From Euryarchaeota archaeon TMED192 (GTDB lineage Archaea > Thermoplasmatota > Poseidoniia > Poseidoniales > Thalassarchaeaceae): a DNA stretch of 35,183 bases. The stretch spans positions 1 through 35,183 of the forward strand of contig NHIP02000009.1 in assembly GCA_002170775.2 (NCBI GenBank), given 5' to 3'. The notes beneath the pieces are model-generated. The model searched no databases. It had not been told where the DNA came from and saw only the letters and a list, made by a program, of their open reading frames with translations. The position numbers and the translations under genes are program-made. This document shows, one piece after another, positions 1 to 35,183 of the stretch; position 1 is the stretch's first letter, and each line of letters begins with the position of its first letter.

Positions 1-2
1 GA

Positions 3-3000
3 GATGATGAAAGAGGAGGTTATGACCATGCTGGTGAGTGGCAACCAAGGCATTCTCTTGAGATTCATGATGAGTGGTGGAATGATTGGTCCAGGGACTC
101 CAATCAAAACATGATTGACGACAGGCTTGAATGGCTACTTGAACAACCAACCGAGTTCTATTCCAATTGGTGGAGAATGGCAGATGCCGGCAATGCAAGA
201 GTATTCATCGATTACGATCACCATCCCTCTTCAGCAGACGTCGAGGCGATTGAAGAACTGGGCGTGGAAATTACAATGCGTCCAATATATCTGGACAGTT
301 TGATTGCAACAGTCCCCATTGACCTTCTCCATCACGAATCACCAATCTTCGATCTATCTGGAGTCGTTATGCTGGAGGATCTAGGTTTGGCTGAGACCCA
401 CATGAATCAAGCAGCCCCAAATATGGGCGTTGATCAAGTATGGTCTCAATATGGCTATGATGGAACTGGAGTCACTATCGCTGTACTCGATACTGGGGTG
501 AGAGGGGATCATGAGGGCCTCAATGATTTAGATGATGAGATTACGCTAGGTTGTGATCAACCCGATCCAGATCCGTTTAATCCAACTCCAATAACAATTG
601 ATTGCGATCCGAAGATATCTGCTTTCTACGATGCTGTAATCACCGACTCCGAGCGACCAGCAAGTGAGTCATACGATTCAGGGACTCATGGCTCACATGT
701 TGCGGGCATTGCTGCTGGTACAGGCGGTGGACAAGAGGCACCCGACGGCTCGAAGTATGTGGGCGTCGCACCAGGCGCATGGGTGGTCAATATCCTCGCA
801 TGTTGTGAGGGTGATATCCAGGACGTAATAGAAGGCGCGCAGTGGGCAATTGAGAACAAGGATTCCAAAGGCATAGACATCCTAACCTCTTCACTTGGCG
901 AGCAGCAGTTTGAGATTCATTTCGATAATGACGGCTCATCAGCATGGAGCCAGCAGATGGATGCTGTCGCAGCATCGGGAATCATCACGTTCCTTTCAGC
1001 TGGAAATGAATTCGGTGGCGCAACACTGGCCGGTTGCAATACTATTGATAGCCCAGGCGATGCAAATCTCCCCATCACAGTCGCAAGCCTGGACAAGGAT
1101 CTGGGTCTGGCTATCTATTCAAGCAGGGGCTATACATCTGATGGACGCGTAAAGCCTGATGTTTCTACGATAGGGTCGAACATAATGGCTCCTGATGCCG
1201 CTACATCTGATGGCTACACAAGTAAATCCGGAACCAGCATGGCAACCCCTCTCATGGCAGGCATTGCTGCTTTGATGGTCGAGGCAAATCCTGATATCGA
1301 CCATGAACAGGTCAAGTCTATCATTAGCGCTCTGTCGATAGAGCGCGATATCCAACTCCTCGATGATCCCGGATTTAACGACTGTAGCGTTTTGGAAACC
1401 CGTCCAGATAACGAGTTTGGATACGGTCAGGCAGATCCTCTGGCGTTTGTACAGGCAGCAGGTTCGATAGACTCCTCATTGAACGTTTCAATGAATATTG
1501 AAACATTGGAGCATCTGGGCAACGAGACCAGGATATCCGGGACTTCGACCGGCGGAGTTCCAGGCGTCGGATTCGTAGAGGTGATGGTTGGAGGCGATGA
1601 TTGGAATCAGGCAGCCGACCTATCTTCTGCAGGGGACTGGTCGTCTTGGAACATCAAGTTGGACCCACATACTGAGTCAGGTAACTCGACAGTGTATGCC
1701 CGGCTGGTTATCAGCGACGAGAGGATGTCTCCCGTGGATGCCCGAAGAGTAGTTCTCGTGGATGAACTAGCGAGCTCCAGCGGAGGCGCAGGGGGCCAAT
1801 CATCAATTGGAGCATATGTATTCTTCATCCCCTTCCTAGCGACACTTGCACTTCTCGGATGGACCGCCCTGAGGGAAGACTGGTCCACAAGCCCCGCTAA
1901 GAAGCAAGAAAATGAGGATGAAGATAGCGAATCAACACCCTCTTCAAATTGGCGAGAAGATCCACTCGGATCATTTACGGGCGGGATTAGGAAATTCTCG
2001 GCCGAGATACGACGAGGAGGACCTCTTACCGAGAATGGAACTAAGAGGCTTCTGACGCTATGTATTCTTTACTTTGCTCAAGGCCTTCCATGGGGTTTTG
2101 CCAGCGTCACATTCGCAGCATACTTGGTTGACAACGGGGTTCCGATTGGGGATATAGCCATACTATTTGCTACAGTCGCGTTGCCGTGGACATTCAAGTG
2201 GATATGGGGTCCAGTCGTAGATGCAGTAAACATACCCCGATACGGTGCTAGAAGACAATGGGTGCTGATAGCCCAAGCTGGTATGGTCGTCACACTAGGC
2301 ACTCTACTCCTAGTGCCCGACTTGAATGCTGAGATAGACCTGGTAACACGCTTATTGTTCGTGCACAACATTTTCGCTTCCCTGCAAGATGTTGGCACCG
2401 ATGCACTGGCGGTGGAGATACTAGAGCCAAACGAGGTGGCGAAGGCTAACGGATTCATGTTTGCAGCCAAGAGGGCAGGAATCATCGTCGGCGGTGCAGT
2501 ACTCGGGGTATCAGTCACTCAAATCGGCATCAGCGGCGTGATTGCCATTCAACTCGTACTCCTTTCGCTCATATTGCTGGTCCCACTTACCATGGTTGAG
2601 AGGCCGGGCGTCAAATTATTTCCTTGGTCCAAGTCAGATGAGAGTCATTGGGAGGATGATTCTGATGGCCAAGGCGACACTCAGGCCATTGACAATAGCG
2701 ACTCTGAGATGCCCTCAGAGCCATGGCTGGAAGAGCAGAGATTCAAGCTCGCCCGGAAAGTCGGATTTACACTGGACAGTAGAAAAATATCCCTATCCGC
2801 ATTCTTTGCGATAGCGGCTCTTTCGTTGTGGGTACTTGGATTCGCAATAGATGTCTTCACCATCGATTTCAAGATGGGTGATAACATCAGACAGATTACA
2901 AATCCGGTGAGTTACCTTTTCTTCCTCTTATCATTCGCCGCCTTTGCTCTTTCCGCCAGGGGGATGCTCGGATCAAGCGATTACCGTGTGACGAATCCAT

Positions 3001-3737
3001 TAGCACGTCTCCCCGAGGGGACAAGACGAGGTGTAGCTGAAACCTCATTCTATCTTACAAAGGCGTTCTCTGTCCGTTCTGCTCTGCTATTGATTGGACT
3101 CTGCTTGCTCTCTGAGCTCTACATATTCGTGGGCCCAATTGTGATTGACATCTTCATTAACGAAGCAGGCTGGTCCCAAGCGAAATATAACGGAATAGTC
3201 GGGGGCATCGTAGTGTTCGGCGCGCTAATCGGCCAAATTATCGGAGGTCTACTGGGAGATAGATTCGGCGTCAGGAGAGTTGCAATGGTTGGATTTACTG
3301 TATTGGCCCTTGCAAATGCTTGCTTCGCACTTCTAGAACCCCTCTGGTCCAACACCTCGATAATGACTGTTTACCTTATTGCGCAAGCGTTCGTTGGCGG
3401 GATGGCATGGATATGCATTATTTCGCTTAGTATGAGGCTGACATGGAGCAAGGTAGGGGGAACCCAATTCACAGCATACATGTCTCTGTTCAATCTTTCA
3501 GGCGTCTTTGCATACACTCTAACAGAGAGGATGATTTCGGTATTCGACTATAAATCTGCTATCTATATCGGTGCTGCTTTGACCCTCGTAACAGTGTTCA
3601 TGCTTGTATTCATTGATGAGGACGAGACTGACAGGATCCTTGAGAGCGAAGACACACATTCAGAAGATGAGCCAGAAATATTCGAACCAATCCTAGGCGA
3701 TGTGATGATCGATGAAAAACCCGCTCCATCAGTTTGA
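3..3737 (+). CDS. Subtilisin-like (S8) protease fused to an AmpG-like MFS permease; 5'-truncated at window edge
   Basis: Frame 3 is open from the window edge (DDERGGYDHAGEWQPRHSLEIHDEWWNDWSRDSNQN-MIDD...), so the ATG at 111 is probably internal. S8 triad motifs: AVLDTGVRGDHEG (Asp), YDSGTHGSHVAGIAAG (His), SGTSMATPLMAG (Ser), with LSAGNE for the oxyanion Asn. A TM follows (SIGAYVFFIPFLATLALLGWTAL), then a multi-TM region starting TKRLLTLCILYFAQGLPWGFASVTFAAYLVDNGV, typical of AmpG-like MFS. Stop TGA at 3735-3737. Confidence 0.88.
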   Translation, partial: DDERGGYDHAGEWQPRHSLEIHDEWWNDWSRDSNQNMIDDRLEWLLEQPTEFYSNWWRMADAGNARVFIDYDHHPSSADVEAIEELGVEITMRPIYLDSLIATVPIDLLHHESPIFDLSGVVMLEDLGLAETHMNQAAPNMGVDQVWSQYGYDGTGVTIAVLDTGVRGDHEGLNDLDDEITLGCDQPDPDPFNPTPITIDCDPKISAFYDAVITDSERPASESYDSGTHGSHVAGIAAGTGGGQEAPDGSKYVGVAPGAWVVNILACCEGDIQDVIEGAQWAIENKDSKGIDILTSSLGEQQFEIHFDNDGSSAWSQQMDAVAASGIITFLSAGNEFGGATLAGCNTIDSPGDANLPITVASLDKDLGLAIYSSRGYTSDGRVKPDVSTIGSNIMAPDAATSDGYTSKSGTSMATPLMAGIAALMVEANPDIDHEQVKSIISALSIERDIQLLDDPGFNDCSVLETRPDNEFGYGQADPLAFVQAAGSIDSSLNVSMNIETLEHLGNETRISGTSTGGVPGVGFVEVMVGGDDWNQAADLSSAGDWSSWNIKLDPHTESGNSTVYARLVISDERMSPVDARRVVLVDELASSSGGAGGQSSIGAYVFFIPFLATLALLGWTALREDWSTSPAKKQENEDEDSESTPSSNWREDPLGSFTGGIRKFSAEIRRGGPLTENGTKRLLTLCILYFAQGLPWGFASVTFAAYLVDNGVPIGDIAILFATVALPWTFKWIWGPVVDAVNIPRYGARRQWVLIAQAGMVVTLGTLLLVPDLNAEIDLVTRLLFVHNIFASLQDVGTDALAVEILEPNEVAKANGFMFAAKRAGIIVGGAVLGVSVTQIGISGVIAIQLVLLSLILLVPLTMVERPGVKLFPWSKSDESHWEDDSDGQGDTQAIDNSDSEMPSEPWLEEQRFKLARKVGFTLDSRKISLSAFFAIAALSLWVLGFAIDVFTIDFKMGDNIRQITNPVSYLFFLLSFAAFALSARGMLGSSDYRVTNPLARLPEGTRRGVAETSFYLTKAFSVRSALLLIGLCLLSELYIFVGPIVIDIFINEAGWSQAKYNGIVGGIVVFGALIGQIIGGLLGDRFGVRRVAMVGFTVLALANACFALLEPLWSNTSIMTVYLIAQAFVGGMAWICIISLSMRLTWSKVGGTQFTAYMSLFNLSGVFAYTLTERMISVFDYKSAIYIGAALTLVTVFMLVFIDEDETDRILESEDTHSEDEPEIFEPILGDVMIDEKPAPSV

Positions 3738-3975
3738 GGAAGTCGAAACCGACTTCCTAGTATTCTCAAAGACAGTATGCGGATACTGTGTGGCCGCAAA
3801 GAGGCTCCTCGAAGGCTTTCGCATGACATACACTGAAATCAATCTAGATGATGATGTCCAGCTACGATCTGACTTGATAATGGCGACAGGGCATAGAACC
3901 GTACCAATCATTTTCGATCTTAGAGAGGAAGCAGTATTCGTCGGAGGATTCGATGAACTGAAGAGATATCTCTAA
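3712..3975 (+). CDS. Glutaredoxin-like protein
   Basis: 87 aa with FSKTVCGYCVAAKRLL (CxxC), TVPIIF (cis-Pro) and GGFDELKRYL; overlaps the upstream CDS by 26 nt in another frame. Confidence 0.85.
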   Translation: MKNPLHQFEEVETDFLVFSKTVCGYCVAAKRLLEGFRMTYTEINLDDDVQLRSDLIMATGHRTVPIIFDLREEAVFVGGFDELKRYL

Positions 3976-4556
3976 TCTTCTTCCGACATCATCCTAATCG
4001 CATCCACGAGTGAACCCTTCTGACTTAAGTCAACCATGTGTCCCTTTCCATGGCGAAGTTGGATTACTTTCCATCCAGCGTCCTTGAAAATGGTGGCTAG
4101 CTTCAAACCATCATCAATATTGACGATATGATCCCTCTCACCGTGCATCCACACCACAGTTCGAGGGCGAATCGATCTGAGGATCTTTTGAAGCTGTTCC
4201 CCTCGCACAGTCATGGTTGCTAGAAGTACGAGCCCCACAATACGCTCCTCGATACTCGTTTCAAGCATCGCCGAGGCTATAGCGCCGCCTTGAGAGAACC
4301 CTCCGATGATCATTTTCCCTTCAGGGAGGCTCTGTTCGAGACCCTTCATGGACATTAGAATTTGATTAGCGGGCGTCACCGCATCAATAATTTCTTCCCG
4401 AACCCACCAAGCACGCCCACTTCTTGGATGAACATATGTGCCCTCAGGACAGACAATACCCCAATTATTTGGAGCGAGAGATTCGGCCAGGGGCCTCATT
4501 TTCACTGAGGTCCCCGTCATCCCGTGAAGCATCACCAAATTATTCGTGGTTGCCAT
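3972..4556 (-). CDS. Alpha/beta hydrolase (phospholipase/carboxylesterase-like)
   Basis: 194 aa; LHGMTGTS, nucleophile elbow GGFSQGGAIA, WMHGERDHIV (Asp) and GKGHMVD (His). Confidence 0.85.
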   Translation of the reverse strand: MATTNNLVMLHGMTGTSVKMRPLAESLAPNNWGIVCPEGTYVHPRSGRAWWVREEIIDAVTPANQILMSMKGLEQSLPEGKMIIGGFSQGGAIASAMLETSIEERIVGLVLLATMTVRGEQLQKILRSIRPRTVVWMHGERDHIVNIDDGLKLATIFKDAGWKVIQLRHGKGHMVDLSQKGSLVDAIRMMSEED

Positions 4557-4557
4557 T

Positions 4558-5508
4558 TCAGAGACTCCATGAGTATCCTATCCCTCCGGCAATCATTATG
4601 CTGAGCTCGGTCTGACCTGTGAAACTAGCTGTCAGAGTATATTCTCCGCTGGGCGAGGGGATGGTCCCCAATGTCCCGGACTCCGAAGAGCCGGGCCCCC
4701 AGAATCTTTCGAGCACTGATGATGAGGTGTGATCTCGAAGGGTGAATGTGATGCTAGAGCCTCCTCCGCCTGCGGATGCATCCATCAGATAGATCATCTC
4801 GTCCCATGATCCGTCATTGGGATGTTCTTGGACAAGAAAAGAGTCTTCCACGTCTCCATTTGGCCCATTGTTTTCATAATCCTTAGAAAGAAGATCTTTA
4901 CCTCTCATGAAATGTACTTCTCCTTCATGCTCTGAGCCACTTTGAGCAAGAGTAATCCTTAGCAATTCGAGGCCATCAGAATCCTTCCTGACGAATGAGG
5001 TGATGAATCCCACTGACTTGTCGTATGTATAGGTCAAGATACCTCCATCCGATCCTGTTGCTGTCACATACGCCCTTTCGCCCTCTAGAGTCGAACGAGC
5101 CTCCCAATCTACGTCGAAAAGAGTAAATGTCCATGAGTTGCTTGAAAGTGGGAATGAGAGCACCGATTGTTCAAATCCATTTTCAAATACTCCCAGTGTC
5201 GAATGGGTAATTCTACCAAGGAATGGGTTGTGATTGAGAACTGCATGCCTTCTTGCCTCCTCTTCCGAAGATATTCCAAGCATATACGCAGTCCCATCCT
5301 CCTCTTCATCCACAGTGGCTACTACAAGACGTGCAGAGTCGTCATAGAATTCAGGCGTGGTGAATGTGAATAGCCACCAATCACCGATTTCCCACTCGGG
5401 AACTTCAAGATCTTCACTGCCTCCAAGTATACTGTTTGTAGAGCCCATGCATCCTTGTAGAGCAATGGAAAGGACTGCTAAAGCAGATAACAACTTATGC
5501 CCGATCAT
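4558..5508 (-). CDS. Predicted secreted lipoprotein, function unknown
   Basis: 316 aa; N-terminal signal with lipobox (LSIALQGCMGS) and a secreted-type composition. Confidence 0.75.
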   Translation of the reverse strand: MIGHKLLSALAVLSIALQGCMGSTNSILGGSEDLEVPEWEIGDWWLFTFTTPEFYDDSARLVVATVDEEEDGTAYMLGISSEEEARRHAVLNHNPFLGRITHSTLGVFENGFEQSVLSFPLSSNSWTFTLFDVDWEARSTLEGERAYVTATGSDGGILTYTYDKSVGFITSFVRKDSDGLELLRITLAQSGSEHEGEVHFMRGKDLLSKDYENNGPNGDVEDSFLVQEHPNDGSWDEMIYLMDASAGGGGSSITFTLRDHTSSSVLERFWGPGSSESGTLGTIPSPSGEYTLTASFTGQTELSIMIAGGIGYSWSL

Positions 5509-5528
5509 GTCCCTTCGAAGAGCGCATG

Positions 5529-5546
5529 CGGGAAAGCGATTTCCCG
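5529..5546. other. Perfect 7-bp inverted repeat with 4-nt loop between hppA and the lipoprotein gene
   Basis: CGGGAAA-GCGA-TTTCCCG read directly; lies between the hppA stop and the lipoprotein start. Confidence 0.5.
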
Positions 5547-5577
5547 TAACCGGCCAAAGAAACCCCGATTTTCTCGT

Positions 5578-7641
5578 TTAAGCGATAAGGCCAGCGATAA
5601 CAACCGATACAATCGACATCAACTTGATCAGGATATTCAACGAAGGCCCGCTGGTATCCTTGAATGGGTCGCCAATGGTGTCACCGACAACTGCAGCGGA
5701 GTGAGCTTCATCGCCTTTCTCAGCACCGGGAATCTCGCCTTGCTCGATAGCTTTCTTGGCGTTGTCCCAAGCCCCTCCAGCGTTTGCCATGAAAAGGGCC
5801 ATCAATACGCCGGTCGTTGTTGCGCCAGCTAGAGTGCCGCCAAGAGCCGCTGGTCCGAGCACATATCCAATCACGACAGGGCTTCCGATTGCAACTAATC
5901 CAGGCATAATCATCTCGCGTAGAGCTGCTTGTGTAGAAATATCAACGCAAGTGGCACTGTCTGGTTCAACACCCTCTCGACCTTCCAATAGGCCGTCAAT
6001 CTCTCTGAATTGCCGACGAATCTCAGTAATCATTTCCTCCGCCGCGCGCCCTACTGACTTCATTGTCATGGCAGCCACAACGAAAGGCAAAGCACCACCT
6101 ATTAGTAGGCCGATCACAACTTCAGGATTGGTCAGAGAAAGATCTGCCGCCTCAAGCCCAGCGCTAGTCTTGTATGCAGCGAACAGTGCCAGAGCAGTTA
6201 GCGCTGCACTTCCTATTGCGAATCCCTTTCCTATAGCAGCGGTAGAGTTCCCAATTGAATCTAGGCCATCGGTGATTTCTCTAACTTCCTTCCCTAGCCC
6301 CGACATCTCTGCAATTCCACCTGCATTATCCGCAACTGGCCCATAAGCATCCACCGTCATGGTAACGCCGACTGTCCCCAGCATTCCCATAGCGGCCATA
6401 GCAATCCCGTAGAGGCCAGCATCTCCGCCGCCCATCACGTCGTTAGCAAAGTAAATTCCACCAGCCATGAGAAGAACGGGGATGAAAACCGATTGCATTC
6501 CTACAGCTAGTCCTGCAATTGCATTTGTGGCACTTCCAGTTTTCGACGCCTCTCCGATATATGGTATAGCCCGTACTTTGATTCCAAAGACAGGTTCGAT
6601 TCCTGTGTAGTATTCAGTGACAAGTCCGATTAGAATACCAACTAACGATCCAATAGCCACTGCTTGAATTACGGTAGTATCCAATTCCAAATAACTCAAG
6701 GCAAGATACCCTCCTCCGATGAATAAAGCAGCACCGATGAATGTGGTGTTCCGCAAAGCAGCACCAGGATGCATATTTTTCATGCCGCCAATCGAAAACA
6801 CTCCGATGATTGAGGAGACGTATCCAACAACGGCTAGGGCAATTGGTATCATAAGGTAATCAGCACCAAGGTCGTCGCTGGCTTGAGCGATGACCATTGC
6901 AGCGATGATCGAGCCTACGAATGACTCGAAAATATCCGCACCCATCCCGGCTACATCTCCAACATTGTCGCCAACATTGTCAGCGATTACGCCCGGGTTA
7001 CGGGGATCATCTTCGGGAATGCCCGCCTCTACCTTGCCAACTAGATCAGCGCCAACATCTGCAGCCTTCGTGTAAATGCCGCCTCCAACACGAGCGAAAA
7101 GTGCAATAGACGATGCACCCATTCCAAATCCAGCAACATTCTCAACAGAAAGGAAACCCTCTCCGCCAACTGGATCTGTGAGGTAGTACATCAGAGAGAT
7201 GCCGAATAGCCCTAACCCTCCAACTGCCAGCCCCATCACCGCTCCGCCGTTGTACGAGGTGGTGAGTGCGGCTGCCTGCCCCCCATTTGCGGCTGCCTGT
7301 GCAGTTCGTCCATTTGCACTTGTTGCGGATTGCATCCCGCTAAATCCAGCAGCCACACTACATAGGGCACCAATAACGAAAGCAACCATGGTTTCCATAC
7401 CGAGACCGTTATCTTCGCCACCTGCGAATAATAGTGCAGCAACAACGACAATGAATATCGCTAGCATTCTATATTCAGCCATGAGGAAAGCCATTGCCCC
7501 ATCCTGAATTCTTGCAGTGATGGTAGCTACTGTTTTGTTTTCAATCTCGATTGAATCTACCTTTCGATATAGCATGAAAGCTATGAGCAGACCCAATATT
7601 CCTGCTCCCATCCCCATGATTCCAATTTGTTCTCCGTCCAT
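5578..7641 (-). CDS. hppA: Membrane-bound ion-translocating pyrophosphatase
   Basis: 687 aa, multi-TM; signature [46 protein letters not shown] and C-terminal [22 protein letters not shown]. Confidence 0.97.
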
Positions 7642-7644
7642 AAT

Positions 7645-7650
7645 ATCACC
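7645..7650 (-). promoter_or_regulatory. Shine-Dalgarno-like GGTGAT upstream of hppA
   Basis: Minus strand reads GGTGAT-ATT-ATG; matches the archaeal anti-SD complement GGTGATC. Confidence 0.5.
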
Positions 7651-7679
7651 AGTTAGGCTGAGACTTCGACCTAGGTTCG

Positions 7680-7689
7680 GTATTTAAGC
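7680..7689 (-). promoter_or_regulatory. Candidate TATA box for hppA
   Basis: Minus strand CTTAAATAC about 40-45 nt upstream of the hppA ATG, in the divergent hppA/nfu intergenic region. Confidence 0.45.
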
Positions 7690-7757
7690 CGATATCCACT
7701 CATAGCCCAATTCGTCATCACAATACCTCAATTGTTTCATAGCCAACCCCTCTCCCA

Positions 7758-8051
7758 ATGAACACCATGACGGGCTTAGACCGCCAGACAATCCTCGATT
7801 CTGTAGGTCCAGTTCAGGCCATCTTGGATGCCCATGATGGGGTGGTTAACGTCATGGATACATCCGGAGGGATCATTACCATCTCCTTGGAGGGGGGATG
7901 CACCGGTTGCAGCTCCACACCAATGACTGCCATGCAAATATACTACTCTCTGATGAAACTCGATCAAGTCAACGACGTGATCTTTGTAAATGGCGAACTT
8001 CCTGCTTACATGAGGTCATTCATTAATGAAAAACTTGGCATCGAATCATGA
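7758..8051 (+). CDS. NifU C-terminal domain (Nfu-type) Fe-S scaffold protein
   Basis: 97 aa; VQAILDAHDGVVNVMDTSGGIITISLEGGCTGCSSTPMTAMQ with the CxxC motif. Confidence 0.88.
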   Translation: MNTMTGLDRQTILDSVGPVQAILDAHDGVVNVMDTSGGIITISLEGGCTGCSSTPMTAMQIYYSLMKLDQVNDVIFVNGELPAYMRSFINEKLGIES

Positions 8052-8062
8052 TGAAGAACTAC

Positions 8063-8401
8063 TCAATCGTCAGTTTTCTCTGCTCGAAGGCGACGAATTT
8101 GATGAGGGTTAACTTCTCCCTGTACTTCCTTCCCCTTCAGATTGAGGTTGGAAGCAGCGGCAAGAACCAGGGAGAAGACTGCCATCGGCCTCGCCGCGTT
8201 ACGGGAACCCCACAAATCCCCTCCAAGGTAGTGCAGTGAGAATAGGAGGATACTTGCCAATATGCAGAATGACATTATGGTACGCTGGCCCACGATTTCT
8301 GCTTTCTCAGAACGTGCGATAGTGCCGATACTCATCCACAAGATGACAGAGATTCCACATAAGCTCACCGACAGAGTCTCAAGAGTGTCAACCAGACCCA
8401 T
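8063..8401 (-). CDS. Small hypothetical membrane protein
   Basis: ORF 8063..8455; internal ATG at 8401 (MGLVDTLETLSVSL...) is a plausible start; several hydrophobic segments. Confidence 0.55.
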   Translation of the reverse strand: MGLVDTLETLSVSLCGISVILWMSIGTIARSEKAEIVGQRTIMSFCILASILLFSLHYLGGDLWGSRNAARPMAVFSLVLAAASNLNLKGKEVQGEVNPHQIRRLRAEKTDD

Positions 8402-8487
8402 ACTTACGCCTGAAGCGACATGTGTGTGAAACTTTCTGGGAGGAGTGCAATCCACACAACGATAGACGACCTCCCTAACAGGAGCCC

Positions 8488-10419
8488 ATGGCGCGTGTCA
8501 GGGGGTGGGGTTTACCGACTACTCGTCGAGAAGGCCCCCCGTACTTCACAAAAAGTCAAATTGTGAAAGTTTTCGATCAGGTGGCAATTCTCCTGGAACT
8601 CGACGGAGCAAATCCATTCAGAGTAAGAGCATATCAGAATGCAAGCAGAGCCCTTGGGCAGATGAATCGTCATTTGGTAGATGTCATCGAATCAAATGCC
8701 TTGACCGACATCAAAGGAATAGGGAAAGGACTCTCATCTCTAATTGTGGATGTTGTTATGACTGGTGAATGGGGGGACCTACAATCCCTCTACGATAGAG
8801 TCCCGCCGGGCTTAGTTGAGATGGTAGGAATCCCGGGATTAGGGCCAAAGAGAGCCAGGACATTGTCCAAAGAACTAGACGTCTCATCAATAGATTCTCT
8901 AAAATCTGCATGCGAGAAAAATCTGGTCGCCTCTTTGCAAGGTTTCGGAGAGAAAAGCCAACAGAGATACCTGGAGGGAATCGAACTTTTTCGAAGAAAT
9001 AAAGGCAGGACTAGATTAGATGTGGGGTTAAGATTCGGACTGGCCCTAGAAAACAGAATTTCCAATATCCCCGGAGTTGAGAAGGCGCAACTCGCGGGAA
9101 GCGCCAGACGCAGGAGGGAGACTATCGGAGACCTAGATGTAGTAGTGGCAACACGTCCTGAGAATCGTTCTTCAGTAATCCAATCGATTCTAAACTTACC
9201 AGGAATTGCAGATATCAAAGGCCATGGCGAGTCAAAGATCAGCCTCATCCTTGAGCAGAGTGTTTTGGATTCTTCATTCCCAACTGGCAGTATCGACGAC
9301 GCCCTCAATGAGGCCATTCTTGATCGCTCTGAAGATGCAACCATAGACGCTCAAGTAAGAATTGTGTCGTCCGAGACATTCCCATTCACATTGGCATACT
9401 TTACCGGCTCAAAAGAGCATAATATACGCATGAGGCAGATTGCAATAGATAACGGGTTAAGACTCAATGAATTCGGACTTATTCCTGAGCAACTCGCTGT
9501 TGGCTTGAAGGGTATAGATGCGGCCACACACACGCTCTCATGTGAAAATGAAGCAGACATATATTCCATGCTCGGGCTTCAATGGGTAACTCCCGAACTC
9601 AGGGAAGATATGGGTGAGATCGAGGCAGCTTCGGTGAATGGTATCCCCGACCTAATAGAATCGGATATGATCAGAGGCGCGCTACATAATCACACAGTTG
9701 CTTCTGACGGCTCTTGCACTCTCGAGGAAATGGCTTCAGCAGCGATGAATCTGGGTTGGGAGTATCTTGGAATCGCAGAACACTCCCCTGCATTGAATAT
9801 CGGAGGTCGAAGTATAGGCGTAGACCCTGTTGAGGTTTCCATTCAGAGTGATCTGATCCGTGCATTAAATGAGAAATGGACGGATGAGAATGAAAAATTC
9901 AGGATGTTCCACGGCACGGAATGCGACATACTCCCCGATGGAAAGTTGGACTACACTCCAGATGTTAGAAATCAATTCCATCACGTGATAGGTTCAGTAC
10001 ACGCCATCGGCTCGTGGAGGTCAAGGGATGAACAGGACAACACTGATGCAGTAATCAAAGCAGTTGAAGATCCAACGTTCACCATACTAGGCCACCCAAC
10101 GGGCCGTATTCTTCAAGCAAGAGACGGATTTCCAATCGATATGATCCAGATCATCGAAAGGATGGGCGAGATTAACTCAAACGGCACGCTCAAGGCAATA
10201 GAAATCAACGCATCGCCATTCCGTCTCGACCTTGATTGGAAGCTTTGTAAGGTAGCTAAAGAGAATGGGGTGCCTATTGTAATCAACCCGGATGCACATA
10301 GTACAGAGGGCCTCTCTGATATCTCATATGGCGTGGACATAGCGCGCAAGGGATGGCTCCGCGCAGAAGACGTCCTCAATACCAGGTCAGGAGATGAATT
10401 GGATGAGATCCTTGGATAA
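8488..10419 (+). CDS. polX: Family X DNA polymerase with C-terminal PHP domain
   Basis: 643 aa; HhH motifs (DIKGIGKGL, VGIPGLGPKRA), pol X motif GSARRRRETIGDLDVVV, YFTGSKEHN; PHP motifs ALHNHTVASDG, GIAEHS, HVIGSVHA, ILGHPTGRIL, INPDAHS. Confidence 0.93.
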   Translation: MARVRGWGLPTTRREGPPYFTKSQIVKVFDQVAILLELDGANPFRVRAYQNASRALGQMNRHLVDVIESNALTDIKGIGKGLSSLIVDVVMTGEWGDLQSLYDRVPPGLVEMVGIPGLGPKRARTLSKELDVSSIDSLKSACEKNLVASLQGFGEKSQQRYLEGIELFRRNKGRTRLDVGLRFGLALENRISNIPGVEKAQLAGSARRRRETIGDLDVVVATRPENRSSVIQSILNLPGIADIKGHGESKISLILEQSVLDSSFPTGSIDDALNEAILDRSEDATIDAQVRIVSSETFPFTLAYFTGSKEHNIRMRQIAIDNGLRLNEFGLIPEQLAVGLKGIDAATHTLSCENEADIYSMLGLQWVTPELREDMGEIEAASVNGIPDLIESDMIRGALHNHTVASDGSCTLEEMASAAMNLGWEYLGIAEHSPALNIGGRSIGVDPVEVSIQSDLIRALNEKWTDENEKFRMFHGTECDILPDGKLDYTPDVRNQFHHVIGSVHAIGSWRSRDEQDNTDAVIKAVEDPTFTILGHPTGRILQARDGFPIDMIQIIERMGEINSNGTLKAIEINASPFRLDLDWKLCKVAKENGVPIVINPDAHSTEGLSDISYGVDIARKGWLRAEDVLNTRSGDELDEILG

Positions 10420-10458
10420 TAACGAATCCTCTTATCTCACCTCCCCTGCCCCGAAACA

Positions 10459-10659
10459 ATGGGATTCGGCCGAGCACTCGTTTTCGCATCCGTTACGGTG
10501 CTGCCTGCGTTCGTAGCAGGGCTATCATTGTGGATTCTTTTCGGAGGTAGCGAGTCCTGGCAAGATTGGCAGTATCTAACCTGCTATGCAGTTCCCGGAG
10601 CGCTGATTATGTCTGCATTCATAATGGGGTACAGGGGATCTAGTGAGGTAGAGCAATGA
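10459..10659 (+). CDS. Small hypothetical membrane protein
   Basis: 66 aa with two hydrophobic segments; its end overlaps the nth start by 4 nt (ATGA), suggesting translational coupling. Confidence 0.6.
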   Translation: MGFGRALVFASVTVLPAFVAGLSLWILFGGSESWQDWQYLTCYAVPGALIMSAFIMGYRGSSEVEQ

Positions 10660-11303
10660 GGCGAATAGAGAAGGCCCAACGAATCAGTGTAATTCTCGAA
10701 AACTTGTACCCGAATACCCCTATACCACTCGACCACCAAGACCCATACACGCTACTAGTGGCAGTCATGCTTTCCGCACAGACAACTGATAAGAAAGTGA
10801 ACGAGGTAACCCCCGGGCTTTTCGCACTCGCATCAAAACCCGCCGCAATGGCCTCTCTGGATGTAGAGGATATACGATCTGCAATTCGGCAAGTAGGATT
10901 GGCGCCAACCAAGGCAAAAAACCTCAAGAAAATGGCTGAGATTATCGTCGATAGAGGTGGTGAAATTGAGCCGAATTGGGACTATCTAGAGACCCTTCCG
11001 GGTGTCGGCCATAAAACAGCAAGCGTCGTCATGGCCCAAGCCTTTGGGGTACCCGCATTCCCTGTTGACACCCACATACACCGCTTGGCTGCTAGATGGG
11101 GCCTGTCCAGAGGTACTACGGTCGAACGAACCGAATATGATCTGAAAGCCATTTTTCCGGAGTCCACATGGAATAAAAGGCACTTGCAAATAATCTTCTT
11201 CGGCAGAGATCACTGCCAGGCACGAAGGCACGACCTCTCGGATTGCATGATTTGTGGCTGGGCCGCTACAAAAAAGAGAATTAGGGAAGAAATGAGGCGT
11301 TAA
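10656..11303 (+). CDS. nth: Endonuclease III family DNA glycosylase/AP lyase
   Basis: 215 aa; LLVAVMLSAQTTDKKVNEV, HhH LPGVGHKTASVVMAQAFG (Lys), VDTHIHRLAARWGL (Asp). Confidence 0.92.
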   Translation: MRRIEKAQRISVILENLYPNTPIPLDHQDPYTLLVAVMLSAQTTDKKVNEVTPGLFALASKPAAMASLDVEDIRSAIRQVGLAPTKAKNLKKMAEIIVDRGGEIEPNWDYLETLPGVGHKTASVVMAQAFGVPAFPVDTHIHRLAARWGLSRGTTVERTEYDLKAIFPESTWNKRHLQIIFFGRDHCQARRHDLSDCMICGWAATKKRIREEMRR

Positions 11304-11304
11304 T

Positions 11305-11595
11305 CTAAGATCTGAATAACACCATTAATCCCAGAATTGAGGCTGTCGCCCCCGAAGCAAGGATGAACGGCCTGTAATCTTCTAATTTCTCCATGTTGTC
11401 CCTTGCGTCATCGCATCTGCCTTCATCCCAATCGGTAATTTGGGCTATCGTTCCAACAGTCGTATCGCAGTTTTCTTCAATTCCCTCCTCGTAGAGGCCG
11501 ATTGCGTAACCACTCCCCGCCCAAGCAAGAAGTAATATCCCACCCAATAAGATTAGGATGACTGAGAACACCTTGGATAGTTTGCCCATGTCCAT
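11305..11595 (-). CDS. Small hypothetical membrane protein
   Basis: 96 aa; two hydrophobic segments (VFSVILILLGGILLLAWAG and FILASGATASILGLMVLF). Confidence 0.6.
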   Translation of the reverse strand: MDMGKLSKVFSVILILLGGILLLAWAGSGYAIGLYEEGIEENCDTTVGTIAQITDWDEGRCDDARDNMEKLEDYRPFILASGATASILGLMVLFRS

Positions 11596-11613
11596 CCCCC
11601 CAGTACCAATGAT

Positions 11614-12348
11614 TCAAACGTTCTTGCGACTTTGTCGTAAAGCCTCGGCTGCTACGACTGCTAGCGGGGCTTGAAGATTGTATGATGGTACGAAACCCTG
11701 CATTGGAATTTTCACTATGGAATCACACTCCTGGAGCAGGTCCGCTGAGATGCCATGTCGTTCCCCTCCTATCACAAGCATACATCGCCCCGTCAAATCG
11801 ACATCCCAAGGTTCCACATCTCCAGAATCTTCAATCCCAATTATGCGATAATTGTGAGCTCTGGCCAAATCTGATGCTTCACGCCAACCCATCCATTTCA
11901 CGGGGATGAACCGGTCTGCTTTCATCGACGCTCTAGAAGATGCCTTCCGCCCCTCGGAATTAAGATCAGCATCTACAAACACAGCAGAGCCTCCACTTAC
12001 TTCGATTGTTCTGATTGCAAATCCGATATTAACGGGATACTGAGCCCCCGAAAGTAACCAAATTAATCCTCCAGATGCCATTATCTCGCTAACCTCTGCA
12101 GAAGGATCCCTGTGGAGCAGACCAAGCGCTTTCGGGGGTTCTGAGGTAAATGGCATATTGGCCATCCTCCTAAGATCATTCTTTGAGCCCTCGATGACCT
12201 TCAATTTACGTATTGAGGCTTCTACGAGTAGCCTGTCCAGCGCCTCCGATTGAGCTTCTCTTAGAACAAGTATACGAGTCACTGGCCGTCCTTCATAAAT
12301 TGCTTCTAAAATAGCGTCTATCCCTGAAACCTTCAGACTATACGCCAT
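11614..12348 (-). CDS. SpoU/TrmH-family RNA 2'-O-ribose methyltransferase
   Basis: 244 aa; NIGFAIRTIEVSG, CMLVIGGERHGISADLL, IPMQGFVPSYNLQAPLAVVAAEAL. Confidence 0.88.
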   Translation of the reverse strand: MAYSLKVSGIDAILEAIYEGRPVTRILVLREAQSEALDRLLVEASIRKLKVIEGSKNDLRRMANMPFTSEPPKALGLLHRDPSAEVSEIMASGGLIWLLSGAQYPVNIGFAIRTIEVSGGSAVFVDADLNSEGRKASSRASMKADRFIPVKWMGWREASDLARAHNYRIIGIEDSGDVEPWDVDLTGRCMLVIGGERHGISADLLQECDSIVKIPMQGFVPSYNLQAPLAVVAAEALRQSRKNV

Positions 12349-12886
12349 TTTCGTCGCCCCCGTCCCATTCTATCGGTTGAATTATCTCATTTCTGCGCAT
12401 AAAGGGAAGGGTCGATGTCGGGTTGTCATAAACTGCCAATCTAGCTTGGGAATAGGCAACAAGTCGATTATTTTCAATCATTGAGAGTAATTTCTTCATC
12501 ATCCTCAAGCTTTTTCTGCGGTGAGAAAGACCTGAGAACTTCAGAACAGCCACAACTTCCCCTTTCACATGAAGTAATTCAACCCCCGAGTCAGCAGGTT
12601 TTGGGAGATCCCCCATCCCATGCTCTGAAGGCATGGTGAATGCCATAACGTAGGAATCGTCAGATTCCCACATTTGTACTGGTGCAGTCATTGCGATATT
12701 CCGAGATTGATCATTGCCTCCGAATATGTATGACGCAATACGCCTAAAGGCTCCAGTCGAATTGCGGTAATTCATTCCATTGGTGACCACTCTTGCTTGA
12801 ATCGTATCGAGATATCTCCTTACTTCAAAACCATCGTAAATCTTGATTATTTCGAATTCAGGCTCCTCAAGATTTTCGGACACCAT
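12338..12886 (-). CDS. SOUL family heme-binding-like protein
   Basis: 182 aa; EPEFEIIKIYDGFEVRRYLDTIQARVV, AFRRIASYIFGGNDQSRNIAMTAPVQMW, VMAFTMPSEH. Confidence 0.88.
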   Translation of the reverse strand: MVSENLEEPEFEIIKIYDGFEVRRYLDTIQARVVTNGMNYRNSTGAFRRIASYIFGGNDQSRNIAMTAPVQMWESDDSYVMAFTMPSEHGMGDLPKPADSGVELLHVKGEVVAVLKFSGLSHRRKSLRMMKKLLSMIENNRLVAYSQARLAVYDNPTSTLPFMRRNEIIQPIEWDGGDENGV

Positions 12887-12908
12887 AAAGCAACTCCGGC
12901 CATCCAGA

Positions 12909-13694
12909 TTAAGAATTCTTGATATAAATCGGAATCGGATTCATCTTGTGGGAGTTAGATTCATGCAGTTTCTGATAAATCAATAATACTTCTTTTTGAC
13001 GAATAGAAAAATCTTCTCGCTGAGTCCGATCAACTTGTGCCATCGCCCATTCAAGTTCCTCATAGGTTGCGCCGATTTGGTCTTCATCCGTCCTGCCGTC
13101 CGCCCACAATCCATCGTTTGGAACCGAATTTTGTATATCTTCAATTATGCCCATTTCCTTGGCAAGGGAGTAAACTTCTGATTTCAGCAAATCTGCAATA
13201 GGTGAAATATCGACGCCCCCATCTCCATATTTTGTGAAGAATCCCACTCCGAAATCTTCCACTTTGTTCCCTGTTCCAACCACCATGCCCTTTCTGGAAC
13301 CAGCTATGGCGTAAAGTGTGGTCATCCGTAATCTTGCCCTTGTGTTCGCCAATGATATCTCTGATATCTCAAGACCATCAAGAGCCCCTCCAACATATGA
13401 GTCATAGGATTCGGTTAAATCAACTAGGTGATTGCTCACATTAGCCCACCTTGATTCCAGCCAATCTATGTGGCGCTTCGCCAAGTCGTATTGGGACGAG
13501 TCTTGATGTATTGGCATATTGACTGCAATTGTTTCTAATCCACTTTTTGCACACAGTGTCGAAGTGACAGCGGAGTCGATGCCACCTGAAACGCCCACAA
13601 CTAAAGCAGATATCCCATTCTCATCAGCGTATTTCTTGATCCACTTCGAGATATCTCCGCAGAGCTTCCCCCAATCTTCCACGTACCACCACAA
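12909..13694 (-). CDS. nadE: NH3-dependent NAD+ synthetase
   Basis: 261 aa; P-loop VVGVSGGIDSAVTSTLCAK, NTRARLRMTTLYAIAG, VVGTGNKVEDFGVGFFTKYGDGGVDISPIADL. Confidence 0.95.
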   Translation of the reverse strand: MWWYVEDWGKLCGDISKWIKKYADENGISALVVGVSGGIDSAVTSTLCAKSGLETIAVNMPIHQDSSQYDLAKRHIDWLESRWANVSNHLVDLTESYDSYVGGALDGLEISEISLANTRARLRMTTLYAIAGSRKGMVVGTGNKVEDFGVGFFTKYGDGGVDISPIADLLKSEVYSLAKEMGIIEDIQNSVPNDGLWADGRTDEDQIGATYEELEWAMAQVDRTQREDFSIRQKEVLLIYQKLHESNSHKMNPIPIYIKNS

Positions 13695-13793
13695 TAGATG
13701 GCCGCTAATGGACTATTGCACGCGTCCTAGGCATAAGTTAGTGCCCATCTTTTCGGGGGACATTGAAATCAATAGCCCGGGTCGAGAGGCCCG

Positions 13794-16700
13794 ATGGAGT
13801 CTAAGCAGGGAGGCCGCCTTGACCCGGTAGCACTGGAAAATGACCTCATCCGCCTATGGAATGATGAGGATACATTCCAGTCGTCCATAGAAAACAGAAA
13901 AACCTCTGGAAAGCCATTCATATTTCTCGAAGGCCCTCCCACAGCAAATGGCAAACCCGGAATTCACCATGTCCTCTCTCGGCTGTACAAAGACATGGTC
14001 TGCAGGTGGAAGACGATGGAGGGGCGAGTAGTCGAGAGAAAAGCAGGATGGGACACACACGGCCTGCCCGTCGAAATTGAAGTTCAGAAACGATTGGACT
14101 TGATGTCCAATGAGGCAATCGAAGCATACGGGATGGAGGCGTTCAATGAAGCATGTAAGGAGAGCGTCTGGACCTATGAGCAGGCATGGCGAGAAATGAC
14201 TGAGCGAATGGGTTTCTGGGTCGACATGGACGACCCATACGTGACCCTGCACGACGATTACATCGAATCAGCGTGGTGGTCACTGAAGCAGATGCACGAC
14301 AAAGGTCTATTGTTCAGAGGCCACAAAGTATTGCCATACTGCCCTCAGACAGGCACTTCATACTCTAGTCATGAGGTGGCTCTTGGATACAAGGAAGTCT
14401 CAGAACCTGCTGTCTTCGTCAAGTTCCAACTTGTTGACGATGAGGCGTCCATACTAGCTTGGACTACCACGCCGTGGACATTGCCTGGAAATGTCGGCCT
14501 AGCCGTCGGCTCGGACGTGGATTACGTACGAGTTAGAATCACAGAAAGCCCGTCTGGCGCATGGGATGGAAGAGGTGGTGCAGAAGTAGGCGAAGAGATG
14601 ATCTTGGCAAAGGAATTGATGGGCCATGTGCTTAGACACAAGGTGGAAGTCATATCCGAGTTCAAAGGCTCTGATCTTGAAGGGAGGAAATACGCCTCCC
14701 CCTTCCCAGGTGCTATCAACGGGAACAACCATCCAGCTGCTTGGACAGTGGTGGCTGCAGACTTCGTAACAACAACGGATGGAACCGGAATAGTGCATAC
14801 TGCGGTTATGTACGGGGAAGATGATTACAATCTCGGAATGAAGGTCGGATTTCCTGCACAGCATACTGTGGACATGAATGGTCGATTCTTTGAAGGAACT
14901 CATCCGGAACTCGACGGAAGATATGTCAAAGAATGTGATGACTCTATTATTGACCTTCTACAATCATCTGGCAAGCTCTACAGGGAACACCAATATTTGC
15001 ATGATTATCCTCATTGTTGGAGGACTGACCATCCGCTGTTGTACTATGCAATGGATAGCTGGTTCGTCCGTATGACTGCTGTTAGGGACTCAATAATGCA
15101 GCATAACGATTCCGTTGAGTGGGCTCCTCCTTCGACAGGAACAGGCAGAATGGGGGAATGGCTCTCCAATTTGAAAGACTGGGCAATAAGCAGGGAAAGG
15201 TATTGGGGAACCCCAATACCTGTTTGGATATGCAGTGAGTGCGGTCACGAGCATTGTGTCGGTAGCCGTAGCGAAATGGAAGCTATGCTGTCTGACGAAT
15301 CTAATATGCCTAAAGAGCTGCATAGGCCATATGTGGACAATGTCAAGCTTATTTGCCCCTCCGAGGGATGCTCTGGAAAGATGAACCGTGAGCCCTACGT
15401 CATGGATTGCTGGTTCGACTCCGGATGTGCTTCATTTGCTCAGTGGCATTACCCATTTGAGAATCAGGAAATCTTCGAATCGTCATTTCCAGTGGATTAC
15501 ATTTGTGAGGCAGTAGATCAGACTCGTGGGTGGTTCTATTCGCTATTGGCCGTTGGAACAACAGTATTCGATAAACCGACTTACAGGAGTTGCCTTTCTC
15601 TCGGACATATACTCGATAAGCATGGAAAGAAGATGAGTAAATCAAGAGGGAATGTAGTTGACCCCTGGGACCACTTCAACTTGGAGGGCGCAGATGCGAT
15701 TAGGTGGTATATGACCACTCAAAGCTCTCCTTGGCAGCCTACAAACTTCGACCCCAACGGAGTAAGGGAGTCCTATGCGCGGATGTTCCTGACTCTGTGG
15801 AACGTTTACAGATTCCATGCCGATTATGCTGCATTGGACTCATTCGACCGAGTCAGCGAAGATGATGCCCCGAATATGAGTGATAGGCCGTCAATCGATC
15901 GATGGATCCTTTCTCAAGTTAGCAACATGGCTGACAAGGTAGACTCTTTCTTCAGGGCATGGGATTTCCATAAAGCTGGGAGGGAAATCGAACGCTTCGT
16001 TGTTGATGATCTATCGAATTGGTATGTCAGGAGATCAAGAAGAAGACTCTGGGACGAAGCCGAGAGCGCTGATAAGGCGGCATGCCACCACACATTGCGA
16101 GAAGTGCTGTTGGTTACTTGTAGGATAATGGCCCCAATAGCACCATTCATGCCAGATAGGATACACAGGGACTTGACTGGCGCGTCAGTCCACCTTGCAG
16201 ATTGGCCCTGTGGTTCCGAGGCCATGGATAGCACATTGCCGCCTCGAGATACAAAACTAGAGTCTCGCATGGACCTCGCCAGAAACCTGGCGGAGACTGG
16301 TCGTAGAATAAGGGTCGAATCATCTCGCAGACAGAGGCTGCCATGCAAGAAAGGTTGGATCGTGGGCGATGCGAACCTAGGGGATTTGAAAGACATACTT
16401 TCAGAAGAACTCAATGTCGAATCTTTAGAGCATGAAGATGATCTAGAACGATTCCAAAAGATGGAACTCAAGCCCAATAGGAAAAGCCTAGGCAGGAAAT
16501 GCACTTCCGACTTACCTGCTGTTCTGAATGAATTCTCGGAAATCGATCCAGATTCATTCTTGCTAGAAATACAAGCGGGAATAGCATATCTAGCGGGATA
16601 TCAGATAGAGATGGAGGACGTGGAAGTCAGAAGAGTGGAGAAAGAGGGCTTTGCGGCGATGACCGTGGAGAGCGGAGGCAAAGATGTAACTCTCGTTCTA

Positions 16701-16988
16701 GACCTTTCTCTGGACGAGGCATTACTATCCAAAGGGCTTGCGAGAGACATAATTCGTCGAGTTCAGGCCAAGAGAAAAGAACTCAATCTAAGGATCGAAG
16801 CATCCATATCTCTCGAATTATCGCTTTCCGCGGGATCCCCCGAATTAGCAGAGGACGATTGGAATCACATACTCTCCGAAACAAGGTCGATATCAGGACG
16901 CAGGTCTGATGACCAATCTCCAATGGAGTCGTCCTTCGAGCTGGATGGATCAATGATCGGATTCACAGTATCTCCATCCGAGGATTGA
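13794..16988 (+). CDS. ileS: Isoleucyl-tRNA synthetase
   Basis: 1064 aa; LEGPPTANGKPGIHHVLSR (HIGH region), AGWDTHGLPVEIEVQK, LGHILDKHGKKMSKSRGNVVDPW (KMSKS). Confidence 0.97.
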   Translation: MESKQGGRLDPVALENDLIRLWNDEDTFQSSIENRKTSGKPFIFLEGPPTANGKPGIHHVLSRLYKDMVCRWKTMEGRVVERKAGWDTHGLPVEIEVQKRLDLMSNEAIEAYGMEAFNEACKESVWTYEQAWREMTERMGFWVDMDDPYVTLHDDYIESAWWSLKQMHDKGLLFRGHKVLPYCPQTGTSYSSHEVALGYKEVSEPAVFVKFQLVDDEASILAWTTTPWTLPGNVGLAVGSDVDYVRVRITESPSGAWDGRGGAEVGEEMILAKELMGHVLRHKVEVISEFKGSDLEGRKYASPFPGAINGNNHPAAWTVVAADFVTTTDGTGIVHTAVMYGEDDYNLGMKVGFPAQHTVDMNGRFFEGTHPELDGRYVKECDDSIIDLLQSSGKLYREHQYLHDYPHCWRTDHPLLYYAMDSWFVRMTAVRDSIMQHNDSVEWAPPSTGTGRMGEWLSNLKDWAISRERYWGTPIPVWICSECGHEHCVGSRSEMEAMLSDESNMPKELHRPYVDNVKLICPSEGCSGKMNREPYVMDCWFDSGCASFAQWHYPFENQEIFESSFPVDYICEAVDQTRGWFYSLLAVGTTVFDKPTYRSCLSLGHILDKHGKKMSKSRGNVVDPWDHFNLEGADAIRWYMTTQSSPWQPTNFDPNGVRESYARMFLTLWNVYRFHADYAALDSFDRVSEDDAPNMSDRPSIDRWILSQVSNMADKVDSFFRAWDFHKAGREIERFVVDDLSNWYVRRSRRRLWDEAESADKAACHHTLREVLLVTCRIMAPIAPFMPDRIHRDLTGASVHLADWPCGSEAMDSTLPPRDTKLESRMDLARNLAETGRRIRVESSRRQRLPCKKGWIVGDANLGDLKDILSEELNVESLEHEDDLERFQKMELKPNRKSLGRKCTSDLPAVLNEFSEIDPDSFLLEIQAGIAYLAGYQIEMEDVEVRRVEKEGFAAMTVESGGKDVTLVLDLSLDEALLSKGLARDIIRRVQAKRKELNLRIEASISLELSLSAGSPELAEDDWNHILSETRSISGRRSDDQSPMESSFELDGSMIGFTVSPSED

Positions 16989-17013
16989 ATCGCCCCCGCC
17001 CCTCCCCCTCAAT

Positions 17014-18096
17014 ATGAAGCAAGTGCTTGAGGGCGTGAAGATACTCGACCTGTCAAGGGTTCTAGCAGGCCCGTATGCTGCACAGAATCTCGCAGACCTA
17101 GGAGCAGATGTACTCAAGATTGAGGCGCCCTGGGGCGACGATACAAGAGGGTGGGGTCCCCCTTTCACGACTGGTTTTGATGGGGGGGATGTAGCTGCAT
17201 ACTTCCTTTCATGCAACCGCGGCAAGACGATAATTAGGATGAATCTCAAGGAGGACGGCAAAAAACTTCGAGATCTTGTTGCCCAGGCAGACATAGTCGT
17301 GGAAAACTTTCGCCCCGGAACTTTCGATAGATTGGTCGGGGAACTTCCGGATGACACAATACTTTGCTCGATATCCGGATACGGCGCTACTGGGCCAAGA
17401 TCATCAGAACCAGGATACGATCTATCTTTGCAGGCAAGATCAGGCATCATGTCCATCACAGGGGAGGAGGGACGACCACCGGTCAAAGTCGGTGTTGCTT
17501 GGATCGACGTCATAACAGGCCTTCATGCCACATCCGCCATACTAGCCGCGCTTCTTCACAGAGAGAAAACGGGAGAATCTCAGCGTATAGATATCAGCCT
17601 ATGGGATTGCGCTATTTCTGCACTTGTAAACCAAGCACAGAACAAGCTTGCATCAGGAAAAGACCCACTACCAATGGGGAGTGCACACCCAAATTTGGTG
17701 CCTTATCGTGCCTTCGAAGCATCAGATGGGTGGTTTGTGCTGGCAGTAGGAAGCGACTCACAATGGCAGCGGATGGTCGAGATTCTCGAGATAGGCTGCC
17801 CGGAATCATGGTCTACTAATTCAGGGAGGGTGAAAGAAAGAATTGGAGTTGAGAGGACACTGTCCAAGATATTCAAAAATAACACAAGAAGTCATTGGGA
17901 GGACGTATTGGAGGGAATACCTTGTGCGCCAGTAAATACAATCGGTCAAGCAATTTGCGACATACAATCTGTCGCTAGGGGCGCAGTATGGAGCGTGAAG
18001 GGCGTGCAGACTCTGGCAAACCCGCTCAGGGGGATGTCCCTGACGCCTGCAAAGCCCGGCCAACCCTCTGAAACATCTTTCAATCTAAATGTCTAA
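17014..18096 (+). CDS. Class III (CaiB/BaiF family) CoA-transferase
   Basis: 360 aa; VKILDLSRVLAGPYAAQNLADLGADVLKIEAPWGDDTRGWGPPF, VVENFRPGTFDRL, SISGYGATGPRSSEPGYDLSLQARSGIMSITGE. Confidence 0.94.
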   Translation: MKQVLEGVKILDLSRVLAGPYAAQNLADLGADVLKIEAPWGDDTRGWGPPFTTGFDGGDVAAYFLSCNRGKTIIRMNLKEDGKKLRDLVAQADIVVENFRPGTFDRLVGELPDDTILCSISGYGATGPRSSEPGYDLSLQARSGIMSITGEEGRPPVKVGVAWIDVITGLHATSAILAALLHREKTGESQRIDISLWDCAISALVNQAQNKLASGKDPLPMGSAHPNLVPYRAFEASDGWFVLAVGSDSQWQRMVEILEIGCPESWSTNSGRVKERIGVERTLSKIFKNNTRSHWEDVLEGIPCAPVNTIGQAICDIQSVARGAVWSVKGVQTLANPLRGMSLTPAKPGQPSETSFNLNV

Positions 18097-18123
18097 CACA
18101 ATCTAATCAGAAGCATCCGGCTA

Positions 18124-18336
18124 CTAATTGAGTTCGGAAATACCTGATATCACGATTCTAAGAAATCGGAAAATAAGGGGAATTACGAGATACCATACAA
18201 CCAAGAAAGAAATTCCAATATACGCTGAAAACAAAGAATCACCTCCGATTATTTCATTCGTTAGGATAATCGATACTACGATTGCAAAGACCGCATAATC
18301 GTATAAGGAGAAAATAATTCCAAGCGCTCTAGCCAT
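18124..18336 (-). CDS. Small hypothetical membrane protein
   Basis: 70 aa, two hydrophobic segments, in a gap between larger genes. Confidence 0.5.
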   Translation of the reverse strand: MARALGIIFSLYDYAVFAIVVSIILTNEIIGGDSLFSAYIGISFLVVWYLVIPLIFRFLRIVISGISELN

Positions 18337-18389
18337 GAATCAACCCCTCTCATGTTATCGAGCAATCCTCACTATATCATATCCAAACT

Positions 18390-19049
18390 TTGTTGGTAAT
18401 CCATGATATACCCGACCATGTCCCTATGGATATGTCTAGTACATCTGCCGTGGATCTATTCAGCGAGTGGGCGAAACTCAATCGTGATGAGGGCATGGAG
18501 AGAGGCCACTCACCAAGTGTGGATGCGATTATCTCCGCAGTTAGTGGGCGTCTGCCTTCCGAGTTCAGCGCTATAGACCTAGGATGCGGAAATGGATGGG
18601 CTGTTCGAAGACTTAAGAAGATGCCAAGCTGTAAATCCTCATCAGGTGTGGATGGTTCTGAGATGATGATTAGCAAGGCTCGATCAATAGACCCTGAAGG
18701 TGAATATTTCCACGGCATGCTCCCGGAATGGTCTCCGAATGCCCCAGTAAATCTGGTTCTGAGTATGGAATTCTTGTACTATTTGGAAGATCCAATATCA
18801 TTTCTAAAGACCTTACACGAGGAATGGGTGCTCCCCGGAGGCTCTGTTGCAGTTGGGTTAGATCACTACTTAGAAAATGAATCAAGCCTTGGCTGGTCTG
18901 AGTCCCTGGACGTCCATATGACAACACTCTCAGCAGAGGAATGGGGAGACGGGCTCAGGATGGCCGGTTTCAAGAAGGTCGAGAGCTTTTTCACGGGTGC
19001 CAAAGAGGGTTGGAATGGCACACTAGTGTTGATAGGCACGAAAGTCTAG
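18390..19049 (+). CDS. Class I SAM-dependent methyltransferase
   Basis: 219 aa; AIDLGCGNGWAVRRLKKMPS (motif I), GVDGSEMMISKAR, VNLVLSMEFLYYLED. Start may instead be ATG 18426 (MDMSSTSAVDLF). Confidence 0.85.
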   Translation: MLVIHDIPDHVPMDMSSTSAVDLFSEWAKLNRDEGMERGHSPSVDAIISAVSGRLPSEFSAIDLGCGNGWAVRRLKKMPSCKSSSGVDGSEMMISKARSIDPEGEYFHGMLPEWSPNAPVNLVLSMEFLYYLEDPISFLKTLHEEWVLPGGSVAVGLDHYLENESSLGWSESLDVHMTTLSAEEWGDGLRMAGFKKVESFFTGAKEGWNGTLVLIGTKV

Positions 19050-19054
19050 AGGAA

Positions 19055-19246
19055 TCACTCAAGGTCAAATTTAGAGTCGAGGGCGCCAAGAGTCGACATT
19101 ATGTCGTCCGTTATCTCGAAGAGAGAATTATCCTTAGTGTAGATTAGTAGCTTCTTGCCATCGTCACTTGCTTGATAAGCGCATATTGCATCCATTCTTA
19201 TTCGTGTTATACCGCCTTCAGTTGTAACCTTGATCCACTTCGACAT
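19055..19246 (-). CDS. Small hypothetical protein
   Basis: 63 aa soluble ORF filling the gap between the convergent methyltransferase and the next gene; no motif recognised. Confidence 0.5.
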   Translation of the reverse strand: MSKWIKVTTEGGITRIRMDAICAYQASDDGKKLLIYTKDNSLFEITDDIMSTLGALDSKFDLE

Positions 19247-19381
19247 TGTTTCCGGCGCGATCAGTTCTGGATATAACCTCTATCCAACGACGTCGGGGGG
19301 GCACCCAGAGAATCAGACATTTCATTTTTGATTTTCCTCGATGCATTACTCGAATTCACTTATGACCAATGAGGTGAAGCG

Positions 19382-19987
19382 ATGGATATGGCGCATTTGT
19401 TCGATTCGGACGGATACATGGTTCGACAGAAGGTGATGAAAATCCTTGGAGAGGAGTTTCACATCTATTCAGATGAATCTATGAATAGCATGATTGGATA
19501 TTCAAAGATGGCTGCATTGAAGCTTAAAGAGGACATCAGACTGTACTCCGATGAATCCAAGTCCTCAGAGCTATTGATAATCAAGCAAAAAGGAATCTTA
19601 GATTTCACCGGAGGCTTCACTATAGTTGATGGACAGACGGGGGAATCGCTGGGAACACTAAGGCGAAAAGGCATGAAATCCATCCTAAGGGACTCCTGGG
19701 TGCTCATTGATGATGGGGGAAATGTGATCGGGACGCTCGGCGAAGAAAGTGGGGGGCTTGCTCTAATCCGTCGCTTCATCCCATACCTTACCATAATATT
19801 CCCTCAACAATTTCACTTGAGGGTAAATGGGGCTAAGGGTGCGGTGAAATACACGCAGAAGATGAATCCATTTGTTCACAAAATGTCTGTAACCGGCGTA
19901 AAATCATCAGGCGTGGACCCGAGAATAGCTGCAGCAGCGGCGATTCTATTGATAGCCATAGAGGGAAGGCAAACCCAAGGCGGTTGA
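19382..19987 (+). CDS. LURP-one-related / scramblase-like beta-barrel fold protein
   Basis: 201 aa; LFDSDGYMVRQKVMKILGEEFHIYSDE, LLIIKQKGILDFTGGFTIVDGQTGESLGTLRRKGMKSILRDSWVLID resembles LURP-one/LOR domains. Confidence 0.65.
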   Translation: MDMAHLFDSDGYMVRQKVMKILGEEFHIYSDESMNSMIGYSKMAALKLKEDIRLYSDESKSSELLIIKQKGILDFTGGFTIVDGQTGESLGTLRRKGMKSILRDSWVLIDDGGNVIGTLGEESGGLALIRRFIPYLTIIFPQQFHLRVNGAKGAVKYTQKMNPFVHKMSVTGVKSSGVDPRIAAAAAILLIAIEGRQTQGG

Positions 19988-19997
19988 ACTTAAATTT

Positions 19998-21323
19998 TCA
20001 ATCTCTGGAGTCGGCCTTCTTCTTGCCTCTGGAACGACCCCTATTCCCTTTTCGTCCCCTATTGTTACGCCTGTCCCCGCTTTTGTTCGAGTCCTTGTGG
20101 CGATTACTCTTCCGAGATCTTCTGGATCTTTTGTTGTTGTTACGAGAGTGGCCTTCTCGCTTACCTTGTGACTTTTCAGGGGGAACCAGGACAAACTCTC
20201 TCTCATCCAGGATTTCAGGCTCTGGATTTGTAATATCGCACCTTATGCCAACTTGACTCTGAATCCGTCGATACTGCCTATTCTGGGATCTCTGCACTAA
20301 AGAGACCACTGTCCCAGTAGATCCTGCACGAGCAGTTCTCCCACTTCGATGCTTGTACGCTTTTCCATTTTCGGGAGGGTCATAGTGGATAACGCACCCC
20401 ACATCATCGACATCAATGCCTCTAGAGGCGACATCAGTTGCTATCAGAACCCGTGCACGACCTGTGCTGAATTTTCTCATTGATCGATCTCTTTGGTTCT
20501 GATTCATGCCGCCATGGAGAGTAGTATTCGACGAACCCAACTCATCCATCTGTTTGCCGAGTCTGTTGACGCCTGCTCTTGTTTTACAGAATATGATGCT
20601 CCTGCCGCATTTTTCGGTGATATACGCTGATAGGTCTGCTTTGCCCCTAGATTCAACTTTCCAGAATAAATGTTGCATGCTATCCATGCTTACTTCTTCA
20701 GGACCAATGCCGATTATTGCAGGATTGTCCTGGTATGAATCTACTATCTCCTCCACATCATCGTCCAATGTCGCACTGAACAGAATCGTCTGTCGATTCG
20801 GGCTGCACTCGTCAAGTATGGCGCATACAGGCTCCATGAATCCCATGTCCGCCATCCTATCTGCTTCATCGAGAACCACGATCCCAACATCGTCAAGACG
20901 CAAAGCACCTCTATCGAGTAAATCAATCAGTCTGCCCGGGCATGCTACCAATATCTCCACGCCTCTATCCAATTTTCGCAATTGCCCCCTGTAGGGAGTC
21001 CCTCCATAGACGGATAGTACGTCTAGACCAGCTGAGCGGGCAAGTGGGTGTAGAACGTTACGAATCTGCTCTGCGAGCTCTCTCGTAGGTGTTAGAATTA
21101 GTGATGTGGGTCTCTTCGATTCTGCTTTGGCAGTCCTCGATATCAATGGCAATCCGAATGCCAGGGTTTTCCCAGATCCCGTGGGGGCTCTGCAACAGAT
21201 ATCCCTCCCCAGCATTGCATCTGGTATCGCTTCACATTGTACCTCGAAAGGTTCTGTGAAACCCGCTCCCTCAAGAGCAACTACCAAATTGGGTTCAATC
21301 CCTAAATCTGAAAATCGAACCAA
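19998..21323 (-). CDS. DEAD-box RNA helicase with basic low-complexity C-terminal tail
   Basis: FSDLGIEPNLVVALEGAGFTEPFEVQCEAIP (Q motif), RAPTGSGKT, VVLDEADRMADMGF, LFSATLDDD, HRSGRTARAGSTG. ORF opens at TTG 21398, but TTG 21323 fits homologous N-termini better. Confidence 0.93.
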   Translation of the reverse strand: MVRFSDLGIEPNLVVALEGAGFTEPFEVQCEAIPDAMLGRDICCRAPTGSGKTLAFGLPLISRTAKAESKRPTSLILTPTRELAEQIRNVLHPLARSAGLDVLSVYGGTPYRGQLRKLDRGVEILVACPGRLIDLLDRGALRLDDVGIVVLDEADRMADMGFMEPVCAILDECSPNRQTILFSATLDDDVEEIVDSYQDNPAIIGIGPEEVSMDSMQHLFWKVESRGKADLSAYITEKCGRSIIFCKTRAGVNRLGKQMDELGSSNTTLHGGMNQNQRDRSMRKFSTGRARVLIATDVASRGIDVDDVGCVIHYDPPENGKAYKHRSGRTARAGSTGTVVSLVQRSQNRQYRRIQSQVGIRCDITNPEPEILDEREFVLVPPEKSQGKREGHSRNNNKRSRRSRKSNRHKDSNKSGDRRNNRGRKGNRGRSRGKKKADSRD

Positions 21324-21411
21324 GATATGCCTCTGTCTCGCCCGAAACCCTCTCCTATTTAGTATGGGAGTAGGAAAAAACGGATGCCTGCTGATCAAAG
21401 CGAGTCAAGAG

Positions 21412-22140
21412 TCATGCCAATCCTTCATAGATGTAGTAAAATCCACTAATCATGATGCCTGCCATTACGCCTCTTTGAATTAAATCTGATTTGAGAGATT
21501 CAAGCCACTTTTTCCCCATTCGCGCACCTAATACCGCTGATATTACTAGAATGAAGCATATTTGCGCATGAGCCATCAAATCATCGCTGCGAAATGCCAA
21601 GTAAACGGGTATCCTGGAAAAGTCTACGCAAAGTGCAAGGATACTTGCAGTCGCTGCATATGCCATTTTATCTGGTAATCGACGAGTCAGAAACATCGCA
21701 CGAAGTGCACCTTGGTGGCCCGACAGGCCCCCCATAAATCCAGAACCAAAGCCACCCACTCTGTCATTCGCTTCCGGTATTATGTATCCAGTCCACCTTT
21801 CTGAGAGCGTGAGCAGGGGGAGAATCACCAGAAATGACCCGACGACGACCAGCAGGGGATCCTGTGAAACTTGATTCTGCAATCCTGCACCGGCCAACGC
21901 CCCAAAAATCAGCCAAACACCATATCGCTTGAAGGCCGAGAAATCTATCCACTCCCACATGCTCCAGCATTTTGCAGCGTTGTGCGCGCCGTGTACCACT
22001 GCTACGACAGCTATTGCCTCGTGTGGCGGCATGAATGCCAACACGAACGGGGTTAGCATTGTGGATAGCCCAAAACCAGCAGGAACAGTGAGAGCAGCAG
22101 CGATGAAAGCCCCTGCTGCCACAACGATAGTTTCCACCAA
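21412..22140 (-). CDS. TauE/SafE family sulfite exporter-like membrane protein
   Basis: 242 aa; AALTVPAGFGLSTMLTPFVLAFMPPHEAIAVVAVVHGAHNAAK, GGFGSGFMGGLSGHQGALRAMFL. Confidence 0.85.
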   Translation of the reverse strand: MVETIVVAAGAFIAAALTVPAGFGLSTMLTPFVLAFMPPHEAIAVVAVVHGAHNAAKCWSMWEWIDFSAFKRYGVWLIFGALAGAGLQNQVSQDPLLVVVGSFLVILPLLTLSERWTGYIIPEANDRVGGFGSGFMGGLSGHQGALRAMFLTRRLPDKMAYAATASILALCVDFSRIPVYLAFRSDDLMAHAQICFILVISAVLGARMGKKWLESLKSDLIQRGVMAGIMISGFYYIYEGLA

Positions 22141-22183
22141 TCACACCTTGCCTTTGTCTTCGATATTTTCCATTCAAACGTTC

Positions 22184-23614
22184 CTACAGAGCCCCATATA
22201 GGGCACTATATTCTACAGGCAGTAACGTTTCAACTCCGAAGAGAGGGTCGGGATCACTCGAATCGTGATATGCCACTACAGCACCGCCATCCGGGAGAAT
22301 GCCCATCGAGGCGAAATCAAATCTTATGTCATTCCCCGCTCCACTTGTTGAGTCTAGATCGCCAAGGCCAATATTCGTTCTAAGATCCGGCTCAAGCGAT
22401 TGAGAGTAATCTCGAACATGCCATGATACGTCGATATCCGGCCCACTAGACGATTGATACCTCACATTAAGAACGAATAAATCATGGAAACCATTTGAAT
22501 GAAACTCCCATTCCTCTAATTCAGATGCGACTCCTGAAAGATCGTAAGTCTGATTTCTCCACGCCTCCCCTCCATCAGACGATATCATGTGTGTGAGAGT
22601 CATGCCGTCTGCTCGGACACAGTGAAGAATCCCGCTAGAATCGAATGAGCAATATTGGGACGGAAGTGATGAGCCATTTATCGTTACTCCTGTCCACCAA
22701 TTCAGGGAAGTGTCCAGATAGGCGTCGTCCCCGTCAACAAAATAATCGGGAAAGTAAAGGCCGCCCGAAGGGACTGGGAATGCACGCATTTCTTTGTGGG
22801 GTTTGGTGTAGTCCCATTCCTTTCCAAGAGGCCCGGGCATTAGGTCAACTTCTATCGCGGGAAGGTCCGAATCCCTATCTGGGAATCCGAAGTAGTCGTA
22901 GTTTAGACCATCAGTGGAGATTTGTCCGCCAACATTCTGAACTTGATGCCAGAAGTTTGAGATTACCAAACTTGCATAGGGCCCATTGCCATATAATCCT
23001 CCATTGATCGGGCCGATCACTTCTACTTGCCAAGATCTGTCATAGAATGGCTCCGGGGTCCTATTGAAGCACCAGCTCCACTCTTCATCAGCTGCATCAT
23101 AGAAGAAGGCATAGAACTGATCGGCACCAGATGTTGAGGGATAGGGGAACCACCCCATAGCAATCAGATCTCCATTGGTGGCCTGTACTATGCTGCCTTC
23201 CCCAAGCCCTTCTTGCCCGGGAACCGTGGGTTTGGGCTCCATGCATCCAATTTGTGAGAAGACAGATGGGATATATTCCTGCCAGGTTCTGCCCCTATCT
23301 TCTGACCAAGTGGGGTACTCCCCCCCAAAATTCAGTATCCAACCTTCCTTGGTAATGGCAAGATAATGCTCGCAGCAGTTCCCGCCCTCTTCATTTCCAA
23401 ATACAGCCCAGTTAGACTCGCCTATGGAATCATTATCGAAAGCATGTGCGACTGAGAAGTTCCGAATATCGTCGAGCCCTTCTAGAGAAAGTTGTGTGAG
23501 GCCTTCGTCCCACATTGTAGCATTCTCCGATTCTCCAGAGTCCTCACCTATACAACCTGAGAGCACCATTGCAGACAAGAGTAAGGCTGTTGCCCATTTC
23601 CTCATTATATCCAA
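22184..23614 (-). CDS. Secreted lipoprotein, possible BNR/sialidase-like beta-propeller
   Basis: 476 aa; lipobox LLLSAMVLSGCIGEDSGE; Asp-box-like repeats (YPTWSEDRGRTWQEYIPS, MISSDGGEAWRNQTYDLSG). Confidence 0.72.
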   Translation of the reverse strand: MDIMRKWATALLLSAMVLSGCIGEDSGESENATMWDEGLTQLSLEGLDDIRNFSVAHAFDNDSIGESNWAVFGNEEGGNCCEHYLAITKEGWILNFGGEYPTWSEDRGRTWQEYIPSVFSQIGCMEPKPTVPGQEGLGEGSIVQATNGDLIAMGWFPYPSTSGADQFYAFFYDAADEEWSWCFNRTPEPFYDRSWQVEVIGPINGGLYGNGPYASLVISNFWHQVQNVGGQISTDGLNYDYFGFPDRDSDLPAIEVDLMPGPLGKEWDYTKPHKEMRAFPVPSGGLYFPDYFVDGDDAYLDTSLNWWTGVTINGSSLPSQYCSFDSSGILHCVRADGMTLTHMISSDGGEAWRNQTYDLSGVASELEEWEFHSNGFHDLFVLNVRYQSSSGPDIDVSWHVRDYSQSLEPDLRTNIGLGDLDSTSGAGNDIRFDFASMGILPDGGAVVAYHDSSDPDPLFGVETLLPVEYSALYGAL

Positions 23615-23712
23615 CCACTACATCGACACTAATGGAAATTTTGCTAATATGTCGATTTCGGGATCTGTCAATCATAAGATGATTTGATATCTCGACTCAT
23701 AGCCTAGCGAAT

Positions 23713-26286
23713 GTGAACCGAGCAGCCGCATTCACCATGGCCCTACTTCTTCTCCAACTAACGACTCCAGTAGTTGCACAGAATAATGATTCAAGAATAA
23801 TCGTCACGGAGGTCTATGTATCGCCTAACAGTGCTGATTACGGTGGTATTGATTGGAATGGAGATGGGGAGATTGGGAGATACTCTAACCAGTTCATAGA
23901 GCTGCATAATCCAGGGAACGATCCTATTGATGTCGGGGGTTGGTGGCTTGATGATACGCCTGGAGAAGGCTCACCAGCATGCTCTATCGGTTTCGGCACG
24001 GTAATCGAGCCAGGTGCATACGTCACTTTTTTCAGAGCACTAACCAGGATTGAATTAGATTTCTTTGAAGGAGACTCAGTCACGCTTTCAGATAGCTCAA
24101 AGACAGTGGTGGATAGTATGGGTTATTATGGGCCCCAGACATGGGAGGGATCTGCATATGATGTTGGCAACTCCTCGTATGGCATTTCCTTCGGTCTAGA
24201 TTCTAACGGCATGTGGTCGGAAATAAGTTCGGGCCCGACCCCGGGCGGCCCAAATGACGAACCTTGGGTCGGAACCAATCATCTACAGGGCTCCTGCTAT
24301 GGCGTCAGAGACGATGTCCACAGTGGTTCGTACGTATTGGAAGGCAGGATAGTGACCATGGAGGCCGAGAATTCTGTAATCGATCAGGGCCGAATTCTTG
24401 TCACAGATGGTATGATAGAAGCGGTTTGGGACGCAACATCACCTGCTCCCAGTGCAGCAGAGGGAGTAACTTCTATTCCCACAAGTGGGACAATATATCC
24501 CGGATTCATAGATCCTCACAATCATGCGAAATACAACTTGATACCTTTGTGGGACCATGGTACTGATGGTTGGGATAATCGTTACCAGTGGCAGTCTTAT
24601 TCCGGATATTCGGATGCCAAGGATATCGGATGTTCACTGTACGACTCATCCGCGATGAGATTTGCCGAATTGAGGGCAATCGCAGGGGGAAATACCGCGC
24701 TTCAGGGAAGCGCTAACTCAAATACAGATACGTTCGATTCCATACTTGCAAGAAATATCGAGCTGTACAATTTCGATAAGGACTCAATTCATACCAAGGT
24801 GACCGAGTTGGAGTCAGATTATATCGGAAATCACATCAAGACTGGAAATAACTCGGGAACTCTTGATGCATGGTTCATACATCTGGCAGAAGGAATTGAT
24901 GAATCAAGCAGATCCGAGTTCGATGTCCTAGTTCAGAATAACTTGCTGGTTGGCGAGATCGTCATAGTGCACGGAACAGCGTTAACTCAGACAGAATTCA
25001 ATGCTCTTGGCGACGTCGGCGGAAGTATCGCTTGGTCCCCCACCTCCAATCTTCTCCTGTATGGGGAAACAACTGACATAAAAACCGCGAAAGAAGAAGG
25101 TGTGAATATCATGATTGGCCCAGATTGGGGGCCATCAGGCTCCAAGAGCTCGATGCACGAGTTGAAAACCGCTGATTGGTGGGATCAGAACGTTCTTGGG
25201 AACATATTTTCTGATTTTGAGCTCGTCCAGACAATATCGACGAATGTTGTCGATGCCATTGGCTGGTCCGAATACACAGGGAGAATCGTCCCCGGTCTTG
25301 CTGCAGACCTTGTCGTGCTTGACACGTTCCACGCAGACCCCTACAGGAATGTGATCCAGGCAGTTGACCCAGATGTACGCCTCGTAGTTGTAGGGGGTCT
25401 TCCAGTATATGGGGACGTGGACATAATGCAAGCTATGGATGATGATGTCGAAGTCATACATGGAGTTGGTTTTAGCAAGGCAATTGACATTACTTACGAG
25501 GGAGTCCCAGAGGCCCAGCAAACATATGCGGATATGATGGAATATCTGAGTCAATGCAACCAGGGTAAAACAATCCCAATAGAATATCTCTTCACCACGG
25601 GAGATCAGAGATATTTCGATGTATTGAACCGCTCATCAACTTTTCAAAACGGGCGTTCGATAGATCTGTGGACAATGTATTATGATGTTGATTTAGATCA
25701 GGATGGGCACAGGGTAGGGGGAACAGTCGGCGGAGCTGATCCCATAGAGACGAGTATAAACAACGACAACGGCGACGGCTCTCAAACCATCGACCCTGTA
25801 CAGCTCCCGCAAATATTCGAGACATACGGCCCGTTGGGCGCAACTGTTGCACACCCCGTTGAAATATCTCAGGGCATTCATCTCGAGGCTTGTCGCTCCA
25901 CATCGTCCATACTTCTTGCAGAAGGGGTCCCTTCTACTCCTTCGGGCCGAGAACTTGTTTGTGGTGCTTTATCCATTAGAACGATTCCAGGGGAGGAATG
26001 CCTCGTAACTTCCGATACCAATTATTGCAGCATAGCCGTCGGAGGGGCAATTGCTGTACCCGGGCAACTTTGCGCGGAGCTCTCCATGCCCGCCGGGGTC
26101 GAGTGTAGGGACGCCTGGTCTTTCTTCGAGCCTGAAGGCGAACCATCTGAACCGGGCCCCGCGACTCTTGACGAAGAGGACTCAAGAATAAGCGGACCGA
26201 TTTACTGGATTGCGGTTGTGGGATTGTTGGGTCTAATAATAAGCTCGTTAACTGTTGCAGTGACAAACTGGAACCGTAGAAAGTGA
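23713..26286 (+). CDS. Secreted, C-terminally anchored lamin-tail-domain plus amidohydrolase protein
   Basis: 857 aa, GTG start; signal peptide MNRAAAFTMALLLLQLTTPVVAQ; LTD-like IIVTEVYVSPNSADYGG..NQFIELHNPGNDPIDVGGWWLDD; amidohydrolase motifs YPGFIDPHNHAKYN (HxH), EIVIVHGTALT (His), NIMIGPDWGPSG (Asp); C-terminal TM IYWIAVVGLLGLIISSLTVAV then NWNRRK. Confidence 0.85.
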   Translation: MNRAAAFTMALLLLQLTTPVVAQNNDSRIIVTEVYVSPNSADYGGIDWNGDGEIGRYSNQFIELHNPGNDPIDVGGWWLDDTPGEGSPACSIGFGTVIEPGAYVTFFRALTRIELDFFEGDSVTLSDSSKTVVDSMGYYGPQTWEGSAYDVGNSSYGISFGLDSNGMWSEISSGPTPGGPNDEPWVGTNHLQGSCYGVRDDVHSGSYVLEGRIVTMEAENSVIDQGRILVTDGMIEAVWDATSPAPSAAEGVTSIPTSGTIYPGFIDPHNHAKYNLIPLWDHGTDGWDNRYQWQSYSGYSDAKDIGCSLYDSSAMRFAELRAIAGGNTALQGSANSNTDTFDSILARNIELYNFDKDSIHTKVTELESDYIGNHIKTGNNSGTLDAWFIHLAEGIDESSRSEFDVLVQNNLLVGEIVIVHGTALTQTEFNALGDVGGSIAWSPTSNLLLYGETTDIKTAKEEGVNIMIGPDWGPSGSKSSMHELKTADWWDQNVLGNIFSDFELVQTISTNVVDAIGWSEYTGRIVPGLAADLVVLDTFHADPYRNVIQAVDPDVRLVVVGGLPVYGDVDIMQAMDDDVEVIHGVGFSKAIDITYEGVPEAQQTYADMMEYLSQCNQGKTIPIEYLFTTGDQRYFDVLNRSSTFQNGRSIDLWTMYYDVDLDQDGHRVGGTVGGADPIETSINNDNGDGSQTIDPVQLPQIFETYGPLGATVAHPVEISQGIHLEACRSTSSILLAEGVPSTPSGRELVCGALSIRTIPGEECLVTSDTNYCSIAVGGAIAVPGQLCAELSMPAGVECRDAWSFFEPEGEPSEPGPATLDEEDSRISGPIYWIAVVGLLGLIISSLTVAVTNWNRRK

Positions 26287-26287
26287 A

Positions 26288-27721
26288 TCAAAGTTCTTTC
26301 ATTCTCCAGGTTACCCCAGACTCTCCGTCTTCGACAACTACGCCCAGCTCGGAAATTTCGTCCCTGATCCTATCTGCCTTGGCCCAATGACGTTCAGAGC
26401 GTGCTTCCTCCCTCATCGCGATGAGGCCCTCGACCTTTCCCCTCATTTCTTCGCGTCGTTCAGATGCGCGGTCTACCATGTTCTGGAGCGCCTCTTCATC
26501 GGGAAGGAGCCCGAGTACATCGCCTGCATATGCTGAAAGCCAGCCCACACAGGCAAAGGCCACTGAGGAATCCTGAGATGAATTTGCTTGTCTCAGTATC
26601 TTGACCACCGATTGCATCTCTGCAATCGCAACCCTTGTATTGAGATCATCATCCATTCCTCGTATTAGTGATTCTTCAGCATTTTTGAGTGTCTCAATAC
26701 CGTCCCATTGAGTTGCCACATCGACCCCTCCTGCTGATATGATCGATTCAATCAGCCTACCATGATTCTTCTCAGCATCATCAAGAAGAACTTGGTTGAA
26801 ATCAATCGGTTGTCGATATGGTGCATTGACGAGTGCGTATCTAAGCACCATCGGACCGACTGCATCGATGGCGTCGGAAACTGTCCAAAAGTTACCCAGA
26901 GACTTCGACATTTTCTCTCCCTCCACGTTTATCATCCCGTTATGCATCCAATGTTTTGCAAAAGGCTCGACATTGAAACAGCACTCTGATTGGAATATCT
27001 CTGCTTCATGATGTGGGAACATTAGGTCTGACCCGCCCCCGTGGATGTCAACTTGGTTCCCGAAGTGTTCGTGAACCATCGCGGAGCATTCTATATGCCA
27101 ACCAGGTCTTCCCCTTCCAAAGGGGCTATCCCAGCTCGGCTCACCAGGTTTTGCAATCTTCCAGAGGGCGAAGTCTCTGTGATCCCTCTTGCCTGCTCCG
27201 GTGGACGCAACCCTCCCTCCTGCGCCCGATCGAACCATCTCGAGTGTTTGTCCGGTTAACTGCCCATACTTTTCGGGCGCAGTATCAATTTCAAAGTAGA
27301 CTCCATCCTCTGTCAAATACGCATGACCCTTATCCACTAGGGTTTCTATCATTGAGATAATCCCCTCAATACTTTCTGTAACTCTTGGATAGGCATCAGC
27401 ATCAAGCACATTGAGTCTATTCATCGAAATCCTGTAATCCGATATGTGACGATTCGCCACCTCAAGAAAGCTGACACCCTCTCGTTTCGAAGCATCGATT
27501 ATTGTATCGGATATGTCTGTGAAATTTGTAACATATCTAACACGAACATCTTGGAATCTTAGCCATCTCACTAGGGTGTCGAATGCTATGGCTTGACGGG
27601 CATGGCCGATATGGCTGGGCGAATAGGGAGTGATCCCACAGGCATATATCGTGACTTCTTCGCCTGAGATGTCAATCTCCTGCTTCGTTCGCGATGATGT
27701 GTTGAAAAGCCTCAGAGGCAC
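26288..27721 (-). CDS. cysS: Cysteinyl-tRNA synthetase
   Basis: ITPYSPSHIGHARQAIAFDTLVRWL (HIGH), GRPGWHIECSAM, GEKMSKSLGNFWTVSDAI (KMSKS). ORF opens at 27778, but GTG 27721 (V/M-PLRLFNTSSRTK) matches the usual start and removes overlap with the next gene. Confidence 0.95.
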   Translation of the reverse strand: MPLRLFNTSSRTKQEIDISGEEVTIYACGITPYSPSHIGHARQAIAFDTLVRWLRFQDVRVRYVTNFTDISDTIIDASKREGVSFLEVANRHISDYRISMNRLNVLDADAYPRVTESIEGIISMIETLVDKGHAYLTEDGVYFEIDTAPEKYGQLTGQTLEMVRSGAGGRVASTGAGKRDHRDFALWKIAKPGEPSWDSPFGRGRPGWHIECSAMVHEHFGNQVDIHGGGSDLMFPHHEAEIFQSECCFNVEPFAKHWMHNGMINVEGEKMSKSLGNFWTVSDAIDAVGPMVLRYALVNAPYRQPIDFNQVLLDDAEKNHGRLIESIISAGGVDVATQWDGIETLKNAEESLIRGMDDDLNTRVAIAEMQSVVKILRQANSSQDSSVAFACVGWLSAYAGDVLGLLPDEEALQNMVDRASERREEMRGKVEGLIAMREEARSERHWAKADRIRDEISELGVVVEDGESGVTWRMKEL

Positions 27722-27743
27722 ATATGGCCCTCTTATGCTAAGG

Positions 27744-28439
27744 TCATGAACTTCTCGCCGCTTTAACCAAAGCAGCATACATCTGATACTGATTTATTCT
27801 CTCCGGGTGCCATTGCAGTCCATGGAAGAATTTCAGATGTTCATACATAACTGACTCAACAAGGCCATCATGATTTGCTCTTCCAGTCACTTTCAGATTC
27901 CCAGTATCTCGAACTCCCTGGTGGTGCGTGGAATTAACGGAGATACTTTTTCCCAGCACCCTGTGAATTTCGGTTCCCTGTTCGAAAGTAACTTCATGAT
28001 CAGAAAACGCACCATTCCATGAACCATGCGACTCATACCCAGGGGTTTTCGGGAGATGTTGGTGCATGGAACCACCTTCCGAAACACACATTATTTGCAT
28101 TCCTCGGCATATACCCAATACAGGGAGATCCGCTTCAATTGAGGCCTTGATTAGTGCAATTTCACGTATATCTTGCTCGGGATACGTGTCGAGAGTATCA
28201 GGATCTAGATCGGCCCCGTACATGGAGGGATCAATATCCGGCCCACCGGAGATGACGAGCCCGTCTATTCCAGATATTATGTCAGTAGTACCATCTTCCG
28301 GCGGAAGTATGACTGGGATGCCTCCCCCCTCTATCACAGCAAGAGCGTAAGTTGCAGGTATCACGGTCGCATCCATGTCCCATGGGCCCCATTTCGTCAT
28401 GCGAGTGGGCGCAGTAATCCCAATTACAGGTCTATTCAT
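27744..28439 (-). CDS. Class I glutamine amidotransferase, peptidase C26 (gamma-glutamyl-GABA hydrolase, PuuD-like), copy 1
   Basis: MNRPVIGITAPTR, LVISGGPDIDPSMYG, PVLGICRGMQIM (Cys), LQWHPER (His). ATG 28439 preferred over 28523. Confidence 0.88.
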   Translation of the reverse strand: MNRPVIGITAPTRMTKWGPWDMDATVIPATYALAVIEGGGIPVILPPEDGTTDIISGIDGLVISGGPDIDPSMYGADLDPDTLDTYPEQDIREIALIKASIEADLPVLGICRGMQIMCVSEGGSMHQHLPKTPGYESHGSWNGAFSDHEVTFEQGTEIHRVLGKSISVNSTHHQGVRDTGNLKVTGRANHDGLVESVMYEHLKFFHGLQWHPERINQYQMYAALVKAARSS

Positions 28440-28444
28440 GCAAA

Positions 28445-28463
28445 CTCCTCTGAGCCAGAGGGG
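28445..28463 (-). promoter_or_regulatory. Hairpin overlapping a Shine-Dalgarno-like GAGGAG just upstream of the copy 1 start
   Basis: Minus strand CCCCTCTG-GCT-CAGAGGAG-TTTGC-ATG; 6 contiguous base pairs, SD within the 3' arm. Confidence 0.4.
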
Positions 28464-28476
28464 ATGAACCCACCCA

Positions 28477-29160
28477 TCAAATCGCTGCTTGTACAAGTGC
28501 AGATATGAGCGACTTTTGGCCAAGAGCCTCCGGATGCCACTGTACCGACATCACGAACTTCTGAAGAGGATCTTCTAAACCCTCAATCAGACCATCTTCC
28601 GATCTGGCATTCACCTCCAAGCTCCCCGATTCAGATACGCCCTGGTGGTGTGCAGAGTTCACATTGGAAGACAGTCCAAGAATCTTTGAGAGTCTCGATT
28701 CAGGCACTATGGATACCGAATGTTTGGACCATTTTCCGCCCCATGCACCATGTTTTTCGAAAGGGGGGGTCGTGGGGAGGTGCTGATGAAGAAAACCTCC
28801 ATACGAGACAGCCATGAGCTGATGCCCCCTGCAGATGCCGAGTATCGGCAACCCTCTTTTCTTTGCAGAATCAATCAGTGCAAGCTCCCACAAGTCCTGG
28901 GAGGGTCGTACATCATTTGTTTCAGGCATAGAATCGCGTCCATACGTGGCTGGATCGATATCCCTGCCCCCAGCAATTATCAGCGCGTCTATCGTACCGA
29001 CACATGATTCAGGATCCCCTCCCTCAGATAATATCAGTGGTAGGCCGCCACACTCCTCTACAATCGTGGTGTAATTCCACGGGAGCATGACTACTTCGCG
29101 ATCATCAGATTCGTAATCTCTTTTGTTGATGGAAGAAGTTATGCCGATTCTCGGTTTCAC
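28477..29160 (-). CDS. Class I glutamine amidotransferase, peptidase C26 (PuuD-like), copy 2
   Basis: VKPRIGITSS from GTG 29160; LIIAGGRDIDPATYG, PILGICRGHQLM (Cys), VQWHPEA (His). Confidence 0.87.
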   Translation of the reverse strand: MKPRIGITSSINKRDYESDDREVVMLPWNYTTIVEECGGLPLILSEGGDPESCVGTIDALIIAGGRDIDPATYGRDSMPETNDVRPSQDLWELALIDSAKKRGLPILGICRGHQLMAVSYGGFLHQHLPTTPPFEKHGAWGGKWSKHSVSIVPESRLSKILGLSSNVNSAHHQGVSESGSLEVNARSEDGLIEGLEDPLQKFVMSVQWHPEALGQKSLISALVQAAI

Positions 29161-29165
29161 TCGAA

Positions 29166-29570
29166 TCAGCCCTCTCGTACAAGGCGAGCATGTCTGAATG
29201 ATTTGACTCCAGCAAATATGAAGGAGGCCCCAACAAGCACAAGCAACATGTGTGAAATCAGTACAAGATTCGACATTTCCGAGAAATTCTTCACCATTCT
29301 CCACCCTCCTGCTAGCAACATAATCAAGGCCACTACCATTGAAACATGCATGTAGTGATGTCTATTCGCCTCGTTGAATTTTGAAAGTACGCCCATCATA
29401 ACTAGTGGGAGGCCCATGAAAGCCGGAATCATTGCGGTTATGGAGGGATCTGAACCCTCTGCAGGGGTCTGGGCAAAATAAGAGAATAAGCCCCAGAAAA
29501 TCAGGATGCAGCCATACATGTTCGCGAGTCCGGGAATTGTTATTCCCCATTGGGTAAATTCTTCGCTCAT
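29166..29570 (-). CDS. Small multi-TM hypothetical membrane protein
   Basis: ORF 29166..29633; start likely ATG 29570 (MSEEFTQWGITIPGLANMYG); about four hydrophobic segments. Confidence 0.6.
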   Translation of the reverse strand: MSEEFTQWGITIPGLANMYGCILIFWGLFSYFAQTPAEGSDPSITAMIPAFMGLPLVMMGVLSKFNEANRHHYMHVSMVVALIMLLAGGWRMVKNFSEMSNLVLISHMLLVLVGASFIFAGVKSFRHARLVREG

Positions 29571-29633
29571 GGGCATTCGTGTCAGAAGCGATTTATGATA
29601 ATCTCGATTGAACACTTGGCCTGGGTCTTGCAA

Positions 29634-31703
29634 CTAATCCAAAACGCGATTCCGATTTAGAGTATCTTTTCGATTACCCTGCATGTGAGGGTAAGATGCA
29701 GCAAGCCTAGATTCGGTTGTGACGCCATCCCCCTCCTCTTCCATTTTGACCATTTTCTCCCACAGAATCTCAGCTAGATCTTTGACATCCATTTCACACC
29801 CGATTGAGTCTAAGCCGTCTTTCACCATCACGGAACAAAAAGGACATCCTATCGCAACTGTATCAGCACCTGTTTCTGCCAACTCCTTCGCCCTGATCAC
29901 ATTGACGCGTTTATCCGCGTCCTCCTCCATCCACATTTGCGCACCCCCTGCACCGCAGCAAAAAGAATCAGTTCCGTGACGTTCCACTTCAACGTCCACT
30001 CCCCCGATGACCGCTCTTGGAGCTTCGACCTCCCCTCCAATCCTCCCAAGATAACAAGGGTCATGGAATGTCACACTATCTTCATGATCCGTAATTCTCG
30101 GCAAACGCCCTTCGTCCTGTAATTTGGCTAAGATTTGTGAATGATGTAGCACCTCAAGCTTATCCGCGCCGTAATCGGGATATTCTTTGCCAAGCGTATG
30201 GAAGCAGTGGGGACATGATGCAACGATTCTTTTCACGCCTAATTCTTGGAATGTAGACACATTGGCTTCTGCAAGCATCTGGAAAAGATACTCATTCCCA
30301 GCTCTTCGTGCTGGATCGCCGGAGCACCCCTCTTGCATGCCCAATATGCCTACGTCCAATCCTGCTTCTTTCAATAGAGATATCGTGGCCCTAGCAACTT
30401 TTTGGTTCCGCTCATCGAAACTCGCCGCGCAACCAACGAAGTAAATGTATTCAGCCGGCTCCCCTATTTTCACATCAAGGTCGCTAGCCCAATCACCTCT
30501 CTCATGAGCCCCAAATCCATATGGATTAGATCCAGATTCTAAATTACCCATGGCGACGTTCAACTGCTCTGGATATTCCATGGTCTCCATCATGGCATTT
30601 CGTCGAAGATCAGTCAATTTTGGAACGTGTTCGATGTAAAGAGGACAAGCATCGACACAGGCGTGGCAGGTAGTACAAGCCCATACCGCATCTGCGGACA
30701 AACGTTGCATCATGGTTTCATCAGGAGTCTCCCCGGAGAGTAATATCGGGGCATGTTCATTGGCATATGATCTGACATCATGTACTATCTGCATGGGATT
30801 GAGCGCCTTCCCTGACTCATACGCCGGGCACACGTCCTGACACCTCGCACAAGAGGTGCATGCCCATCCATCAATCAGCTGCCTCCAGGTATATTGGTCG
30901 AATGTTGAGACTCCAAAAGTATCAATGTCTAATTCCTCAAGGGGGACGGCCATGCCACTGTCATCGATCGCCAATGGCCGCATTTTTGCCATAGGTGTAC
31001 GATCGAAGAACAACACGTTAGGAAGTGCCATTACTAGGTGCATATGTTTGGAAAGAGGAATTAGGATGAGAAAGGAACATATTGCTATCATGTGCATCCA
31101 GTAGGACACGATAACAAAGGCCTCGGAGACTCCTGCTTGAGCAACTAAGTAGCCCAGGGGCTCCCAAAACGGGGACGGACCCTCAGCAGACTCAACCACG
31201 AACGAGGTGGTCGTAATTGTGAATATCAGAACAAGTATCGCATTTCCCTCTAACTGGGATTTTCCTTTCAACTTCTCAGGCGTAAAAACCACCCTCCTCG
31301 TCAAAGCTGCTACACACCCAATTAACGCAGAGGTGTACCCGAGCTCGACCATCCCATTCCACGGTCCAACGAGCACCTTAGGGAGGAATGACCCTGAGAA
31401 CCAATTTGCAGTAGCAAGATCGAACATATCGCTGGATAGCATAAGGAATCCCCAGAACATGAGCACATGCAGACCCCCTGCTACACGATCCTCAAGTACG
31501 CGCTTTTGACCCAGCCATCCCGTTGCGACTTCTACCACTCTGCTGAACCAAGCATCTGTTCTGGGGTCCGAACTGCCTCTTAGAACCAGCCTAATAGCCT
31601 TCTGAACCTGATAGGTGAAGAACGCAATTGAGACGCCCCCCAATACAATGAGTAGGGCCCATCCTGGGATGCCGTTGTACTCGATGAGTAGGGGGTGTTC
31701 CAT
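29634..31703 (-). CDS. Membrane-bound (Fe-S) oxidoreductase: N-terminal b-type cytochrome-like TM domain plus HdrD/DUF224-like Fe-S domain (EMO-like)
   Basis: Start ATG 31703 (MEHPLLIEYNGIPGWALLIV); TM His residues (GGLHVLMFWGF, YWMHMIAICSF, HMHLVMALPN); ferredoxin motifs CTSCARCQDVCP and CTTCHACVDACP; CCG-type motifs GCSGDPARRAGNEYLF and DPCYLGR..SFCCGAGGAQMWMEE. Confidence 0.9.
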   Translation of the reverse strand: MEHPLLIEYNGIPGWALLIVLGGVSIAFFTYQVQKAIRLVLRGSSDPRTDAWFSRVVEVATGWLGQKRVLEDRVAGGLHVLMFWGFLMLSSDMFDLATANWFSGSFLPKVLVGPWNGMVELGYTSALIGCVAALTRRVVFTPEKLKGKSQLEGNAILVLIFTITTTSFVVESAEGPSPFWEPLGYLVAQAGVSEAFVIVSYWMHMIAICSFLILIPLSKHMHLVMALPNVLFFDRTPMAKMRPLAIDDSGMAVPLEELDIDTFGVSTFDQYTWRQLIDGWACTSCARCQDVCPAYESGKALNPMQIVHDVRSYANEHAPILLSGETPDETMMQRLSADAVWACTTCHACVDACPLYIEHVPKLTDLRRNAMMETMEYPEQLNVAMGNLESGSNPYGFGAHERGDWASDLDVKIGEPAEYIYFVGCAASFDERNQKVARATISLLKEAGLDVGILGMQEGCSGDPARRAGNEYLFQMLAEANVSTFQELGVKRIVASCPHCFHTLGKEYPDYGADKLEVLHHSQILAKLQDEGRLPRITDHEDSVTFHDPCYLGRIGGEVEAPRAVIGGVDVEVERHGTDSFCCGAGGAQMWMEEDADKRVNVIRAKELAETGADTVAIGCPFCSVMVKDGLDSIGCEMDVKDLAEILWEKMVKMEEEGDGVTTESRLAASYPHMQGNRKDTLNRNRVLD

Positions 31704-31813
31704 CCAGAATCGCTCCGCGGGGGTGTCCCGTTGAATGATGTTAATTGCATTGAGGCCTTGAACATCACGTAAGCACACGAAGGGGCTATCCCCAATACCG
31801 AGTACGAGGGGCC

Positions 31814-32779
31814 ATGGCGGAGGCGCGTGCACCTGGAAAGGCAATCCTGTTCGGAGAGCATGCAGTTGTCTATGGCCATCCTGCTGTTGCTGTTGCAATT
31901 GAAGCAGGCGTAAATGTCGCGGTTTCAAATAATAAAGAATGGGCAGTTGAGGGTAGACCACTAGACTCGGTAAGACATCCGCACCTGAAATCAATTATAT
32001 CTAGGATGCGAAGGGGGTCAGGACCATTTTCCTTCCAGATTTCCAGTACACTTTTTTCTGCAGCCGGCCAAGGGTCCTCCGCAGCCTTGTCCGTGGCCGC
32101 ACATCTCGCTCTTAGAAGCCATATTGGTGAATCTTCGAACCTGATAGATGCTGCCAGATCCGCTCATTTAGCGGAGGCCTATGCCCAGTCCGGACGCGCT
32201 AGCCCGACAGACACGGCCACCAGCGCTCTTGGCGGTTGCGTCGTTGTTTCCTCATCGCTCCCACCTATGGCAAAGCACGTGTTTGGATCAGAATTGGAAA
32301 CATCTGAGGGCCTCCGTACTTGGGATGTGGGAACTATTGAACTCCCAATTGATTCTGATCCTCCATACTTAGTTCTTGGATTCACTGGAAATCCATCGAA
32401 AACAGGTAAAATGGTCGCCATGGTCGCAGATTTGATATCCTCGAATTCTGAACGGAAATCAGATCTAGATTCAATCGGAGAAATCACTGCCGTAGGGCTT
32501 GTCGCTCTCGCCTCTGCTGAATGGGAAGCAGTTGGGATGGCCATGGATGCATGCCACGATAGGCTCGAAGCACTGAACCTAAGCACGCCATTCTTGGAGA
32601 AGTTGATCTCATCCGTGCGCCCTTACTCCCTTGGATCCAAACTTACCGGTGCGGGAGGGGGCGGATGCATGATGGCTCTGACAAGAGATCCCGAACGTGT
32701 CGCTCAGATGATAGAGCTACACGGCGCGAGAGCTATGATAAGCTCGTTTTACAATGAAGGGGCGCAGGTTTTAATCTGA
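31814..32779 (+). CDS. mvk: Mevalonate kinase (GHMP family)
   Basis: 321 aa; APGKAILFGEHAVVYGHPAVAVAI, SAAGQGSSAALSVAAHLAL, GSKLTGAGGGGCMMALT. Confidence 0.92.
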   Translation: MAEARAPGKAILFGEHAVVYGHPAVAVAIEAGVNVAVSNNKEWAVEGRPLDSVRHPHLKSIISRMRRGSGPFSFQISSTLFSAAGQGSSAALSVAAHLALRSHIGESSNLIDAARSAHLAEAYAQSGRASPTDTATSALGGCVVVSSSLPPMAKHVFGSELETSEGLRTWDVGTIELPIDSDPPYLVLGFTGNPSKTGKMVAMVADLISSNSERKSDLDSIGEITAVGLVALASAEWEAVGMAMDACHDRLEALNLSTPFLEKLISSVRPYSLGSKLTGAGGGGCMMALTRDPERVAQMIELHGARAMISSFYNEGAQVLI

Positions 32780-32796
32780 TTTCCTGCCACACCCCC

Positions 32797-32813
32797 TTAT
32801 ATATGGTATATAA
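32797..32813 (+). promoter_or_regulatory. Strong TATA element(s) upstream of the TBP gene
   Basis: TTATATATGGTATATAA, about 13-28 nt before ATG 32826. Confidence 0.6.
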
Positions 32814-32825
32814 CTGCGGAATGAC

Positions 32826-33578
32826 ATGAAGAGTGATGAAGAACGGTTGACGGTGGTCAACGTAGTCGCATCTACAAGAGTCGCTGAAGAACTGGATCTG
32901 CCCGATATCGCAATCCAGCTGAATTGTGAATATGAGCCAGAGCAGTTTCCCGGTGTCGTGTACCGTGTAGTAGACCCGAAACTTGCAATCTTGATGTTTA
33001 GATCGGGAAGAGCCGTGTGCACAGGCGGGAAGAATGAGGAGAATATCCACGAAGGAATCACCCGCATGATAGGGGATCTGAGAGCAGCAGGAATCGAAAC
33101 TTGGGAGATAGAAGATGTCAAGATTGAGGTTCAGAACATGGTGGCCACATATGCATTGCATTATCCTGAAGATTACGACGGAACTGCACGCATGGACGAC
33201 ATCAACACCCGAGTGATAGATCTTGATGGTGGAGAAATCCGTCCCGCTGATGATGAAGAGATTGAAGTCTGGAATGCTATGACAAAAGAAGAGCAAGAAA
33301 AGTTCGGCGAATTCCAAATTCGTGGAATAAAGCAGGGAGAACCACTGGCTACAATGCCCAGGAAACTGAATCTGAACAACCTTACTTTTCACCTGCCTTT
33401 CGACAAGGTGGAATATGAGCCAGAGCAGTTCCCAGGCCTGATTTACAGGTTAGACTACCCGCGTGTCGTGTGTTTGATTTTCGGAAGCGGTAAGATGGTG
33501 ATAACCGGCGCGAGAAGGAAAGATGAGATTTTAGAAGCCGTCCAATTCATCCAAGATGAATTGGCCGACCTTCTCTGA
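32826..33578 (+). CDS. tbp: TATA-box binding protein with extended second repeat
   Basis: 250 aa; two TBP repeats (VNVVASTRVAEELDLPDIAIQLNCEYEPEQFPGVVYRVVDPKLAILMFRSGRAVCTGGK and LNLNNLTFHLPFDKVEYEPEQFPGLIYRLDYPRVVCLIFGSGKMVITGAR); DNA-kinking Phe positions conserved in both. Confidence 0.95.
   Translation: MKSDEERLTVVNVVASTRVAEELDLPDIAIQLNCEYEPEQFPGVVYRVVDPKLAILMFRSGRAVCTGGKNEENIHEGITRMIGDLRAAGIETWEIEDVKIEVQNMVATYALHYPEDYDGTARMDDINTRVIDLDGGEIRPADDEEIEVWNAMTKEEQEKFGEFQIRGIKQGEPLATMPRKLNLNNLTFHLPFDKVEYEPEQFPGLIYRLDYPRVVCLIFGSGKMVITGARRKDEILEAVQFIQDELADLL
32928..32947 (+). repeat. 20-nt exact direct repeat, copy 1 (GAATATGAGCCAGAGCAGTT)
   Basis: Identical to 33411..33430; encodes EYEPEQF in each TBP half. 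Confidence 0.85.
33411..33430 (+). repeat. 20-nt exact direct repeat, copy 2
   Basis: Identical to 32928..32947. Confidence 0.85.
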
Positions 33579-33621
33579 GACCACGACAAGTGATTATACC
33601 CTTGACTTCCGTCAATGGGTC

Positions 33622-35183
33622 GTGTTGGACAGCCCACGCTTGCGAGATTTTGTATTTTGGACAGCGGTTGCAATCCTGTTGATGCCTTTAATGCCACATG
33701 GGTCCGCATCTGAAGTGATACGCGAAGAAAAGCTCGATCAGAGATTCTCCCACACATCGGGTTCTGTTGATACACCTTCCTGGAAAATCAATGACCGCTG
33801 GGTCTATGATGGGGAGTTAGACGTTTACGATTTCATCGCCAGTAGCGGGGTTTCAACCAACGTAAATGCGCTCACGGGAACTCTTGACGTCCAGGTGACA
33901 GACGTATTGCAGATCGACATTGGGGGTGTTCAGACAATTGTATATGAGGCCACAGGGCAGGGGGATTACTCTGCAAACAACATATGGATTCAGAACACAT
34001 GGGCAACTGGGAATTTAGAAGTCGATATGGAAACTGTTTCTTTTATCCGAGTTAGCGATATGGCAGTAATCAGCCAATCTGCAACCATTGATATCACGTT
34101 CCAAAGTTGGGCTTGTTTTGTCGTGGAGTGTGATATCGCCTCAATAACTGCCGCTAACGAATACTGGCCCCCTCTTGAGAGACACGACTTCCCACTGTAT
34201 GTTGGTGACTCTTGGGTGAATAATTACACGGTGAATACGACTTATTCGGGCTCATCTGCTTATGTAGACATACCTCAGGACTCTTCTGAGCAGGTCGAGA
34301 CGACATCTACCGTGGTGCAGGCCGGCTATCCGGGAGTTAGCCAATCAGGCTGTGCCGTGAGTTACAATGTGACTGCGACAGATGTCAATGGAAGCACAGT
34401 TGGTTACGGCTGGCACTGTGACTCAATTGGCAATGACGTCCTAACTCTGAACGAGGTCACGCTCGGACTGATGGCGGAACATGAGATACAATTCTCGAGT
34501 CTTGCACCCAGGCCCACTGAGGTCCACGTAGATTTGGGGTACCCCCTCTCGCCATTTAATCTCGAATCCCCTGTATGGGTCAATGTTACAGACAATTCAG
34601 GCACGCCCCTGCAAGGCACTGATGTGGAAGTTAGGTACGACGCGACAGGTTTTGAGACAACTATCACGACGGCTTCCAACGGATCAGCATTCCTTAATCT
34701 CGATTACGGCGCGCGTGGCGATGACTCGTATGTAATTGGAGAATACGGTTCACACGGGATTTTGGCTAGAGTTGGAACAGACAACATAGGAGTTTCAACA
34801 GTTACACTTGACCCTGACATACATGAGGTAGACCTCAAACTCGAATCTGTTTCAATTTCGGTTGAGCGCAACAGGTCCGGCACCATCGAAACAATCCCCT
34901 CGCCTTATGATGCCGTACCGGGCGACATAGTTACCATCTCGGTACCAATTGTAAATGATGGTCTAATGCAGGCACCCTCTGGCTTTGTGGAGGTGATTGG
35001 AAGCAATGCAGGCGCCATAGGTTCGGAAGCATTCCCATCTCTGCCTTCCCTTGGGACTTCTGTAGCTAATTTTGAATGGATCGTCCCTGAAATAACGGGT
35101 AGTGAATTGATATCATTCTCAATAGATACAGGGGAATCCGATGGTAATCCCTCGAATGATGCAGCCGACATATTCGTCTACAT
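33622..35183 (+). CDS. Large secreted surface protein, 3'-truncated at window edge
   Basis: Frame open to the right edge, so absent from the ORF track. Signal-like N-terminus (V/L)LDSPRLRDFVFWTAVAILLMPLMPHGSASEV from GTG 33622 or TTG 33625 (ATG 33556 also in frame); then a Ser/Thr/Asn-rich beta-type sequence with a late CARDB/Ig-like stretch (VPGDIVTISVPIVNDGLMQAPSGFVEVI). Confidence 0.75.
   Translation, partial: MLDSPRLRDFVFWTAVAILLMPLMPHGSASEVIREEKLDQRFSHTSGSVDTPSWKINDRWVYDGELDVYDFIASSGVSTNVNALTGTLDVQVTDVLQIDIGGVQTIVYEATGQGDYSANNIWIQNTWATGNLEVDMETVSFIRVSDMAVISQSATIDITFQSWACFVVECDIASITAANEYWPPLERHDFPLYVGDSWVNNYTVNTTYSGSSAYVDIPQDSSEQVETTSTVVQAGYPGVSQSGCAVSYNVTATDVNGSTVGYGWHCDSIGNDVLTLNEVTLGLMAEHEIQFSSLAPRPTEVHVDLGYPLSPFNLESPVWVNVTDNSGTPLQGTDVEVRYDATGFETTITTASNGSAFLNLDYGARGDDSYVIGEYGSHGILARVGTDNIGVSTVTLDPDIHEVDLKLESVSISVERNRSGTIETIPSPYDAVPGDIVTISVPIVNDGLMQAPSGFVEVIGSNAGAIGSEAFPSLPSLGTSVANFEWIVPEITGSELISFSIDTGESDGNPSNDAADIFVY

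Follow-up and report, generated by a model that had tools for sequence, protein, structure and literature searches.

The frame at positions 3-3737 of the window (the whole stretch of DNA that was analysed, 35,183 nucleotides) encodes a real fusion of an S8 protease with an MFS permease. Permeases of this type carry at least five interchangeable ectodomains, of which the protease is one; this point was missed by an earlier note on this DNA. The fusion belongs to a larger, Poseidoniia-wide family, which is apparently undescribed. Its architecture and conservation, the purifying selection acting on it, the exchange of ectodomains, the recombination of the two halves and their fission were all computed.

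Marine Group II archaea (MGII) rank with the most abundant archaea of ocean surface waters; none is in culture, and protein is presumed to be their food. Little is known of how peptides enter these cells after cleavage outside, and a previous survey was unable to assign substrates to MGII transporters (PMC6864105). With the cutter and the carrier on one chain, the uptake question can be tested with one gene, and the fused, split and swapped natural versions are ready-made controls. A conserved carrier that changes its ectodomains would be a clear example of modular evolution across the membrane.

Reading frame and domain organization

The frame runs unbroken on the + strand from base 3 to the stop codon at 3735-3737, and both the ORF scan and Pfam bore out the claim that it carries both halves. 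As the window starts at the end of contig C7, the frame is open at its 5′ end. The S8 domain had been called complete, and its D/H/N/S residues are all intact. The true start of the protein is lacking in the window and is supplied by contig C14 of the same genome. C14 overlaps C7 with one mismatch over the first 5.4 kb, and carries the full-length fusion (L008:9017-12862, + strand; 1281 aa) with a Sec-type signal peptide. Although the window is at the end of a contig and two overlapping contigs of one genome are involved, an artefact of assembly or gene calling joining two genes is ruled out, since C7 and C14 agree over the region, the same fused frame occurs in 67 genomes of the family and 5 of another family, and the linker is under purifying selection. 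The features are as follows.

3..3737, +: S8 subtilase, beta domain, TM helix and AmpG-like MFS permease in a single frame (1244 aa within the window, 5′ truncated at the contig end)
195..389, +: probable propeptide of the subtilase, alpha/beta and, from its position and predicted strands, I9-like (sequence; AF2 secondary structure)
462..1427, +: Peptidase S8 catalytic domain (Pfam PF00082, PDB match, dN/dS)
489..491, +: catalytic Asp163 (D200 in full length), conserved 68/68
687..689, +: catalytic His229 (H266 in full length), conserved 68/68
1005..1007, +: oxyanion Asn335 (N372 in full length), conserved 68/68
1236..1238, +: catalytic Ser412 (S449 in full length), conserved 68/68
1482..1757, +: beta-sandwich-like domain in the protease-to-membrane stretch (AF2 strands, pLDDT ~66-84)
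1815..1874, +: anchor transmembrane helix, outside to inside (hydropathy; AF2 helix, pLDDT ~90)
1875..2027, +: charged cytoplasmic linker, variable yet coding (sequence; dN/dS 0.08-0.17)
2037..3608, +: AmpG/PAT-like MFS permease, 14 predicted TM helices (Pfam; profile match; Foldseek)
2379..2417, +: PAT-type signature SLQDVGTDALAVE in TM4 (homologue alignment)
2793..2957, +: central loop with two additional TM helices (hydropathy, alignment, AF2)
3712..3975, +: glutaredoxin gene, sharing 26 nt with the end of the fusion (Pfam PF00462, E 2e-14; synteny)

Protease and membrane anchor

The protease half matches Peptidase_S8 (PF00082) at residues 154-475 (E 1.4e-44; 153 bits against a gathering score of 21.8) and the PDB entries 9ues/3afg (E 4e-36). 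The Asp, His, Asn and Ser are found in the S8 order and are invariant in the alignment of relatives. With the Pfam threshold passed and the catalytic and oxyanion residues in order, the domain belongs to the S8 family. The D/H/S motifs, reported as intact, are so: D163, H229 and S412 (numbered in the window protein) are all kept, together with N335. The MFS, anchor TM and beta domain of the AF2 model of the fusion are usable; the S8 part was badly modelled, because the alignment is shallow.

A beta-sandwich-like domain spans residues ~494-585 in the AF2 model, and a short S/G stretch comes only after it. The Ser/Gly-rich linker said to follow the protease therefore exists as this short stretch, but the region also holds a domain. 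The single TM helix expected at about 1801-1875 was found by hydropathy and AF2, at ~1815-1874. Topology prediction supports the proposed arrangement, with the protease outside, one TM helix and a permease predicted to be N-in, as self-consistent.

Permease

MFS_1, BT1 and Acatn match residues 685-1217 (E 6e-32, 8e-11 and 2e-9), each above its Pfam gathering score, with 41.7 against 22.0 bits for BT1 (PF03092) and 37.1 against 23.7 bits for Acatn (PF13000). The permease has the two-bundle MFS fold with QDxxxD in TM4 of the BT1/Acatn-type (PAT-like) group. In the TM4 signature, the Q, D, V and D are invariant over 31 homologues spanning five ectodomain types, and the same motif is carried by AmpG and SLC33A1. 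The number of predicted TM helices reaches 14 through an extra pair in the central loop; these two are missing from the permeases bearing M28, cupredoxin or bCTHTD ectodomains.

AmpG, whose substrates are muropeptides, is the nearest relative: the profile search matches AmpG structures with E 5e-20, and AmpG entries are the top Foldseek matches (E 4e-15). The label "AmpG-like" is justified to that extent, but the AmpG family models are not reached (TIGR00901/NF008238, 125.6 against 350 bits and 53.5 against 756 bits), the 125.6 bits falling far under the NCBI cut-off. The RhtX/FptX siderophore permease family TIGR02718 is second best (E 1e-24 for the fusion, 9e-34 for the cupredoxin form), its 87.1 bits for the fusion being below the curated cut-off of 356. 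The AmpG family scored above the siderophore family for every type tested. Among the glutathione contacts of SLC33A1, the alignable ones, Tyr225 and Asn229, are not conserved in the fusion permease; glutathione was therefore rejected as substrate and, judging from these aligned positions, the substrate is probably other than glutathione disulfide. Beyond the phylum, the sole non-archaeal relatives of the permease among the matches listed were from two Phycisphaerae, without ectodomain.

Distribution and selection

An intact fused frame is present in 67 of the 148 genomes of Thalassarchaeaceae (marine group IIb), the family of the window. In a second family within the class (probably marine group III), five genomes have the fusion over its full length at 41-46% identity. 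This taxonomic survey supports the earlier surmise that the architecture may be common in the lineage. Homologues are not consistently split into two genes: a standalone S8 orthologue occurs in 13 genomes of the family versus 67 with the fused form, and the standalone orthologues nest within the fused ones in the tree. Purifying selection acts on the linker as well as on both halves, with dN/dS of 0.003-0.017 for S8, ≤0.01 for the N-half and 0.02-0.04 for the C-half of the MFS, and 0.08-0.17 for the linker.

Exchange of ectodomains

Five ectodomain classes were distinguished across 108 typed homologues: S8, M28, cupredoxin, bMYWG and bCTHTD. Instead of S8, the same type of permease bears an M28 peptidase, which keeps its zinc ligands, a cupredoxin, which keeps its H/C/H/M copper ligands, or one of two unknown beta domains, all N-terminal and secreted. 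bMYWG stands in the place of S8 at the same locus, between the same flanking genes, and in the permease tree the S8 clade encloses the bMYWG forms. In two genera (g4 and g5), the S8 part has been replaced at the same locus and survives as a protease of its own, anchored in the membrane; there were at least two fissions. The S8 and permease trees are strongly incongruent, and the halves have therefore recombined.

Homologues of ~900 aa were considered as decayed proteases, which was rejected as they carry a conserved beta domain of a different kind, bMYWG, as their ectodomain. This domain is also found standalone in proteins of ~250-350 aa, including in the genome of the window (G000:C13:55165-55698); its AF2 model is all-beta, with a mean pLDDT of 52, too low for a fold search. 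A strict in-place swap is not claimed for the M28 form, which has the same neighbours, but a permease of the 12-TM clade; the whole gene may therefore have been exchanged. A conserved locus was not found for the MGIIa forms, where the neighbours vary with the type of ectodomain.

It is tentatively proposed that Poseidoniia hold a plug-in uptake system, in which one conserved PAT-type permease receives external modules swapped by recombination, the module setting the chemistry that feeds the permease. The modules would be an endoprotease, an exopeptidase, a copper protein and putative binding domains. The lineage would then retool its uptake by swapping modules, not through the evolution of new transporters.

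Proposed function

The best reading, with chances about even, is that the chain is a surface-tethered protease joined to its permease, so that protein is cut outside beside the permease and short peptides are imported before they diffuse off. We infer the protease activity, the direction of import, the peptide substrate and the coupling. The signal peptide would export the N-terminal subtilase, which would be kept outside the cell. After the beta domain, the single anchor TM would carry the chain into the cytoplasm, where the charged linker would lead to the 14-TM AmpG/PAT-like permease, its N-terminus inside. Extracellular protein would be cleaved next to the permease and the short peptides taken up before their loss by diffusion. 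Since the C-terminal tail of a type-I membrane protein lies inside, such a protein can be joined to an N-in permease without topological conflict, which would explain the capture of various ectodomains.

The coupling of cleavage to uptake, already suggested in the earlier note, has circumstantial support: active sites are intact, M28 is a second, unrelated peptidase family fused to the same permease type as S8, and the nearest characterised permeases, AmpG and SLC33A1, move peptide-containing molecules. Transport of oxidised glutathione, which is a peptide, has been reported for SLC33A1 (PMC12889552, preprint). Two studies describe the lineage as degrading protein and as secreting S8 and M28 peptidases (PMC6864105; PMC6336850), and its subtilase genes are highly transcribed (PMC9723583). 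Against coupling, the permease is under the AmpG cut-off and also resembles the RhtX/FptX siderophore importers, and S8 is unlinked from the permease in g4 and g5. The cupredoxin and the two beta domains without known enzyme activity, found on the same permease type, speak against pure proteolysis and uptake. As some partners are not proteases, an accessory role of the ectodomain may be considered.

Such a role, in which the ectodomain and its TM chiefly stabilise, protect or position the permease, the choice of ectodomain being minor for transport and the protease cutting passers-by, appears rather unlikely. The model would be GLMP, a beta-sandwich ectodomain with one TM and the partner of MFSD1, an MFS dipeptide uniporter that it keeps from being degraded; a single chain engineered from GLMP and MFSD1 is laid out like the fusion (PMC11252000). 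That the ectodomains are chemically unrelated, some being beta domains without known enzyme, would also fit. A stabiliser needs no active site, yet the sites are kept, the S8 catalytic residues in 68/68 sequences with dN/dS near 0.01 and the M28 and cupredoxin ligands likewise, which therefore counts against this role. Ectodomain-free AmpG-like paralogues (L187, L188) occur in MGIIa, so that a permease of this kind can manage alone.

It is distinctly unlikely that the permease imports a substrate that is no ordinary peptide, such as a ligand resembling a siderophore or metal complex or a thiol/disulfide peptide on which the adjoining glutaredoxin would act, with the ectodomains freeing or preparing the ligand from proteins. 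AmpG tops both the profile and the structure searches and outscores the siderophore family for all types, the alignable SLC33A1 glutathione contacts are not conserved, and no glutaredoxin link was detected by sequence at MGIIa loci, although the gene overlaps the fusion and is its neighbour in most Thalassarchaeaceae by synteny, TIGR02718 ranks second, and the cupredoxin ectodomains retain their copper ligands.

An export-and-process role, in which the permease would export a substrate or present the protease for the maturation of a secreted peptide, is very improbable. The AmpG and RhtX/FptX relatives are importers, the M28 and cupredoxin variants are ill-suited to a maturase, and no conserved candidate signalling precursor was found at the fusion locus. 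The precedent is the Dictyostelium subtilase-transporter TagC, which processes a signalling peptide and requires transporter activity to present the protease (PMC3743828), but its transporter is of the ABC type and has an export role.

Comparison with known systems

The fusion permease and the AmpG/PAT group (2.A.1.25-type; AmpG, SLC33A1) have in common the fold, the profile, the intramembrane (S/T)QDxxxDxxxxxxL motif and the GRRxxW loop. The fusion adds a signal peptide, an ectodomain, an anchor TM and two central-loop TMs and, unlike in the setting of AmpG, its host is not known to have murein. L003, a TM-anchored standalone S8 paralogue of the same genomes (38% identity), has an S8 domain, a C-terminal region, a TM and a short cytoplasmic tail, and differs from the fusion by having no permease. 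The secreted S8 and M28 peptidases of MGII have been catalogued as extracellular, and the S8 and M28 ectodomains described here would count among them; in the available parts of these studies, no mention was found of a permease on a peptidase chain (PMC6864105, PMC6336850).

MFSD1-GLMP is alike in layout, as a peptide carrier of the MFS accompanied by an ectodomain that lies on the secreted side and has one TM (PMC11252000); by hydropathy and AF2, the fusion likewise has a single-pass ectodomain with its TM beside the MFS core, an analogy of layout only. GLMP and MFSD1 are absent from the reported sequence matches and the best 50 fold matches. MFSD1 and GLMP are encoded by two genes, and GLMP is no enzyme.

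No account of the S8-MFS architecture was found in the literature, nor is it mentioned in the searched passages of a survey of archaeal fusions (PMC11237513). The earlier note knew of no characterised protein with this architecture; TagB/TagC, with a subtilase and an ABC transporter, is a characterised precedent of another kind (PMC3743828). No ABC domain is among the Pfam matches of the fusion, which does not fall in the TagB/TagC-like class. The Dictyostelium proteins also have a subtilase and a transporter on one polypeptide, with the protease shown on the surface; they differ in being eukaryotic, of the ABC transporter superfamily, and in their signalling role.

Architecture of the fusion protein

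The forward-strand frame at 3-3737 is already open in the window's first bases and continues uninterrupted to its stop codon. The window is the beginning of contig C7; contig C14 of the same genome overlaps it, with a single mismatch within the first 5.4 kb, and extends further upstream. The protein completed from C14 has 1281 residues, and its N-terminus (MRRDPPGKLMTTSRRAVALLILATLLIPLTAS) carries a Sec-type signal peptide. It consists, from N- to C-terminus, of the signal peptide, a probable propeptide, the subtilase, a beta-sandwich-like domain, a short Ser/Gly stretch, an anchor TM, a charged linker and the MFS core. In window numbering:

aa 154-475, + strand, Peptidase_S8, Pfam match well above cut-off
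D163/H229/N335/S412, catalytic and oxyanion residues of the subtilase
1815-1874, anchor TM
aa 685-1217, + strand, MFS/BT1/Acatn, Pfam match well above cut-off

The open frame, the S8 and MFS matches and the overlapping C14 establish as real the one-chain protease-permease fusion proposed in the earlier note, and the recovered signal peptide completes the topology proposed with it. This topology is fixed by rules that the protein obeys (signal peptide, one TM, N-in MFS): the signal peptide would put the N-terminal part outside, the single TM would cross inward, and the MFS N-terminus would lie inside.

AlphaFold2, run on a 40-row alignment, gave no usable model of the protease because the alignment was shallow. 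The anchor, the beta domain and the MFS were usefully modelled in blocks mostly of pLDDT 70-93, with 14 predicted MFS helices, two of them within the central loop.

Window positions 1-34993, about the first 35 kb of C7, are duplicated as the end of C14. The first 5.4 kb and the last 6.1 kb were compared, the latter showing 222 mismatches, most within the last ~1.2 kb of C14. The duplication is a redundant assembly of the MAG. Upstream of the fusion, C14 contains 191 scattered single N positions (L008:180-6579), resembling a strain consensus.

Conservation

A contig scan found the full fusion at ~48 loci in Marine Group II genomes. The fused frame is intact in 67 of the 148 Thalassarchaeaceae genomes, and a standalone S8 orthologue (~660-726 aa) is present in 13. 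In a phylum sample of 390 genomes, fused proteins of 1168-1206 aa with 41-46% identity across both halves occur in five genomes from a different family in the class (f3, genus g24, probably Marine Group III). Among the matches listed, frames from the more distant family f16 span roughly 270-570 aa, mostly ~400, and are therefore too short for such a fusion.

The catalytic residues are unchanged in all 68 S8 domains, fused and standalone. Against close relatives, dN/dS is 0.003-0.017 for S8, 0-0.008 and 0.02-0.04 for the N- and C-halves of the MFS, and 0.08-0.17 for the TM and linker. Both halves and their join are kept as protein.

Identity of the permease

The description of the permease as AmpG-like holds as a resemblance. 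The four top Foldseek matches in the PDB all come from AmpG (E 4e-15 to 3e-8), followed by SLC33A1 entries amid other MFS carriers, and a profile of 31 permease cores retrieves only AmpG and SLC33A1 from the PDB at E < 1e-5. AmpG also ranks first in NCBIfam, yet far under the cut-off for family membership, and RhtX/FptX siderophore permeases come second, which makes "PAT-like permease" the fair name.

Exchangeable ectodomains

Homologues of the permease part occur in 209 of the 319 genomes of the order. In 108 of 113 distinct proteins retrieved, the permease is preceded by an N-terminal secreted domain and a TM: S8 in 56, bMYWG in 26, bCTHTD in 18, M28 in five and cupredoxin in three, bMYWG and bCTHTD being names coined here for two unnamed beta-rich domains. 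Of the remaining five proteins, two are plain MGIIa paralogues, two come from planctomycetes and one is truncated by a contig end. Pfam confirmed the M28 and plastocyanin-type domains; the former have zinc-ligand motifs (GSHHD instead of GAHHD in L123), the latter the His/Cys/His/Met set. bCTHTD proteins have a lipobox-like GC at their start. Several outer modules are interchangeable on this one permease, and the protease is one of them, which makes the finding more interesting than first stated.

The plain MGIIa paralogues (L187 and L188, in G137 and G019) are AmpG-like permeases of ~450 aa that lack an ectodomain, and G019 also has a cupredoxin form (L127). The two extra central-loop TM helices (window 2793-2957) are common to S8 and bMYWG forms of Thalassarchaeaceae, apparently also to f3 forms, and absent from M28, cupredoxin and MGIIa permeases.

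Fusion to a type-I membrane protein of any kind would not invert an N-in permease. Standalone bMYWG proteins (~250-350 aa) occur in most Thalassarchaeaceae, including the window's own genome, and thus the permease can acquire type-I ectodomains already in the genome.

Exchange and fission at the locus

The S8 and permease trees are in conflict. The penalty is 245 log units (p-AU 5e-5) when the permeases are constrained to the S8 grouping and 133 (p-AU 1e-47) under the reverse constraint; the groups were picked after seeing the other tree, which makes the p-AU values descriptive, though the log-unit cost is large. Recombination between the protease and permease halves is the simplest reading. 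The permease tree demands at least eight ectodomain changes, and in it the bMYWG forms are one clade (support 92; enclosing branch 100) within S8 forms.

In Thalassarchaeaceae, the gene lies between a riboflavin cluster (RibB, RibL, RibE, RibH, TrxB) and glutaredoxin, hydrolase, w4558 and H+-pyrophosphatase genes. S8 and bMYWG forms share these flanking genes, and the M28 forms of genus g8 have the downstream flank in common with them. The glutaredoxin gene (window 3712-3975) starts inside the fusion gene with a 26-nt overlap; it adjoins the permease gene across the family, in reversed orientation in g8. Some genomes (L016:4996-5865, L056:4480-5328) have a further gene, GHMP-kinase-like (APLRVDLAGGWTD), between RibB and the permease gene; the window's own is not among them.

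In the S8 tree, standalone proteases take two positions among fused ones. Genus g4 has its standalone S8, orthologous to the fused protease, in tandem with a 38% identical paralogue; the counterpart of the latter in the window's genome is TM-anchored and likewise a 38% identical paralogue (L003, G000:C15:6780-8159). One standalone gene (L147, G203:C30:10124-11902) has an in-frame TAG and is possibly a pseudogene or an assembly error. Fascin-like repeats and a masked stretch downstream of another (L074:7938-9054, UBA605) look like contamination.

Function and known analogues

The earlier note also proposed that cleavage is coupled to peptide uptake. Proteolysis near the cell surface would supply the permease. 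Such local feeding is the best-supported function, because two unrelated peptidases are found on one permease type, their active sites are intact, the relatives AmpG and SLC33A1 carry peptide-containing molecules (oxidised glutathione is reported for SLC33A1; PMC12889552, preprint), and the host lineage is known for secreted S8/M28 peptidases (Marine Group II; PMC6864105 and PMC6336850) and highly transcribed subtilase genes (PMC9723583). The cupredoxin and beta-domain partners, the natural split versions and the resemblance to siderophore permeases call for caution. The coupling is plausible, with the balance about even, and is directly testable.

No earlier description of the S8-MFS combination was found in the literature searched; a transporter with an attached ectodomain is an already known kind. 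The closest working analogue is MFSD1-GLMP, in which an MFS dipeptide uniporter is paired with a single-TM protein whose ectodomain is a beta-sandwich (PMC11252000). That pair shows peptide transport to be workable with a layout of this kind, and equally that the ectodomain may do no more than protect the carrier.
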